A stretch of 64,000 bases of DNA from assembly GCF_007679495.1 (NCBI RefSeq), contig NZ_VEGP01000027.1, positions 1-64,000 on the forward strand, given 5' to 3'. How positions within the stretch are numbered: position 1 is the stretch's first letter; each line of letters begins with the position of its first letter. Below, in pieces: positions 1 to 64,000 of the stretch. The DNA comes from Paenibacillus sp. 32O-W. GTDB lineage: Bacteria > Bacillota > Bacilli > Paenibacillales > NBRC-103111. Both the position numbers and the translations under genes were made by a program. The notes under the pieces are model-generated. The model saw nothing but the letters and a program-made list of their open reading frames with translations, was not told where the DNA came from and did not search any database.

Positions 1-373
1 GGAATTTTTTATCGATGAAACTCAAGAAGCTGGCCCGGCTTAAGCGGTGAATTCCGATGCCGACCTCGAAGTGATTCGAGAAGCATTTTCAGCCGGTGCG
101 GGAGGACGTTGCCAAGCGGCTTTTTTTTCCTGAATTTAACGTAATCTCTCCCGAAGGAGAGTATGCGGAATTTTTTATAAGAACCAAGCCTTGCGGGTAT
201 ATTGCCGGCAGGGCTTTTTTTATTTTGTCTTGAACTCCGGTACGATGTCGATAAGGCACTTAATCAATGCAACTTGTATGTCCAATGAAACAGCAAATCA
301 TATCAATCGATTGAAATCTGAAGTAAAGGACGAAGCACACAAGACAGCTTCGTCCTCTAAAGGATTTCCCGTA
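1..373. other. Left-edge intergenic region
   Basis: No convincing gene lies here. The reading frame over 2-43 is open to a TAA and could be the end of an upstream gene, but an overlapping frame is equally open to a TGA at 48-50, so neither is called. The 12-mer at 1-12 recurs exactly at 167-178. A CTCTCC/GGAGAG hairpin with a CGAA loop sits at 146-161 just before the second copy. A weak AGCCG/CGGCT hairpin followed by eight T lies at about 91-129. A 63-codon open frame at 191-382 has no ribosome site and is rejected. Confidence 0.5.
187..226 (+). terminator. Rho-independent terminator
   Basis: An 8-bp stem pairs AGCCTTGC (from 187) with GCAGGGCT (to 215), with one G-T pair, followed by a run of T interrupted by one A. 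It would end transcription entering the window from the left. Confidence 0.6.
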
Positions 374-895
374 TCAGGTTGAATAGAGCAATAATTCATC
401 AGCGGTTATTTTAATCAGCCCGTGGGGGTGAACCTGCTTCAGTTGTTGCAGAATCCATAGTCTCGGGAGCAGAGTCCAAATATGTACAAACATAAATGTG
501 GCAAATACCGGGACGGGAACCCAGATGTAGGCTGCTCCAATAATAGCGGCCCCAGTAAGCAACAGGTGCATGTGAATGGAGAGTAAGAAGCGATTACGGA
601 TATATCCTTCCGGCAGATATCCGTTCCAAGGCAGGTTCTTCGTCCATAACCAGGAAAAGTCCGCTGACCAGGGAGTAAATCGCTTGATCAGGCGGATAAG
701 CACATAATACAAACCATGAACAGCCGGTAAAGCCAGCAGCAGCGCAAGAGCACCGCTGTAATGCCAAAGGAAACAGCCCGCCCCCCATAATAACAATATG
801 GTTATATAGATTGAAGAGGGCAATTTTCCATACCCGCATTTTTTAAGCAAGGTATAATTATATATCGTAGCCTTTTCAGATAGTCCCCTGTTCAT
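374..895 (-). CDS. Hypothetical integral membrane protein
   Basis: I do not recognise this 173-residue protein. Hydrophobic stretches at about residues 29-65 and 105-140 suggest three or four membrane segments, separated by an aromatic, Trp-rich loop (residues 75-95). The end is a short soluble tail. The start at 895 is chosen because GGAGG lies six bases upstream on the reverse strand; the in-frame ATG at 928 has no such site. It faces away from gin and stands alone. No catalytic motif is visible, so no function is proposed. It could be a lineage-specific membrane protein. Confidence 0.6.
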   Translation of the reverse strand: MNRGLSEKATIYNYTLLKKCGYGKLPSSIYITILLLWGAGCFLWHYSGALALLLALPAVHGLYYVLIRLIKRFTPWSADFSWLWTKNLPWNGYLPEGYIRNRFLLSIHMHLLLTGAAIIGAAYIWVPVPVFATFMFVHIWTLLPRLWILQQLKQVHPHGLIKITADELLLYST

Positions 896-1099
896 ATTTG
901 CCTCCGATTGTATGTATAGACCTATCATTAGTATATTGGAAGTACGCCTAAAGAAAAAGACTTGTTCGCATTAAAGCGTACAGACACCATCGGTCATCAG
1001 CTTACATAATATAAATAAAAGATAAAAATAGCGGCGGGGAGTTTAATAGTTTTCTATTTGGGAAATACTAATAGGAAATTCAAAAGCGGGGTGGGGAGG

Positions 1100-1303
1100 A
1101 TGGAGGCAGCCAGACCGACTGAAGAAATAAGTCAGACTATATGCATCATATGCGGGCAGCAGAGAGAAGACGGCATTCACATTATTTCGCAATTTATATG
1201 TGCCGCTTGCGAAGAGGAGATAGTCCATACGGATGTGCAGGACGAAAAATATCCATTTTTTATTCATCAGCTCAGACAGATCTGGTACCCTAAGGATGCA
1301 TAA
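1100..1303 (+). CDS. csfB: Anti-sigma factor Gin (sigma-G inhibitor)
   Basis: This small zinc-finger protein of 67 residues resembles Gin/CsfB, which binds and inhibits sigma-G (and sigma-E) so that late forespore genes are not expressed too early. Two Cys pairs, C15-x2-C18 and C34-x2-C37, are the expected zinc ligands. It lies next to the decarboxylase and tmk, as csfB does in B. subtilis. The start is uncertain: ATG at 1100 has GGGGAGG almost touching it, while in-frame GTG 1091 and TTG 1058 are alternatives. The family assignment comes from the Cys pattern and position. Confidence 0.8.
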   Translation: MEAARPTEEISQTICIICGQQREDGIHIISQFICAACEEEIVHTDVQDEKYPFFIHQLRQIWYPKDA

Positions 1304-1317
1304 TTTTGGCTAACTGC

Positions 1318-1347
1318 AAAAAAAGCTTTATTAATAAAGCTTTTTTT
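1318..1347 (+). terminator. Terminator after gin
   Basis: A near-perfect palindrome (AAGCTTTA ... TAAAGCTT) flanked by A and T runs lies 15 bases after the gin stop. Its symmetry means it could act in both directions. Confidence 0.75.
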
Positions 1348-1359
1348 CATATAGTAAGG

Positions 1360-1395
1360 GGAGAATAAGTGACTGGCTTATTCTCCTTTTTTCTT
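1360..1395 (+). terminator. Second terminator before the decarboxylase gene
   Basis: GGAGAATAAG (1360-1369) pairs perfectly with CTTATTCTCC (1377-1386) around a 7-base loop and is followed by six T. With the preceding hairpin it isolates gin from the next gene. Confidence 0.85.
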
Positions 1396-1466
1396 AAATA
1401 TAGGAGGAAAGCCCTGGGCTTCTGGACTAAGGGACAAAGATCAAAGCCATATGGAGGATCATCAGG

Positions 1467-2948
1467 GTGATTCATGATAGATACATACGCGCTCCATTAT
1501 ATGAAACATTATTAGAGTATCATTTTCAAAGACGTTCGAGCTTTCATGTTCCGGGACATAAGGGGGGGTCCGCCCTTTCTGCCAAGAACAAGGGCATGTT
1601 GGAACAGATTATGTCTATAGATTTTACGGAAATCACCGGATTGGATGATCTTCATCAGCCGGAAGGAGTCATCAAGGAGGCTCAAGAGCTTGCGGCAGAT
1701 TGCTTTGGCGCGGACCGGACGTATTTTCTGGTAAATGGCAGCACGGCGGGGAATTTGGCCATGATTACGGCAGTCTGTGGCCGCGGGGATGTACTGATTG
1801 TGCAGCGGAATGTTCATAAGTCGGTTATCCATGGCTTGATGCTTGCGGGTGCCCGGGCGGTTTTTGTGACTCCGCGGTTGGATCCGGGAACCGGACTGGC
1901 CACGAGTGTCGGCAGCAAGGATCTGGCCGAGGCACTGGATCGGTATCCTCAGGCTAAGGGAGTTTTACTCACTAACCCTAATTATTACGGAATGGCAATA
2001 GACTTAAAGCCTATAGCTGATCTCGTTCATTCCCGGGGTATTCCGCTTCTTGTTGATGAAGCCCATGGGGCTCATTTTGGCTTTCATCCGGCATTTCCTG
2101 AATCGGCTTTGTCCGCAGGTGCGGATGTGGTCGTTCAATCGGCTCATAAAATGCTAACCGCTCTGACTATGGGTGCGATGCTGCATGTTCGTGGCGGTCT
2201 AGTCGATGTTCATAAGATAGCCTCCAGGCTGTCCATGCTGCAGACCTCGAGTCCTTCTTATCCGATTATGGCGTCTCTGGATCTATGCCGGAGCATGCTT
2301 CAGCAAGAAGGCAGCCGGTTGTTTGAGCGCGGACTTGAGAGTGTCGGAACATTTCGTGATAAAGCGGAGTCATTGGATGCTTTTCAGGTGGTGAAGCTTG
2401 AGGGGAATGGGGCTTATGACGCCTGGGATCCGTTTAAAGTTATTTTAAGGGATCGAACGGGAACCTTGAACGGATTTGAGTTACAGCGAGAATTGGAGAT
2501 TAGAGGCTGTATGATTGAAATGGCGGATCCCCGTCATGTGCTCTTGCTATTCAGCCTTGCTTCCAGCCTGGCGGACACGGAAAAATTACTATCCGCTTTA
2601 ACGGATATTAACGACAAATTCGGGCTTCATGAGAAGGAAAAGCATGATGCTTTGACGAATAAGATTACAACCGCTTCAATGCCGCATGTATCTCTTCCTA
2701 TTCCTTTCGACATCGATCTTTCCCGCCTTGATGATTGTGTACAGACGGTTCCCTTGGACAACTCAGTGGGGTATCGTTCGGCTGAGATGGTCATTCCGTA
2801 TCCGCCAGGCATTCCTGTTCTGTATCCGGGTGAGCCTGTTACGAAGGAAGCGGCAGCTTACCTTGCTGTCCTGGCCAATACCGGGGCAAGGTTTCAGGGA
2901 ACAATGGATCGCTCATTAGCTACGCTTCAGGTACTGAATCCTGATTAA
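1467..2948 (+). CDS. Orn/Lys/Arg decarboxylase family protein (YaaO/SpeA-like)
   Basis: A 493-residue PLP-dependent decarboxylase of the fold-type I Orn/Lys/Arg class. The N-terminal HVPGHKGG signature is at residues 27-34, the DEAHG segment that holds the cofactor ring is near 198-201, and the PLP lysine is K228 in SAHKML. The C-terminal domain (about 380-490) is complete. Family members make polyamines or cadaverine; arginine, lysine or ornithine cannot be told apart by eye. The GTG start at 1467 has GGAGG at 1453-1457. It occupies the yaaO position upstream of tmk, separated from tmk by about 200 bases. Confidence 0.9.
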   Translation: MIHDRYIRAPLYETLLEYHFQRRSSFHVPGHKGGSALSAKNKGMLEQIMSIDFTEITGLDDLHQPEGVIKEAQELAADCFGADRTYFLVNGSTAGNLAMITAVCGRGDVLIVQRNVHKSVIHGLMLAGARAVFVTPRLDPGTGLATSVGSKDLAEALDRYPQAKGVLLTNPNYYGMAIDLKPIADLVHSRGIPLLVDEAHGAHFGFHPAFPESALSAGADVVVQSAHKMLTALTMGAMLHVRGGLVDVHKIASRLSMLQTSSPSYPIMASLDLCRSMLQQEGSRLFERGLESVGTFRDKAESLDAFQVVKLEGNGAYDAWDPFKVILRDRTGTLNGFELQRELEIRGCMIEMADPRHVLLLFSLASSLADTEKLLSALTDINDKFGLHEKEKHDALTNKITTASMPHVSLPIPFDIDLSRLDDCVQTVPLDNSVGYRSAEMVIPYPPGIPVLYPGEPVTKEAAAYLAVLANTGARFQGTMDRSLATLQVLNPD

Positions 2949-3147
2949 CCTCTGGGCGCGCGCCTCATATGTTATTAAGAGCCCACTTTCAGGGGGAAGG
3001 CCATCGGTTTTTGAGTCTTGGAAGGTTTAGCAGGGAGATGCCGCCGAGTGAAGAGTTCCAATCCTAATATGTTCAAATGATGATAAATACATTCGCTTAA
3101 AAAACTGACGATACATCTAGGTATAGTCATTCTTCGGGAGGAATTTT

Positions 3148-3807
3148 GTGAAAGGAATTTTTGTCACCTTCGAGGGCCCGGACGGGTCAGGCAAGTCGAC
3201 TCAGCTCCAATTGCTGGCTGATCGTTTAATTAAGCAAGGCTTGGATGTGCTGGTCACACGCGAGCCGGGCGGTACACCGATAAGCGATGAAATTCGCCGA
3301 ATCTTGCTTTCTCCTGATCATCAAGAGATGGTTGATCAAACGGAAGTGCTCCTATATGCAGCCTCACGGGCTCAGCATGTACATGAGAAAATCATCCCGG
3401 CCCTGGAACAAAACCGGATCGTATTGTGCGACCGGTATATTGATGCAAGTGTTGCTTACCAGGCCTATGGGCTTGGTCTTGACTTACAGACTGTCCTGGC
3501 CGTAAGCCGTTTTGCCAGTGCGGGCCTGCAGCCTGCGAGAACCTACATGCTGGATGTTCCGGTAGAGATCAGCAGAAGGAGATTGCTGGAGAGAAGCCAA
3601 GCTTTCAATGGCGAAGGCTTGGACCGCATCGAACTTAAAGGCGATGATTACCATCAAAAGGTAAGAGAAGGCTTCCTGACCATCGCCGAACAGGAACGGC
3701 ACCGGGTTCGCTTGATTCGGGCGGATCGGACGGTCCAGGAGATTGCGGACGAAATTGCAGAAGATTTTGAAAAGCTTGTACACCCCGACTCACAAGTTAG
3801 GGTATAA
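3148..3807 (+). CDS. tmk: Thymidylate kinase
   Basis: Phosphorylates dTMP to dTDP for DNA synthesis. The 219-residue protein has a P-loop at residues 10-18 (GPDGSGKST), the TREPGGT substrate segment at 37-43, the DRY motif at 95-97 and a conserved dTMP-binding region with SVAYQ. Length is normal. It starts with GTG behind GGGAGG at 3136-3141. It heads a run tmk-darA-yaaR-holB-ricT-yabA with short gaps, which looks like one operon. Confidence 0.97.
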   Translation: MKGIFVTFEGPDGSGKSTQLQLLADRLIKQGLDVLVTREPGGTPISDEIRRILLSPDHQEMVDQTEVLLYAASRAQHVHEKIIPALEQNRIVLCDRYIDASVAYQAYGLGLDLQTVLAVSRFASAGLQPARTYMLDVPVEISRRRLLERSQAFNGEGLDRIELKGDDYHQKVREGFLTIAEQERHRVRLIRADRTVQEIADEIAEDFEKLVHPDSQVRV

Positions 3808-3813
3808 TAATAG

Positions 3814-4155
<342 letters not shown>

Positions 4156-4193
4156 GCGGCGCCATTGTCCGCGATGAAGGCAGGTCTACAGGC

Positions 4194-4640
4194 ATGAAGA
4201 TAATACCGGGCTTGCGGCCCCTTGCCAAAGATATCAAGCCGCTGGACAATTCTTTAAACCAGCAGATTCAGCCGAAGCCTTTCTCAGAATTCATGCGGAG
4301 GCATGATCAGCAGGTAACCGCGGACGAATTGCAGCGAATTCTGGACCAAATTCATCTGCAGGGCGAACGTCTTGCGAAATCCTTGACACTAAGGGAGCTT
4401 CGGCAGTACAAACTGCTGGTCAAGAAGTTTCTGGAGGAGACTGCCCGGCGCGGAGTCCATCTTAAAGAGACGAAGGGCTGGGACCGCCGCGGGCGGGCCA
4501 AACGTTATAAATTGCTAGAGGAGATTGACGCCGTTCTCTTGTCCATGGCGGATGAGCTGCTGCAGCAGGAGAACGGTAAAATTGAGCTGTTGAGTAAAGT
4601 GGGAGAAATTCGCGGCATGCTTATCAATCTCCTCTATTGA
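4194..4640 (+). CDS. yaaR: YaaR family protein (DUF327)
   Basis: A 148-residue protein of the YaaR/DUF327 family, found between darA and holB in many Bacilli. It is hydrophilic and largely helical, with a conserved core from about residue 55 (LDQIHLQGERLAKS) to the end. Its role is not established. The start has only a weak AGG-type ribosome site. It ends 14 bases before holB, suggesting co-transcription with the replication genes. Confidence 0.88.
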   Translation: MKIIPGLRPLAKDIKPLDNSLNQQIQPKPFSEFMRRHDQQVTADELQRILDQIHLQGERLAKSLTLRELRQYKLLVKKFLEETARRGVHLKETKGWDRRGRAKRYKLLEEIDAVLLSMADELLQQENGKIELLSKVGEIRGMLINLLY

Positions 4641-4654
4641 AATGAGGGGGAGCT

Positions 4655-5632
4655 ATGTCCTTTCAAGCGATAGCCGGACAGGCTCAAGCGAAGAGAATTC
4701 TGCAGAACGGTTTGCGGTCGGGACGGCTATCCCATGCTTATATATTCAGTGGCCCTTCAGGTTCGGGCCGCAGGGAGATGGCCAAGGAATTGGCCAAAGC
4801 GCTCTACTGCAGCGAATTAGTTGACGATAGCTGCGGCCATTGCCTAAACTGCCGTAAGGTAGATCATAACAACCATCCGGATGTGGTATGGATCGAGCCC
4901 GACGGCGCCTCGATTAAGATAGATCAAATTCGTGAGCTTCAGAAAGAGTTTGCCTATCGTGCCACCGCTTCCCAGACGAAAATTTATGTCCTGAATGAAG
5001 CGGACCGGATGACGGTTCAGGCTGCCAACAGCTTGCTGAAGTTTCTGGAGGAGCCCCTTACGGACATCATTGCAGTCCTGATAACGGAAAATGGACATGC
5101 CTTGCTGCCCACCATTCAATCCCGGGCGCAATGGATTTCTTTCGTTCCGGCGAGCCCGCTGGAGATGTCTTCTATTCTAATAGAAGAAGGACTCTCGCCG
5201 ATACTGGTTTCGCCTGCGGTTCATCTGGCGGCCGGAGTGCATGCGGCGAGGGAGCTGGTATCTGCGGAATGGTTTGCGGAGGCGAGAAATACGGTTTTGC
5301 AGCTGGCCAAGGAATCATTGACGAAGCTTCCTCACGCGATGATTACTTTACAGCAGAAGGTGTTCAAGAGTAAGCTCAACGAGCATATAGACATATTAAT
5401 GGATTTGTGGATGTTATGGCTCAAGGATATGGTGCGTTTGAGCAGCGGTCATAAGGAGAATATAGTTTATATAGATCAGGCTGACTGGATGTCCCCGTTA
5501 GCTTTCAGCCGGGAAGTCGGTTTTTGGATTACAGGAATGGAGCGGGCGGTTGATGTCCGGAAACGGATTAGGTTTAACGCCAATCCCCAGCTTACGCTCG
5601 AAAAATGGATGATTGACTTACAGGGGGGGTAG
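4655..5632 (+). CDS. holB: DNA polymerase III delta' subunit
   Basis: Clamp-loader delta' subunit, 325 residues, which helps load the beta clamp at primer ends. The AAA+ N-terminus carries a P-loop remnant (GPSGSGRR, 33-40) in which the catalytic Lys is replaced. Four Cys at 52, 60, 63 and 66 form the zinc module. The NSLLKFLEEP segment and an SR-containing 'SRC-like' finger (QSRAQ) follow. A degenerate P-loop suits delta', which need not hydrolyse ATP. The ATG at 4655 follows GAGGGGGAG. Confidence 0.95.
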   Translation: MSFQAIAGQAQAKRILQNGLRSGRLSHAYIFSGPSGSGRREMAKELAKALYCSELVDDSCGHCLNCRKVDHNNHPDVVWIEPDGASIKIDQIRELQKEFAYRATASQTKIYVLNEADRMTVQAANSLLKFLEEPLTDIIAVLITENGHALLPTIQSRAQWISFVPASPLEMSSILIEEGLSPILVSPAVHLAAGVHAARELVSAEWFAEARNTVLQLAKESLTKLPHAMITLQQKVFKSKLNEHIDILMDLWMLWLKDMVRLSSGHKENIVYIDQADWMSPLAFSREVGFWITGMERAVDVRKRIRFNANPQLTLEKWMIDLQGG

Positions 5633-5634
5633 CA

Positions 5635-6438
5635 TTGTATTCAGTAGTCGGTGTTCGCTTCAAGAAAGCGGGCAAAATATTTTATTTCGATCCTATAGAC
5701 TTGCCTGTGGATAAGGACGATCATGTGATAGTCGACACGGCACGGGGGTTGGAATATGGCAAAGTTGTCATCGGCAAACGGGAAGTGCCTGAAGATGATG
5801 TCGTGCTCCCGCTCAAGAAAGTAATTCGCATTGCGGATGATAACGATGCGAAATTAGTGGAAGGCAATAAATTGGCGGCCAAGGACGCCTTTGGCATCTG
5901 CCAGGAAAAGATAAAGGACCATCAACTGAAGATGAAGCTGGTTGATGTAGAATATACATTTGATCGCAATAAAATTATTTTTTACTTTACGGCCGAAGGT
6001 AGGGTTGATTTTCGAGAGTTGGTCAAGGATCTGGCCAGCATCTTCCGCACACGGATAGAGCTTAGGCAAATTGGAGTCCGGGACGAAGCGAAGCTGCTTG
6101 GAGGAATCGGGCCTTGCGGAAGAATATTATGCTGCTCCTCTTTCCTGGGGGATTTCGAGCCGGTGTCCATCAAGATGGCCAAAGATCAGAATTTGTCATT
6201 GAATCCTACCAAGATTTCCGGACTATGCGGAAGATTGATGTGCTGCCTCAAGTATGAGCATGATAATTATGAAAGTGTGAAGGATGAGCTTCCCAAGATA
6301 GGCAAAATTGTAATGACCTCATATGGTACCGGCAAAGTATTAAGCATTAAGGCTAATGAAAAGATGATTAAAGTTCAACTGTTCGAACAGAACAGAATTC
6401 TGGATCTTCCATCGGAAGATGTTGTCGAACAGGAATAG
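5635..6438 (+). CDS. ricT: RicT (YaaT), PSP1-domain protein of the RicAFT complex
   Basis: A 267-residue homologue of B. subtilis YaaT/RicT, which with RicA and RicF supports RNase Y-dependent mRNA maturation and sporulation, biofilm and competence control. The family binds Fe-S clusters; two Cys-rich segments are clear, GPCGRILCC (near residue 160) and GLCGRLMCC (near 201). It begins with TTG at 5635 behind a seven-G ribosome site, three bases after holB. The N-terminus MYSVVGVRFKKAGKI matches the family start. Confidence 0.94.
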   Translation: MYSVVGVRFKKAGKIFYFDPIDLPVDKDDHVIVDTARGLEYGKVVIGKREVPEDDVVLPLKKVIRIADDNDAKLVEGNKLAAKDAFGICQEKIKDHQLKMKLVDVEYTFDRNKIIFYFTAEGRVDFRELVKDLASIFRTRIELRQIGVRDEAKLLGGIGPCGRILCCSSFLGDFEPVSIKMAKDQNLSLNPTKISGLCGRLMCCLKYEHDNYESVKDELPKIGKIVMTSYGTGKVLSIKANEKMIKVQLFEQNRILDLPSEDVVEQE

Positions 6439-6463
6439 CGGATTTTAACGTCGGGGTGAAACC

Positions 6464-6799
6464 GTGGACAAAAAAGAACTATTTTTACAGATAGAACAAA
6501 TGGAAGAACGGATGAGCGCAAATCTTGCCGACCTCAATTCTTTAAAACAACAGCTTGTCCTTGTCATGGAGGAAAATCACCGTTTGACGAACGAGAACCA
6601 ACAGCTCAGGAAATTATTGAAGAAGGACACCTCTGGCGAAGTCAAACATCAAGAAGGGAAAGAAACGCCGGTCATAGGAGAAGGCTACGATAACCTGGCC
6701 AGACTATACTATGAAGGCTTTCATATATGTAATGTTTATTACGGGCATCTTCGTAATGAGGGAGATTGCTTGTTCTGCTTATCTTTTTTGAATAAATGA
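6464..6799 (+). CDS. yabA: Replication initiation control protein YabA
   Basis: YabA (111 residues) restrains replication initiation by bridging DnaA and the DnaN clamp. Residues 1-50 form a leucine-zipper-like coiled coil for tetramer formation. The C-terminus carries the zinc ligands in HIC and CLFC within the highly conserved last 25 residues. It starts with GTG at 6464, 25 bases after ricT, and ends the tmk operon just before a strong terminator. Confidence 0.95.
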
Positions 6800-6803
6800 T
6801 TCT

Positions 6804-6834
6804 ACCGCAGAGATATAAGTCTCTGCGGTTTTTT
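6804..6834 (+). terminator. Terminator after yabA
   Basis: ACCGCAGAGA pairs perfectly with TCTCTGCGGT around a six-base loop, followed by six T. The next element, the structured repeat, begins inside the T run. Confidence 0.92.
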
Positions 6835-7151
6835 ACCACATCCGAAAGTTAAATTTACTAAATCATAAAGTAAAGATCTTTCGGATTGGCATGAAAAGCT
6901 ACCACTAAAGAAGAATTTGACGACATCTCTGATTGGGCATCAATAGAAGCTTTTCTTACCACATCCGAAAGTTTGAATTTACTAAAGCATGACAGTAAAG
7001 ATCTTTCGGATTGGCATGAAAAGTTACCACTAAAGAGGAATTTGACGACATCTCTGATTGGGCATCAATAGAAGCTTTTCTTACCACATCCGAAAGTTAA
7101 ATTTACTAAATCATAAAGTAAAGATCTTTCGGATTGGCATGAAAAGTTACC
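6833..7151 (+). repeat. Three tandem copies of a structured hairpin element
   Basis: Copies start at 6833, 6956 and 7081 (periods 123 and 125). Each begins TTACCAC, then a 9-bp helix ATCCGAAAG/CTTTCGGAT (6840-6848 with 6878-6886; 6963-6971 with 7003-7011; 7088-7096 with 7126-7134), extended inside by TTTACT/AGTAAA, then TTGGCAT and GAAAAGYT. In the first two copies GAAAAGYT (6893-6900, 7018-7025) can pair with AGCTTTTC (6948-6955, 7073-7080). Copy three lacks that last arm. A diverged copy lies at 38205-38337. It may be an RNA or a small DNA element; the strand is not settled. Confidence 0.75.
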
Positions 7152-7187
7152 ATATTATTTTCAGATTAAAGTTGTGAGGGAAATATC

Positions 7188-7979
7188 ATGGAATCGATTC
7201 CGGTAAAACTCCAGGAACACGAACGGGTTGATGATTTATTGACGAATGATTTGCACATCATTCAAAGTGGCGAGGTCTTCAGCTTTTCGATGGACGCTGT
7301 TTTGTTGTCTCGCTTTTGTACGGTACCGCCACGGGGTAAAATCATGGATTTATGCACAGGGAATGGAGTTATTCCACTGCTGCTGACAACCCGTACCAAG
7401 GCTAATATATGGGGGGTAGAAATTCAGGAGCGGCTTGCCGATATGGCGGACCGGAACGTGCGTCTTAATGGTCTGGAAGAACAGGTCCGCATCATGCAGG
7501 GCGATTTGAGGACCATTCATGAGACATTGGGCTATGGGAAGTTTGATTTGGTAACGGTCAATCCTCCTTATATGAAAGCCAGAACCGGGGATCAGAACCT
7601 AAACCCCCATGTTGCGGCGGCACGGCATGAAATCTTCTGCACTCTGGATGATGTAGCAGCCGCTTGCAGCAGACTGGTCCGAACAGGGGGCAAAGTAGCG
7701 ATGGTTCACCGTCCCTCCCGACTGGTGGAGATTTTGCATGCGTTAAGTAAGTACAGGCTGGAAGCGAAGCGTATCCGTTTTGTTCATCCCCGGCAAGGGG
7801 AAGAAAGCAACATGGTGCTAATTGAAGCGATTCGCGACGGCAAGCCGGAAGTGAAGCTGCTTCCTCCGCTTATTGTCTATAAGAATAATCATGAATATTG
7901 CGAGGAGCTCATGGAGATCTATTATGGCAATAGGGATAGCCTGTCGTCCGAAGAAGGAAAGGAAGGAGGGGAAAGATGA
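7188..7979 (+). CDS. tRNA1(Val) adenine-N6 methyltransferase family protein (YabB)
   Basis: A 263-residue class I SAM-dependent methyltransferase. The SAM-binding motif DLCTGNGVIPLLL is at residues 54-66 and the catalytic NPPY motif of N6-adenine methylases at 125-128. It corresponds to B. subtilis yabB; the E. coli relative TrmN6 methylates A37 of tRNA-Val, so that substrate is inferred. A GAGGG ribosome site precedes ATG 7188. Its stop overlaps the rsmI start by four bases (ATGA), so the two are translationally coupled. The GIY-YIG gene yazA normally found between them is absent. Confidence 0.9.
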   Translation: MESIPVKLQEHERVDDLLTNDLHIIQSGEVFSFSMDAVLLSRFCTVPPRGKIMDLCTGNGVIPLLLTTRTKANIWGVEIQERLADMADRNVRLNGLEEQVRIMQGDLRTIHETLGYGKFDLVTVNPPYMKARTGDQNLNPHVAAARHEIFCTLDDVAAACSRLVRTGGKVAMVHRPSRLVEILHALSKYRLEAKRIRFVHPRQGEESNMVLIEAIRDGKPEVKLLPPLIVYKNNHEYCEELMEIYYGNRDSLSSEEGKEGGER

Positions 7980-8839
7980 ACATTCAGCAAAGCTTTCGAA
8001 ATGCGGGAAACACGGGAACGCTGTACTTGGTAGCGACACCGATTGGAAACCTGGAGGATATCACCTACAGGGCGGTACGAATATTGAAAGAAGCCGATTG
8101 GATCGCGGCCGAAGATACGAGGCAGACGCGCAAGCTGCTGTCCCATCTTGAAATCTCCAACCGTCTGGTCAGTTATCATGAACATAATAAAGAAGCCAGC
8201 GGAGCGGAGCTAATCCGCAGGATGGAGGCGGGGGAATCCGTGGCATTGGTCTCCGATGCGGGACTGCCGGCCATTTCCGATCCCGGTTACGAGCTGGTTC
8301 GTGCTGCTGTGGAGCATAGTATACCCGTAGTTCCAATTCCGGGTGCTAATGCCGCGTTGTCGGCCTTAATCATTTCCGGTCTGCCGACCGATAAATTCGT
8401 CTTCGTTGGATTCCTTCCAAGGGATAAGAAGGGGATGGCTAAAGAACTGAGTTTATGGAAAGACGTCCAGGCGACCGTCATCTTCTATGAATCCCCTCAT
8501 CGGATTGTCAAAACCCTTAAAGAAATACGCGAGGCCTGGGGAAACCGGGAGGTCGCTTTGGTAAGGGAATTAACCAAGAAATATGAGGAAGTCGTTAGAG
8601 GGCGGTTGGATGATTGCCTGCAGCATCTCGATGAAGTGGAACCGTTGGGAGAATATTGTATCGTGGTCGGTGCGGGAGAAGCAGAGGCTGACGACCGAGA
8701 AGCCTGGTGGCAGGAGCTGACTCTGGAGGACCATGTGGAGTTCTATATTCGCCAAGGGGAAGATCGCAAGCAAGCGATCAAAAGAGCCGCGCAAGATCGG
8801 GGAGTGCCGAAGAGGGAAGTATACAATCAGTTATTATAA
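7976..8839 (+). CDS. rsmI: 16S rRNA (cytidine-1402-2'-O)-methyltransferase
   Basis: RsmI 2'-O-methylates C1402 in the ribosomal decoding centre. The 287-residue tetrapyrrole-methylase-fold protein shows LYLVATPIGNLEDIT near residue 20, the AEDTRQTRKLL segment, SDAGLPAISDPG near 95 and YESPHR near 168. A C-terminal RsmI extension is present. The ATG overlaps the upstream methylase stop and has GGAGGGG upstream. Confidence 0.96.
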   Translation: MNIQQSFRNAGNTGTLYLVATPIGNLEDITYRAVRILKEADWIAAEDTRQTRKLLSHLEISNRLVSYHEHNKEASGAELIRRMEAGESVALVSDAGLPAISDPGYELVRAAVEHSIPVVPIPGANAALSALIISGLPTDKFVFVGFLPRDKKGMAKELSLWKDVQATVIFYESPHRIVKTLKEIREAWGNREVALVRELTKKYEEVVRGRLDDCLQHLDEVEPLGEYCIVVGAGEAEADDREAWWQELTLEDHVEFYIRQGEDRKQAIKRAAQDRGVPKREVYNQLL

Positions 8840-8872
8840 TAGTAGAAACACAACTAAAAACTCTCCTTGAAC

Positions 8873-8926
8873 AAAAAAAGATCCCTAAGTAGCAGGCGGA
8901 AAAATAATGCTTCCATACTTAGGGAT
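8873..8926 (-). terminator. Terminator of abrB (reverse strand)
   Basis: A perfect 11-bp inverted repeat, ATCCCTAAGTA (8881-8891) with TACTTAGGGAT (8916-8926), has a long 24-base loop. Read on the reverse strand it is followed by seven T (8873-8879), as expected for the end of abrB. The T run is lacking on the forward side. Confidence 0.8.
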
Positions 8927-8992
8927 TAGAGGAGATATGAAAAAGGTTAGAATTAACAAATTATCGATTATACCCATTATACACCATTATTA

Positions 8993-9247
8993 TTATTTTG
9001 TCACAGGTGCGGGCATTTCCGTGACACAATTCTGACAAACTATTTTTCCTTTGAAGTAAGTCACGTCTTCTGCATTGCCGCAAAAGATGCAGGCAGGCTC
9101 ATATTTCTTCAACATGATTCTTTCGCCATCTACATAGATTTCCAAGGCGTCTTTTTCCCCGATTCCTAGAGTACGGCGAAGTTCTATAGGAATAACAACG
9201 CGTCCCAATTCATCAACTTTTCTTACAATTCCGGTAGATTTCAACAT
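8993..9247 (-). CDS. abrB: AbrB-family transition-state regulator with C-terminal Cys pairs
   Basis: An 84-residue AbrB family DNA-binding protein. Residues 1-50 match the swapped-hairpin domain almost exactly (STGIVRKVDELGRVVIP, then LRRTLGIGEKDALEI). The C-terminal half differs from B. subtilis AbrB: it has CIFC near residue 54 and CQNC near 74, a probable zinc ribbon that may replace the usual multimerisation tail. AbrB represses post-exponential genes. It has GAGGTGAAG before the start and its own promoter with a Spo0A-type box. Confidence 0.92.
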   Translation of the reverse strand: MLKSTGIVRKVDELGRVVIPIELRRTLGIGEKDALEIYVDGERIMLKKYEPACIFCGNAEDVTYFKGKIVCQNCVTEMPAPVTK

Positions 9248-9286
9248 AATGAAAACTTCACCTCTTCAATATATTAATCGTCATTA

Positions 9287-9337
9287 TTCGACAATATTTT
9301 ACTTTATTATAATACCAACTCTTCCCATAATAGTCAA
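9287..9337 (-). promoter_or_regulatory. abrB promoter with Spo0A box
   Basis: On the reverse strand TTGACT (9332-9337) and TATTAT (9309-9314) are 17 bases apart, a good sigma-A promoter. The sequence TTCGACA at 9287-9293, an exact Spo0A-box heptamer, lies just downstream of the expected start of transcription. In B. subtilis Spo0A represses abrB from boxes at this location, so the same is inferred here. Confidence 0.75.
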
Positions 9338-9546
9338 CACAAATCATTTCCCTTGCCTATCCATTTACAGGAAAAAGATAGATAGACAGTTGGTTTTTGT
9401 CTCTAATCCAGCGTTTACGCAATATTTTAAGGTGCAAACTGGATTTTTCAGTCATGAATCTTGTATATTTATACTATATTTTGGAATAGCAGGGAAGAGA
9501 AACTTTTCCTCTAACCCTTTTATATTGGGAAATCATCCATATATTT

Positions 9547-9576
9547 TTCGACAAATTCCTTCGATAATTTGTCGAA
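9547..9576. promoter_or_regulatory. Inverted pair of Spo0A-type boxes
   Basis: TTCGACAAAT (9547-9556) and ATTTGTCGAA (9567-9576) form a perfect 10-bp inverted repeat with a 10-base centre. Each arm contains the Spo0A heptamer. It lies about 50 bases before the HD-domain gene and 300 bases from abrB, so it could control the former. Binding is inferred from motif identity only. Confidence 0.5.
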
Positions 9577-9628
9577 TTGATGTCTAGAAAACTAATGAAT
9601 TTAAGAGATTAAAAGGAGGAACTGACTT

Positions 9629-10900
9629 ATGATGGAAGAGAAAGTGTTCAAAGATCCAGTCCACAAATATGTTTATGTTCAAGACGAGACTATCTGGCAC
9701 TTAATCAACACTAAAGAGTTTCAAAGGCTGCGCCGCATCCGTCAATTAGGTACCTCCTATGTAACCTTTCATGGTGCGGAACACAGCCGGTTCTCCCATT
9801 CTCTTGGAGTCTACGAAATAACCCGCAAAATCATTTCCTTGTTCGAGCGAAACCATTATCCGGATTGGCCGCGGGAAGAGCGGTTGCTCTGTCTTTGTGC
9901 CGCCTTGCTTCATGATTTGGGACACGGGCCCTTCTCCCATTCCATCGAGAAAACATTCAAGACGAATCATGAGGATTGGACTTGTCGAATGATTTTAGGA
10001 GATACCGAGGTTAATGAAGTTTTGCGCCGGATCGATCCCAGTTTTCCCGAGCAGGTAGCTGCGGTGATTGCCAAATCTTATCCTAAGGAAATAGTCGTCA
10101 GCTTAGTATCCAGCCAATTGGATGCGGACCGGATGGACTATTTACTGAGAGATGCTTATTATACAGGTGTTAATTACGGTACTTTCGACATGGAGCGCAT
10201 TCTTAGAATGATGCGGCCCTATAAGGGGCATGTCGTTGTCAAAGACAGCGGCATGCATGCCGTAGAGGATTATTTAATGTCCAGGTATCAGATGCACTGG
10301 CAGGTTTATTTCCATCCCGTAACCCGCAGCGCGGAAATTTTATTGGATAAAATTTTTATGCGTGCTAAAGCTTTATACGAAGATAGATACCCGTTTCGCT
10401 TTATGGTGAAACCGATACAGGCGCTTTTTGATCAAAAGTTATCAGTGAATGATTATTTTTATTTGGATGAAGCGCTGATGCAGACGGTGTTCATGTATTG
10501 GATGGAGGAAGAAGATGGGGTACTTGCCGACCTGTGCGCCCGATTTATTCACCGCAGGCTGTTTAAGCATGTTCCGATTGAGAAAGAGGACGAAGCGCTG
10601 GCTGAAGAGCTGAGGCTTTGGATGAACCGCCGGGGGTGGAAATCCGAATATTATGTCGAAATTGATTTTCCGCTCGATTTGCCTTATGATGTGTACCGAC
10701 CCGGCGAATTGGATGAGAAGCTGCCTATTTTGTTATTGGATGAGCGCAAACAATTAAACGAAATATCGACCCGGTCTGAGATCGTTCGTTCCATCAGCGG
10801 CATCCGCCGGGGCCAGAATCAACTTTATTATCCGGCTGAAATTGTTGCGCTGGACGATATGCCCGAAACTCTGCGCAGGCTGCTGGATGCAGATCGGTAA
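9629..10900 (+). CDS. HD-domain phosphohydrolase (YwfO/dGTPase-like)
   Basis: A 423-residue HD superfamily protein resembling YwfO and SAMHD1-type nucleotide hydrolases. Metal-binding residues are seen at H52 (EHSRFSHS), H95-D96 (LLHDLGHGPFSH) and the later D in QLDADRMDYLLRD near residue 173. The family hydrolyses dNTPs or related phosphates; the substrate here is not proven. AAAGGAGG lies before ATG 9629 (a second ATG follows at 9632). Its place between abrB and tatD, where B. subtilis has metS, is unusual. Confidence 0.88.
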   Translation: MMEEKVFKDPVHKYVYVQDETIWHLINTKEFQRLRRIRQLGTSYVTFHGAEHSRFSHSLGVYEITRKIISLFERNHYPDWPREERLLCLCAALLHDLGHGPFSHSIEKTFKTNHEDWTCRMILGDTEVNEVLRRIDPSFPEQVAAVIAKSYPKEIVVSLVSSQLDADRMDYLLRDAYYTGVNYGTFDMERILRMMRPYKGHVVVKDSGMHAVEDYLMSRYQMHWQVYFHPVTRSAEILLDKIFMRAKALYEDRYPFRFMVKPIQALFDQKLSVNDYFYLDEALMQTVFMYWMEEEDGVLADLCARFIHRRLFKHVPIEKEDEALAEELRLWMNRRGWKSEYYVEIDFPLDLPYDVYRPGELDEKLPILLLDERKQLNEISTRSEIVRSISGIRRGQNQLYYPAEIVALDDMPETLRRLLDADR

Positions 10901-10922
10901 TGGTTTTGGAAAGGAGCAGAAC

Positions 10923-11690
10923 ATGCTGACAGATACTCATGCGCATCTGAATGATGAGAAATTTGACGAAGACCGCGAAGCCGTCATAGCCAGAGCGGTA
11001 GAGCAAGGAGTTACAAGAATAGTCAATGTGGGTTTTAATCGGGAAACGATCCCTACTTCCCTTAAGCTCGCGGAACAATATGATTTTATTTATTCCACTG
11101 TAGGCTGGCATCCCCAGGATGCCAAAGATATGCGGCCCGAGGACCTCGATTGGCTCGAATCGCTATGCCGTCATGAGAAAGTAGTCGCTATAGGAGAGAT
11201 CGGACTTGATTATTATTGGGATACTTCTCCCAAAGATGTACAGGATCGCGTCTTCCGTGATCAGATCCGTTTGGCCCGCAAGCTGGGTCTGCCGATAGTG
11301 ATTCATAACCGGGACGCTCATGGCGATATCGTTAAAATCCTGCGGGAGGAGAAAGCTTCGGAAGTAGGCGGCATCATGCACTGCTATTCGGGAAGCTGGG
11401 AGACTGCCAAGCTGTGCCTGGATATGAACTTCCATATTTCCTTCGGCGGGCCGATAACCTTCAAGAACGCCAAACAGCCGAAAGAGGTGCTGCAGAAGGT
11501 GCCCCTCGATCGGCTGCTGATTGAGACGGATTCGCCTTATCTTACTCCCCATCCCTACCGCGGCAAAAGAAACGAGTCCGCCTATGTCCGGCTTGTAGCC
11601 GAAGCGGCCGCCGAACTGACAGGGAAGACGCTGGAAGAAATTGCAGAAATAACGACAACGAATGCTATACGACTGCTAAAGCTGAAGTGA
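10923..11690 (+). CDS. tatD: TatD family metal-dependent DNase
   Basis: A 255-residue TIM-barrel hydrolase of the TatD family (YabD). Metal ligands are visible in DTHAHL (residues 4-9), the GEIGLDYYW segment, HNRDAH, HCYSG and ETDSPYLTP. Family members are 3'-5' DNases and may act in DNA repair or tRNA processing. ATG 10923 has AAAGGAG upstream; a longer in-frame start inside the HD gene is unlikely. The 3' end overlaps convergent ecsB by 15 bases. Confidence 0.93.
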   Translation: MLTDTHAHLNDEKFDEDREAVIARAVEQGVTRIVNVGFNRETIPTSLKLAEQYDFIYSTVGWHPQDAKDMRPEDLDWLESLCRHEKVVAIGEIGLDYYWDTSPKDVQDRVFRDQIRLARKLGLPIVIHNRDAHGDIVKILREEKASEVGGIMHCYSGSWETAKLCLDMNFHISFGGPITFKNAKQPKEVLQKVPLDRLLIETDSPYLTPHPYRGKRNESAYVRLVAEAAAELTGKTLEEIAEITTTNAIRLLKLK

Positions 11691-12896
11691 GGTCCGCTTC
11701 AGCTTTTTTCTCATGAAGATGAGGCAGTAAGCGCTGACCATCAACAAGGAAACAGCTGCCGCGGCCAAGGAAAGGCCAGATCCCCGGGATTGCCAGACAA
11801 GCACCGCTCCTAGAAGGAGCCATTGGCTGAGCAGGCTTACATAAGCAATGCGGATAATCGCTGCTCTCTTGCTCATCGCATCAACAGGGTAGAGCTTAAG
11901 CCAGAACGTATAACGGTGATACTGATCCAGAGAAGACATCTGGACACAGGACATCCATAGGAAGATGCCGAACACCGCGATTTTCCAGTTCGGATCGGGA
12001 ACTAGAAGGAGAAGCAGAGCCCCGGCAGCGGTTAATCTGACCGAAATGCTGGCCGTTTCCGAGCGAATATACGTCTTCGTAAACAAATATAAATAAGTGG
12101 ACGCTTGGCGGAACGGGAATCGGCCTGTAATGGAAGCCAGCCAGCGCCGTGGTTTGACACGATTCGGCAGGTGATCCACTTCAATGAACCAGCTGAAGAA
12201 CAGATAATGCTTGGAGAGATGCTCCCGCTCCTTCCGAATCAGATATTCCCAAGGGATCGGATATTGATTCGTCTTCTTGTAGCTTGCCCAGAGGATGGTT
12301 ACACAAAGAAGGCCGATGATGCCTGCTATAGCGGGTCCATACTGGTATACGGTAAAAACGACAATGGTGGAGGCTATCCATCTAATGAAGCGAAGCAGTC
12401 GTCGACTGCGCTCATGAACCTGCCGGGCCTCTTGCCAACTGCCGAGAACATTCCCCCATTTAACAATTAATAGAAATACGCTCAACAGCAGAAAGGAGGT
12501 CGAACCGTCTTTGGATACTTTATAAAGTGGCCATAAAATAATCGCCACGACGAGAACTGTGGCAGCCTGCCAAAGATAACTGTACCGTAATGCCCGGGAT
12601 AAATAAGGCCCGATTCGGCTTTCCACCGGGAGCAAAAACACTCGATCCGCCGGCTGCAGGAATGTACGGATGGGACTGAAGGCTACCGCCCAGGTTATCA
12701 GAGGGACCGTGAACCAGTAATAAGGAAAGTTGTCCGGCAAAGTTTCCAGCCACTGAATATACATATACATTGCCGCTATAAAGGCAAAGAACAAGACCCC
12801 TTGGCTCATGCTTCTGCCGATGAACCGCCAGTAGTAGGCCGCCTCCTTCCAGAAGGATCGGCATCTTCTACCCCATAATTGAATGGGATCAAACAT
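11676..12896 (-). CDS. ecsB: ABC transporter permease EcsB
   Basis: A 406-residue polytopic membrane protein of the EcsB family, with around eight hydrophobic segments and an RVFLLPVE motif near residue 85. With EcsA it forms an ABC transporter that in B. subtilis affects secretion, regulated intramembrane proteolysis and competence. It overlaps ecsA by eight bases. It runs opposite to tatD and the two genes share their last 15 bases, with no terminator visible between them. Confidence 0.88.
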   Translation of the reverse strand: MFDPIQLWGRRCRSFWKEAAYYWRFIGRSMSQGVLFFAFIAAMYMYIQWLETLPDNFPYYWFTVPLITWAVAFSPIRTFLQPADRVFLLPVESRIGPYLSRALRYSYLWQAATVLVVAIILWPLYKVSKDGSTSFLLLSVFLLIVKWGNVLGSWQEARQVHERSRRLLRFIRWIASTIVVFTVYQYGPAIAGIIGLLCVTILWASYKKTNQYPIPWEYLIRKEREHLSKHYLFFSWFIEVDHLPNRVKPRRWLASITGRFPFRQASTYLYLFTKTYIRSETASISVRLTAAGALLLLLVPDPNWKIAVFGIFLWMSCVQMSSLDQYHRYTFWLKLYPVDAMSKRAAIIRIAYVSLLSQWLLLGAVLVWQSRGSGLSLAAAAVSLLMVSAYCLIFMRKKLKRTSLQL

Positions 12897-13641
12897 CTCC
12901 TTTTCCCCCGTTTTGAATCAGTTTATAGAAAATATCGTCGAGTGGCGCGCCTTCCATATTTGCCAACTGCCCCAATTCGACAAGCGTTCCCTCTCCAACA
13001 ATGACCCCCTCGTTAAGTACAAGGAAACGGTCGCAGTATTTTTCCAGAGTGGATAGGATATGAGAGCTGATCAGGAAGCTCGCCCCCGCCTCCTTGAAGG
13101 TGACCATCAAATCCAGCAGAGAGCGAATACCTAGCGGATCCAATCCGAGGAACGGCTCGTCGATAATATATAGCGGCGGTTCGATCAGAAAGGCGTTCAT
13201 GATCATTACCTTCTGGCGCATCCCCTTGGACAAATGTACCGGAAAATGCTTGACTTTATTCCTCATGTGAAACAAATCCAGAAGCTTGTCGGCCCGCGTG
13301 TTCAATTCCGTTTTGGAAAGTCCATAGGCAAGAGCGGTAAGCTCCAGATGCTCCCAAATCGTAAGCTCCTCATACAATTCAGGGCTTTCCGGAACATAGG
13401 CGAAGGCGGAGCGATAGATCCCCGGAGCCTCGGCCAAGGTCTGCCCTTTCACCCGGATATCGCCTTGCTGCGGTTGAAGCAAACCGAGAATGTGTTTGAT
13501 TGTTGTGCTTTTGCCTGCTCCGTTTAAACCTATCAGGCCTATCATTTCCCCTTCATTGACAGAAAAGGAAATATTTTTTAGGACTGGCTTGTGGATAAAG
13601 TACCCTCCGAATACGTTTTCAAGGGTCAAAATCGGTGCCAA
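12889..13641 (-). CDS. ecsA: ABC transporter ATP-binding protein EcsA
   Basis: A 250-residue ATPase. Walker A is GLNGAGKST at residues 38-46; the signature is LSKGMRQK near 138, an SKG variant of the LSGGQ motif that is common in EcsA; Walker B is LYIIDEPFLGLD near 160; and the H-loop follows in ISSHIL. It pairs with EcsB, encoded immediately downstream. In B. subtilis ecsAB lies elsewhere on the chromosome, so its position next to tatD and yabE is a local rearrangement. Confidence 0.93.
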   Translation of the reverse strand: MAPILTLENVFGGYFIHKPVLKNISFSVNEGEMIGLIGLNGAGKSTTIKHILGLLQPQQGDIRVKGQTLAEAPGIYRSAFAYVPESPELYEELTIWEHLELTALAYGLSKTELNTRADKLLDLFHMRNKVKHFPVHLSKGMRQKVMIMNAFLIEPPLYIIDEPFLGLDPLGIRSLLDLMVTFKEAGASFLISSHILSTLEKYCDRFLVLNEGVIVGEGTLVELGQLANMEGAPLDDIFYKLIQNGGKGDV

Positions 13642-14135
13642 AAAACCTACCTCGCTTTCCCATATTATGGATATTTTTAACTTAATTTATGTCTGTCCAT
13701 TATAAACCTAAGGCGCTTATTTTCCTAATGCAACACGAAAAACGGCGAAATAATCAGAAAACCTTTATTAATGGATAGAAATAGAACGGTTATGTTTTGT
13801 AATTTTCAGAATTTGCCGGAATAGGTTCGAAAATCGGGTTTTTATATAGGGATCACCCTCTTTACAAGGTTGATCGATAGAGCTTATGATAACTTTCATG
13901 AAAGCTTAAAACCTATCGCCGAATTTCTAATCGCTAATAATTTTGGGATACATATCCGGACTTTCACATAGAGTTTTGTTTAAGGGGAGGTGGAGCTAGG
14001 TCAAGAGCGCCAAAAGTGTGATCTTGTCAATCAAGAAATTACGGTGATATTAATCTAAACCCAATTATCTTAGTCGCGTCAGATCTTAATCATGCGTAAC
14101 AGTCGACGGCGGGGCTTTGAAGGAGGACCGAAGAA
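13642..14135. other. Long intergenic region between ecsA and yabE
   Basis: A 494-base AT-rich gap between divergent genes. A possible forward promoter for yabE is TTTACA (13861-13866) and TATGAT (13885-13890), 18 apart. A short palindrome CTTTCATGAAAG lies just after it. I looked for a c-di-AMP (ydaO-type) riboswitch, often found before such cell-wall genes, and did not see its conserved blocks. The 245-base leader this would give to yabE is unexplained. Confidence 0.4.
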
Positions 14136-15275
14136 GTGGGCGCAATCCAGGTTGAGAACACCCATGTAAAACGATCATCCAGCATGTCCTTCGCATTGCG
14201 TTGGAAGCATGAAAACCTGCGTTTGGTAACAATAATTGCCTTGGCTTCATTCGCATTGACTTTCATGTTTTTCATGTTGTTGTACGGTACGGCAACCAAA
14301 AGCGTTTCTTTGGTGGTGGACGGAGAAGAAAAAACGATTCAAACGAAACAGTGGATCTTGAGTCGTCTGCTGGATGAACAAGGAATCTCGGTAGATGAGC
14401 ATGACCGCATTTCGGCGGATCTCAACACCCAAATCGAGAACGGCGACCGATTTACGATCGATCATACATTGCCTGTTCTGGTAACTGCTGATGGGGAGAC
14501 CAAGACATTGTACACAACTGGAAGAACGGTTGCCAGTGCGTTGGAAGATTTAAATATACATGTTGGGGAAGACGATAGAGTCGTTCCCGCCATAGAAGAT
14601 CCCATTGTGTCGGACGCCTCTATTCAGGTGATCCGCGTTACGAAACAGATTGAAGAACAGACGGTGCCGCTTGCCTTTGAAACGATAACCCAAGATGATC
14701 ATAACTTGCTCAAGGGAAAAGAGCAGGTAGTTCAGGAAGGGAAAGAAGGCAGCAAGCTGGTGCAGACCGAGAAGGTTTATGAAGACGGTCAGTTAATTGC
14801 GGAAAGCATCGTAGGAGAGACGATTGTCGAAGAGAGCGTGAATAAAGTTATTGCGGTAGGCGTTAAAAATCCGCAAGTCATGGCTTTGTCCGCAGAGTCA
14901 GGCGGCGAGTTCATTCCCGACAACGGAGTTCCGACGAAGTATAATAAAATTTTGAACAATGTTACGCTTACGGCATATACAGCCGGGGCTTCTTCAACGG
15001 GGAAAAATCCCGGAGATGAAGGATACGGAATTACCGCATCCGGAACGAAGGTAACGGAAGGGCGTACCATTGCTGTAGACAAGAGTGTCATCCCGATGGG
15101 ATGGTGGGTTTATATCGATGGAATCGGCTATCGCCGGGCCGAGGATACAGGCAGCGCCATTAAAGGCAACAAGATTGATATTTACTTCGAGAGCGAGTCT
15201 TATGCCAATAAATTTGGCGTGAAACGGGGCTATACCGTATATGTTATCGGACCTAAGAAACCAACTGCTGATTAA
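14136..15275 (+). CDS. yabE: G5/3D-domain cell-wall protein (YabE-like)
   Basis: A 379-residue secreted or membrane-anchored wall-active protein. One membrane segment lies at about residues 31-50; two DUF348 repeats follow (about 55-160), then a G5 domain (about 163-240) and a C-terminal 3D domain (about 275-375) with the Asp residues in AVDKSVIPMG, AEDTG and KIDIYF. The layout matches YabE and resembles resuscitation-promoting factors; lytic transglycosylase activity is inferred. It starts with GTG behind GGAGG and ends at a clear terminator. Confidence 0.92.
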   Translation: MGAIQVENTHVKRSSSMSFALRWKHENLRLVTIIALASFALTFMFFMLLYGTATKSVSLVVDGEEKTIQTKQWILSRLLDEQGISVDEHDRISADLNTQIENGDRFTIDHTLPVLVTADGETKTLYTTGRTVASALEDLNIHVGEDDRVVPAIEDPIVSDASIQVIRVTKQIEEQTVPLAFETITQDDHNLLKGKEQVVQEGKEGSKLVQTEKVYEDGQLIAESIVGETIVEESVNKVIAVGVKNPQVMALSAESGGEFIPDNGVPTKYNKILNNVTLTAYTAGASSTGKNPGDEGYGITASGTKVTEGRTIAVDKSVIPMGWWVYIDGIGYRRAEDTGSAIKGNKIDIYFESESYANKFGVKRGYTVYVIGPKKPTAD

Positions 15276-15328
15276 GCTTGGCTTTTGGGCCAGTTAATGG
15301 TATAAATTAAAAGACAGTGAAGCATGAC

Positions 15329-15355
15329 AAGAAGAGGGTAGCTCCTCTTCTTTTT
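15329..15355 (+). terminator. Terminator after yabE
   Basis: AAGAAGAGG (15329-15337) pairs with CCTCTTCTT (15344-15352) around a six-base loop and runs into T residues. Confidence 0.85.
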
Positions 15356-15564
15356 GCTTGTTATAGGTGGTCCGGTTCAATCGTATGGCGGGAACGAACC
15401 GCTGATAGCATTATGTTAATCCGAGGATAACAGCGATTGGAAGTCCAAATTTGTCTAGGATAAAAATTTTACGGGTAACTTGGAATTCCAACGGTCTCTA
15501 AAACCACTTCATGCTAAGAAGCGCAGCACAAATGGTTCATAATTTTTCGCTTGAGGTGAACCGA

Positions 15565-16110
15565 ATGATTAAGGAATTAATTGTCGTTGAGGGGAAGGAC
15601 GATACGGCTGCTATTCGTAGAGCCGTAGAGGCGGATACGATCGAAACCGGCGGATCGGCCATTAACGAAGACATCTACCGCCGGATTGAATTGGCGCAGG
15701 AACGGAGAGGCGTCATCATATTCACCGACCCCGATCATGCGGGGGAGAAACTGAGAAGACTGATTACTGCCAGAGTACCCGGCTGCAAGCACGCTTTCCT
15801 CCAGAAGGAGGACGCCTTATATAAGGATGATATAGGCGTCGAGAATGCCTCCCCAGAGGCAATTCGGACGGCTCTTGCGAATGTTAAGACAGATTTCAAT
15901 CCGGCCGAATCGGAAATCTCCTGGCAGGATCTGATCGAAGCGGGCTTGATCGGTCATCCCCAAGTTTCCCAACGCCGTCTGGAGGCGGGCAAGCTGCTGG
16001 GAATTGGGTATGCTAACGGAAAACAGTTTCATAAGAGATGCCGCATGTTTAAAATTAGCCGGGCGGAATTCGAGCAGGCCATTAAGGAATTAGCCAAAAG
16101 AGGGTTGTAA
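15565..16110 (+). CDS. rnmV: Ribonuclease M5
   Basis: RNase M5 matures 5S rRNA by cutting its precursor on both strands of a helix. The 181-residue protein has the Toprim catalytic residues E9 (VVEGKDD) and the D55-x-D57 pair (FTDPDHAGE). It starts at ATG 15565 behind GAGGTGAA; the longer in-frame start at 15511 has no ribosome site. The ksgA ATG follows its TAA directly, so both are probably co-translated. Confidence 0.95.
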   Translation: MIKELIVVEGKDDTAAIRRAVEADTIETGGSAINEDIYRRIELAQERRGVIIFTDPDHAGEKLRRLITARVPGCKHAFLQKEDALYKDDIGVENASPEAIRTALANVKTDFNPAESEISWQDLIEAGLIGHPQVSQRRLEAGKLLGIGYANGKQFHKRCRMFKISRAEFEQAIKELAKRGL

Positions 16111-17001
16111 ATGGACAAACAACTAAAGGACTACGGAGATATTTCTGCACCGAATCGAACGAAAGAGATTGTGTCCCGACATGGATTTTCCTTTAAGAAA
16201 AGCTTGGGGCAAAACTTTCTGGTCGATCAAAATATATTGCGTAAAATCGTTGAAGCGGCTGAATTGGGCCCCGATGATGGAGCCTTGGAGATCGGACCCG
16301 GGATCGGATCTCTCACCGAACCGCTGGCCAGGGCGGCCAAGGCCGTGTTAGCTGTAGAGATTGACCAGCGGCTGATTCCCATACTTGACGAAACTCTGGC
16401 CTCTTACTCTAATGTGCAGATCGTACACGGGGATGTGCTTAAACTGCCTTTGGGCGATTTGCTGCGCCAGCATCTGGGAGAATGCGAACGGGTCAGTGTT
16501 GTGGCTAATTTGCCCTACTATGTAACGACCCCTATTGTGATGAAGCTGCTGGAAGAGAAGCTTCCGCTCCGTAACATCGTGGTAATGATTCAGAAGGAGG
16601 TTGCCGATCGTATGGCCTCGGGACCGGGGACCAAGGATTACGGAAGCCTGAGTTTAGCGGTTAGCTATTACTGTGAGCCCCAATTGGTCACCATTGTTCC
16701 GCGTACGGTCTTCATTCCGCAGCCTAACGTGGACTCTGCGGTCATTAAGCTGAAGGTAAGAGACCGGCCTCCGGTGCAGGTGGAAGACGAAGCCTTCTTC
16801 TTTGATGTTGTGCAGGCAGCCTTTGCCCAGAGACGGAAAACGGTTGCCAACAACTTGCTCGCCCGTTTCTTCGGTAAAGGGGAGAGATCGCGTTTGGAGA
16901 CTATTCTGGCAGAGGCGGGAATAGATCCGGCTCGGCGCGGAGAGACACTATCCATTGACGAATATGCCCGACTAAGCAACATCATGCTGCGCTCCCTGTA
17001 A
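16111..17001 (+). CDS. ksgA: 16S rRNA dimethyladenosine transferase
   Basis: KsgA/RsmA dimethylates A1518 and A1519 of 16S rRNA and acts as a late assembly checkpoint for the 30S subunit. The 296-residue protein shows [13 protein letters not shown] near residue 31, the SAM motif [13 protein letters not shown] near 60 and the catalytic [10 protein letters not shown] near 130. It directly abuts rnmV, as in B. subtilis. Confidence 0.97.
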
Positions 17002-17010
17002 ACTTCTTAT

Positions 17011-17040
17011 ACACCAAAAGCCCATCCCTGCCATAGGATA
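17011..17040 (+). promoter_or_regulatory. Candidate sigma-K promoter of yabG
   Basis: CATAGGATA at 17032-17040 fits the sigma-K -10 pattern CATAnnnTA exactly. ACACC at 17011-17015, 16 bases upstream, fits the AC-rich -35. B. subtilis yabG is a sigma-K gene, which supports the reading. Confidence 0.6.
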
Positions 17041-17057
17041 GTTCAAGGGGAGGGATT

Positions 17058-17936
17058 ATGGCGATGAAGCAAGGGGATCTGGTAACGAGAAAATCCTACG
17101 GCGGAGATGTCATCTTCAGAATCGAAGCGATAAGTCGGTACAAATCCTGGTTGAGAGGGATCAATTACCGGCTTCTGGCCGATGCACCGCCGGCTGATTT
17201 GGAACCGGTCAGCTCCGCGAGGATTTACAAGGACGAGGAGGCGTTTCAAAGGAGTGCGGACGAATCCATAAGGCGATTTGGCGAAACGCAGAAACAGACC
17301 CATAAGAAGGGAAACAGCCGCGTCAATCCGAATAAAGCGCGCCAAGCCCGCTCCTTCTTTGAGCTTCCGGGCAAAGTGCTCCATCTGGACGGAGACCCCC
17401 GCTACTTGAGAAAGTGTATGGAGCTGTATAAGCAGCTAAGAGTACCCGCTGAAGGGGTACATGTTCATGAATCGGCAATGCCGTCTGTACTATATAAGCT
17501 GCTTCCGCAGTCCCAGCCCGATATCGTGGTCATTACGGGGCATGACGGGCTTGTCAAAGGTCAGGGGCAGCCGGATGTCATGAATCTTAGCAATTACAAA
17601 AATTCGCATAATTTCGTTCAGGCTGTGAAGATAGCCCGGCAGTACGACAGAAACCGGGACTCTCTCGTTATTATAGCAGGTGCCTGTCAGTCCCATTATG
17701 AGGCGTTGCTGCTCGCCGGGGCCAACTTTGCCAGCTCGCCTTCGCGGGTGTTGATCCATGCCCTGGATCCGCTGATTGTGGCATCGAGAGTATCCTTCAC
17801 TTCCATTGATGATACGATCCAAATTTCCGACATTATCCATCAAACCCAGTCGGGGCTTGAAGGGCTGGGAGGCATACAGACCCGGGGAAGCTTCCGATTA
17901 GTTTTGCCGAAGCCGCAGACCCATATGGAATCCTGA
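17058..17936 (+). CDS. yabG: Sporulation-specific protease YabG
   Basis: A 292-residue homologue of YabG, a cysteine-type protease that processes spore coat proteins (SpoIVA, SafA and others in B. subtilis) late in sporulation. Conserved segments include GDLVTRKSYGGDVIFRI at the start, VITGHDG near residue 157 and GACQSHYEALLLAGANFASS near 211, which holds the likely catalytic Cys. ATG 17058 follows GGGAGGG. A sigma-K-like promoter lies just upstream and a terminator just downstream, making it a single-gene unit. Confidence 0.95.
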   Translation: MAMKQGDLVTRKSYGGDVIFRIEAISRYKSWLRGINYRLLADAPPADLEPVSSARIYKDEEAFQRSADESIRRFGETQKQTHKKGNSRVNPNKARQARSFFELPGKVLHLDGDPRYLRKCMELYKQLRVPAEGVHVHESAMPSVLYKLLPQSQPDIVVITGHDGLVKGQGQPDVMNLSNYKNSHNFVQAVKIARQYDRNRDSLVIIAGACQSHYEALLLAGANFASSPSRVLIHALDPLIVASRVSFTSIDDTIQISDIIHQTQSGLEGLGGIQTRGSFRLVLPKPQTHMES

Positions 17937-17939
17937 TTC

Positions 17940-17968
17940 AAGCACCTTGCTTATAGGTGCTTTTTTTG
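17940..17968 (+). terminator. Terminator after yabG
   Basis: AAGCACC (17940-17946) pairs with GGTGCTT (17956-17962) and seven T follow. Confidence 0.88.
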
Positions 17969-18049
17969 TAGAATTATGGAGGTTTAACCGGATTCGGGAA
18001 CCGTACCGGCAGGCCTCGTTGTTCAAAAAAATTCGGGACAAATTAACCG

Positions 18050-18119
18050 TTGACAACGCAATTATGATGCTGATATAATATTATCCTTAATTGACAAGCT
18101 GCCCATCTTGAGTTATAAT
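18050..18119 (+). promoter_or_regulatory. Two tandem sigma-A promoters of veg
   Basis: The first has TTGACA (18050-18055) and TATAAT (18074-18079), 18 apart. The second has TTGACA (18091-18096) and TATAAT (18114-18119), 17 apart. All four hexamers match consensus exactly. veg promoters are among the strongest in B. subtilis. Confidence 0.88.
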
Positions 18120-18147
18120 GGACTAAGGAAAGAGGTGGTAGCTTACA

Positions 18148-18423
18148 ATGGCTAAAAATGCGCTATTGGAGATCAGACGCAGTTTGGAGCCCCACGTTGG
18201 GCAGAAGATTGTGTTGCGTGCAAACGGTGGTCGCCGAAAGACCATTGAACGATCTGGAGTTTTGGAAGAGACCTACCCTTCTGTTTTTATCGTAAAGCTT
18301 GATCAAGAGCAGCATGCTTTTAAACGAGTGTCATACAGCTATGCGGATATACTGACGGAGTCCGTAGAAGTAACCGTCTGCCAAGATGAAGGACAAGTCC
18401 GCATCTCTTATATGCAAACTTAA
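18148..18423 (+). CDS. veg: Veg protein
   Basis: A 91-residue Veg family protein. The block [21 protein letters not shown] (residues 27-47, shown here only by name and place) and [13 protein letters not shown] are close to B. subtilis Veg, which stimulates biofilm formation by interfering with SinR. GAGGTGG lies before the ATG. It stands alone between two very strong promoters and a strong terminator, so high expression is likely. Confidence 0.95.
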
Positions 18424-18437
18424 CTGAACGAATTTTG

Positions 18438-18468
18438 CAGCAAAGCCCTTTTGGGTTTTGCTGTTTTT
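18438..18468 (+). terminator. Terminator after veg
   Basis: CAGCAAAGCCC pairs with GGGTTTTGCTG (one G-T pair) around a TTTT loop and is followed by six T. Confidence 0.9.
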
Positions 18469-18566
18469 TATTTGTAGGGGATATTCAAGGCTCGCCGCAA
18501 AGAGTGTAATTAGGGAAGAGCGACAGCGCTTAGAGGAAGTCTTGGCCGCTGACTCTGTTGGAACAC

Positions 18567-18614
18567 GGACGGAATATGCTTCGAAGGCCGGACGTTACTT
18601 TGTGGGGTTATTTT
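18567..18614 (+). repeat. Direct repeat, copy 1 (before sspF)
   Basis: A 48-base segment with GACGGAATATGCTTCGAAGG and a TGGGGTTATTTT end. It recurs with about 80% identity at 19077-19123, before ispE. A weaker resemblance continues upstream (GCGAC...GAGGAAGTC). It ends just where the sspF promoter region begins. Confidence 0.7.
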
Positions 18615-18630
18615 ATTGTCTGCCTTTACA

Positions 18631-18637
18631 CATACTA
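18631..18637 (+). promoter_or_regulatory. Candidate sigma-G -10 element of sspF
   Basis: CATACTA is an exact match to the sigma-G -10 consensus, 26 bases before the sspF ATG. The expected -35 region at about 18608-18613 reads TTATTT, a weak match. sspF is under sigma-G in B. subtilis. Confidence 0.5.
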
Positions 18638-18662
18638 ACCCTGAGCGAAAGGAGGGATACTG

Positions 18663-18851
18663 ATGAGCCGGAGAAGAAGAAGCGTCATGTCCGAACAGTT
18701 TAAATATGAGCTTGCCAAAGATTTAGGATTCTATAATACGGTCAAAGAAGAGGGCTGGGGCGGGATTCGGACCAAGGATGCCGGAAATATGGTTAAACGG
18801 GCGATCCAAATCGCCGAGCAGGCCACAAGCGGAAACCGTCCGAACCGTTAA
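18663..18851 (+). CDS. sspF: Small acid-soluble spore protein SspF-like
   Basis: A 62-residue alpha/beta-type SASP relative. It contains [15 protein letters not shown] and the nearly invariant [16 protein letters not shown] segment. These proteins bind and protect spore DNA or act as minor SASPs in the forespore. AAAGGAGGG precedes ATG 18663. It is a single-gene unit between veg and ispE, the same place as in B. subtilis. Confidence 0.95.
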
Positions 18852-18911
18852 ATGCCGAGTTCGCCGGAAGTACATGCCGCAAGCTCTGAGCCGGCGAAAC
18901 GGGTTGCCAGA

Positions 18912-18949
18912 AGCCGGAGGCCGGAGGGATAGCCGTTCCGGCTTTTTTT
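18912..18949 (+). terminator. Terminator after sspF
   Basis: AGCCGGA (18912-18918) pairs with TCCGGCT (18937-18943), followed by seven T. Confidence 0.85.
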
Positions 18950-19076
18950 AGTATCATTAGCCGCAAAATGTTATCAAGCTGCTATCGAAAGAAAGTCAGG
19001 GAGTGCGACCGGGATTGGAGGACTCAAATGCGTGCCTCTCGCGGCACACGTTGCGGCGCTGCATGGCGGGTGACCA

Positions 19077-19123
19077 GGACGGAGTACGCTTCGAAGGCAT
19101 GCGCCACTTTATGGGGTTATTTT
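19077..19123 (+). repeat. Direct repeat, copy 2 (before ispE)
   Basis: The second copy of the repeat at 18567-18614: GACGGAGTACGCTTCGAAGG and a TGGGGTTATTTT end. The surrounding 18852-19185 gap otherwise holds the sspF terminator and the ispE promoter. A CTTCGAAG palindrome is conserved in both copies. Confidence 0.7.
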
Positions 19124-19135
19124 GCTGACCAGCCA

Positions 19136-19144
19136 TGTTATAAT
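19136..19144 (+). promoter_or_regulatory. Extended -10 promoter of ispE
   Basis: TGTTATAAT combines an extended TG with a consensus TATAAT, about 41 bases before the ispE start. The -35 region 17 bases upstream is poor, which is common for extended -10 promoters. Confidence 0.5.
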
Positions 19145-19185
19145 ATGTTAAGCTGTTTAACGGTAAATGCGAAGAAGGTGACTGC

Positions 19186-20040
19186 ATGAAAGTATTTGAA
19201 AAGGCTCCGGCTAAAATCAACCTTTCTTTGGATGTATTATACAAAAGGGAAGATGGGTATCATGAAGTGGAAATGGTCATGACGATGGTTGATTTGGCGG
19301 ACAGGCTGGAAATGCAGGAGCTGTCTCGGGACACCATTATCATATCAAGTCAGGCGGGCTATATCCCGCTGGATGAGAAGAACCTTGCTTTCCAGGCGGC
19401 CAAGCTGATTAAGGAACGATATAACGTACATAAAGGGGTTTATATCCACCTGGACAAAAAAATTCCCGTTGCGGCCGGTCTGGCAGGGGGAAGCAGCGAT
19501 GCCGCCGCCACTCTTCGCGGCTTGAACCGTCTGTGGAATCTGGGCATCCCCGCCCGGGAATTGATGGAGCTCGGAGCCGAGCTTGGTTCGGACGTGCCCT
19601 TCTGTGTGATGGGAGGTACTGCTTTGGCAAGTGGCAGGGGAGAGAAGCTCGAGCCCCTACCTTCACCTCCACAGTGCTGGGTTATCCTTGCTAAACCGCC
19701 CATTAATGTATCTACAGGGGAAGTTTACGGGAAGCTGAAGGCTTCCGAAATCGAACACCATCCTTCCATTCCGGATATGCTGCAATCCATCCGTTCGGGA
19801 CGATTTGATTTATTGTGCCGCTCACTGGGTAATGTATTGGAAAATATAACCTTCGAATTATATCCGGAGGTAAGGCAACTGCGGGACAGCATGCAGCGGA
19901 TGGGAGCCGACGGCGTATTGATGTCCGGAAGCGGTCCGACGGTGTTCGGCCTGGTCTCGAAGTTTTCCAAAGCGGCAAAGATATATAACGGCTTGAGAGG
20001 CTTTTGCAAAGAAGTGTACGCTGTACGGCTGCTGACCTGA
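19186..20040 (+). CDS. ispE: 4-(cytidine 5'-diphospho)-2-C-methyl-D-erythritol kinase
   Basis: IspE phosphorylates CDP-methylerythritol in the MEP pathway of isoprenoid synthesis. The 284-residue GHMP kinase has [19 protein letters not shown] at the N-terminus, the ATP-binding [15 protein letters not shown] near residue 95 and GSGPTVFGL near 247. Length is normal. GAAGGTG precedes the ATG. It sits between sspF and purR as in B. subtilis. Confidence 0.97.
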
Positions 20041-20151
20041 CACTCTTGCGGCAAGCTTGTCTAAATACGTATAAAGATGGTATATTTAATGTTAATATTC
20101 GGATTTTAACTTAAAATGCCGACTTGTTGAGTAAACGGTCAGAGGTGTGTC

Positions 20152-20967
20152 ATGAAAAAATTAAAACGCAGTGCAAGATTAGTGGAGATGACGCAATACT
20201 TGCTGTACCGGCCTCATTCCTTGATTCCGTTAACCACTTTTGCTGAGCGTTATCAAGCGGCCAAGTCCTCCATCAGCGAAGATTTGGCGATCATTAAGGA
20301 AGTGTTTGAAGCGGAGGGCTTCGGTGAACTGCAGACTTTGGCAGGGGCGGCCGGGGGTGTAATATTCATCCCCAAATACCCGAAAACGGCCTCTTTGGAA
20401 TTGATCCGCAAGCTGTGCGGAATGCTGGAACAACCGGAACGGATCCTTCCGGGAGAATATTTATATATGTCCGATCTTTTGGGTAAGCCGGCGATTATGA
20501 ATGAAATCGGCAAAATTTTCGCCACGGCGTTCTCCGACCGTGATATTGATGTGGTGATGACGGTAGAGACCAAAGGAATCCCTCTAGCTTATGCGACCGC
20601 GACTTTCCTTAATTTGCCGGTCGTTATTGTGCGCAGAGACAGTCAGGTCACGGAGGGGTCGACCGTAAGCATCAATTACGTATCGGGCTCCAACCGGAGG
20701 ATTCAGACTATGTCATTGGCAAGACGCGCATTGAAGGAGCAATCCAAGGTGCTGATCATCGATGATTTCATGAGAGCCGGCGGGACGATCCAGGGAATGA
20801 TGGACCTTCTTCAGGAGTTTAAAGCGACTGTGCAGGGCGTTGGAGTGTTGGTTGAATCGGAAGATGTGCGGGAACGACTCGTTACCGACTATGTGTCGCT
20901 AGCCAGACTGTCCGTCGATTCGAAAGCGAGAAGTCTGACTGCTGTTCCTGGTAATTATTTTGACTAG
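20152..20967 (+). CDS. purR: Purine operon repressor PurR
   Basis: A 271-residue Bacillus-type PurR. Residues 1-75 form the winged-helix DNA-binding domain; the rest is a phosphoribosyltransferase-like effector domain with the PRPP motif [14 protein letters not shown] near residue 199. It represses purine synthesis and transport genes and is released by PRPP. It is followed after 14 bases by ridA, the standard pair. Confidence 0.96.
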
Positions 20968-20981
20968 AAGGAAGTGATGGA

Positions 20982-21368
20982 ATGAAACCGATCCAAATTG
21001 CAACGGAGAAAGCACCGGCCGCCATCGGCCCCTATTCTCAGGCCGTTCAGTTCGGGAATGTACTTTTTACATCCGGACAAATTCCCCTCGGGCTGGACGG
21101 CAAGATTGTAGAGGGTGGAATCCGGGAACAAACCCATCAGGTCTTCCGGAATCTTAAAGAAATCCTTGGCGAGGTGGGAGCCGATTTCCAGCATGTGTTG
21201 AAGGCGACCGTCTATTTGAAGGACATGGGTATGTTCTCTGAGGTCAATGAAATTTATGCCGAATATTTCGGCAACCACAAACCGGCGCGTTCCACCGTCG
21301 AGGTGGCAAGGCTTCCCAAGGATGTTCTTGTCGAAATCGAATTGATTGTAGCGATTGGTGTCGAATAA
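20982..21368 (+). CDS. ridA: RidA/YabJ enamine-imine deaminase
   Basis: A 128-residue YjgF/YER057c/UK114 family protein that clears reactive enamine intermediates and is linked to purine regulation in B. subtilis (yabJ). Diagnostic segments are [12 protein letters not shown] near residue 10, the [10 protein letters not shown]-like strand (here [10 protein letters not shown]) near 74 and the conserved Arg in [12 protein letters not shown] near 104. AGGAAGTGA precedes ATG 20982. Confidence 0.96.
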
Positions 21369-21421
21369 TAACAACTCGGGAAAATATTTTAGAAAATGCC
21401 ATTTTTTTATCATTGAAAAGA

Positions 21422-21447
21422 AGGATTTTCCAACAAAATGTGGAAGT
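21422..21447 (+). promoter_or_regulatory. Sigma-H-like promoter of spoVG
   Basis: AGGATTT (21422-21428) and GGAAGT (21442-21447), with 14 bases between AGGATTT and GAA, match the spacing of the known B. subtilis spoVG sigma-H promoter; the -10 differs in one base (GAAG rather than GAAT). It lies 42 bases before the spoVG start. Confidence 0.65.
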
Positions 21448-21488
21448 CTATACCAAGTCTTTTTGATGATAAAAGGTGGTGAACTTGA

Positions 21489-21776
<288 letters not shown>

Positions 21777-21793
21777 TGCATTTCAGCCCCGCG

Positions 21794-21825
21794 AAGAGAG
21801 CCCGGAATGGGCTCTCTTTTCTTTT
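21794..21825 (+). terminator. Terminator after spoVG
   Basis: AAGAGAGCCC (21794-21803) pairs perfectly with GGGCTCTCTT (21809-21818) around GGAAT, followed by T-rich sequence. Confidence 0.92.
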
Positions 21826-21882
21826 TGCAGAAAGTGAGCTATATTCTATAGTGAACCTTATATTAGCTTGGAGTGGTCTGAT

Positions 21883-23277
21883 TTGCAGATAAACAGCATC
21901 ATATTGGCTGCCGGCTTGGGGAAGCGGATGAAATCAAAGCTGTACAAGATGCTTCATCCGGTTTGCGGAAAGCCGATGGTCGGTCACGTCCTGGATTTGT
22001 TGGAAAAGATCGAAACAAAGCGCAAAGTCGCTATCGTAGGCAATGGAGCGGATGAAATTAAAGCCTACTTGGGAGACCGGGCAGAATATGCGTTTCAGGC
22101 CGAGCAGCTAGGCACTGGACATGCAGTGCTGCAAGCCAAGCCCCTTCTTGAGAATGAACAAGGAGTCACCATTGTAATATGCGGGGATACCCCTTTGGTT
22201 AGAGAAGAAACTCTGAGGGAGATGATCCGTCTTCATCAGGAGAGCGGAGCGGCGGCAACGATCTTGACCGCGGAAATGGAGAATCCCCATGGATACGGCC
22301 GGATCACAAGAGACGATCAAGGGCTTGTGACCGGAATTATCGAGCAGAAGGACTGTAACGAGTCCCAGCAATTAATCAAGGAAATCAACGCGGGGACTTA
22401 TTTGTTCGATAACCACAAGCTGTTCAAAGCTTTGGACCGCGTCACTAATCATAATGCTCAGAACGAATACTATTTGACTGATGTCATAGGTATTATGAAA
22501 GCCGATGGCGACCGGGTAATCGGTTATTGCACCCCCGATCCTTCGGAAGCGGCCGGAATTAACGACCGCATTGGACTGGCGGAAGCGGAGAAGCTTATGA
22601 GAGACCGAATTCTCCGGAAGCATATGATTAACGGCGTTACGATTCAAGATCCGGCTCAAACCTATATCGAACCGGATGTGGAGATAGGGCAGGACACGGT
22701 ACTGCTGCCCGGAACCGTTTTGAAAGGGAAGACCGTCATTGGTGAAGACTGTATTATAGGGCCTTATTCTGAAATTATCGATTCCACCATAGAACATGGC
22801 GGGACGGTCAAGCAGTCCGTGCTGCAGGAAGCGACGGTAGGAGAGCATTCCCATGTCGGCCCGTTCGCCTATTTGCGTCCGGGAGCCCGATTGGGAAGAG
22901 ACGTTAAGGTCGGCGATTTTGTCGAGATCAAAAATTCGACGCTTGGCGACAACACCAAAGTATCTCATTTGAGCTATGTGGGCGACGCAAAGGTTGGAAA
23001 AGATGTCAATATTGGCTGCGGTGCCATTACGGTAAATTATGATGGCTATAAGAAGCACCTGACCGAGGTGGAAGACGGAGCTTTTATCGGCAGCAATGTC
23101 AACCTGATTGCTCCTGTCAAAATCGGCAAGGGCGCTTATGTGGTGGCCGGTTCCACTATTACCCATCCCGTAGAGGAAGGGGACCTCGCCATTGCCAGGG
23201 AACGACAAACCAACAAACCCGGGTACGCTCAGTTATTGCGCAACCGAATCAAAGCCAGAAACAGTAAAAAAGACTAG
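21883..23277 (+). CDS. glmU: Bifunctional UDP-GlcNAc pyrophosphorylase / GlcN-1-P acetyltransferase
   Basis: GlmU makes UDP-GlcNAc for peptidoglycan. The 464-residue protein has an N-terminal uridyltransferase (LAAGLGKRMKSKLYKMLHP near residue 8) and a C-terminal left-handed beta-helix (about 250-450) with hexapeptide repeats and the acetyltransferase residues around NYDGYKKHLT. TTG at 21883 is chosen because GGAGTGG lies six bases upstream and the N-terminus then fits the family; TTG 21868 is too early. Confidence 0.96.
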   Translation: MQINSIILAAGLGKRMKSKLYKMLHPVCGKPMVGHVLDLLEKIETKRKVAIVGNGADEIKAYLGDRAEYAFQAEQLGTGHAVLQAKPLLENEQGVTIVICGDTPLVREETLREMIRLHQESGAAATILTAEMENPHGYGRITRDDQGLVTGIIEQKDCNESQQLIKEINAGTYLFDNHKLFKALDRVTNHNAQNEYYLTDVIGIMKADGDRVIGYCTPDPSEAAGINDRIGLAEAEKLMRDRILRKHMINGVTIQDPAQTYIEPDVEIGQDTVLLPGTVLKGKTVIGEDCIIGPYSEIIDSTIEHGGTVKQSVLQEATVGEHSHVGPFAYLRPGARLGRDVKVGDFVEIKNSTLGDNTKVSHLSYVGDAKVGKDVNIGCGAITVNYDGYKKHLTEVEDGAFIGSNVNLIAPVKIGKGAYVVAGSTITHPVEEGDLAIARERQTNKPGYAQLLRNRIKARNSKKD

Positions 23278-23307
23278 CACCGATCTGCCAAGGAGGAACG
23301 GCTGGAA

Positions 23308-24255
23308 ATGCCATATTGCGATTCAAAACTTAAAGTGTTTACCTGTAACTCCAATCCTCAGTTAGCCCAGGAAATTGCCGACTATATAGATGTTCCGCTC
23401 GGAAGCGCGGATATTGTGCGGTTCAGCGATGGAGAAATCCAAATTAAGCTGAATGAGAGTGTCCGGGGCTCTAATGTATTTCTAATCCAGTCCACATGCA
23501 GCCCGGTTAACGACCATCTGATGGAAGTGCTGGTGATGACCGATGCTCTCAAGCGGGCATCGGCCAGAAGCATTAATGTCGTTATTCCGTATTACGGCTA
23601 TGCACGACAGGACCGCAAGGCAAGATCCCGTGATCCGATCACGGCCAAGCTGGTAGCGAATTTGATTGAGACGGCCGGAGCTCATCGGGTCATTACTATG
23701 GATTTGCATGCGATGCAGATTCAAGGATTTTTCGATATTCCGGTCGATCATTTGCTCGGAGTTCCCATATTGGGACAATATTATCGGGATAAAGAATTAA
23801 GCAATGTGGTCGTTGTATCTCCAGACCACGGCGGAGTGGTTCGGGCGAGAAGGCTTGCGGACTATCTTAAAGCGCCGTTGGCTATTATCGATAAGAGAAG
23901 GCCGGAGCCCAATGTCAGTGAAGTGATGAATATCATTGGAGACATTGAAGGGAAGACCGCCATTCTGATAGACGATATTATCGATACTGCCGGTACGATG
24001 ACTTTGGCTGCCAACGCACTGATGGAGTATGGCGCCAAGGAAGTTTTCGCTTGCGGAACCCATGCGGTTCTGTCGGGTCCGGCTATGCAGCGGATCGAAG
24101 AATCTCCGATTCGCGAGCTGCTGGTAACCAACACCATTCCGATTTCTCATCGCGAGCCATCCCCCAAGATCAAGGCGCTTTCGGTTGCGCCGCTGATGGG
24201 AGAGGCCATTATTCGTGTGCACGAAGAACAGTCGATAAGTAATTTATTTGAATAG
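23308..24255 (+). CDS. prs: Ribose-phosphate pyrophosphokinase
   Basis: PRPP synthetase, 315 residues, which feeds purine, pyrimidine, NAD, His and Trp synthesis. The flexible-loop [17 protein letters not shown] is near residue 96, the metal-binding [16 protein letters not shown] near 130 and the PRPP loop [13 protein letters not shown] near 218. GGAGGAAC precedes the ATG. It lies downstream of glmU, the usual pair. Confidence 0.98.
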
Positions 24256-24431
24256 TTTTGGTTTTGAACCTCCAATATATGGGTAAAGTAACGAGTGAGT
24301 ATTCTTTCACAAGGTGGTGCTGAGAGTTCTTCTGGGCGGAGCAATCTCCCCATAAGGACTCTGCTATCGCCTCCTTCAGAGAGTCTGCGGTACTCGCTCG
24401 CTCTTAAACCTATGCTTGGAGGTATTTGATT
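24256..24431 (+). promoter_or_regulatory. Structured leader of ctc
   Basis: CGAGTGAGTA (24292-24301) pairs with TACTCGCTCG (24391-24400), one G-T in ten, closing an 89-base structured interior. Inside, GACTCT (24357-24362) can pair either with AGAGTT/AGAGT near 24323 or with AGAGTC near 24379, so two folds compete. ACCTCCAA (24268-24275) is an exact complement of the ctc ribosome site TTGGAGGT (24416-24423). A sigma-B-like GTTTTG/GGGTAA pair at 24262-24287 could instead be the promoter, placing the anti-site outside the RNA. Confidence 0.55.
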
Positions 24432-25052
24432 ATGACCGCTACATTGATAGTGAAGGAACGCCCGGAATTAACGAAGTCTGGACGAAAGCAAGTAAGGAAG
24501 GAAGGTTTCGTGCCGGGAAGTGTATATGGCAAGACTATAGGCAGCGTATCGGTCCTGGTGGATAACAAGGAAATTGGGCAGCTTCTAAGGACAAACCCTC
24601 ATGGAGTCATTGAGATGTCCATGCCTGACGGAGGGAAGCAGCCGGTGATGATCCAGCAGGTGCAGAAGGACCCGCTTTCCGGGGAGCTGCTGCACATCGA
24701 TTTTCACCTCATCCGCATGGACGAGCCTGTCCGTTCCATGATTCCGGTAGAAATTACCGGAGAGGCGATTGGAGTCAAGGAAGGCGGAATTTTGCAGATA
24801 AGGGCTCATGAAGTGGAGGTTAAGTGCCTTCCACAGCATCTTCCCCCGACCATTTCCGTAGACGTATCGAGATTGGGAGTAGGGGAGAATTTGACGGTCT
24901 CCGAAATAACCGTACCGTCTGAGCTGGAGATTATTTCAGACCCCCATGAAGTAGTGGTAACTATACTGGCTCCTCAGAAGGAAGAGGCTCCCGATGATAC
25001 GGAGGCCGAGGAGACAGCCGGAGAAGCACCTGGGCAGCAGGGTGAGGAATAA
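24432..25052 (+). CDS. ctc: 50S ribosomal protein L25 / general stress protein Ctc
   Basis: A 206-residue long-form L25 (TL5/Ctc) that binds 5S rRNA. The N-terminal 5S-binding domain (about 1-95) includes SGRKQVRKEGFVPGSVYGK; the C-terminal domain (about 96-185) is the beta-barrel of the Ctc type, and the last 20 residues are acidic and low-complexity. ATG 24432 lies nine bases after TTGGAGG; the in-frame TTG 24426 is too close. A structured leader precedes it. Confidence 0.95.
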   Translation: MTATLIVKERPELTKSGRKQVRKEGFVPGSVYGKTIGSVSVLVDNKEIGQLLRTNPHGVIEMSMPDGGKQPVMIQQVQKDPLSGELLHIDFHLIRMDEPVRSMIPVEITGEAIGVKEGGILQIRAHEVEVKCLPQHLPPTISVDVSRLGVGENLTVSEITVPSELEIISDPHEVVVTILAPQKEEAPDDTEAEETAGEAPGQQGEE

Positions 25053-25066
25053 GATTTCAATTAGGG

Positions 25067-25100
25067 ACACGCCTGATCCGATTCACGAGGCGTGTTTTTT
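25067..25100 (+). terminator. Terminator after ctc
   Basis: ACACGCCT (25067-25074) pairs with AGGCGTGT (25088-25095), followed by six T. Confidence 0.88.
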
Positions 25101-25256
25101 GTCGTTTGATATCATTGCGATATAGTCGGCAGGTGCTATTCTGCCATTAAAAATCCGCCGACCCAAAGGCTTTCCGGCCTTGCCGATTTGATCTTGCGCA
25201 AGTTCCCGATTAAAATAGTAAGATAATCATTTATTTACGAAGGTGGATATACGGCT

Positions 25257-25817
25257 ATGAAATGTTTTGTCGGTCTCGGCAATCCCGGAAGGTCCTACGA
25301 AAACACCAGGCATAACATCGGTTTTATGGCGATCGATTGGTTTGCCCGTGAGTGGGGAATTCCCATCAAGCAAAATAAGTGCAAAGCGATGATCGGGGAA
25401 GGTGTCGTTCAAGGGACTAAAGTATGGCTGATTAAGCCGACGACCTATATGAATCTGTCCGGCGAATCGGTGCGGGCTTTTCTGGATTATTATAAAGCGG
25501 AGTTGGAGGATGTTACAGTATTGTATGACGATCTGGATACGGCCTTCGGCAAATTTCGCCTTCGTTATCAGGGAAGCTCGGGTGGACATAACGGAATCAA
25601 ATCCATCATTCAGCATACGGGGACACAGACCTTCGACCGAATAAGAATCGGAATTTCGCGTCCCGCCCCGGGTTCGGATATTGCCGATTATGTGCTTTCC
25701 TCTTTCACCAAGGAAGAATTTAAGCAGCTTCCCGATATATTGGACCGCGTGAGCGAAGCGATGCTTTATTCGATAAGCCATACCTTTGAACAAACGATGG
25801 CGAAATTTAACGGTTAG
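25257..25817 (+). CDS. pth: Peptidyl-tRNA hydrolase
   Basis: Pth (SpoVC), 186 residues, releases peptides from tRNAs dropped by ribosomes. Catalytic and binding residues are visible in GLGNPGRSYENTRHNIGF (residues 5-22, with the catalytic His in TRHN), KPTTYMNLSGESV near 62 and GSSGGHNGIKSII near 108. GAAGGTGG precedes ATG 25257. It is the usual neighbour of ctc. Confidence 0.97.
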   Translation: MKCFVGLGNPGRSYENTRHNIGFMAIDWFAREWGIPIKQNKCKAMIGEGVVQGTKVWLIKPTTYMNLSGESVRAFLDYYKAELEDVTVLYDDLDTAFGKFRLRYQGSSGGHNGIKSIIQHTGTQTFDRIRIGISRPAPGSDIADYVLSSFTKEEFKQLPDILDRVSEAMLYSISHTFEQTMAKFNG

Positions 25818-25985
25818 TTACATAATGCCGTCGCCATGGATGGCGTTTGGTCATAATTTTGAATTAAGACCCCGCCAGGCTGACTGGTCAATAACAAACA
25901 GTGTGCCCCAACGGTTATCCTATGCTTAATTGCTGCAGAATTGGGCATAATAAGTTGGTATAGGATGACTCCGGGAGGCATAGAT

Positions 25986-26216
25986 ATGTCAATACTTTAC
26001 ATTTGCAGGCACTGCCGCAGCCATGTCGGGCAGATTGATAGGGATACGGTGGACGAAGCCCGCCTCGGGTTTCAATTCTTGACCCCCGGCGAGCGCAGAG
26101 ATATAATATCGTATAACCCGGATGGCAATGTTATTGTCAAGGTTACATGTGATTACTGCCGGGAAGCGCTGGAAGCCAATCCTGAGCTGTCCTTGCTGAG
26201 CAATCCGCTGCAATAA
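25986..26216 (+). CDS. fin: Anti-sigma-F factor Fin
   Basis: Fin (YabK) is made in the forespore and shifts it from sigma-F to sigma-G. The 76-residue protein has the zinc ligands CRHC (residues 7-10) and CDYC near 55, plus LGFQFLTPGERRDIISYNPDG. ATG 25986 follows GGGAGG; an upstream in-frame ATG at 25941 is not used because it adds an unconserved tail. It lies between pth and mfd as in B. subtilis. Confidence 0.93.
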   Translation: MSILYICRHCRSHVGQIDRDTVDEARLGFQFLTPGERRDIISYNPDGNVIVKVTCDYCREALEANPELSLLSNPLQ

Positions 26217-26317
26217 TCGGAATATGTCAATATATAGAGCGTCTATTACTAAGGAATGTTAATGGCCTTGGCAGTTCCGCCGAGGCTTCTTTTTGATGGT
26301 CGAGAGGAGTGAATTCA

Positions 26318-29300
26318 TTGCGATCGCTAATACAAGCGCTGTCTCAAGACACCGATTTTCAAACCGTTATATCCGGATTGAAGTCCGGAATGAAGGAACA
26401 ATTAATAGCTGGTCTGGCCGGTTCTTCGCGTCAGGTGTTGATCGCAGCATTGGCCGATGAGCTTAAGCAGCCGATCCTTGTTGTAACCCACAATATGTTT
26501 GCGGCACAGAAAATTGTAGAAGATTTATCCGAGTTCCTTCCTCCGGAGGATGTGCTGTTGTTCCCGGCCCAGGAGCTGATGGCTGCAGAAACCGCTGTGT
26601 CCAGCCCGGAGACTCTTGCTCAGCGGATTGATGCGTTAACCCGCTTATCGACCGGGTTCAGAGGGGTTCTCGTCACTCCCTACGCCGGCTTGAGGAAGCT
26701 GCAGCCGTTGAAGTCTGTATTTGCCGAAGCTCAAGTAACGGTTAGCGTGGGTGAAGCGCTCGAACTGGAAGCCTTCCTGACCCGGATGACGGAGATGGGC
26801 TACGAGCGTGTGGATCAAGTCGAGAAGAAGGGCGAGATGAGCGTCAGGGGCGGAATTATTGATATCTTTCCGCTGACATCGCCAAATCCTTACCGAATAG
26901 AGCTGTTTGATGTCGAAGTAGACTCAATCCGAACATTTGACGCTGCCAATCAACGATCGATAGACAAAATAAATAAACTGATTATTCCTCCAGGTAAAGA
27001 GATTATTGCCGAAGGAAAGCGTTTCCAAAATGCGGCCGAACATGCCTTCGACCTGCTGCAGAAGCAACTGGCAAAAATGACGGACCGTCAAGCCAAGGAG
27101 AAGCTGGAAGAGGAGATTCGCAGCGACATAGAACGGCTCAGACAGCAGCAGTCGTTCCCGGGAATCTATAAATATATTTCTTTGCTGTATCCCGAGAGAC
27201 ATACTCTGGCGGATTATATGGACAAAGACACTCTGCTGATTCTCGATGAGCCATCCCGTTTGCTGGAAACCGCCAAACAACTGGAAAGAGACGAGGCGGA
27301 ATGGGTGACCGGGCTGCTGCAGGAAGGTAAAACTCTGCCGGCTTTTGTGCTGTCCAAGACATACGACGTCTTGTTGTACCGACAGCCGTTTCCTACTCTA
27401 TATGTCTCCTTATTCCTTCGCCAGGTTCCGCAGACCCAGCCGCAGAATATTGTTAACTTCATGAGCCGGGCCATGCAAAATTTCCATGGTCAAATGAATC
27501 TGCTCAAAGCGGAAACCGACCGTTGGAAAAAAAGCGGCTATAAAGTGGTTATGCTCGCCAGCGGCGAGGAACGGATGGAGCGGGTCCGACGGGTGCTTCA
27601 TGATTACAAGATTGAAGAGCCGATTTTGCTGGATGGAAATTTGCAGAGCGGATTTGAATTACCTTCGGTTCATTTGGTCGTGCTGACGGAGGGAGAGATG
27701 TTCTCTCAGAAGCAGCGCAAGGCACGTAAAGTAGACAAGAAAATAGAAAATGCGGAACGGATTAAAAACTATCAGGAGCTTAGAGTGGGCGACTATGTCG
27801 TCCATGTTAATCACGGAATCGGGAAATATGTGGGCATTGGAACCCTGGAAATCAATGGAATCCATAAAGACTATTTGCATATTCTCTATGCCGGCGGAGA
27901 CAAGCTGTCAGTTCCTATTGACCAGATAGAGCTCATCCAGAAATATGTAGGCTCTGAAGAGAAGGAGCCCAAGATCTATAAGCTGGGCGGTACGGAGTGG
28001 AACCGGGTTAAGAGCAAGGTGCGCTCCTCCGTTAAAGATATTGCCGATGATTTAATCAAGCTCTATGCAGACAGGCAGTCCACGCCTGGATATCCTTTCT
28101 CCAAGGATACGCCGTACCAGCAGGAATTCGAGAGTCTCTTCCCCTACGATGAGACCCCCGATCAGATACGGGCCATCGAGGAAATCAAGATGGATATGGA
28201 GAAGCCTCGGCCGATGGACCGGCTGCTATGCGGTGACGTAGGCTACGGTAAAACCGAGGTCGCTATTCGTGCTGCCTTCAAGGCGGCAATCGACGGCAAG
28301 CAAGTGGCCGTACTGGTGCCGACAACGATACTGGCCCAACAGCACTATGAAACGTTCAGGGAAAGATTCTCGGAATATCCGTTCAATATTCAGGTGCTCA
28401 GCCGTTTCCGCTCCAAGAAGGAACAGAACGAAACGATTAAAGGAATCAAAACCGGTACGGTTGATATTGTTATCGGGACCCATCGGTTATTGTCCGCCGA
28501 TATCGTCTTTAAAGAGCTGGGTCTTCTTATAGTGGATGAGGAGCAGAGATTCGGGGTTTCCCATAAAGAGAAGCTAAAGAGGCTCAAGCCAAATGTGGAT
28601 GTTCTTACATTGACGGCTACTCCTATTCCACGGACACTGCATATGTCGATGCTCGGCGTCCGGGATTTGTCGGTCATCGAAACTCCTCCGGAGAATCGCT
28701 TCCCGGTTCAAACCTATGTGGTAGAGCATAGCAACACTCTTGTGCGGGAGGCTATTGAGCGGGAATTGGCGAGAGAGGGACAAGTGTATTATTTATATAA
28801 CCGGGTGCAGGGCATTCAGCAAATGGCCGATCAGATCTCCATGCTGGTGCCGGACGCCAAGGTGGCCGTCGCTCATGGTCAAATGTCGGAGCAGGAGCTG
28901 GAGAGGACGATTCTCGACTTCCTGGACGGGGAATACGATGTGCTGGTTAGCACAAGCATCATAGAAACCGGAGTAGACATTCCCAACGTCAACACTCTGA
29001 TCGTTCATGATGCCGATAAAATGGGGCTTTCCCAGCTGTATCAGCTTCGGGGCAGAGTTGGCCGCTCCAACCGGATAGCTTATGCCTATTTTACTTATCA
29101 GCGGGATAAGGTACTTACGGAAGTGGCTGAAAAACGGCTGCAGGCGATCAAAGAGTTCACAGAGCTCGGTTCCGGCTTTAAAATTGCGATGAGAGATTTG
29201 GCTATCCGCGGTGCGGGTAATTTGTTAGGAGCGGAGCAGCACGGCTTCATTGCGTCCGTCGGCTTCGATCTGTATTCCCAGATGCTGGGGGAAGAGATCG

Positions 29301-29839
29301 CCAAGCGGAAGCAGGAGCTGGATGGTGAGGATAAGACCGAGCCCGAATTCTGGAGTACCCAGTTGGATCTTCATATCGACGCCTACTTACCGTCCGATTA
29401 CATCTATGATAGCATTCAGAAGATTGAAATTTACAAAAAAGTAGCCAATGTAACTACGCTGGAAGAGGCAGGAGATCTTCATGAGGAGCTGGTAGACCGT
29501 TTCGGCGATTTGCCGCTGGCAGTCGAAAATTTATTGGCGGTGGCGAGACTTAAAGTTTACGGTTCCATGTATGGGATAGAATCGATTGTGCAGAAGGGAG
29601 ACGATTATACCCTCAAGATCGATCCCAAGCGGAGCAAAGCACTGGAAGGCAAGAAGCTTGTGGCTCTGGCTAAGGAATTTGAAGGCCGTCTGAAGGTTAA
29701 TCCCGGGGCGCATATCGAGATCGTCGTCAAATGCAAGGGTCTCAAACCAGAACAATCCATAGCATTGTTAGAGCAGTTTTTGGTACAATACAGGGAGGCT
29801 TATAAAGAGAAGGGAGAATTGCAAAATGCTGCGAAATAA
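26318..29839 (+). CDS. mfd: Transcription-repair coupling factor
   Basis: Mfd displaces RNA polymerase stalled at DNA lesions and recruits UvrA. The protein has 1,173 residues: UvrB-like N-terminal domains (about 1-450), an RNA-polymerase interaction domain around VGDYVVHVNHGIGKYVG (near 490), a SF2 translocase with GDVGYGKTEVA (near 637) and DEEQRFGV (near 740), and a C-terminal UvrA-gating domain. TTG 26318 is chosen because AGAGGAG lies seven bases upstream; GTG 26309 overlaps that site. The end overlaps prsA by 14 bases. Confidence 0.97.
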   Translation: MRSLIQALSQDTDFQTVISGLKSGMKEQLIAGLAGSSRQVLIAALADELKQPILVVTHNMFAAQKIVEDLSEFLPPEDVLLFPAQELMAAETAVSSPETLAQRIDALTRLSTGFRGVLVTPYAGLRKLQPLKSVFAEAQVTVSVGEALELEAFLTRMTEMGYERVDQVEKKGEMSVRGGIIDIFPLTSPNPYRIELFDVEVDSIRTFDAANQRSIDKINKLIIPPGKEIIAEGKRFQNAAEHAFDLLQKQLAKMTDRQAKEKLEEEIRSDIERLRQQQSFPGIYKYISLLYPERHTLADYMDKDTLLILDEPSRLLETAKQLERDEAEWVTGLLQEGKTLPAFVLSKTYDVLLYRQPFPTLYVSLFLRQVPQTQPQNIVNFMSRAMQNFHGQMNLLKAETDRWKKSGYKVVMLASGEERMERVRRVLHDYKIEEPILLDGNLQSGFELPSVHLVVLTEGEMFSQKQRKARKVDKKIENAERIKNYQELRVGDYVVHVNHGIGKYVGIGTLEINGIHKDYLHILYAGGDKLSVPIDQIELIQKYVGSEEKEPKIYKLGGTEWNRVKSKVRSSVKDIADDLIKLYADRQSTPGYPFSKDTPYQQEFESLFPYDETPDQIRAIEEIKMDMEKPRPMDRLLCGDVGYGKTEVAIRAAFKAAIDGKQVAVLVPTTILAQQHYETFRERFSEYPFNIQVLSRFRSKKEQNETIKGIKTGTVDIVIGTHRLLSADIVFKELGLLIVDEEQRFGVSHKEKLKRLKPNVDVLTLTATPIPRTLHMSMLGVRDLSVIETPPENRFPVQTYVVEHSNTLVREAIERELAREGQVYYLYNRVQGIQQMADQISMLVPDAKVAVAHGQMSEQELERTILDFLDGEYDVLVSTSIIETGVDIPNVNTLIVHDADKMGLSQLYQLRGRVGRSNRIAYAYFTYQRDKVLTEVAEKRLQAIKEFTELGSGFKIAMRDLAIRGAGNLLGAEQHGFIASVGFDLYSQMLGEEIAKRKQELDGEDKTEPEFWSTQLDLHIDAYLPSDYIYDSIQKIEIYKKVANVTTLEEAGDLHEELVDRFGDLPLAVENLLAVARLKVYGSMYGIESIVQKGDDYTLKIDPKRSKALEGKKLVALAKEFEGRLKVNPGAHIEIVVKCKGLKPEQSIALLEQFLVQYREAYKEKGELQNAAK

Positions 29840-30932
29840 ACCACGCAAGACTAGAGCGCTTATCATAAGCCTTGTCCTGATCGTGATTGTAGCCATGCTG
29901 AGCGCCTGTGGGGATAAGAACAAGTCCGGAGCGCAAGGGGAAGTCCTGGCCACTTACAAGGATGGCTCCATTACTCAAAGCGAGTTTGACAAATTTTTCA
30001 ATACCGTTTCTTTCTTTAATGCCCAGTTTGCCGCAGCCAAAGACATTCCAGGATTCCAGGAATATTTGCTTAAGCAAATGGCCGCTCTCGATTTGATGCT
30101 TGGACAAGTATCTGATGAAAGCAAGAAGAATGCGGAAGAAGAAGTCAAGAAGCAGATGGATGAAATCAAAGCCTATTATGAATCCAAAGGGAAAAGCGCT
30201 TTGAAGGATCATCTGAAAGAGCTTAACATTACGGAGAAGGACCTGGAGGATTATGTTCGTAACAGCCTGGTTGTCATGACGGATTTGGACAGCAAGGTAA
30301 CCGACGAACAAATCCAGCAATATTACGATAATCTGGTCAATGAGAAAGTATTGGACGTTGTTACGGTTAGTCACATTCTCATTGGAATCAAAGATATGGA
30401 AGGTAAGGATCTTCGCACTAAAGAAGAGGCTCTGACTATCGCCAACGAAGTTAAGGGCAAGCTGGACAACGGAGCCGATTTCGCCGAGCTGGCCAAGGAA
30501 TATTCCGATGATCCCGGTTCCAAAGATAACGGCGGTAAGTATGAAAATGAGCCGTTATCTGCCAAGAGGTGGGTTCCTCAGTTCCAGCAGGCGGCCGAAG
30601 AGCTTCCGGTGAACACCATCAGCGAACCGATCGAAACGGATTATGGATATCATATCATGAGGGTTGATTTCAGAGGCCCGCGTCCATTGGATGATGTAAA
30701 GACCAACATTCGCGAAGCCATTACTTCAGAGCAAATTGGCGAGTTTATCGAGTCGGAGCTGCCTAATTACGACTTCAAAACCAATCTGCCTGAACCGGAG
30801 CCGTCCGAAGCCCCGGATTCTACCGGTACCCCTGAATCCACGGATACGCCGGAATCGGACAAGCCTGCCGATGCCAATGCGGAAACTCCTTCCGAGTCTC
30901 CTGCTCCTTCAGCATCGCCGGCCGCTGAATAA
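29826..30932 (+). CDS. prsA: PrsA-like foldase lipoprotein (parvulin-type PPIase)
   Basis: A 368-residue extracytoplasmic foldase. A signal peptide with the lipobox LSAC ends near residue 28. A SurA/PrsA N-domain follows, and a parvulin domain (about 178-275) contains SHILIGIK, FAELAKEYSDDPGSKDNGG and YGYHIMRVD. The last 45 residues are rich in Pro, Ser, Thr and Glu and look like a wall-spanning tail. It helps secreted proteins fold. The ATG overlaps the mfd end. A second PpiC protein is encoded at 52507. Confidence 0.9.
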   Translation: MLRNKPRKTRALIISLVLIVIVAMLSACGDKNKSGAQGEVLATYKDGSITQSEFDKFFNTVSFFNAQFAAAKDIPGFQEYLLKQMAALDLMLGQVSDESKKNAEEEVKKQMDEIKAYYESKGKSALKDHLKELNITEKDLEDYVRNSLVVMTDLDSKVTDEQIQQYYDNLVNEKVLDVVTVSHILIGIKDMEGKDLRTKEEALTIANEVKGKLDNGADFAELAKEYSDDPGSKDNGGKYENEPLSAKRWVPQFQQAAEELPVNTISEPIETDYGYHIMRVDFRGPRPLDDVKTNIREAITSEQIGEFIESELPNYDFKTNLPEPEPSEAPDSTGTPESTDTPESDKPADANAETPSESPAPSASPAAE

Positions 30933-30943
30933 TATCGATAAAC

Positions 30944-30977
30944 AAGCACTCTCTTCAAGGGAGTGCTTTTGTTTTTT
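30944..30977 (+). terminator. Terminator after prsA
   Basis: AAGCACTC pairs with GAGTGCTT (ending 30968) and a T-rich tract follows. Confidence 0.88.
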
Positions 30978-31310
30978 AAAATATAAGAAAGTATAAGTTT
31001 TCATCTATACCTGTTCTTATATTTCATCGGTAAACGCGCCCGTCCTAAGGACGGCGATAGCCGTTTATCCTTGGGAGGGAAATAGCGCTATTGGTCCGTC
31101 CAGACTAGAAAATTCGAGGGTTCCTGCAATGGAGATTCAAACCCGTGTTACTAAGTCACCGTTATTCGTGCGCTCTGTCGAGACTGGCGAAAACATGGAA
31201 TTGCCCCGGCTTACTAATGTATAAGTTTTTGGAAATCGAAGAATACTTTAAATACACTTTTACTCCAGTGAATCTGATTTCATCAAAGGAAAGAGAGGCA
31301 TCAGAGACTT
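30978..31310 (+). other. Intergenic region before spoVT with a nested hairpin
   Basis: TAAACG (31031-31036) pairs with CGTTTA (31062-31067) and encloses a GCCCGTCC/GGACGGC hairpin (31038-31045 with 31049-31055, one bulged C). I cannot match it to a known riboswitch. A sigma-G-like promoter for spoVT lies near the end: TGTATA (31218-31223) and GAATACTT (31241-31248), 17 apart. No gene was found in the gap. Confidence 0.45.
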
Positions 31311-31853
31311 ATGAAAGCAACTGGAATCGTTCGTCGAATAGACGATTTAGGCCGAGTGGTCATCCCGAAAGAAATACGCCGTACCCTTAGAATCCGGGAA
31401 GGAGATCCGTTAGAAATTTTTGTGGATCGGGATGGAGAAGTTATTCTCAAGAAATATTCCCCGATCGGCGAGCTCGGCGATTTCGCTAAGGAATATGCGG
31501 AATCATTGTACGAAAGCACTAACCACATCATTCTTATCTCCGACAGAGATACCATTATCGCCGTATCCGGAGCCTCCAAGAAAGATTATATGGAGAAGCA
31601 AATCGGTGCATTGGTCGAGAGCTCCATGGAGGGCCGGAAGTCGGTGTTGGAAACCAATCCGGGGCAGCACGACATCTGTAAAGATGTCAAGGAAAGCTAC
31701 AGTTCTTACGTAATTTCCCCTATCGTTGCAGGAGGGGATCCCATTGGAGCTGTAATTATAACCAGCAAGGATGAGTCTGCCAAGATGGGGCAAATGGAGC
31801 TTAAGATGGCTGAGACAGCGGCAGGATTTCTCGCTAAACAGATGGAGCAGTAA
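31311..31853 (+). CDS. spoVT: Stage V sporulation regulator SpoVT
   Basis: SpoVT (180 residues) tunes sigma-G genes in the forespore. Residues 1-50 are an AbrB-type DNA-binding domain (ATGIVRRIDDLGRVVIPKE) and residues 55-180 a GAF-like domain. GAGAGGCATC lies upstream of the ATG, a moderate ribosome site. A sigma-G-like promoter precedes it. It is followed by a terminator, so it is a one-gene unit. Confidence 0.96.
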   Translation: MKATGIVRRIDDLGRVVIPKEIRRTLRIREGDPLEIFVDRDGEVILKKYSPIGELGDFAKEYAESLYESTNHIILISDRDTIIAVSGASKKDYMEKQIGALVESSMEGRKSVLETNPGQHDICKDVKESYSSYVISPIVAGGDPIGAVIITSKDESAKMGQMELKMAETAAGFLAKQMEQ

Positions 31854-31875
31854 TCACGGTTTCAATCATACTCAC

Positions 31876-31923
31876 AGCTTCCTTAAGGCAAGGTGCTCTC
31901 ACCTTCTGTACAGGAGGCTTTTT
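31876..31923 (+). terminator. Terminator after spoVT
   Basis: AGCTTCCT (31876-31883) pairs with AGGAGGCT (31912-31919, one G-T); an AAGGT/ACCTT hairpin lies inside. Five T follow. Confidence 0.65.
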
Positions 31924-31975
31924 CATTTTGCAGTTTGATCAGTTATAATAAGGTCATCCGTTTTATGGAAATGGC

Positions 31976-33736
31976 ATGGAAGTTGGTAATTGTATGGATG
32001 ACTCTCGCAAACCGTCCTCTTCTGGCCACAGTCTGCTTAAGGGGGCCGCAGTCCTCGGGATAGCTGCGGTCATTTCGAAGCTGCTGGGAACCCTGCAGAA
32101 AATTCCGCTGCAAAATATGGCCGGGGACGGAGTATTTGGAATTTATAATGCTGTCTACCCGTTGTATATTCTCATACTGACCATTGCAACCGCCGGTATT
32201 CCGATAGCGGTATCCAAATTCGTCTCCGAGCAAACCGTCATGGGGCGTCCCGCGGAAGCAAGAAGAATCCTTAAGCTGGCCAGCGGGGTATTGACCTTGA
32301 CGGGATTGCTCTGTTTCATTGCCCTGTATGCCGGGGCCGGCGTGATTGCCGGCTGGATGGGAGTTGGGCAGACCGAGAAGGCGATTCGCAGTGTTTCCTT
32401 CGCCCTCCTGCTGGTCCCCGTAATGGCCGCGCTAAGGGGCTATTTCCAGGGGATTCAGAATATGATACCCACCGCCGTCTCCCAAGTAGTCGAGCAGCTG
32501 GTCAGAGTCGCAACCATGATCGGATTGCTGCTGTATTTCATCGCCCTCGGCATGAGCGAAGAATGGATTGCCGCCGGCGCAACGTTCGGCTCGGTCGCTG
32601 GAGCAGGGGCCGGATTGGTCGTCATGCTTCTCTATTGGTGGAAACGAAAAGAGCCCGCTCTGCCTGCAGCCGGGTCGGGAAATCCTTCTTCGCCGGAACC
32701 GGCGGCTGCGGGAGATACAGTGCGGAGTGCCGTGGCGGGTAGAATGGATGACGCCGGGGGACAAGCAGCTCGGGCTCGGGAGATGCCTCCGGAACCGGCG
32801 CTATCGCTGATCCGACGGTTTTTGCGCTATGCCCTGCCGATATGTTTGGGATCGTTAGTCGTACCGCTGCTGACGCTAGTTGATACGTTTACGATGCCCC
32901 GACTGCTGATTTACGGCGGCTTGGACGAAGCCGGGTCCATGTATGCCTTCGGTTTATATAACCACGGGCTGCCGCTCGTGCAGCTCGTATCCATGATCGC
33001 GACATCGATGTCCACCGCCCTGATTCCGGCCATAGCGGCAGCGAAAATACGCAACGAGCCCGAAATTATACGAGTTCGCTCGGAATTGGCGATTCGGTTC
33101 ACCTGGCTGGTCGGTCTGGCCGCTTCCTTCGGTCTGGCGGTGACCGCCGTTCCGCTAAATATCATGTTCTTCAAATCCGCCGAAGGCTGGGAGGCCATGT
33201 CTTTGCTGGCCTTCACCGCCGCATTCAGCACGGTAAATATTGTTACATCGAGCATTCTGCAAGGTCTCGGAGCCGTTAAGGTTCCGGTCATTCATCTTTT
33301 GATCGGTGTCGTGTTGAAAATAGGCTTCAATCTGCTTCTGATGCCGTTGTGGGGAATTCAAGGCGCGGCTGTGGCGGCAGTGATTGCTTATGGGACCGCC
33401 AGCGGCTTGAATTATCGCTACCTGCGCAAGAATATCGGGGTACGAATCACTTTCCGCTCGGGATTGTTTAAGCCGCTGCTGGCAGTAGTATGTATGTGTG
33501 CAGGAATTCTGGTTCTTTACTTAGGGCTGGAACTTGCATTAGATTATCTGGCCCCCGGATTATCGTCGAGAATTCGCTACTCGATTATCGGATTAGCTAC
33601 AGTCGCCGTTGGAGGATTGATTTACCCTCTGGCCTTGTTGAGGACGGGAGCTGTCAGCCGCTCGGAATTGGCGGCCGTACCGAGCTTCGGGAAAAAAATC
33701 GAGCCTTGGTTGGTCCGAATCGGTTTATGGAAGTAA
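31976..33736 (+). CDS. Polysaccharide/lipid flippase of the MVF family (YabM/SpoVB-like)
   Basis: A 586-residue polytopic membrane protein with about 14 hydrophobic segments, beginning with GAAVLGIAAVISKLLG (near residue 23). It resembles the SpoVB/YabM/MurJ superfamily that flips lipid-linked precursors. Between the sixth and seventh segments lies a long Pro/Ala/Gly-rich hydrophilic linker at about 225-275, which is unusual for the family. The start is uncertain; ATG 31994 is an alternative and both have poor ribosome sites. It occupies the yabM position before mazG. Confidence 0.82.
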   Translation: MEVGNCMDDSRKPSSSGHSLLKGAAVLGIAAVISKLLGTLQKIPLQNMAGDGVFGIYNAVYPLYILILTIATAGIPIAVSKFVSEQTVMGRPAEARRILKLASGVLTLTGLLCFIALYAGAGVIAGWMGVGQTEKAIRSVSFALLLVPVMAALRGYFQGIQNMIPTAVSQVVEQLVRVATMIGLLLYFIALGMSEEWIAAGATFGSVAGAGAGLVVMLLYWWKRKEPALPAAGSGNPSSPEPAAAGDTVRSAVAGRMDDAGGQAARAREMPPEPALSLIRRFLRYALPICLGSLVVPLLTLVDTFTMPRLLIYGGLDEAGSMYAFGLYNHGLPLVQLVSMIATSMSTALIPAIAAAKIRNEPEIIRVRSELAIRFTWLVGLAASFGLAVTAVPLNIMFFKSAEGWEAMSLLAFTAAFSTVNIVTSSILQGLGAVKVPVIHLLIGVVLKIGFNLLLMPLWGIQGAAVAAVIAYGTASGLNYRYLRKNIGVRITFRSGLFKPLLAVVCMCAGILVLYLGLELALDYLAPGLSSRIRYSIIGLATVAVGGLIYPLALLRTGAVSRSELAAVPSFGKKIEPWLVRIGLWK

Positions 33737-33767
33737 AATTGGTTTAATAGACAAAGGAGGGATGCCC

Positions 33768-35243
33768 GTGTCCGCTCAAATCACAGTTGTAGGATTGGGA
33801 ACAGGGGACGAAAACCAGATGACCTTGGGCATCTGGAATAAGCTTCAGACAGCAGCGAGAATATTTTTGCGTACAGAGGAGCATCCGGTTGCGGGGTACA
33901 TACGCAAAAAAGGAATAGCTTACGAATCCTTTGATGAGATCTACAAGCAATCGCCCACTTTCGAAGAAGTCTATGGCCAGATCGCTGCCCTGCTTATGGA
34001 AGAAGCAGTCCGGAGCGGGGAAGAAATCGTCTATGCATTGCCCGGCCATCCTTCGGTTGCCGAGCGAACGACCCAGATATTGAGACAACGCTGCCCTGAC
34101 GCGGGAATCGGACTGGAAATTCTGGGCGGTGAGAGCTTCCTCGACCAGGCTTTCCTGCGGTTCGGCTTCGATCCGATTGAAGGCTTCCAGCTGCTCGATG
34201 GTACGGCTCTGGATTCCGCTCAGCTGAATCCGATGCTGCATACGGTTGTTGCTCAGGTCTACGACTCCTTCACCGCATCGGATGTGAAGCTCACTCTAAT
34301 GGAGCTCTATCCGGATGATTATAAAGTCTATGTCGGACATGCCCTCGGAATTGCCGGTGAAGAATCGATTCATGAGATCCCTTTGTTCGAGCTGGACCGC
34401 CTGAACGGATACGGGAATTTGTCTCTGGTTTGGGTTCCCAAAGCGGAGACGAATGAGCTGGCTAACCGCACCTTCGCCCGGCTGAAGGAAATCGTAGCCA
34501 TTCTCCGCAGTCCCGAAGGTTGTCCATGGGACCGCGAACAGACACATGCGAGCATTCGCAGCAATCTTATTGAGGAAACCTACGAAGTACTGGAAGCCAT
34601 TGACGATGATGACCCCGTAGGAATGTGTGAAGAGCTTGGGGATCTGCTGCTGCAGGTAGTCATGCACGCGCAGATGGAGGACGAGGCCGGTTCGTTCACT
34701 ATTGTCGATGTCATTCAAGGCTTGAACGAGAAGCTTATTCGCCGCCATCCTCATGTATTCGGCGAAAGATCCGCACAAGATGCCGAAGAGGCTCTGTCCA
34801 ATTGGCAGCAGATCAAGCAGGAGGAGAAGCGGAAACGGGGAGAAGCTCCTGGTCAGCAATCTGTATTGTCGGGTGTCCCCAGAGACCTTCCTGCATTATA
34901 CAAAGCGGTCAAGCTGCAGAAGAAAGCAGCCAAGGTCGGATTTGATTGGCCGGACCTGCAGGGGGTTTATGACAAAATAACAGAGGAATTGCAAGAGCTG
35001 AAAGAGGCGCATAATCAGGATAGCGAGGCCCTGAAATCGGAGTTGGGCGATTTATTGTTTGCGGTTGTTAATCTGGCCAGATTCATGAAGATCGATCCGG
35101 AGGAAGCCCTCACGGCAACCAACCGAAAATTCGTGCAAAGATTTGAATACATCGAGAATCAACTGCGTTTAAATGGAAAAACTTTTGACCAAACTGATTT
35201 ACAAGAGATGGAAGCCTATTGGCAAGAAGCGAAAAAAGTTTAA
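33768..35243 (+). CDS. mazG: Tetrapyrrole methylase-MazG fusion (YabN)
   Basis: A 491-residue two-domain protein. Residues 1-215 form a tetrapyrrole-methylase-like fold (ITVVGLGTGDENQMTLG at the start), and residues 225-490 a double MazG NTP pyrophosphohydrolase with GCPWDREQTHASI near 252 and EELGDLLLQVVMHAQ near 288. MazG removes aberrant NTPs; the methylase-like half has no proven reaction. GTG 33768 is taken because GGAGG is seven bases upstream; ATG 33762 is only one base away from it. Confidence 0.94.
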   Translation: MSAQITVVGLGTGDENQMTLGIWNKLQTAARIFLRTEEHPVAGYIRKKGIAYESFDEIYKQSPTFEEVYGQIAALLMEEAVRSGEEIVYALPGHPSVAERTTQILRQRCPDAGIGLEILGGESFLDQAFLRFGFDPIEGFQLLDGTALDSAQLNPMLHTVVAQVYDSFTASDVKLTLMELYPDDYKVYVGHALGIAGEESIHEIPLFELDRLNGYGNLSLVWVPKAETNELANRTFARLKEIVAILRSPEGCPWDREQTHASIRSNLIEETYEVLEAIDDDDPVGMCEELGDLLLQVVMHAQMEDEAGSFTIVDVIQGLNEKLIRRHPHVFGERSAQDAEEALSNWQQIKQEEKRKRGEAPGQQSVLSGVPRDLPALYKAVKLQKKAAKVGFDWPDLQGVYDKITEELQELKEAHNQDSEALKSELGDLLFAVVNLARFMKIDPEEALTATNRKFVQRFEYIENQLRLNGKTFDQTDLQEMEAYWQEAKKV

Positions 35244-35338
35244 TAAATTGGGTTTTGTCAGCAGGATTTTCCGTTTCCACAAAGAATAACTTATGGCATA
35301 TCCTTATATGCACTATGTAATTACAGGAGGTAACAACC

Positions 35339-35611
35339 ATGAATAAAACCGATTTGGTAAATAACATTGCACAAAAAAGCGGACTGTCCAAGAAAGACGT
35401 GGAGTCTGTATTAAACGGACTTCTGGGTGAAATCACCGACGCACTTTCCAGCGGCGATAAGGTTCAACTGATCGGGTTCGGTACTTTCGAAACCCGTAAG
35501 CGCTCTGGCAGAGTAGGCCGCAATCCGCAAACCGGTAAAGAAATCACCATTCCTGAATCTGTCGTTCCGGCCTTCAAAGCAGGTAACAAGCTTAAAGAAG
35601 CCGTGAAGTAA
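35339..35611 (+). CDS. hup: HU DNA-binding protein
   Basis: A 90-residue HU/HBsu, the main nucleoid protein. It begins MNKTDLVNNIAQKSGLSKKD and has the DNA-binding arm signature GFGTFETRKRSGRVGRNPQ near residue 46. GGAGG precedes ATG 35339. The TAA overlaps the next ATG by one base, coupling it to rqcP. In B. subtilis hbs lies elsewhere, so its place between mazG and rqcP is a Paenibacillus-type arrangement. Confidence 0.96.
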   Translation: MNKTDLVNNIAQKSGLSKKDVESVLNGLLGEITDALSSGDKVQLIGFGTFETRKRSGRVGRNPQTGKEITIPESVVPAFKAGNKLKEAVK

Positions 35612-35874
35612 TGCGACTGGACAAGTACTTGAAGGTTTCCCGTCTGATTAAGAGACGCACTGTCGCCAAAGACGTTTCGGAACAAGGAAGAGTGTGGATC
35701 AACGGACGGGAAGCCAAGCCAAGCAGCACCGTTCAGGTAGGTGACGAGCTGACCATTCAATTCGGTCAGAAGTATGTGGTTGTGAGGGTGAATCAGCTCT
35801 CGGAATCAACCCGTAAAGAAGATGCTGCTCTTATGTATACTTTATTGCGGGAAGAAGCCCGAACGAATGGTTGA
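35611..35874 (+). CDS. rqcP: RNA-binding S4-domain protein RqcP (YabO)
   Basis: An 87-residue S4 domain protein starting MRLDKYLKVSRLIKRRTVAK. RqcP stabilises P-site tRNA during Ala-tail synthesis by RqcH on stalled 50S subunits, as part of ribosome quality control; it is B. subtilis YabO. Its ATG overlaps the hup stop. A terminator follows. Confidence 0.93.
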   Translation: MRLDKYLKVSRLIKRRTVAKDVSEQGRVWINGREAKPSSTVQVGDELTIQFGQKYVVVRVNQLSESTRKEDAALMYTLLREEARTNG

Positions 35875-35885
35875 GAGAAAGATTA

Positions 35886-35915
35886 AGAGACTAACCACAG
35901 TTTAGTCTCTTTTTC
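35886..35915 (+). terminator. Terminator after rqcP
   Basis: AGAGACTAA (35886-35894) pairs with TTAGTCTCT (35902-35910), followed by a T run. Confidence 0.9.
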
Positions 35916-36136
35916 TACCTTTGCGGTTTCCATTATTTAACCGTATAGGAAGGAACAAGTCCGTGGCAAGGTAAGGTCATTTTCCATAAGATGTATTGGG
36001 TCCTGCCAATTAGTGTACCCCTCCGGTTGGCCTCCGATAAACACTCTGTACGTTTTTTTAAGGCAATCTATCTTTTCCCCGGTTCTAAAATCGGACATCC
36101 CTCCATAATGTAGTGTTAGAAGGAGGGGTACATGCC

Positions 36137-36418
36137 ATGGTGGAACAGGGAAAAGTGAAACGTCAGGAAGTCAAGATGCTGAATCGGAAGCTGTTGGAAA
36201 TCTCCGGTGTGCTGAATGTGGAAAGCTTTGACAGCGAAGAGTTTCTACTCGAAACCGAATGCGGATTTCTTACGATCAAAGGCCAGAATCTGCATATTAA
36301 AAATCTCAGCTTGGAGCAAGGCCTTGTAGCGATTGAAGGCCTGGTCCATGCACTAGCTTATTTAGATTCAGGAACCCAGGGAAAATCTAAAGGTTTGTTC
36401 GGTAAACTGTTCAAGTGA
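36137..36418 (+). CDS. yabP: Sporulation protein YabP
   Basis: A 93-residue YabP family protein, made under sigma-E in B. subtilis and needed for efficient sporulation. It is small and beta-rich, with a LEISGVLNVESFDSEEFLLE core and TIKGQNLHIKNLSLEQG. ATG 36137 follows GGAGG at 36122-36126; GTG 36113 is an upstream in-frame option. No clear sigma-E promoter was found. The stop overlaps yabQ by four bases. Confidence 0.92.
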   Translation: MVEQGKVKRQEVKMLNRKLLEISGVLNVESFDSEEFLLETECGFLTIKGQNLHIKNLSLEQGLVAIEGLVHALAYLDSGTQGKSKGLFGKLFK

Positions 36419-36993
36419 CACTGCACGTCCAGTTTCTCACCATGGGTATGATGTTTGCCAGCGGAGTCGGTATGGGTATTCTATTTGAAACCTATCGCGT
36501 GCTGACTGGGCAGCTGCGCGCACCGCGCTGGCTTATTTCCATCCTTGACTTGGTCTATTGGAGCGTTATGACCGTACTGGTCTTTCGTGCCTTATATTTC
36601 AGCAATCAGGGTCAGCTTAGGCTGTTCGTATTCATCGGCCTGCTGGCAGGCGGCAGCTTCTATTGGGCCTTCTTGAGGGAAGGGACCGTATGGGTTATCC
36701 GTGCATTAATTCGATCGGTTCTATGGCTGGCCGGTTTGATTCGCAGACTGGTTGAGCTTATGATTGTCAAGCCGATTCAACTGCTTTATAAATGTTTAAT
36801 GATGGTTATCGGGTTTCTTATAGCAGTAGCTATATTCCTCTACAAAATTGTGGTAAAATTACTTTACCCTGTCCTGTTTATATTTATTCGTCCGTTGCTG
36901 TTTATTTGGAAGAAGATTCGTTGGCCGCAGTGGATAGCTAACGGTTGGCGAATCATCCGGCAGTTGTTTCAAAAATGGTTCCGAAAATCATAG
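36415..36993 (+). CDS. yabQ: Spore cortex biosynthesis protein YabQ
   Basis: A 192-residue membrane protein required for cortex formation in B. subtilis. Hydrophobic segments are seen at about 8-28, 43-62, 66-86, 95-110 and two longer ones at 120-165. It starts with GTG inside the yabP stop (GTGA), so translation is coupled. divIC follows after 15 bases. Confidence 0.92.
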   Translation: MTLHVQFLTMGMMFASGVGMGILFETYRVLTGQLRAPRWLISILDLVYWSVMTVLVFRALYFSNQGQLRLFVFIGLLAGGSFYWAFLREGTVWVIRALIRSVLWLAGLIRRLVELMIVKPIQLLYKCLMMVIGFLIAVAIFLYKIVVKLLYPVLFIFIRPLLFIWKKIRWPQWIANGWRIIRQLFQKWFRKS

Positions 36994-37008
36994 GAGGAAC
37001 ATTATTCC

Positions 37009-37335
37009 ATGGTACAGGCAAAAAATGCATCTAAGAAGAATACTTCCACAATCGGCGCTCGTCGGCGGATTCGTCTGTTGATGATCGTTGTTTGCTGTGT
37101 ATTGTTGTGGGCAGGCATAACGATCTTGGACCAATCGGATAAACTGGCTGAGAATTCAGCTAAACTTGTGACGCTCGAAACCAAACTGGCGGAAGTAGAG
37201 AAAATAAACGAGGAATCCAGAATGGAATTGGACCGTTTGAACGATCCGGAATACCAGGAAGAGAAGGCTCGTAAGGATCTTCAGGTTGCCCGAGAAGGCG
37301 AGACCGTATTTGATGTTGTGAAACCGGCCCCCTAG
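37009..37335 (+). CDS. divIC: Cell division protein DivIC (FtsB-like)
   Basis: A 108-residue bitopic membrane protein: a basic N-tail, one membrane segment at about 24-41 (LLMIVVCCVLLWAGITIL), then a coiled coil (about 45-85). DivIC joins FtsL and DivIB in the divisome trigger complex. GGAGGAAC precedes ATG 37009. It belongs to the yabP-yabQ-divIC run. Confidence 0.95.
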   Translation: MVQAKNASKKNTSTIGARRRIRLLMIVVCCVLLWAGITILDQSDKLAENSAKLVTLETKLAEVEKINEESRMELDRLNDPEYQEEKARKDLQVAREGETVFDVVKPAP

Positions 37336-37424
37336 ACCTTTGCCTTGTTGACCTCTAATTCCGCTTCATGTATAATCTCCATAGCCAGTCTTTTGAATTT
37401 TTTAAGGGAGGAACTTAATCATTT

Positions 37425-37907
37425 ATGGCAATTGAAGTGGGCACCAAGTTAGAAGGAAAGGTGACAGGGATAACTCACTTTGGAGCTTTCGTCGAGCTAC
37501 CAGAAGGAGGGACCGGCCTCGTTCACATCTCGGAGATAGCCGATAACTACGTCAAGGATGTTAACGATCATCTAAAGCTGGACGATAAAGTCCTCGTTAA
37601 GGTGATTAATGTCGATAAGGACGGCAAAATCGGTCTATCCATTAAGCAAGCTGTTGATAAGCCCCTGGCAGCTGAAAGGCCCGCTCGACCTGAACGACAT
37701 GGTGGGGGATCGTACGGGGATCGAAGAGAAGGCGGCGGAGGGTACCGCGGTCATGACCGAGGCGGACGCCCATTTAAACCTCCCATTGGCAAATCTTCCT
37801 TCGAGGATAAAATGATCAAATTTCTTAAAGATAGCGAAGAACGCATCTCGTCTCTTAAGAAGAACACGGAATCGAAGCGTGGAGGGAGAGGCGCAAGACG
37901 CGATTAA
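37425..37907 (+). CDS. yabR: S1 domain RNA-binding protein YabR
   Basis: A 160-residue protein with an S1 RNA-binding domain at residues 1-75 (GKVTGITHFGAFVELPEG, then GLVHISEIAD and KIGLSIKQ). Residues 80-115 are a Gly/Arg-rich low-complexity stretch and the C-terminus is helical and basic. It resembles general stress protein 13/YabR, which binds ribosomes or RNA. GGGAGGA precedes ATG 37425. Confidence 0.93.
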   Translation: MAIEVGTKLEGKVTGITHFGAFVELPEGGTGLVHISEIADNYVKDVNDHLKLDDKVLVKVINVDKDGKIGLSIKQAVDKPLAAERPARPERHGGGSYGDRREGGGGYRGHDRGGRPFKPPIGKSSFEDKMIKFLKDSEERISSLKKNTESKRGGRGARRD

Positions 37908-37922
37908 TATACGAAATTATGT

Positions 37923-37955
37923 CCGCAAGCCTGATTTATCGGGCTTGCGGTCTTG
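37923..37955 (+). terminator. Terminator after yabR
   Basis: CCGCAAGCC (37923-37931) pairs perfectly with GGCTTGCGG (37942-37950). The following T tract is interrupted, so strength is moderate. Confidence 0.75.
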
Positions 37956-38002
37956 TCTATTCGGGAGTTTCCCGAATTAAAATTATAAGTTGTCTCTACC
38001 GC

Positions 38003-38030
38003 TTGACTTCCATATACATCTTGGTATATA
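38003..38030 (+). promoter_or_regulatory. Promoter of tRNA-Met
   Basis: TTGACT (38003-38008) and TATATA (38025-38030) are 16 bases apart, 15 bases before the mature tRNA 5' end. Confidence 0.7.
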
Positions 38031-38044
38031 GTATTGCTTGTTAT

Positions 38045-38118
38045 GGCGGCGTAGCTCAGCTGGCTAGAGCGTACGGTTCATACCCGTGAGGTCGGGGGTT
38101 CGATCCCCTCCGCCGCTA
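38045..38118 (+). tRNA. tRNA-Met (anticodon CAT, elongator type)
   Basis: A full cloverleaf of 74 bases: acceptor GGCGGCG/CGCCGCT with G1-T72, D-arm GCTC/GAGC, anticodon stem TACGG/CCGTG around loop TTCATAC, and T-arm with TTCGATC. It matches the B. subtilis elongator tRNA-Met found at the same place between yabR and spoIIE. CCA is not encoded, so it must be added after transcription. The neighbouring tRNA-Glu of B. subtilis is missing. Confidence 0.97.
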
Positions 38119-38165
38119 TTGTTATTACTCCATTCCGACAGTATGGAGACCGATAATCGGAAAAT

Positions 38166-38206
38166 AGAGGCATCCGCGAGAATGCTTCTCTTTTTTACCA
38201 TTTTTT
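38166..38206 (+). terminator. Terminator after tRNA-Met
   Basis: AGAGGCAT (38166-38173) pairs with ATGCTTCT (38182-38189), one G-T, followed by six T at 38191-38196 and a second T run. Confidence 0.75.
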
Positions 38207-38337
38207 ACCACAAAGGAATCTTTAAGTTCTTACCGTTTTAATACGATGAAGAACAAGGATTCCTATTGGCATAGAAAGCTACCTTTAAAACCGGGTTATT
38301 CGACTTCGAAAAGGCTTCGTTTTAGAAGCTTTTTTTA
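38205..38337 (+). repeat. Diverged single copy of the structured hairpin element
   Basis: Same order of parts as the array at 6833: TTACCAC, outer helix AGGAATC/GATTCCT (38214-38220 with 38258-38264), inner helix GTTCTT/AAGAAC (38226-38231 with 38249-38254), then ATTGGCAT and GAAAGCT. Helix sequences differ from the array but pairing is kept. GAAAGCT (38274-38280) can pair with AGCTTT (38327-38332), or that arm can join a terminator hairpin AAGGCTTC/GAAGCTTT (38311-38318 with 38325-38332) followed by T. The rest of the 38119-38591 gap holds no gene. Confidence 0.7.
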
Positions 38338-38488
38338 TTTTTTTCAATGCGAAGACTTCGACACGAACGCTCGGCAAGTTCGGCACCATCCCTCGCCTAA
38401 AAATGGCAAAGGCTACTATGAACCCGCAGGATTAGGGAAAGCCGACGCTGTTTTTTCGCACAAAACGGGATAGGTCGGGAAGGTTTTT

Positions 38489-38553
38489 GTCGGAAATTTT
38501 TTTGAATCTACCTTCTCATTCTGACAAACTTCCTGATAGATTCTTTCTATAAT
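38489..38553 (+). promoter_or_regulatory. Candidate Spo0A-activated promoter of spoIIE
   Basis: CTGACA (38521-38526) and TATAAT (38548-38553) are 21 bases apart, the abnormal spacing known for B. subtilis spoIIE and spoIIG. A near-match to the Spo0A box (TGTCGGA, 38488-38494) and TTCTGACA overlapping the -35 are placed as expected. Binding is inferred. Confidence 0.6.
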
Positions 38554-38591
38554 AGAGGACACAAGAAAACCGGTTAGGTGGTGTCCGATCT

Positions 38592-41084
38592 ATGCAAAAG
38601 CAATCTGGTGTACAAGGGGTGAAGGGCCATTGCTCTTCATGGGTGAAGCAGGTTAAAGAAAACACAGGCAAGAGATTGGCCGATAGCCGTATCATTCAGG
38701 CCTGGATGGTGAAACGATGGGCCGTGCTGCTTGTCGTCATTGCTTTCTTGTTGGGAAGAGCGACGATTCTCGATGAACTTTCTCCTTTCGCCCTTGCTTA
38801 TTTCGCCGTCTTCTATTATCTCCGCAAAGATTTGCTTCATTGGGTCGGAGTGGCGTTATGCGCGGGAAGCTTATTATCCGCACACGGCAGCGCAGGATAC
38901 ATCGTGGCCCAGATGCTGGTATTTCTCCTTATTCAAAAAGGGCTGGAGAAATATGAGAAAGCCGAGCTTTCTTATGTACCGCTATTGGTATTTATGACCG
39001 GGTTCTCCGTCAAATTGTTCAGCCATCTGGTAGCGGCCAATCTATCTTGGTATACGTTGATGATGACCGGAATTGAATCGACATTAAGCTTGATTCTTAC
39101 GCTTATATTCATCCAGGCGGTTCCCGTGTTTACGATTGCGAGAAAGAAGCATGGGCTCAAGACGGATGAAATAATTTGTCTGATCATACTGCTCGCATCC
39201 GTCATGACGGGAACGGTGGGCTGGGTAATTGGAAACGTAACGGTAGAGCATGTCCTGTCAAGATACTTGATCTTGTTGTTTGCTCTGGTGGGAGGAGCGC
39301 CCCTGGGGGCTTCTGTCGGTGTGGTAACTGGCCTCATTCTCAGCTTGGCGAATGTAAACGCTATTTACCAGATGAGTTTGCTTGCTTTCGCAGGAATGCT
39401 TGCCGGGCTCATGAAGGAAGGCGGGCGCTTGGCCGTGGCGCTGGGCATGCTCATTGGTTCGTCCATTCTTTCCATCTACATCGGGGACCAGACAGCTTTT
39501 CTCCAATCCACCTGGGAATCCGCGGCGGCGGTCGTTCTGTTCTTGCTCACGCCTAAGAGTATCGTCTATACATTGGCAACTTATATTCCGGGAACCCAGG
39601 AAAATATGAAGTCCCATTATGATTATGCCAGAAGGGTCCGGGATATTACGGCCGAAAGGGTGCAGCAGTTCTCCGAAGTATTCCGCCAGCTGTCCCGCAG
39701 CTTTAAACAGCTGACGACAGAAGGCTATTCGGCTAACCGTGAAGGGGAAGTGGAGCATTTCATGAGTGCCGTATCGCAGAAATTTTGTACCAATTGCGGC
39801 AAGCGGGATGCTTGCTGGAGCCGTGATTTTGCCAAAACCTATACATTTATGACGGAAATGATGACCGCCATTGATAAGAATGAAGCCCCTGCCAAGCGGG
39901 ATATCCCGAAGGAATGGACTCGCGCCTGCATTAAAACGGAGCGGGTGCTGAACACAATGCTTCATGAATATCAGCTCTACAAAAATAATTTGCACTGGAA
40001 AAAACAAATACTGGAGAGCCGGCAGCTTGTAGCGGATCAATTAACAGGCGTATCTCAGGTCATGGAAGATTTGGCCAAGGAAATCAAAAGGGAGGGTCAG
40101 GAGCTATTTTTGCAGGAGGAGCAGATCCGCAGCGCTTTGGAAGAACTGGGGTTGTCGATTCACAGTATTGATATTATAAATCTTGAGGAAGGAAATGTTG
40201 AAATTGAGGTGGTGCATCAATATTTAAAAGGCTATGATGAATGCCGCAAGATTGTCGCTCCTCTATTATCAGACATTATTGGCGAAAATATAGCGGTTAA
40301 GAGAGAAAGACCGTCCGAAAGGGGAGAAGGCTACTATACGGTTATGTTCGGGTCCGCCAAGGAATATGAGGTCGAGACGGGTATTGCCGGAGCGGCCAAA
40401 GGAGGGGATTTGCTGTCCGGGGACAGCTTCAGCACCGTGGAGTTGGGAAATGGAAAGTTTGCGGTTGCTCTAAGCGATGGAATGGGCAACGGCGAGCGGG
40501 CCCGGGCGGAGAGCAGCACGGCTCTCAATATTTTGCAGCAGCTTCTGCAGTCGGGCATGGACGAGAAGCTGGCGATCAAATCGGTCAATTCGGTCTTGAT
40601 GCTTCGCTCGCCGGACGAAATTTTCGCTACGGTGGACATGGCTTTGATCGATTTGTACAGCGCGCAAACGACATTTATGAAGATAGGCTCGACCCCCAGC
40701 TTTATTAAGCGGGATAATGAAGTGATTTCCATCATGGCAAACAATCTGCCGGTAGGAATTTTGCAGGAAATTGATGTCGATCTCGTCAGCGTTCAGCTGA
40801 AGCCGGGTGACGTTCTAATTATGATGACGGATGGTATTTATGATGCTCCCGGATATGCGGTTAACAAGGAGCTATGGATGAAACGGGTCATTCAGGAGAT
40901 GGATTTGTCCGATCCGCAGGAATTTGCAGATTGCCTGCTGGAGAGAATCGTACGCTATCAGCAAGGGGACATTGCCGATGACATGACGGTTATCGTTGCC
41001 AAAATAGAGCGCTTCCAGCCGGAGTGGGCTACCTTTAGCTGGCCCGGTGTTTCCCGCATCGAGCGCCCCAAGGTGGTGAGTTAA
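38592..41084 (+). CDS. spoIIE: Stage II sporulation protein E (PP2C phosphatase)
   Basis: SpoIIE (830 residues) dephosphorylates SpoIIAA to release sigma-F in the forespore and takes part in polar septation. Residues 40-335 hold about ten membrane segments; a central FtsZ-interaction region follows; the C-terminal PP2C domain (about 600-820) has the metal-binding Asp residues in ALSDGMGNG, MMTDGIYDAPG and DDMTVIVAK. GGTGGTG precedes the ATG. Upstream sequence resembles a Spo0A-dependent promoter. Confidence 0.97.
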   Translation: MQKQSGVQGVKGHCSSWVKQVKENTGKRLADSRIIQAWMVKRWAVLLVVIAFLLGRATILDELSPFALAYFAVFYYLRKDLLHWVGVALCAGSLLSAHGSAGYIVAQMLVFLLIQKGLEKYEKAELSYVPLLVFMTGFSVKLFSHLVAANLSWYTLMMTGIESTLSLILTLIFIQAVPVFTIARKKHGLKTDEIICLIILLASVMTGTVGWVIGNVTVEHVLSRYLILLFALVGGAPLGASVGVVTGLILSLANVNAIYQMSLLAFAGMLAGLMKEGGRLAVALGMLIGSSILSIYIGDQTAFLQSTWESAAAVVLFLLTPKSIVYTLATYIPGTQENMKSHYDYARRVRDITAERVQQFSEVFRQLSRSFKQLTTEGYSANREGEVEHFMSAVSQKFCTNCGKRDACWSRDFAKTYTFMTEMMTAIDKNEAPAKRDIPKEWTRACIKTERVLNTMLHEYQLYKNNLHWKKQILESRQLVADQLTGVSQVMEDLAKEIKREGQELFLQEEQIRSALEELGLSIHSIDIINLEEGNVEIEVVHQYLKGYDECRKIVAPLLSDIIGENIAVKRERPSERGEGYYTVMFGSAKEYEVETGIAGAAKGGDLLSGDSFSTVELGNGKFAVALSDGMGNGERARAESSTALNILQQLLQSGMDEKLAIKSVNSVLMLRSPDEIFATVDMALIDLYSAQTTFMKIGSTPSFIKRDNEVISIMANNLPVGILQEIDVDLVSVQLKPGDVLIMMTDGIYDAPGYAVNKELWMKRVIQEMDLSDPQEFADCLLERIVRYQQGDIADDMTVIVAKIERFQPEWATFSWPGVSRIERPKVVS

Positions 41085-41113
41085 TAAAGGAGAGACTCAA
41101 GTAATCATGCTGA

Positions 41114-41150
41114 ACGAAAGACCTGCAAATCGGCAGGTCTTTCGTCATTT
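41114..41150 (+). terminator. Terminator after spoIIE
   Basis: A perfect 13-bp stem, ACGAAAGACCTGC (41114-41126) with GCAGGTCTTTCGT (41133-41145). The T tract is short, so some readthrough is possible. Confidence 0.75.
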
Positions 41151-41323
41151 TAAAAAAAGAGAGATCTACTCCCTATTTTTTTATCCTGCCTCCTATATTT
41201 ACTTACATTAGATATGAGCTTGCTTTAACCCCTCTCCGTATAAAGTCTAGCAAACGGGCAACACTGGTTAATAGGTTGGTAGAAGCAGCCATTCTACTTT
41301 ATTCAAATCAGGGGAGGGGCATG

Positions 41324-42088
41324 ATGAAACAGATTATTTTGATCACGGACGGTTGCTCGAATGTTGGTATAAGCCCTGTCGCAGCAGCGGCCAGAGCTTT
41401 GGCCGAGGGGATCGTGGTGAATGTTATCGGAGTGATTGACGAAGGGGAAACCGGTCATTACGGAATAGAAGAAATCAACGACATCGCCCGGGCTGGAGGG
41501 GGCTTAAGCCGTATGGTCGTGCCAAGTATGGTGGCTCAGACGATGCAGATGATGACCCGCAAGACGATGCTGCATACGATTCACGATGCCGTCAATCATG
41601 AGCTCAAGCAGATTGTCGGACCCGGAGCCGCTTTGGAAAAGCTGCATCCCGAACAGCGCTCCCAGGTTGTGCAGGTGATCGACGACCTCGCGGAAACGTC
41701 GGAGATGAAGGTGGCGCTGTTGGTGGATGCCAGCGCCAGCATGAAGCCCAAGCTGGAGACGGTAAGAGAAGCGATCGGCGATCTTATGCTAAGTATGCAG
41801 GCTCGTAAAGGGAAAAGCGAAATCGCCGTGTTTCATTTTCCGGATGCGAAAGGACAGAGGGAAGTGTGCATGGACATGGATTGGACCACCCGGCTTGCAA
41901 ATGTACGCGATTTATTTTATAAAATAAACATGAAAGGTACGACTCCCACCGGCCCCGCCCTGCTCCATGTTATCCGTTTTCTGTCTGGAGAGCGTAACGG
42001 CGAAATGGATGGTGGAGAACCGGCTGCGGGAATAACCCATTCCCGGCAGCCGGGCAAGGACGGGATGCTGAGTGACTACGTCGTCTGA
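41324..42088 (+). CDS. yabS: VWA-domain protein (YabS-like)
   Basis: A 254-residue protein with a von Willebrand A-like fold. The N-terminal part has ILITDGCSNVGISP (residues 5-18); a second VWA-like segment with the metal site VDASASMKPKLE starts near residue 141 and TTPTGPAL near 208. B. subtilis YabS, adjacent to the kinase gene yabT, is similar; its role is not well known. ATG 41324 or 41321 follows GGGGAGGGG. It overlaps the kinase gene by 17 bases. Confidence 0.85.
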   Translation: MKQIILITDGCSNVGISPVAAAARALAEGIVVNVIGVIDEGETGHYGIEEINDIARAGGGLSRMVVPSMVAQTMQMMTRKTMLHTIHDAVNHELKQIVGPGAALEKLHPEQRSQVVQVIDDLAETSEMKVALLVDASASMKPKLETVREAIGDLMLSMQARKGKSEIAVFHFPDAKGQREVCMDMDWTTRLANVRDLFYKINMKGTTPTGPALLHVIRFLSGERNGEMDGGEPAAGITHSRQPGKDGMLSDYVV

Positions 42089-42992
42089 GATGGAGTTTAT
42101 ACAAGGGACGCCGATCATTGGCAAGTGGAAGCGAAATACGTACGTGGTGGAGAGAAAGCTCGGGGAAGGAGCGAACGGCAAGGTTTACCTGGTTCGCCGG
42201 GACCGCTGCTGGTATGCTTTGAAGCTGGGCTTCAATGCCGTTGATTTGCAATCCGAGATCAACATGATCCGGAAGCTGTCGCAGGCCCCCGGCGATTTCC
42301 GCAACTTCTTCGTCGATGCGGATGATGCCGAACATGCCGGGCAGGTCTATTCCTTCTATGTAATGAGATATGTCCGGGGAGACCCTCCGGATGTATTTCT
42401 GAAGAATTCCGGAAGGGAATGGATGCAAGTGATCGGGCTTCACCTGCTGAGGAAGCTCGTTGACCTCCATCGGCAAGGGTTTGTCTTCGGCGATTTGAAG
42501 CTGGAGAACGTGTTGGTATCCCGGTACGGTGAAGTAGAGCTGATTGATTTTGGCGGTGTAACCGTCATGGGGAACGGGGTCAAGCAGTTTACCGAGGTTT
42601 ATGACCGCGGTTATTGGAACGGCGGGAGCCGGAAGGCGGATGATGGATACGACTTGTTCTCGTTCGCTATTCTTTGCATGAGATTGCTTGGAGGGCACAA
42701 CAGCTGCATTACTCCCCAACTCATTCCCCAGAACCGGAACATCGATGTGCTGCTGGAAGAACTGGATAACCCTGCATATTCCGGGTACGAGGATTTCGTG
42801 CGAAGATCGCTCATCGGGGAGTTCCGCTCCTCCGAAGAAGCTTTCGCGGAGTGGAAAGCACTGCCGATTTCCGCCATGGCATCCCCGAACAAGGCCCTTG
42901 GCTTGCCTCCGGGTGCAGGACATTGGGTAGCCTGCAGCTTCGCCGCATCCCTTCTTATATTTGGATTGGCGCTATATTTTGTCTGGTCCTGA
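42072..42992 (+). CDS. yabT: Ser/Thr protein kinase YabT-like
   Basis: A 306-residue Hanks-type kinase with a C-terminal membrane anchor (about 285-304). Visible motifs: glycine loop GEGANG (31-36), K51, catalytic GDLKLEN (140-146; the HRD triad reads FGD) and DFG (159-161). The activation region after DFG is short. B. subtilis YabT acts at the spore septum and phosphorylates RecA and others. GTG 42072 overlaps yabS; ATG 42090 is an alternative. Confidence 0.88.
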   Translation: MTTSSEMEFIQGTPIIGKWKRNTYVVERKLGEGANGKVYLVRRDRCWYALKLGFNAVDLQSEINMIRKLSQAPGDFRNFFVDADDAEHAGQVYSFYVMRYVRGDPPDVFLKNSGREWMQVIGLHLLRKLVDLHRQGFVFGDLKLENVLVSRYGEVELIDFGGVTVMGNGVKQFTEVYDRGYWNGGSRKADDGYDLFSFAILCMRLLGGHNSCITPQLIPQNRNIDVLLEELDNPAYSGYEDFVRRSLIGEFRSSEEAFAEWKALPISAMASPNKALGLPPGAGHWVACSFAASLLIFGLALYFVWS

Positions 42993-43024
42993 CCTTCTTG
43001 CCCGCCGAAAGGAAAGAGTGCATA

Positions 43025-44443
43025 ATGGAGCTTATCCGCAGAGTGGAAGACAAGATTAATAAGGAACGATGGTTTGATCCAGGAGAACGCATAGTTGTCG
43101 CGGTATCGGGCGGTCCCGATTCGGTCGCGCTGCTGCATCTCCTGTTTCTGCTTTCTAAGCGGCACGGCTGGAAGCTTCTGGTGGGCCATGTCAACCATCA
43201 GTTTCGCGAAGAATCGGAGGAAGAAGCTGAATTTGTCCAAGAGTGGGCGGCTTCACTCGGCTTGCCCTGCAAGGTTGGAGTGATCAATGTGCCCCGTTAT
43301 ATAGAAGAAACTGGGGATAACCCGCAGAACGCAGCCAGGGAGCAGCGCTACCGGTTTCTGACCTCCATTGCGAGGGAATTCGGGGCCCGCAAACTGGCGC
43401 TGGGACATCATGCGGACGATCAGGCGGAAACCGTGCTGATGAGGCTGATTCGCGGAACGGGTCCGTCTGGGCTTGCGGGCATACCTGCCGCCAATACGAT
43501 GGATGGCGTCGAGCGGATACGCCCTCTGCTCGAAGTGTACAAGGCCGAGCTGGTGAATTACTGTACGGAGCATCATCTGACCTATTATGTCGACCGCAGC
43601 AACGAAGAACGCAAATATGCCCGGAATCGGGTCCGGTTGGACGTCATCCCGGAGCTGACGAAGTATAATCCGCAATTTGTAGAATCACTCAATCGTCTGT
43701 CCTTAATGATCCGGGAAGAGGACGATTACATGGATCGGGAAACCGCCGCGGCATATAAACGCATCGTCCGCTCCACCCCGGAAAACGGCGAAATATCATT
43801 TTCCAGAAAAGAGTTCATAAGTTTACATGTTGCTTTACAAAGGCGTTTGATTAAACTAATATTAAATTATCTCAATTTTTGTGCGGATTCCGTTGAATTT
43901 ACGGGCGTGGAATTGCTGCGAGAGGCGATTTTACAGGAGCGGAGCTCCACTCTTACCTTGGAAGCAGGCGACCGGATCCGCTTTTTTAAAGAATACGACC
44001 GGATCGGGTTTGTGCGGAACTATTCACCTTCCCGCCCGTTCCATTACCCTGTAGAGCTGAACCGGAGCTCGCTGTACTTGCCCGAATCGGGCATGTCTAT
44101 GGAGTATTTCATTACCCGTTCTTGTGAAGATTGTCACGGCTTTGGACAGAGGACCAGGGATTGCGCGATGTTCGACCTGGATCTGCTGGAGCTGCCGTTG
44201 ACGGTCCGAAGCCGGCTAGCCGGCGACAGGATGCAGGTTCTTGGTTTAAACGGTTCTAAAAAGGTAAAAGATATTTTCATCGATGCTAAAATTTCTCCAA
44301 GGGAACGGGATCGTGTTCCTTTAGTCGTCGATGGGGCCGGTCGGATTATATGGATACCAGGAATTAAACGATCCGAGCATGCTGTTGTGACGAACCGGAC
44401 CGCCCGATACTTATATATGAAGGTTACCCGGGAATCCACTTAA
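43025..44443 (+). CDS. tilS: tRNA(Ile)-lysidine synthase
   Basis: TilS converts the wobble C of tRNA-Ile(CAT) to lysidine, giving AUA decoding. The 472-residue protein has the PP-loop VSGGPDSVA at residues 28-36, GHHADDQAETVLMRL near 135, and C-terminal TilS domains. ATG 43025 follows AAAGGAAAG; a much longer in-frame start reaches back into yabT and is rejected. hpt and ftsH follow in the standard order. Confidence 0.95.
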   Translation: MELIRRVEDKINKERWFDPGERIVVAVSGGPDSVALLHLLFLLSKRHGWKLLVGHVNHQFREESEEEAEFVQEWAASLGLPCKVGVINVPRYIEETGDNPQNAAREQRYRFLTSIAREFGARKLALGHHADDQAETVLMRLIRGTGPSGLAGIPAANTMDGVERIRPLLEVYKAELVNYCTEHHLTYYVDRSNEERKYARNRVRLDVIPELTKYNPQFVESLNRLSLMIREEDDYMDRETAAAYKRIVRSTPENGEISFSRKEFISLHVALQRRLIKLILNYLNFCADSVEFTGVELLREAILQERSSTLTLEAGDRIRFFKEYDRIGFVRNYSPSRPFHYPVELNRSSLYLPESGMSMEYFITRSCEDCHGFGQRTRDCAMFDLDLLELPLTVRSRLAGDRMQVLGLNGSKKVKDIFIDAKISPRERDRVPLVVDGAGRIIWIPGIKRSEHAVVTNRTARYLYMKVTREST

Positions 44444-44496
44444 TGAGATCAGTATGTACGCATTCGTTTTTTCATAGTATAAAGTAGGAGGTTTCA

Positions 44497-45042
44497 TTGT
44501 TGCATAACGACATAAAGGAAGTGCTGTACACCGAGCAGCAGCTCGAGCAGAAGGTGCAGGAGCTTGGCCGCAAAATTAGCGAGGATTACCAGGGCCGCAA
44601 CTTGTTCGTCATCTGTGTTCTGAAGGGCGCATTTATTTTTATGGCCGATCTTGTCAAACATATTACTGTACCGCTTGAGCTTGATTTCATGGCGGTGTCC
44701 AGCTACGGGCAATCGACTAAATCATCAGGGGTTGTCAAGATTATTAAAGACCTGGATGTACCGCTGGATGGCCGTGATGTCCTCATTGTCGAAGACATTA
44801 TCGATAGCGGCTTGACCCTGAGCTATCTCATCGACATTCTGGAGAGAAGAAATGCTCATTCCGTTTCGGTGGTCGCCCTGTTCGACAAGCCCGCGCGGAG
44901 AACGGTCGAGTTAACGCCGGATTATACAGGATTTACCCTGCCGGACGAATTTATAGTCGGGTACGGGTTGGATTACGCGGAGAAATACCGGAACCTGCCT
45001 TATGTCGGCATCTTAAAAGAAGAAGTATACTCTAAAGCTTAG
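44497..45042 (+). CDS. hpt: Hypoxanthine phosphoribosyltransferase
   Basis: A 181-residue purine-salvage enzyme making IMP/GMP from hypoxanthine/guanine and PRPP. The PRPP motif VLIVEDIIDSGLTL is near residue 94 and the YGLDYAEKYRNLPYVG end is conserved. It starts with TTG at 44497 or 44500 behind GTAGGAGG. In B. subtilis this protein pairs with TilS, and the gene order tilS-hpt-ftsH is kept. Confidence 0.96.
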   Translation: MLHNDIKEVLYTEQQLEQKVQELGRKISEDYQGRNLFVICVLKGAFIFMADLVKHITVPLELDFMAVSSYGQSTKSSGVVKIIKDLDVPLDGRDVLIVEDIIDSGLTLSYLIDILERRNAHSVSVVALFDKPARRTVELTPDYTGFTLPDEFIVGYGLDYAEKYRNLPYVGILKEEVYSKA

Positions 45043-45130
45043 GCTGCGAAGTCAATATTACGCTCTATTGTGAAGCCGAGACCTGCTGTGGTAAAATAAA
45101 ACAAGTGTGCCGCTTGAGAGGAGGTAGGGG

Positions 45131-47122
45131 ATGAATCGGGTCCTCCGAAATACCGGATTTTATCTAATTCTCTTTTTAGTTGTCATCGGTATTGTGCGTT
45201 TTATCAGCAATCAGAATGAAATTGAAGAGCAGATAACGTACAATCAATTCCGCGAAGAATTAAAGAATGCAGCAGCCCAAACGACGGGGGATAAGATTGA
45301 AAGAGTCATCGTCAAGCCGGAAGGCTATACCTACGTCATAAAGGGAAAGTTTGAATCGGGCAAAAGCTTCAAAACCCGTGCCCCTTTGGATGAGAGGGTT
45401 ATTGTCCTGATTGAGGAAAGCGGGGTTAAAGAAGAGGTCTATGAGAAAATGGACGAAGGAAGCATATGGATCACGTTCCTGACGTCGATCATTCCTTTTG
45501 TCATTATTTTCATCCTGTTCTTCTTCTTGCTGAATCAAGCTCAGGGCGGCGGCGGCAAAGTGATGAATTTTGGCAAGAGCCGAGCCCGTTTATATAACGA
45601 AGAGAAGAAGCGGGTCACCTTCGAGGATGTGGCTGGAGCCGACGAGGAGAAACAGGAACTGGTCGAAGTGGTCGAATTCCTGAAGGATCCGCGTAAATTC
45701 GCTGCTGTCGGAGCAAGAATTCCCAAGGGCGTTCTGCTTAACGGACCGCCAGGGACAGGTAAGACGCTATTGGCGAGAGCGGTAGCCGGTGAAGCGGGAG
45801 TGCCGTTCTTCAGCATAAGCGGTTCCGATTTCGTAGAGATGTTCGTCGGAGTAGGGGCTTCCCGCGTTCGCGACCTGTTCGAGAATGCTAAGAAGAACTC
45901 TCCTTGTATTATATTTATTGACGAGATTGACGCTGTTGGACGTCAGCGCGGCGCCGGTTTGGGCGGCGGGCATGACGAGCGGGAACAGACGCTTAACCAG
46001 CTGCTCGTCGAGATGGACGGCTTCGGTGCTAATGAAGGAATTATCATTATCGCCGCTACGAACCGTCCGGACATTCTGGATCCTGCGCTTCTGCGTCCGG
46101 GACGCTTCGACCGTCAGATTACGGTAGACCGTCCGGATGTTAAAGGCCGTGAAGCGGTGCTGAAGGTACATGCCCGCAACAAGCCTCTGGCCAAGGACGT
46201 TAAATTGGATGTACTGGCCAGATACACGACCGGATTTACGGGCGCGGATTTGGAGAATCTGTTGAACGAGGCTGCCTTGATCGCCGCCCGCCGCAACAGA
46301 AAAGATATCGGCATGGCTGAAGTAGAGGAAGCGTTCGACCGAGTTGTGGTCGGAACCCAGAAGAAAAGCCGTGTCATCAGCGAACGCGATAAGAAGACTC
46401 TGGCTTACCATGAAGCCGGGCATGCGATTATCGGGTACTATGCAAGAGATGCATGGATGGTTCATAAGGTCACTATCGTACCGCGGGGCCGCGCCGGAGG
46501 CTATGTCATGATGCAGCCCAAGGAAGCGGAAGATCCGCTGGTCATTACCAAATCTGAACTACTGGACCAGGTGGTCGGCCTGTTGGGCGGCCGTGTCTCC
46601 GAGGAGCTGTTCATCGGAGAGATCGGTACCGGGGCTTATGATGACTTCCAGAAGGCCACTTCCATCGTAAGACGCATGATTGTCGATTATGGAATGAGCG
46701 AGAAGCTTGGACCGATGCAGTTCGGTCACTCTCAGGGACAGGTATTCCTGGGTCGGGATTTGGGGCATGAGCAGAATTACAGTGATGCCATTGCTTACGA
46801 AATCGACCAGGAAATGCAGAGCATGATCCGTCAATGCTACGATCGTGCGAAGCAGATACTTAAGGATCATGAAGATAAAGTCCACCTGGTGGCTCAGACG
46901 CTATTGAAGAAAGAAACATTGGTTAAAGAACAGATTATTCATCTGATCGAGCATGGTACGGTAGGAGATGAAGCTCCGGGATCCGAGGGAGCAACGGAAT
47001 CCGCTTATGATGCCTATAAGAAAGAAGAAGAAATGAAAATTAAAATTCAAGGTCAGGACCAGCCGAAGGATACAAATAAACCGGGTTCGGGCCAGGATAA
47101 AAATGAAAACGAAGAAGAATAA
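45131..47122 (+). CDS. ftsH: ATP-dependent zinc metalloprotease FtsH
   Basis: A 663-residue membrane-bound AAA+ protease that degrades unneeded membrane and regulatory proteins. Two membrane segments lie at about 9-24 and 117-138. Walker A GPPGTGKT is at 205-212, and the zinc site HEAGH at 427-431. The last 45 residues are Lys/Glu-rich and disordered. GAGGAGG precedes ATG 45131. A terminator separates it from nadA. Confidence 0.98.
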
Positions 47123-47137
47123 AGGGTAGGTCAACAA

Positions 47138-47175
47138 ATCCGGGAATCGCCTGCAGAAGGCTCCCGGATTTTTGT
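47138..47175 (+). terminator. Terminator after ftsH
   Basis: ATCCGGGA (47138-47145) pairs with TCCCGGAT (47162-47169), extended by GCC/GGC inside, followed by a T run. Confidence 0.88.
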
Positions 47176-47196
47176 TGTTTCCCGCCTTTTTCCGCA

Positions 47197-47240
47197 TTGA
47201 CACCTTAGTTAAGGTTGTGTAAATTAGGGTTAAACTTACA
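47197..47240 (+). promoter_or_regulatory. nadA promoter with candidate operator
   Basis: TTGACA (47197-47202) and TAAATT (47220-47225) are 17 apart. The spacer contains CCTTAGTTAAGG (47203-47214), a 5-bp inverted repeat, and GTGTAA is repeated inverted as TTACAC a little downstream. Such sites inside the promoter suit a repressor such as NiaR, which controls nad genes in Firmicutes, but I cannot confirm the motif. Confidence 0.55.
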
Positions 47241-47319
47241 CCATCCTTTAGGGGGAGAAGGGGTTGGGGGTGCCCGACCGCTTGCCGAATAAGGGGTCAT
47301 GAAGGAAGGAAGGGTTGGG

Positions 47320-48258
47320 ATGGAGGCTCTCGCGTTAGCGCGGAAGGAAGAGCAGAACCAACAGTTGAAGGAACGGATTCTTCAATTGAAGAAAGAGAAG
47401 AACGCCATCATACTTGCTCATTATTATCAGAGAGACGAAATACAAGAGGTTGCCGATTTTCGCGGGGATTCTTTCCTGCTGGCTCAGAAGGCGGCGACTA
47501 CGGATGCCGAAGTCATAGTATTCTGCGGAGTTCATTTCATGGGCGAAAGTGCCAAGATATTGGCGCCGAACAAGACGGTCGTCATTCCCGATGAAAGAGC
47601 GGGATGTCCGATGGCCGACATGGTGAATGTGGACGGTTTGCGCGCTTTGAAGAAGCAGCATCCCAATGCCAAAGTAGTAGCTTATATCAACACCTCGGCC
47701 GAGGTGAAGGCGGAAACCGATATTTGCTGCACCTCATCCAATGCGATCAAGGTGATAGAATCGGTGGATTCCGAGGAGATTATCTGGGTTCCGGATAAAA
47801 ATTTGGGCGACTATGTGTCTAAATTCACAGATAAGAAAATGATCATTTGGGAAGGTTACTGCAACACTCACGACATGCTTACCGTGAAGGATGTCGAAGA
47901 GATGAGGGCCAAATACCCCAATGCAGAATTTGTCGTTCATCCGGAATGCCGGCCGGAGGTCGTTAAGCTGGCCGATTTCGTTGGCAGTACGACAGCGATC
48001 ATCCAGTATTGTAAGGAGTCGGATAAGCAAGAGTTTATCGTTGGAACAGAGGATGGAACGGGATACCAGCTTCGCAAGGACAGTCCTGATAAGACCTTCC
48101 ATTTCGCTACGAAATACTTGGTTTGCCCCAACATGAAAGTAAACAACTTGAAGAAGGTGGCCAAATGCTTGGAGACGTTATCTCCGCAAATTTATGTGCC
48201 GCCTCATGTTGCGGATCAAGCGAGAGCTTCGTTAGAGCGCATGCTGCAGGTGAAGTAG
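47320..48258 (+). CDS. nadA: Quinolinate synthase NadA
   Basis: NadA condenses iminoaspartate with dihydroxyacetone phosphate to quinolinate, using a 4Fe-4S cluster. The 312-residue protein has the three expected cluster Cys: AGCPMAD (C96), HPECRPEV and CPNMK. ILAHYYQRDEIQEVAD marks the substrate pocket near residue 31. ATG 47320 follows GAAGGAAGG; ATG 47299 is an alternative. It heads a nadA-nadB-nadC operon. Confidence 0.95.
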   Translation: MEALALARKEEQNQQLKERILQLKKEKNAIILAHYYQRDEIQEVADFRGDSFLLAQKAATTDAEVIVFCGVHFMGESAKILAPNKTVVIPDERAGCPMADMVNVDGLRALKKQHPNAKVVAYINTSAEVKAETDICCTSSNAIKVIESVDSEEIIWVPDKNLGDYVSKFTDKKMIIWEGYCNTHDMLTVKDVEEMRAKYPNAEFVVHPECRPEVVKLADFVGSTTAIIQYCKESDKQEFIVGTEDGTGYQLRKDSPDKTFHFATKYLVCPNMKVNNLKKVAKCLETLSPQIYVPPHVADQARASLERMLQVK

Positions 48259-48296
48259 CATGCGCTACTTCCTTTGTATGAGAAAAAGGTGAGAGA

Positions 48297-49910
48297 ATGA
48301 TTCCCCGCTATTTAGTTGATATAGATCTGTCTGCCGCCTCTGTCAAGCAAGCAGAGGTTATTGTGATCGGGGCCGGGATTGCCGGGCTGTTCACTGCCAT
48401 TCGGGCGGCGGAAACCGATAAAGTACTGTTGATTACGAAGAAATCCCTGCTCGAAAGCAACACGCGTTACGCCCAAGGGGGAATCGCTGCGGTCATTTCG
48501 GAGAAGGATTCTCCGGAGTACCATAGACAGGATACTCTGATCGCCGGAGCCGGATTATGCGATCCGGAAGCGGTCAATGTTCTGGTGCATGAAGGTCCCG
48601 AGGGGGTCAGAGATTTGATCCGCATGGGGACCCAATTTGATTTGGAAAACGGGGAACTGGCCTTAACGAAGGAAGGGGCCCATAGTCAGAGAAGAATTCT
48701 TCATGCCAATGGGGATGCTACCGGATATGAGATTGTGCGCGCTCTATCTGACAAAGCCCTCCAGCATCCCAATATTGAGGTTTGGGATGATCATTTCGTC
48801 ATTGACTTAATTACCCAGGATGGGGAATGCTATGGGGTATGGGTGCAGAAACCGGACGGCAGCAAAGTCTATGTTCAGGGAAAGGCTACCGTCCTGTGCA
48901 CCGGCGGAACCGGACAGCTGTATCGCTACACAACGAATCCGGTCATTGCTACTGGAGACGGGATTGCTATAGCATACCGTGCAGGAGCCGTTATTCGGGA
49001 TATGGAGTTCATCCAGTTTCATCCTACGGCGCTTGTTTATCCGGGGGCTCCCCGTTTTCTGATCTCGGAAGCGGTTCGGGGAGAAGGTGCAGTGCTTCGC
49101 AATATTAACGGCGAAAGATTTATGGAGCGGTATCATCATCAGTTGGAGCTGGCTCCAAGGGATATCGTCGCCCGTGCGATTGTCAGCGAGATTGAGAAGA
49201 CGAATTCGACCTTCGTCTTTCTGGATTTTACCCACGAATCCGAGGAGAAAGTGAAGGCGCGGTTTCCAACGATTTATGAGTTTTGTCTTAATTATGGCCT
49301 GGACTTGTCTTCGGACTGGATCCCGGTAGCCCCGGCCGCACATTATATGATGGGCGGGGTTAAGACGGATTTGCACGGGGAGACATCGGTCAAGCGGTTA
49401 TTTGCATGCGGGGAGGTTTCCTCAACGGGAGTTCACGGCGCCAATCGATTAGCCAGCAATTCCTTGTCGGAGGCTATCGTCTTCGGCCGCAGGATCGTAG
49501 AGAGAATCAAGGAGCTGGAGCCGGTCAACCGAATCCCCGATGTGCGGTTCGCTAACCCGGACAGGGAATTGCCGATCCGGCCATTCATTGAAAGGCGACT
49601 GAAGCTGCAGAAGATTATGCTCCGATACGCAGGTGTCACTCGGACATCTACGGGACTGCAGAAAGGTTATGAGGAATTATCGAAACAAATTCATATCTTC
49701 GACTACCGCCTGACCAAAAGAGAGGAATACGAATTCGCGAATTTATTAGTCTGCTCTCTGCTCGCGACGAAAGCGGCTCTGCTCCGCGAAGAAAGCAGGG
49801 GCGGCCATTTCCGCGAAGACTTTCCGGAGAAAGATGATTTAGTATGGAGGAAGCATATTTTGTTCAGCCATACGGATGGAATTTTGGAGGAGAAAATCGG
49901 CGATGTTTAA
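48297..49910 (+). CDS. nadB: L-aspartate oxidase NadB
   Basis: NadB oxidises L-aspartate to iminoaspartate with FAD. The 537-residue protein has the dinucleotide fold VIVIGAGIAGLFTAIRA (residues 21-37), RYAQGGIAAV near 62, FHPTAL near 245 and NRLASNSLSEAIVFG near 385. GGTGAGAG precedes ATG 48297. It overlaps nadC by eight bases. Confidence 0.96.
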   Translation: MIPRYLVDIDLSAASVKQAEVIVIGAGIAGLFTAIRAAETDKVLLITKKSLLESNTRYAQGGIAAVISEKDSPEYHRQDTLIAGAGLCDPEAVNVLVHEGPEGVRDLIRMGTQFDLENGELALTKEGAHSQRRILHANGDATGYEIVRALSDKALQHPNIEVWDDHFVIDLITQDGECYGVWVQKPDGSKVYVQGKATVLCTGGTGQLYRYTTNPVIATGDGIAIAYRAGAVIRDMEFIQFHPTALVYPGAPRFLISEAVRGEGAVLRNINGERFMERYHHQLELAPRDIVARAIVSEIEKTNSTFVFLDFTHESEEKVKARFPTIYEFCLNYGLDLSSDWIPVAPAAHYMMGGVKTDLHGETSVKRLFACGEVSSTGVHGANRLASNSLSEAIVFGRRIVERIKELEPVNRIPDVRFANPDRELPIRPFIERRLKLQKIMLRYAGVTRTSTGLQKGYEELSKQIHIFDYRLTKREEYEFANLLVCSLLATKAALLREESRGGHFREDFPEKDDLVWRKHILFSHTDGILEEKIGDV

Positions 49911-50769
49911 AAAGAATGAAACTTTTCGCGAGTCATTGCGTCTTTGGTTACATGAAGATGTTGGGACGGGAGACGTGACGACGTTGTCGACAATTGCTGA
50001 AGACAGCCGTTCCACAGGAATCATTCATGCCAAAGAAGACGGAATTATAGCCGGTCTTCCGGTTGCTGAAGCGGTTTTTCTTGAAGTGGACCCGGAACTG
50101 AGGTTCACTGCACAGGTTGAAGAGGGGGCTAGCGTTCGGAAAGGCACGATTCTGGCCGAGGTTGCAGGGAGCACCCGCAGCATCTTGACCGGAGAACGGC
50201 TGGCTCTTAATCTGCTGCAGCGAATGTCGGGCATTGCAACCCGTACCCGCCAATTTGTCGAAGCGTTGGAAGGGACCGCTGTGAGGCTGGTCGATACCCG
50301 CAAGACGACACCTGGCCATCGAATGCTGGAGAAATATGCCGTCAAGGTAGGAGGCGGCCATAATCACCGCTTCGGGTTGTATGATGCGGTCATGATCAAG
50401 GATAATCATATAATAGGGGCGGGCGGAATCACTCAGGCGGTCCGGGCGGCGAGAAGCCAAATTCCACATACGATGAAAATCGAGGTGGAAGTGGAAAATT
50501 TCGATCAGCTCGAAGAAGCGCTATCTGCCCAAGCAGACATTATTATGCTGGACAATATGCAGCCGGAGGAAATGGAGCTCGCCGTTACAAAGATTAAGAC
50601 CCGCTACCCGTATATTTTAGTAGAGGCTTCCGGCTCCGTACAGTTGGAAACCGTGAAACGAATCGCAGAGACCGGAGTTGACGTCATTTCTGTCGGCCGT
50701 CTGACTTATTCGGTATCCGCACTGGACATCAGTCTCGACCTTAACCAGCGAAAGGGGGCGACTTCATGA
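49903..50769 (+). CDS. nadC: Nicotinate-nucleotide pyrophosphorylase (quinolinate phosphoribosyltransferase)
   Basis: NadC turns quinolinate and PRPP into nicotinate mononucleotide. The 288-residue protein has [10 protein letters not shown] near residue 133, the [18 protein letters not shown] segment near 147 and the VEASGSV and DVISVG ends of the barrel. ATG 49903 follows GGAGGAG; the in-frame ATG at 49876 adds an unconserved N-tail. Its TGA overlaps the coaX start. Confidence 0.96.
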
Positions 50770-51530
50770 TTTTGGTCGTAGATGTCGGTAACACAAACAT
50801 CGTCCTGGGGATTTATGAACAGGATCAGCTGCTGCACCATTGGAGGGTCAGCACCAACCGTTCCGGTACGGCTGACGAGTACGGAATGATGGTCTATAAT
50901 TTTTTCCATTATGTAGGAATTAAGCTTGAAGACATTCAAGGTGTTATTATTTCCTCTGTAGTTCCTCCCCTTATGTTTGCATTAGAGCAGCTTAGCTTAA
51001 AATATATTAAGAAGACTCCGCTTATCGTTGGGCCGGGAATCAAGACCGGTCTGAACATACGTTACGAAAATCCGCGTGAGGTTGGCGCTGACCGGATTGT
51101 CAATGCCGTTGCGGGGATCGAGCTCTACGGGACCCCTCTGATTATTGTAGATTTCGGGACGGCCACTACTTACTGCTATATAGATGAGCAAGCCCAGTAC
51201 ATAGGGGGAGCTATCTCGCCGGGGATCGGGATTTCTACCGAGGCTCTGTATCAGAAGGCGGCCAAGCTTCCGAGAATTGAACTGGTCAAGCCGAAGAGTA
51301 CGGTGGGCCGAAATCCGGTAACATCGATGCAGGCGGGGATTATCTTCGGATATGCGAGCCAGGTGGATGGAATTGTCAGCAGAATTCGCGAGGAATTCGG
51401 AACGAATCCGAAGGTGATTGCAACCGGGGGGCTGGCTGAATTGATTGCGTCGGAATCGAAAGTGATTGATGTGGTAGACCCCTTGCTCACGCTTCAGGGC
51501 TTGCGTCTTATTTATGAGCGGAATGTATAA
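50766..51530 (+). CDS. coaX: Type III pantothenate kinase
   Basis: CoaX phosphorylates pantothenate, the first step of CoA synthesis. The 254-residue acetate/sugar-kinase-fold protein has [12 protein letters not shown] (residues 5-16), [11 protein letters not shown] near 105 and [11 protein letters not shown] near 127. ATG 50766 overlaps nadC (ATGA) behind GAAAGGGGG. In B. subtilis it directly follows ftsH; here nadABC intervenes. Confidence 0.96.
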
Positions 51531-51610
51531 ACGAAAGAGGATCATCCATCAACGAAGGACCATTTATCGGTTACACACCCAATAACTTAAGGAATAAAGC
51601 AGGTGAACCT

Positions 51611-52483
51611 ATGTTGGATTATTTAATTCGTGCGACCGCATTTGAAGGCAAAGTGCGGGCGCTCGCCGTTCGGACGAACGGAGTAGTTGAGGAGCTTCGC
51701 CGAAGACACGGTTTAACCCCGACGACGACCGCGGCATTGGGCCGTACGGTTTCAGCGGGGGCGATGATGGGCGCGATGCTGAAGGGTGAAGAGAAGCTAA
51801 CGATCCAGGTGAAAGGCGGCGGCCCGATCGGTCAGATTGTTGTCGATGCTAATGCGGCCGGCGAAGTTAGAGGTTATGTAGACGAACCGCAAGTCGATCT
51901 GCCTCTCAATGAAATAGGCAAGCTGGATGTAGCCGGAGCTGTCGGGCGGGAGGGTTTCCTCTATGTAACGAAAGATATCGGTTTGAAGGAGCCTTACCGC
52001 GGCAGTGTTCCAATCGTATCGGGCGAGCTGGGCGAAGATTTTACTTATTATTTTGCCAAATCGGAGCAAACACCGTCTGCTGTGGCGTTGGGTGTGCTAG
52101 TAGATGTCGATCGTTCGGTTAAGGCCGCCGGAGGATTTATCATTCAATTGCTGCCGGGTTTAACCGATGAAGAAATAAGCCGAATCGAGCAAACTTTGAG
52201 CGAACTGCCTCCCATCACCACTCTGATGGATTCGGGGCAATCCCTGGAAGCTATTCTGACTTCAGCCGTAGGAGAAATCCATTTGCTGGACAAGATGGAT
52301 ATTCATTTCCGCTGTCACTGTTCCCGGGACCGGGTGGAGCAGACGCTCATCAGCTTGGGCAAAGAAGAGATCTCCCAAATTATACAGGAGGATGGCAAGG
52401 CAGAGGTGGTGTGCCACTTCTGCAATGAAGCTTATGAGTTCTCGGGGAAAGAACTGCAAGAAATAGCAGATAAAATCAATTAG
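51611..52483 (+). CDS. hslO: Redox-regulated chaperone Hsp33
   Basis: Hsp33 (290 residues) is activated by oxidation. The C-terminal zinc centre has C-x-C in FRCHCSRDR near residue 235 and C-x2-C in CHFCNEAYEF near 268, as the family requires. The N-terminal domain contains ALGRTVSAGAMMG near 41. GCAGGTGAA precedes ATG 51611. It follows coaX and precedes a PpiC protein, the usual order. Confidence 0.96.
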   Translation: MLDYLIRATAFEGKVRALAVRTNGVVEELRRRHGLTPTTTAALGRTVSAGAMMGAMLKGEEKLTIQVKGGGPIGQIVVDANAAGEVRGYVDEPQVDLPLNEIGKLDVAGAVGREGFLYVTKDIGLKEPYRGSVPIVSGELGEDFTYYFAKSEQTPSAVALGVLVDVDRSVKAAGGFIIQLLPGLTDEEISRIEQTLSELPPITTLMDSGQSLEAILTSAVGEIHLLDKMDIHFRCHCSRDRVEQTLISLGKEEISQIIQEDGKAEVVCHFCNEAYEFSGKELQEIADKIN

Positions 52484-52506
52484 TTATCGGATGGAGAGGA
52501 GATGAG

Positions 52507-53445
52507 ATGAGAAATACTAAATGGTTAGTTGGTTTGAATGTCCTGCTGGCTGCTGCCGTCATTCTACTGTCCGCTTTGCTCCTGCTCCGCAATTCTTCCG
52601 TCTCTCCTTCCGACAACGGTGCCTTGCCGCCCAAGGATGATAAAATTGTGGGCAGGGTAGGCGACCAAGACATCCTATTAAGCGTGCTGGAAGATAAGTT
52701 GCTGCAGAAATACGGAGCGGAGCTGCTGAACCAAATGTTGGATCGTACAGCGATTCAATTGGAAGCGGATGAGATGGGATTGGCGGTTTCTGAAGAAGAA
52801 ATAACGCATGAGCTATCCAGAATGAGTCAAGGGTACGAAAGTATGGATGCCTATTATCGCTCTATGAAGGAACAGCTTGGCCTAACTCGGGAAGAACTCA
52901 GGGATGATGTTTATTACAAGCTTCTCCTGGAGAAGCTGGCCACCTCCAACGTGAAAGTAACCGATAAGGAAATCGAGGATTACATTCAAGCTCATAAGGA
53001 TGAATTCCGGGATACGGTTCATCTTCGGATTTCACAGGTCATATCCGCATCGTTAGAGCAGGCTAATAAAGTATATGAGCTGGCTTCGGGCGGTTCGGAT
53101 TTTGCCCGATTGGCGGCAGAGAGATCTCTTGACACTATGTCCGCTTCGGATGGCGGCGATCTGGGTTGGATTGAAGATAATGATCCATTTGTAGATGAGA
53201 GCATACTGCAAGCGGCCCGAAGCATGGAGATAGGCGAAATTAGCCGGCCTATTCCATTGGATGGAGGATATGCCGTCATTAAGCTGACCAATCGGAAGGT
53301 TGATTCCATAGGCACGAAGGAACAAATTCATGAGATGGTAAAGAAGAGGCTGTCCTTACAGAAGGCCCCGCCTTTAAAAGAGGTAGTGGCCACCATCCGT
53401 AAGAAAAGAGAGGCTGTCATTCTGGATACATCGCTTCAATCATAA
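52507..53445 (+). CDS. Parvulin-type peptidyl-prolyl isomerase (YacD-like)
   Basis: A 312-residue foldase with one N-terminal membrane anchor or signal (residues 7-28); no lipobox Cys is present. A SurA-like N-domain is followed by a parvulin domain at about 175-265 (HLRISQVISAS, FARLAAERSLD, GDLGWIE and GGYAVIKLT). It is homologous to B. subtilis YacD, which sits in the same place between hslO and cysK. It probably helps folding outside the membrane. Substrates are unknown. Confidence 0.9.
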   Translation: MRNTKWLVGLNVLLAAAVILLSALLLLRNSSVSPSDNGALPPKDDKIVGRVGDQDILLSVLEDKLLQKYGAELLNQMLDRTAIQLEADEMGLAVSEEEITHELSRMSQGYESMDAYYRSMKEQLGLTREELRDDVYYKLLLEKLATSNVKVTDKEIEDYIQAHKDEFRDTVHLRISQVISASLEQANKVYELASGGSDFARLAAERSLDTMSASDGGDLGWIEDNDPFVDESILQAARSMEIGEISRPIPLDGGYAVIKLTNRKVDSIGTKEQIHEMVKKRLSLQKAPPLKEVVATIRKKREAVILDTSLQS

Positions 53446-53460
53446 AACAGAGAAAACATA

Positions 53461-53513
53461 TTGACAATGCACCCAATAGATTGGTAAAATCGAATAAAAC
53501 CAACTGAGTTAGT
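53461..53513 (+). promoter_or_regulatory. cysK promoter
   Basis: TTGACA (53461-53466) and TAAAAT (53485-53490), 18 apart. Downstream, an AACTGAGTT palindrome within ACCAACTGAGTTAGTCGG could be an operator, for example for a CymR-type regulator; this is not confirmed. Confidence 0.6.
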
Positions 53514-53541
53514 CGGAAATAAACCGGGGAGGGTGTTTTTT

Positions 53542-54480
53542 ATGGCTAAATTGGTACAGAATGTTACGGAATTAATTGGTGATACACCGTTAGTGCGCTT
53601 GAATCGGATTGTGCCGGATGATGCGGCCGAAATTTATTTGAAGCTGGAATTCCAAAATCCAGGGGCCAGTGTCAAGGACCGGATAGCGATCAGCATGGTG
53701 GAAGCGGCAGAGAAAGAAGGTCTTCTTAAACCAGGGGATACGATTATTGAGCCTACCAGCGGGAATACAGGGATAGGACTCGCCATGGTCGCCGCTGCCA
53801 AAGGCTACAAAGCTATTCTTGTCATGCCGGAGACTATGAGTATGGAACGCCGTAATCTATTGCGTGCCTATGGGGCGCAGCTCGTTCTTACTCCCGGACC
53901 GGAAGGTATGAAGGGCGCTATTAAGAAGGCCGAGGAATTGCTGGAACAGAATGAAAATTACTTCATGCCGCAGCAATTCAAGAACTTCGCCAATGTCAAA
54001 GTACACCGTGAAACCACCGGTCCGGAAATTGTCGAAGCCATCCAGGGACATGACGGGAAGCTGGATGCTTTCGTCGCCGGGGTAGGTACGGGCGGAACGA
54101 TCACCGGCGCCGGTGAAGTACTGAAGAAGCATTTCCCCGATATTAAGATCTATGCCGTTGAACCGGCTTCCTCTCCGGTTTTGTCTGGAGGCAAGCCGAG
54201 TCCGCATAAAATTCAAGGCTTGGGCGCCGGTTTTATACCCGACATATTAAATACCGAGATCTATGACGAAGTTATCAAGGTGGAGAACGAAGATGCCTTC
54301 GAGACTGCCCGGACTGTCGCGAAGCAAGAGGGAATTCTGGGAGGAATTTCATCTGGCGCCGCCATTTACGCTGCTATTCAGGTAGCCAAGAAGCTGGGCA
54401 AGGGCAAGCGGGTGGTGGCCGTTATTCCAAGCAACGGGGAACGCTATCTCAGCACTCCCTTGTACCAATTTGAAGATTGA
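53542..54480 (+). CDS. cysK: Cysteine synthase A (O-acetylserine sulfhydrylase)
   Basis: CysK joins O-acetylserine and sulfide to give cysteine. The 312-residue PLP enzyme has the PLP lysine in [11 protein letters not shown] near residue 43, the substrate loop EPTSGNTG near 70 and the phosphate loop [12 protein letters not shown] near 176. ATG 53542 follows GGAGGG; ATG 53533 sits inside the spacer. It has its own promoter and a downstream terminator. Confidence 0.97.
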
Positions 54481-54588
54481 GCCGATCCAGGATATCTATT
54501 GGAAGACGGTATTTAGAGTACTGTTAACGTCGATCGAATTAAGCTGCTCGGATAACAAACTAATATATTTTATGTACAGTACAACATT

Positions 54589-54615
54589 GAGCCCCGCTAG
54601 GGGCTCTTCTTTTCT
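54589..54615 (+). terminator. Terminator between cysK and pabB
   Basis: GAGCCCC (54589-54595) pairs with GGGGCTC (54600-54606) around a four-base loop, followed by T-rich sequence. Confidence 0.85.
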
Positions 54616-54654
54616 AATTGCATGGCGGTCAAGCAGAATGGGGGATATCGGTCA

Positions 54655-56226
54655 ATGCAAGAGAAGATGACAACATGGGAGCAATGGTTGGAGTGGTCTT
54701 CGGAAGATTACTCTATGCTTCCTTATGTCTGCAAGTATTCCCTTCCGTCCGGGTATGAACGTCCCCGGTCCTGGGAGCAGGCCTGGAGCGGTGAGAGCCC
54801 TTCAACGTTTGTGTTGGAAAGCGGGAAATCGGGAAAATATACCTTCCTTGGGCTTTCACCGCGCTCTGCGATTGAAGGAAAGGGAGAGGAAGCGACCATA
54901 ACGGTCTATGCGGATGGGACAAGGGAGCGAAGGACGGGCAAGCCCCTGGCCTTAATTAAGGAGTGGATGAAACCGTATCGCGTACCTTCTGTGCCCGGGG
55001 CTCCGAAGTTTATCGGAGGATGTGTCGGATATCTCGGTTACGATGTCATGCGCTCGCTGGAGAAGCTGCCCGAAGCGGCTGATGACGATCTGCCGGTTCC
55101 CGAATATGTCATGACTCAATTCAACGAATTGTGGATCGTCGATCAAGAGAGCGGCGAGCTTTACTGTGCGGTTCATCTGGATCTGCCGGAACAGGCTAGA
55201 GATCAGACAAGCAATAGCCTGTTGAGAGAGCTTTATCAGGAAGCGGAGAGACGCGTGGAGAGGATGAAGCGGCAATGGGACGCCATTATAGAAACCCGGG
55301 GGGAACAGCAAGAGGCTGAGCAATCCCGGCGGTTGGAATGGCTTAAGCAGCAGTCTCAAGAGATCGATGTATCTTCTATTAGGGGGATAGAATCCTCTTT
55401 TCCCAGGAATGACTTTATTGAAGCCGTCAGACGAATTCAGAGTTATATTGCCGCCGGGGACGTTTTCCAGGTTAATTTGTCCGTCAGACAGAGCAAGGAG
55501 CTTCGAGCCCGCCCGGAGACAGTTTACGAATGGCTGCGGTTGATCAATCCTTCCCCTTATATGGGGATGCTGCGCTACCCCGAGTTCCAGCTTGTATCGG
55601 GTTCTCCCGAGCTTCTTGTGCAGCTGGAGGATCGGAAGGTCAGAACACGGCCTATTGCCGGGACCAGGCCCCGGGGAGCCGACTGTGAAGAGGACGGGCT
55701 TCTCGCCGCCGAGTTAATCCATAACGATAAGGAACGTGCCGAGCATGTCATGCTCGTTGATTTGCTTCGCAATGATCTGGGGAGAATCTCCAGCTATGGG
55801 ACCGTGCGGGTGGATGATTTCATGGTCGTAGAGAAATATTCCCATGTTATGCATATTGTGTCCGAGGTCCAGGGAGAGCTTGCTTCGGGCAAGGATGCCT
55901 ACGATGTAATTGCTGCCGTATTCCCGGGAGGTACGATAACGGGGGCGCCCAAAATCCGGACGATGGAAATTATCGAGGAGCTGGAACCGGTCAGACGGGG
56001 CCCCTATACCGGAGCGATCGGCTGGATTGACTACAACGGCAATATGGAATTTAATATTATTATACGTACGTTGCTTGTCACGCAAGGAGTCGGTTATGTT
56101 CAAGCCGGAGCGGGTATTGTGATCGATTCGGTTCCGGAGAAGGAGTATACCGAGTCGATTAATAAGGCGAAAGCGCTATGGAAAGCGATTGAGTGCAGCG
56201 AATCGGCGGCGGTCGCGACGGATTAA
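54655..56226 (+). CDS. pabB: Aminodeoxychorismate synthase component I (PabB; TrpE-like)
   Basis: A 523-residue chorismate-binding enzyme that makes 4-amino-4-deoxychorismate for folate, with PabA supplying ammonia. The C-terminal half carries [20 protein letters not shown] near residue 342, [18 protein letters not shown] near 362 and [13 protein letters not shown] near 424. The residue in PIAGT is Ala, as in TrpE, rather than the Lys of E. coli PabB, so anthranilate synthase activity cannot be excluded; the folate operon argues for PabB. ATG 54622 and 54667 are alternative starts. Confidence 0.85.
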
Positions 56227-56263
56227 CTATTCTATATGGAGTTGGACACGAGGAGGTCTATTT

Positions 56264-56866
56264 GTGATTTTAGTCATTGATAATTATGATTCCTTTACTT
56301 ATAATTTAGTCCAATATTTAGGCGAGCTTCGAGAGGAAATAGAAGTACGGAGAAATGACGAAATCGATCTGGACGGAGTAGCCTCTCTTCGCCCCGATTA
56401 TTTGTTGATCTCCCCGGGTCCGTGCACTCCCAATGAGGCTGGAATCAGTCTGGCATTAATCGAACGGTCTAAAGGAGAGATTCCGATCCTTGGAGTCTGT
56501 CTCGGGCACCAATCGATCGGACAGGCTTTCGGAGCCGAGGTCGTCCGGGCGGATAAATTGATGCATGGCAAAACATCTTCTATTTTGCATGACGGCAAAA
56601 CTATCTTTACAGGAATACCCAGCCCTTTCACCGCTACTCGTTATCATTCTTTAATCGTTAAGAGGGATACCCTCCCGGCGGAATTGGAAATCAGTGCGGA
56701 AACGGAAGAGGGAGAGATTATGGGGATACGCCATAAGGAGTACCCTATAGAAGGTGTTCAATTTCATCCGGAATCAATATTGACCGATCATGGCCTGCAA
56801 CTGCTGCGCAATTTTATCGAAACCTATAGAGGTTGGAAAGAACGGACGGCTTCTTTATTTCGTTAG
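56264..56866 (+). CDS. pabA: Glutamine amidotransferase subunit PabA/TrpG
   Basis: A 200-residue class I glutaminase that feeds ammonia to PabB and, in B. subtilis, also to TrpE. The catalytic Cys is C79 in GVCLGHQ and the His-Glu pair lies in FHPESI near residue 168; the N-terminus is [22 protein letters not shown] 56264 follows GAGGAGG; a longer in-frame ATG at 56189 lies inside pabB and is rejected. Confidence 0.95.
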
Positions 56867-56946
56867 TGTGGATATCAGGACGAGACGGGCTTAATGGTCT
56901 TGTTTTACAGTTCGGGAAAGCTGATGGATAAAGGATGGAGCAAGGC

Positions 56947-57825
56947 ATGATCCTATACATGAACGGTCAATGGATAGAACATCATCAAGCCGTGGTCTCC
57001 GCATACGATCACGGCTTTCTTTACGGGATCGGTTTGTTTGAGACGTTCAGAACCTATAACGGCCGTCCCTTCTTGCTGGACGAGCATTTGTCACGGTTGG
57101 AGAAGGATTGCGGAGAGCTGGGAATTCGATATCAGCCTGACCGGTCAGGCATTATGCAGATTATTCGCGAATTATTGGCCCGTAACGGTCTGGACGATGC
57201 CTACATCCGGTTATCCGTATCGGCAGGGATTGGGGAAATCGGGCTGCCCTCGGCAGATTACGATTCTCCCTCCGTTATTTTTTATGCCAAATCTCTTCCT
57301 CCGCGCCCTAATTGGGAAGCATCCGCCCGCCCTTTGCAGCGGTTGAAGCTGAGGCGGAACAGTCCGGAAGCCGGATGGAGAATGAAGTCTTTTCATTATA
57401 TGAATAATATTTTGGCGAAAAGGGAATTGCTTCAGTATCCATGGCTGGCCGGAGTCCATGCGGAGGGATTGTTTCTCAATTCGTCAGGTCATCTGGCGGA
57501 AGGAATGGTCAGTAATCTGTTCTTTGTATCTGCCGGAGAGTGTTTTACCCCTTCCCTGGACACAGGCATTTTGTCCGGCATTACCCGTCAATTCGTTATC
57601 CGCTTATGCGAGAGCAGGTCCATTCCGGTCCATTCCGGGCATTACAGTTGGGAAATGCTATTGGAAGCAGACGAAGTGTTCATAACGAATTCGATTCAGG
57701 AAATCGTCCCGATTTCCGTTTTATTTGACGAGGATGGCCAATGCCGCCGGATTGGCGCCGGAGGACCAGGCCCGATCGCAGCGAAATTACATGAGGATTA
57801 TCAGAGTTATTGTTGGAGTAAATAA
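56947..57825 (+). CDS. pabC: Aminodeoxychorismate lyase
   Basis: PabC releases pyruvate from aminodeoxychorismate to give p-aminobenzoate. The 292-residue fold-type IV PLP enzyme has SAYDHGFLYGIGLFETFRTYNG near residue 17 (described by position), the PLP lysine in RMKSFHYMNN near 145 and DEVFITNSIQEI near 243. ATG 56947 follows GGATGGAG; ATG 56935 has no spacing to that site. Confidence 0.93.
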   Translation: MILYMNGQWIEHHQAVVSAYDHGFLYGIGLFETFRTYNGRPFLLDEHLSRLEKDCGELGIRYQPDRSGIMQIIRELLARNGLDDAYIRLSVSAGIGEIGLPSADYDSPSVIFYAKSLPPRPNWEASARPLQRLKLRRNSPEAGWRMKSFHYMNNILAKRELLQYPWLAGVHAEGLFLNSSGHLAEGMVSNLFFVSAGECFTPSLDTGILSGITRQFVIRLCESRSIPVHSGHYSWEMLLEADEVFITNSIQEIVPISVLFDEDGQCRRIGAGGPGPIAAKLHEDYQSYCWSK

Positions 57826-57955
57826 ACCGGTACATTAAACTCTACCGGGCCAATTCGCATGAATGTAAGCGTGGTGTTGACTGTTCAGCCGGACGCACAG
57901 TAATTGTAGAAATCAGCGAGCAGTTGACGAATATTCAACTAAAGGAGGGATCAAG

Positions 57956-58852
57956 ATGGGAGAGCAGGAGACAGGATGGTTGGGCGGCCCTGACCGGAAA
58001 GACGGCGGAGCCGGATACAAGCAGCTTGTCTGCCGAAATCATTCCTTGATATTGGGCAAGAGAACTTTGGTCATGGGGATTCTGAATGTTACGCCCGATT
58101 CCTTCTCTGACGGAGGGCGTTATAATACCGTAGAAGCGGCCGTAGAACGTGCCGGGCAAATGGCCGAGGATGGGGCGGATATTATCGATATCGGCGGAGA
58201 ATCGACCCGGCCCGGATCTAAAGTGCTGTCACTGGATGAAGAGCTGGAGAGGGTCATTCCGGCTATAGAAGCGGTCAGCCGGGCGGTGAATCTGCCAATT
58301 TCCGTCGATACGTATAAGGCGGAAGTGGCAAGGCAAGCTCTGGAGGCCGGAGCACATATTATTAATGACGTATGGGGCGGCCAGGCCGACTCCGGGATGG
58401 CTTCCGTAGCGGTCCAATATGACTGTCCAATCATTCTGATGCACAATAGAAGCAATACCGATTACAAGCATTTTATGGACGATGTGTTAAATGATCTGAG
58501 GATAATGATCCGGTCGGCGAAAGAAGCGGGAGTACAGGATCATCAAATTGTGTTGGATCCGGGAATAGGGTTCGCCAAAAATTATGAACAAAACCTGATT
58601 GCGATGAAATTTTTGTCTGAATTTGGCGAGCTTGGTTATCCTGTATTATTGGGTACCTCCCGCAAAACGTTCATCCGGAATACTTTGAACTTACCGGCGG
58701 ATCAAGTTCTGGAAGGTACAGCTGCTACCGTAATATGGGGGATCGCCCAAGGAGTCGACATTGTCCGGGTTCATGATGTCAAGGAAATAAAGCGCGCGGT
58801 GACGATGGCCGATGCTATCATTCGTTCTCCGTGGAATCGGGAGGGTGTGTAG
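57956..58852 (+). CDS. folP: Dihydropteroate synthase
   Basis: FolP condenses p-aminobenzoate with dihydropterin pyrophosphate and is the sulfonamide target. The 298-residue TIM barrel has MGILNVTPDSFSDGG near residue 40, IDIGGESTRPGS near 75, DPGIGFAK near 200, GTSRKTFI near 225 and VRVHDVKE near 271. The first 28 residues before LILGKRTLVMG are longer than usual. AAAGGAGGG precedes the ATG. Confidence 0.97.
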   Translation: MGEQETGWLGGPDRKDGGAGYKQLVCRNHSLILGKRTLVMGILNVTPDSFSDGGRYNTVEAAVERAGQMAEDGADIIDIGGESTRPGSKVLSLDEELERVIPAIEAVSRAVNLPISVDTYKAEVARQALEAGAHIINDVWGGQADSGMASVAVQYDCPIILMHNRSNTDYKHFMDDVLNDLRIMIRSAKEAGVQDHQIVLDPGIGFAKNYEQNLIAMKFLSEFGELGYPVLLGTSRKTFIRNTLNLPADQVLEGTAATVIWGIAQGVDIVRVHDVKEIKRAVTMADAIIRSPWNREGV

Positions 58853-59215
58853 ATGGATAAGATCGTTCTGTCGCGAATGGAATTTTACGGTTACCATGGC
58901 GTCTACCCGGAGGAAAACCGGCTGGGTCAAAGATTTTATGTCGATGTGGAACTGTATCTGCCGCTTCAACGGGCGGGAACTACGGACCAATTGGAATATA
59001 CCGTTAACTATGCGGAAGTGTACGCTACCGTCAAGGAACAGGTAGAGGGCCGAAAATTCCAATTAATTGAAGCTTTGGCCGAAAGCATTGCATCTAGGGT
59101 GCTGCAAACTTATACTAGTATCAATGAAATTACGGTCAGGGTCATTAAGCCTCATCCTCCGTTCAATATTGTCTTTGATGGAGTCACCGTGGAAATAAAC
59201 AGAAAGCGGGACTGA
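58853..59215 (+). CDS. folB: Dihydroneopterin aldolase
   Basis: FolB cleaves dihydroneopterin to hydroxymethyl-dihydropterin. The 120-residue protein begins MDKIVLSRMEFYGYHGVYPEE, with the conserved GYHGVYPEE and the catalytic Lys in VRVIKPHPPF near residue 100. It starts directly after the folP stop behind GGGAGGG and is followed by folK three bases later. Confidence 0.96.
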   Translation: MDKIVLSRMEFYGYHGVYPEENRLGQRFYVDVELYLPLQRAGTTDQLEYTVNYAEVYATVKEQVEGRKFQLIEALAESIASRVLQTYTSINEITVRVIKPHPPFNIVFDGVTVEINRKRD

Positions 59216-59218
59216 ATA

Positions 59219-59755
59219 ATGAATGCAGTTGCAGTTAACAATACGGCCTATATTGGACTGGGTTCTAATCTGGGCGACCGTGAGCAATATTTACAAAAAG
59301 CTTTGCAGAGATTAGACGAGCACCGTCTTATACAAATCGTCCGTTTTTCAAGTATTTATGAAACAGAGCCGGTAGGATATGAGGAGCAGGGAGCCTTTTT
59401 AAACATGGCTGCGATGCTGAGGACTGGGCTTGAGCCCCGGCTTTTGTTGGAGGAGCTGCTTAGGGTAGAGTCTTCTTTGGGAAGAGTTAGACAAATCCGT
59501 TATGGCCCGCGAACCATTGATCTGGATCTCCTGATGTTCGAGGATGCAGTGATGGATACCGGGTCGTTAACCTTGCCACACCCGCGTATGCATGAGCGGG
59601 CTTTTGTTCTTGTCCCTCTAATGGAGATCGTTGAAGAGGAGTTCCCCGGCTTCTCCCTTATAACCGAATGGGCGGTGTCGGCACAAGGAAAGGAAGGGGT
59701 AAAGCTGTGGAAACAAACGAATTGGCAGCCCGGATCCGGGCATTTCGCAAATTAA
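59219..59755 (+). CDS. folK: 2-amino-4-hydroxy-6-hydroxymethyldihydropteridine pyrophosphokinase
   Basis: FolK (HPPK) adds pyrophosphate to the pterin before FolP acts. The 178-residue protein has YIGLGSNLGDRE near residue 11, YETEPVGYEEQGAFLNM near 46 and GPRTIDLDLLMFED near 97, which contains the metal-binding Asp pair. Its 3' end overlaps yazB by 49 bases. Confidence 0.96.
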   Translation: MNAVAVNNTAYIGLGSNLGDREQYLQKALQRLDEHRLIQIVRFSSIYETEPVGYEEQGAFLNMAAMLRTGLEPRLLLEELLRVESSLGRVRQIRYGPRTIDLDLLMFEDAVMDTGSLTLPHPRMHERAFVLVPLMEIVEEEFPGFSLITEWAVSAQGKEGVKLWKQTNWQPGSGHFAN

Positions 59756-59934
59756 AGGGGCTTACCCAGATCGAGCTTGCGGAGTCATTGGGAATCTCCG
59801 TATCGATCATCGGGTCCATTGAACGGGGCACCCGGAAAGCGGACGCCAAGACGATCCATCAAATTGCTGAAGTGTTAGGTATAGAACAGGAGGAGCTTGA
59901 GAGCTCCTATACCCGCAGGAAGGGGTTGTTATAA
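59707..59934 (+). CDS. yazB: XRE-family HTH protein (YazB-like)
   Basis: A 75-residue DNA-binding protein made almost entirely of an HTH_3 domain (residues 10-60; LKGLTQIELAESLGISVSII). It lies between folK and dusB as yazB does in B. subtilis. GTG 59707 follows GGAAGGGG and gives the family N-terminus; upstream in-frame codons lie in folK. It may regulate the operon, but no target is visible. Confidence 0.88.
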   Translation: METNELAARIRAFRKLKGLTQIELAESLGISVSIIGSIERGTRKADAKTIHQIAEVLGIEQEELESSYTRRKGLL

Positions 59935-60950
59935 TGTTGAAAATAGGCAATGTCGTCGCTAAAAACAAAGTCGTTCTGGCGCCTATGGCCGGAGTGTGCA
60001 ATCCCGCATTCCGATTGATTGCCAAAGAGTTCGGCTGCGGGCTCGTGTGCGCGGAGATGGTGAGCGACAAAGCGATCGTACATGGGAACGAACGGACGAT
60101 GCAGATGCTGTATGTCGATGAACGGGAGAAGCCGCTCAGCTTGCAAATCTTCGGCGGAGACACCGAAACGCTGGTTCAGGCGGCCAAAGTTGTAGATCAA
60201 TATACGAATGCCGATATTATCGATATCAATATGGGCTGCCCGGTTCCCAAGATTACGAAATGTGATGCCGGGGCAAGATGGTTATTGGATCCGTCACGCA
60301 TCGAGCAGATGATTTCCACCGTCGTCAAGGCAGTGTCCAAGCCGGTTACCGTGAAGATGAGAATCGGCTGGGATGAAGATCACATTTATGCCGTGCAGAA
60401 TGCCAAAGCGGTAGAGAACGGCGGTGGCCAGGCCGTATCCGTACATGGACGGACTCGGGTGCAGATGTATAGCGGGCACGCCAATTGGGATATCATTAAG
60501 GAAGTTAAAGAATCCGTGTCCATTCCGGTTATCGGAAACGGAGATGTATTCACTCCCGAGGATGCCCAAAGGATGCTGGATCACACCGGCTGCGACGGAG
60601 TGATGATCGGCAGAGGCGCACTCGGAAACCCATTTATGCTGTATAGAACCGTTAAATACCTTACAGATGGAGAGCTTCTGCCAGACCCGACCCCGCGGGA
60701 GAAAATCCGCATTGCCATTATTCACCTGGATAGGCTTATTGCCTTGAAAGGAGAGGAAGTGGCGGTTAAAGAGATGCGTAAGCATATGGCCTGGTATCTG
60801 AAAGGTATTCCGGGCGCGGCCCGTGTCAAAGACAAGATCATGGAATTGCTGGACCGCAATACATTGGTCGAAATCCTGGAGCAGTTCGTCTCTCAGTTTG
60901 AGGAAGAAGGGCCTTCCCTGGCCACTCCCGAAGGCGCATTGGCGCTGTAA
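59934..60950 (+). CDS. dusB: tRNA-dihydrouridine synthase B
   Basis: Dus reduces uridines in tRNA D-loops using FMN. The 338-residue protein has VLAPMAGVCNPAFR near residue 15, the catalytic Cys in INMGCPVPK near 100, VKMRIGWDEDH near 140, SVHGRTR near 170 and the GNGDVF/IGRGALGNP FMN-phosphate loops. Its ATG overlaps the yazB stop by one base, so it is coupled to the folate operon. Confidence 0.96.
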   Translation: MLKIGNVVAKNKVVLAPMAGVCNPAFRLIAKEFGCGLVCAEMVSDKAIVHGNERTMQMLYVDEREKPLSLQIFGGDTETLVQAAKVVDQYTNADIIDINMGCPVPKITKCDAGARWLLDPSRIEQMISTVVKAVSKPVTVKMRIGWDEDHIYAVQNAKAVENGGGQAVSVHGRTRVQMYSGHANWDIIKEVKESVSIPVIGNGDVFTPEDAQRMLDHTGCDGVMIGRGALGNPFMLYRTVKYLTDGELLPDPTPREKIRIAIIHLDRLIALKGEEVAVKEMRKHMAWYLKGIPGAARVKDKIMELLDRNTLVEILEQFVSQFEEEGPSLATPEGALAL

Positions 60951-60979
60951 TTCGGGATTATGGGGGCAATTCCCTTTGA

Positions 60980-61008
60980 TTGACATTTCTGTAGGGTTGC
61001 AATATAAT
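60980..61008 (+). promoter_or_regulatory. greA promoter
   Basis: TTGACA (60980-60985) and TATAAT (61003-61008) are exactly 17 apart, a consensus sigma-A promoter. It leaves a leader of about 205 bases before greA in which I recognise no known riboswitch. Confidence 0.85.
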
Positions 61009-61221
61009 CAGTCAATAACCAAATTAACAAAACCTAAATATCAGTCATTTTGATCGATATGAGCAATATATTATTTATTGGATCAGGTCATTACAGATAC
61101 GTGTCGAACCGATTCAAGGCGCCATTCGGCAAGCTTGCTACATGTGTTTTTTACGTAACCATCAGTGGAGGTAAGACCGTTTCGTATGACAATTTTCACA
61201 ATGACAGGAGATATAAGAAGA

Positions 61222-61698
61222 ATGAGTGAAAAAGAAGTAATTCTTACCCAGGAAGGTCTAAAGAAACTGGAAGAAGAACTGGAAAATCTTAAATCGGTCA
61301 AGCGCCGCGAGGTGGCGGAACGGATTAAAATTGCAATCGGCTACGGAGATATCAGCGAGAATTCCGAGTATGAGGATGCCAAGAATGAGCAAGCCTTCAT
61401 TGAGGGTCGGATCATCACCCTTGAGAAAATGCTTCGAAATGCCCGTATCATCAACAATGATGAAGTAGACACGGATACGGTGAGCATCGGTTCCATCGTC
61501 ACGCTGAAGGACATTGAGTTCAACGACACGTTCGAGTATACGATCGTCGGTACGGCTGAATCCGATCCATCGCAAAACAAAATATCCAACGAAAGTCCGG
61601 TAGGTAAAGCGATTCTCGGCAAGAAGAAGGGTGCTGTTGTTGATGTCAACGTTCCTGCAGGCATCATTCAATATGAGATCATCGATATAAAAAAATAA
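61222..61698 (+). CDS. greA: Transcription elongation factor GreA
   Basis: GreA rescues backtracked RNA polymerase by stimulating transcript cleavage. The 158-residue protein has an N-terminal coiled coil with the tip acidic residues in [18 protein letters not shown] near residue 36 and a C-terminal FKBP-like domain. ATG 61222 follows AGGAGATATAAGA; longer in-frame starts lack homology. It precedes lysS, common outside Bacillus subtilis. Confidence 0.97.
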
Positions 61699-61731
61699 GC
61701 GCTTGCATCAGCCGCTAACATTTTGTGGATG

Positions 61732-61758
61732 AAAAAAGCTTCCTGGGGAAGCTTTTTT
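61732..61758 (+). terminator. Terminator after greA
   Basis: AAAAAAGCTTCC pairs with GGAAGCTTTTTT around a three-base loop, with A and T runs on both sides. Confidence 0.9.
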
Positions 61759-61802
61759 CATTGGATTCCAAGGAGAAGTTTCTATACTTGTAAAGCAGTT
61801 AA

Positions 61803-63341
<1,539 letters not shown>

Positions 63342-63349
63342 CCATGATC

Positions 63350-63376
63350 AACGCCCCACGCCGGGGCGTTTTTTCT
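63350..63376 (+). terminator. Terminator after lysS
   Basis: AACGCCCC (63350-63357) pairs with GGGGCGTT (63363-63370), followed by a T run. Confidence 0.92.
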
Positions 63377-64000
63377 TTTGCAGTTTAGAATTTTTAACTT
63401 GACTTTCGCAGCTTGAAATTGCTCAATAACCCTTGACGTTATTAGGAAAATTGTCTGTTCATTTCCCGGCTTTTATGCTGAACCTTTGCCGACTTGGATG
63501 CTATCTCGAAAATCTTGAAAATCCGTCTATTTTCATTTCCTGCTGGTGCCGTGGTAAACGGAATGGCGCGTCTAGCTGGATTTTATACAGCTAGTTTGCT
63601 CCTCTGGAGCAAAAGATGGAAACTACCTTGAAAATCCGTCTATTTTACCGTCTGCAGGCATCGTTGCAAGCGGAGCGGCACATCTAACTGTATTTTGTAC
63701 AGGTAGATTCAAGCGAATGGCGAAAATGATCAAACTAACTGGATAAACTACAGTTAAAATGGGCAGCTTTGGGCGAAACGGCTGTTTTGGCGCAAACTAG
63801 CTGTAGGTTTTCCAGTTAGTTTCCATATTTCTTCCGAATATAGAAATCTAACTGTATGAAATCCATTTAGTTTTCAAATTTCACACTAATGAAGCAATTC
63901 AACTCTATTCTACCTTGAAAATCCATCCATTTTCATCATCTGATGGTGCCGCGGTCAGCGGCATGGGGGGTCTAAATGGAAAAACTGCAGTAATTTTTGC
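63371..64000. repeat. Noncoding array of short palindromic and direct repeats
   Basis: No gene is seen. A 21-base motif beginning CTTGAAAATCC occurs at 63514-63534, 63627-63647 and 63914-63934 with few changes. Six palindrome-like units of the form CTAACTG...CAGTTAG lie at 63572-63594 (CTAGCTG/ACAGCTAG), 63684-63706, 63735-63756, 63797-63819, 63848-63870 and 63972-63992. Two units place the motif, a GC-rich stretch and the palindrome in the same order, giving a composite repeat of about 80-90 bases. Confidence 0.8.

Follow-up and report, generated by a model that had tools for sequence, protein, structure and literature searches.

PATEs are palindrome-ended, non-autonomous derivatives of IS200/IS605. 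The bcr1 repeat is, according to the descriptions at hand, limited to the B. cereus group. REP sequences are described as palindromes of 20–40 bp, most of them tagged at one end by GTAG or CGTC, and the CGTC superfamily apparently has no dedicated transposase (PMC3733652). The cleavage sites of IS200/IS605 elements are described as pairing with guide sequences 5′ of each palindrome (PMC8266576). Insertion at intrinsic terminators has been reported for group IIC introns (PMC4424553, PMC8919778).

The repeat analyzed here is, in our best reading, of the same broad kind as the bcr1, REP and PATE repeats. We filed it under none of them because their defining features failed or because the comparison was by description only. 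It resembles bcr1 as an orphan, non-coding, mobile-looking Firmicute repeat of the 100–400 bp type with many copies, and T-rich ends occur in it too. The bcr1 descriptions consulted, the sole basis of this comparison, mention neither targeting of terminators nor a terminator end made by the repeat itself. Like REP sequences, the element is intergenic and bears structure, but it has two hairpins, a T-tract target, no link to Y1 transposases and, in the class-wide alignment, no GTAG or CGTC tag. Membership in the REP/RAYT system was rejected, as there is no tagged palindrome of 20–40 bp and a Y1 gene occurs in only 27 of the 80 genomes with the element. Integron cassettes offer an analogy only: each unit brings its own 3′ attachment hairpin, which allows tandem line-up, whereas the present element carries no gene. 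A DDE-type MITE was also rejected, with no inverted repeat of at least 12 bases in 6500–7500, none joining the ends in the fold and no target duplication beyond the Ts at the placed sites.

The original prediction could not assign the repeat to a named family, and this agrees with Rfam release 15, which gave no match. The strict search of the window (the whole analyzed stretch of 64,000 nt from Paenibacillus sp. 32O-W) returned only a tRNA, and with permissive settings seven loci yielded three weak matches, all falling far short of the gathering scores. A description of the repeat was not found in the open-access literature searched (titles and abstract openings). We propose an orphan, non-autonomous, terminator-targeted mobile element. 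That it is mobile and targeted to terminators we hold with high confidence; the whole statement, which includes recognition as a folded strand and an enzyme acting in trans, we hold with moderate confidence.

The array behind yabA

The element forms an array on the forward strand, which Tandem Repeats Finder reports at 6829–7152 (score 588, 93% matches). Repeat analysis confirmed three hairpin-bearing copies with start-to-start distances of 123 and 125 bases. Copies 1 (6833–6955) and 2 (6956–7080) are complete and score 98.6 bits each with the covariance model R1. Copy 3 (7081–7152; 72 of 123 query bases matched) is truncated after GAAAAGTTACCA and consists of hairpin 1 and the A-rich segment only, without the second half of the unit. 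The original prediction, which described three copies, proposed a covariance model built from four; the array itself holds three, and a diverged fourth, from another subfamily, is located in the same window at 38205–38337 on the forward strand (R1, 120.5 bits). The terminator scan placed this fourth copy behind a terminator-like hairpin and T-rich stretch (38166–38204, forward strand) and found a terminator-like end of its own. At its left edge, TTTTTTACCA occurs twice in succession (38191–38210), possibly the stub of an earlier insertion into the same T-tract.

The gene upstream of the array (6464–6799, forward strand) is yabA, as predicted, encoding the DNA replication initiation control protein (139.4 bits for NCBIfam NF009644.1, whose cut-off is 130), and is itself preceded by a gene matching RicT/YaaT. 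The intrinsic terminator of yabA, identified by the terminator scan with an 11-bp stem and T run (6804–6835, forward strand), is the apparent insertion target. Its terminator-like stem (6804–6829) and T run stand directly 5′ of copy 1, and the array begins within this T run. On the other side, the gene 3′ of the array is methyltransferase-like, scoring below all NCBIfam cut-offs, and the distance from the array end at 7152 to its ATG at 7188 is 35 bases, one fewer than first given. Inside the array there is no ORF of at least 50 codons; an opposite-strand ORF (6672–6839) only overlaps the array edge, and the translated frame through the unit is interrupted by stops.

Unit structure and covariation

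Each unit begins with TTA(C), followed by hairpin 1 and a short A-rich segment; a middle part then leads to a terminator-like hairpin with a T-tract at its end. The unit length is mostly 115–135 bases, and 112–133 in 31 class-wide sequences with two hairpins, which start with TTA(C) or variants and have the T-tract at the end. Hairpin 1, located at 6836–6889 in copy 1, consists of a CCA/TGG foot with a bulged C, a 9-bp stem and a variable inner helix. The fixed flanks TTACCAC, TTGGCAT and GAAAAGYT, the 9-bp outer helix and the inner TTTACT/AGTAAA helix were present in the window copies as originally described, and the outer helix in addition has the foot, which is altered in distant relatives (CCG/CGG, CTG/CAG or CAG/CTG). 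The C-to-T change noted in copy 2 also leaves GAAAAGTT able to pair with AGCTTTTC, with one G-T. The A-rich segment reads GAAAAGC in the window copies and AAAAAGC in many copies of the same genome; in copy 1 it lies at 6893–6900 (GAAAAGCT, forward strand) and is complementary to the T-rich 3′ end of the same element. That end, AGCTTTTC (6948–6955, forward strand), is followed by the TTA of copy 2, so that, by sequence and by the junction rule derived from empty sites, the T-tract target is recreated. The terminal hairpin is weak in the window copies and absent from the terminator scan, which did report that of the 38-kb copy.

Compared with dinucleotide shuffles, one unit folded as RNA reached z-scores of −3.06 on the forward and −4.73 on the reverse strand, and the forward strand folded as DNA −3.77. 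Three helices covary: hairpin 1, the terminal terminator-like hairpin and a helix between the A-rich segment and the tail. In the 31 class-wide sequences, aligned by MAFFT without fitting the structure, we counted cells with two-sided changes and found 69 for hairpin 1 (27.2 in shuffled alignments; at most 26 in the slid control), 22 for the terminal hairpin (6.0 shuffled; 0 slid) and 18 for the A-rich segment with the tail (5.8 shuffled; at most 3 slid). A set of 22 sequences from two species, covering hairpin 1, a middle helix and the terminal hairpin, gave 48 such cells against 20.0 after shuffling and at most 6 with the partners slid by 1–3 columns. Kinship inflates the comparison with shuffles, and the slid controls are the safer ones. 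A second measure, pairs with change on both sides, gave no excess over shuffles for hairpin 1, the terminal hairpin or the A-rich/tail helix in the 31 sequences. The small middle helix, paired in 62% of cells in the 22 sequences, is not claimed. Many homologs with both helices broken had been named as the case against the prediction; this objection fails because compensatory changes conserve the structure.

A single tail base can pair either with the A-rich segment or with the terminal hairpin's 5′ arm. In 27 of the 31 sequences, the three bases involved vary in concert (G,G,C or A,A,T), and therefore both tail pairings seem to be kept. A-rich segments matched their own tail over 7.49 bases and the tails of other elements over 5.91 (192 sequences, including some weak, partly opposite-strand R1 matches), or 7.71 and 6.45 bases in 119 chosen copies; shared descent contributes to this fit. 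On the element strand, the stem of hairpin 1 contained 32 G-T against 5 A-C pairs, besides 863 Watson-Crick pairs and 68 other mismatches, in a count that omits 15 of 136 distinct stems with fewer than 5 of 8 pairs. This excess of G-T over A-C points to the element strand as the folded one. Since the stem sequence is exchanged freely, hairpin 1 would be recognized by its shape.

Two loci of the same genome (L012 on contig C206 and L017 on C162) contain units that share the second half but have a very different first hairpin with a GATGC/GCATC foot, also in tandem; the spacer of L012 contains CCTGTGCACAGG. These units are a subfamily with an exchanged hairpin 1.

Insertion sites and target preference

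The original prediction offered a mobile DNA hairpin as one of its readings, and empty sites, species-specific presence and dispersed copies support this reading well. We read 30 yabA loci (the best of 104 genomes, including that of the window): the terminator end is present in all 30, the array in that of the window only. For the window array itself, divergence of the right flank prevented exact placement of the empty site. In four close species (L106, L109, L111 and L113), the short stretch AAAGAAAGTTTAACTTACTTTAGACGATGAAG and variants of it are found behind the yabA terminator. Such a stretch, present in at least four loci, might be what is left, in degenerate form, of an earlier insertion behind this terminator.

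A joined-flank search covered nine insertion sites in ten close species, and aligned empty relatives were found for all nine. The empty site could be placed to the base in four cases (L126, L139, L148 and L149) and within ~3 bases, in T/A-rich sequence, in four others (L127, L128, L136 and L142); at L124 the empty relative is too diverged for placement. The empty state of L149, CCTTTTTT^ATAGCTGG, is common to five species, and the filled site reads CCTTTTTT[TTAACG...GTTTTTCTT]ATAGCTGG. L126 (GTCTGTTTT^ATTCATG) is likewise exact to the base. The entry point lies 3′ of the T-tract and ahead of an A, and apart from the Ts nothing is duplicated. In the empty relatives, the base after the T-tract is mostly A; the exceptions are one relative with C (L126) and two of five with G (L149). 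One convergent terminator carries a copy on one strand in G068 and G087 and on the other strand in G073, each arrangement representing the empty site of the other. At three loci (L165, L168 and L174), shortened remnants of the element occupy sites where other species have either the full element or an empty site, and because of these remnants, loss by internal deletion, rather than by clean excision, also happens.

These sites bear on the reading that the repeat is not mobile at present and is instead a selected structured RNA, a bidirectional terminator or an insulator, kept or lost by lineage. Its structure is strongly conserved on the element strand, the coupled change of A-rich segment, terminal 5′ arm and tail base in 27 of 31 sequences would fit a two-state RNA switch, an A-run at the 5′ end and a T-run at the 3′ end would be suited to terminating transcription on either strand, and the shortened remnants document loss. 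Yet the empty sites are species-specific and lie at many unrelated terminators, no neighboring gene recurs among 520 ORFs near 146 copies, judged by translation, and tandem copies are near-identical. We therefore regard this reading as very unlikely and return to that of a mobile element.

The copies lie 3′ of a T-tract and are oriented as the terminator is. The 58 full-length copies analyzed in the genome of the window comprise 13 directly behind another copy, 13 nested in a second repeat and 32 others. Defining a stable hairpin as one of at most −8 kcal/mol in a 30-base window, we found it before 25 of 32 first copies in this genome (L025, L216 and L239 among them stand behind the apparent end of another copy, so that the hairpin may be the element's own), compared with 27 of 148 control sites with a T-tract and A in the window. 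Among 65 copies in named genomes, one had insufficient flank; a stable hairpin preceded 43 of the remaining 64, compared with 33 of 199 intergenic T-tract-A sites, and the other 21 stand behind T-tracts without one. Given these proportions with and without it, the hairpin is strongly preferred but not required.

We suggest that the non-coding element would integrate just 3′ of a T-tract, preferably that of an intrinsic terminator and in the terminator's orientation. The junction would fall directly after the last T, and the following base is A in the filled copies as well as in the majority of empty sites. With its own terminator-like hairpin and T-tract at the 3′ end, each insertion would recreate the target, which is shown in part. 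Because the unit ends in a hairpin and T-tract, a unit once inserted offers a new target, which accounts for the tandem arrays. The element would be recognized as a folded single strand, its right end by hairpin and T-tract, and a putative enzyme supplied in trans would move it. More speculatively, and tentatively, it could represent a new class of mobile elements in Bacilli that uses terminators as attachment sites and its own 3′ terminator as the next one, similar to attC, with the folded strand moved by a putative novel transposase.

Judged by sequence, the unit would add a terminator for the host, possibly in both directions owing to its 5′ A-run and 3′ T-run. Insertion behind terminators would be a low-harm strategy with a self-renewing target. 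The element, with recent insertions and no Rfam family, would explain part of the intergenic repeat content in many Paenibacillus genomes.

Distribution among genomes and candidate mobilizers

A covariance-model search of family genomes, as the original prediction had proposed, detected the element with R1 in 80 of 104 genomes, and in 187 of 392 genomes of the order and 37 of 398 of the class, the order and class samples overlapping. R1 E-values are rough, and genomes with a single weak match may be false. The highest copy counts per genome are lower bounds, with at least 33 in the family, at least 8 in the order and at least 8 in the class. The genome of the window yielded at least 56 matches with one consensus query, a lower bound because only the best 40 of 161 candidates were scored, and 91 matches in 57 stretches with R1. 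In a contig collection, at least 77 pattern hits were obtained; R1 at an E-value of 0.01 matched 70 of 71 Paenibacillus/Paenibacillaceae loci and none of the six from other taxa, which were discarded. One exact pattern match in viral contigs lies within coding-like DNA and by eye is a chance match. Tandem arrays sharing the T-tract occur in the window, in a second species of the genus and in other genomes, and some tandem copies are near-identical.

Neither Y1 transposase nor RVT_1 genes co-occur significantly with the element in the family genomes (80 with and 24 without it, four of the latter entered by elimination). Of the 80 genomes with the element, 27 have Y1 genes (PF01797) and 60 have RVT_1 genes; among the 24 without it, the counts are 9 (Fisher p 0.81) and 13 (Fisher p 0.07), respectively. 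Fourteen element genomes have neither; two of these consist of a single contig, with 29 and 14 matches counted. The genome of the window, listed as 100% complete, has two Y1 genes, no RVT_1 and at least 33 counted copies. Genomes with copies but without Y1 or RT genes narrow the search for the mobilizer.

Movement by a resident Y1 transposase, as for a classical IS200/IS605 derivative (PATE) or a REP sequence, would account for hairpins near both ends, a strand-biased fold, subfamilies that differ in the hairpin stem and insertion 3′ of a short motif without target duplication, the latter observed at T-tracts in eight of nine sites within ~3 bases. The element shares with PATEs these subterminal hairpins, the mode of insertion and a single-strand logic, but it lacks an A-rich guide 5′ of hairpin 1. 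The only candidate guide, the A-rich segment, shows no specific fit to its target: it matched its own target over 5.43 bases and swapped targets also over 5.43 (119 copies), which counts against IS608-style target choice by pairing. PF01797 is not associated with the element, and 26 of 44 genomes with at least ten counted matches have no Y1 gene. Three groups among 20 Y1 copies (14 copies) have left ends starting with TTGAT, TTATCA or (T)TTAAC, unlike the element; the six copies of a fourth group have no clear end. One of these 20, L353, does stand behind terminator-like sequence, and most Y1 elements read insert behind other motifs. PATE membership was rejected on the differing ends in this sample and on the lack of guide fit, and movement by a resident Y1 transposase appears improbable. 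A match to a known insertion-sequence end, which would have spoken against the prediction, did not appear in this sample of Y1-transposase insertion sequences, to which the check was confined. R1 applied to 31 Y1 and 10 RT loci gave matches near two Y1 genes only (L049 and L192), without bounding the gene. An IS200-like Y1 transposase gene at L048 (contig C160) in the genome of the window contains a single in-frame TGA, and its ends are unlike the repeat; from its sequence, this transposase is probably inactive.

A retroelement, SINE-like or derived from a group IIC intron, would be a folded RNA copied into DNA behind terminators by a resident reverse transcriptase. Group IIC insertion is not known to cause target duplication, and a stretch of 115–135 bases is far too short for a group II intron. 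The G-T bias of the hairpin 1 stem suits a sense RNA, and RT genes are somewhat commoner in element genomes. The target behind intrinsic terminators, preferred though not exclusive, is shared with group IIC introns, for which such a preference is described (PMC4424553, PMC8919778). In contrast to the element, with its ~115–135 bases and no ORF, these introns are ribozymes that mostly encode a reverse transcriptase. The genome of the window has no RVT_1 despite its copies, as do 8 of 44 genomes with at least ten counted matches, and there is no match to a group II intron family. Group IIC membership was thus rejected for lack of an Rfam ribozyme match and of RVT_1 in this genome, and we consider a retroelement unlikely.

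No recurrent mobilizer-like neighbor was seen among 520 ORFs within 1.2 kb of 146 copies (15 largest clusters, judged by translation); the ORF clusters beside copies resemble host paralog families. Because the resolved Y1 ends differ, no mobilizer-like neighbor recurs in these clusters and the A-rich segment fits its own target no better than others, we favor a trans-supplied enzyme acting on the folded single strand. By analogy, an HUH-type single-strand transposase, similar to those of IS200/IS605 or REP, is a plausible candidate that falls somewhat short of an even chance. A hairpin-directed recombinase or a reverse-transcription route is possible, and the mobilizer may have been lost after recent activity.

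In the genome of the window, another dispersed repeat, which has hairpins of its own (...CTTATACCTGTTCTT^ATATTTCATCGGTAAACG...), contains the element at L014, L215, L217–L219, L223, L225 and L231–L236 and is un-nested at L016. As 13 of the 58 copies occupy one and the same place in it, the two may spread as a composite, and the 13 nested copies may have been carried along with it. A similar hairpin adjoins an element copy in another genus (L089).
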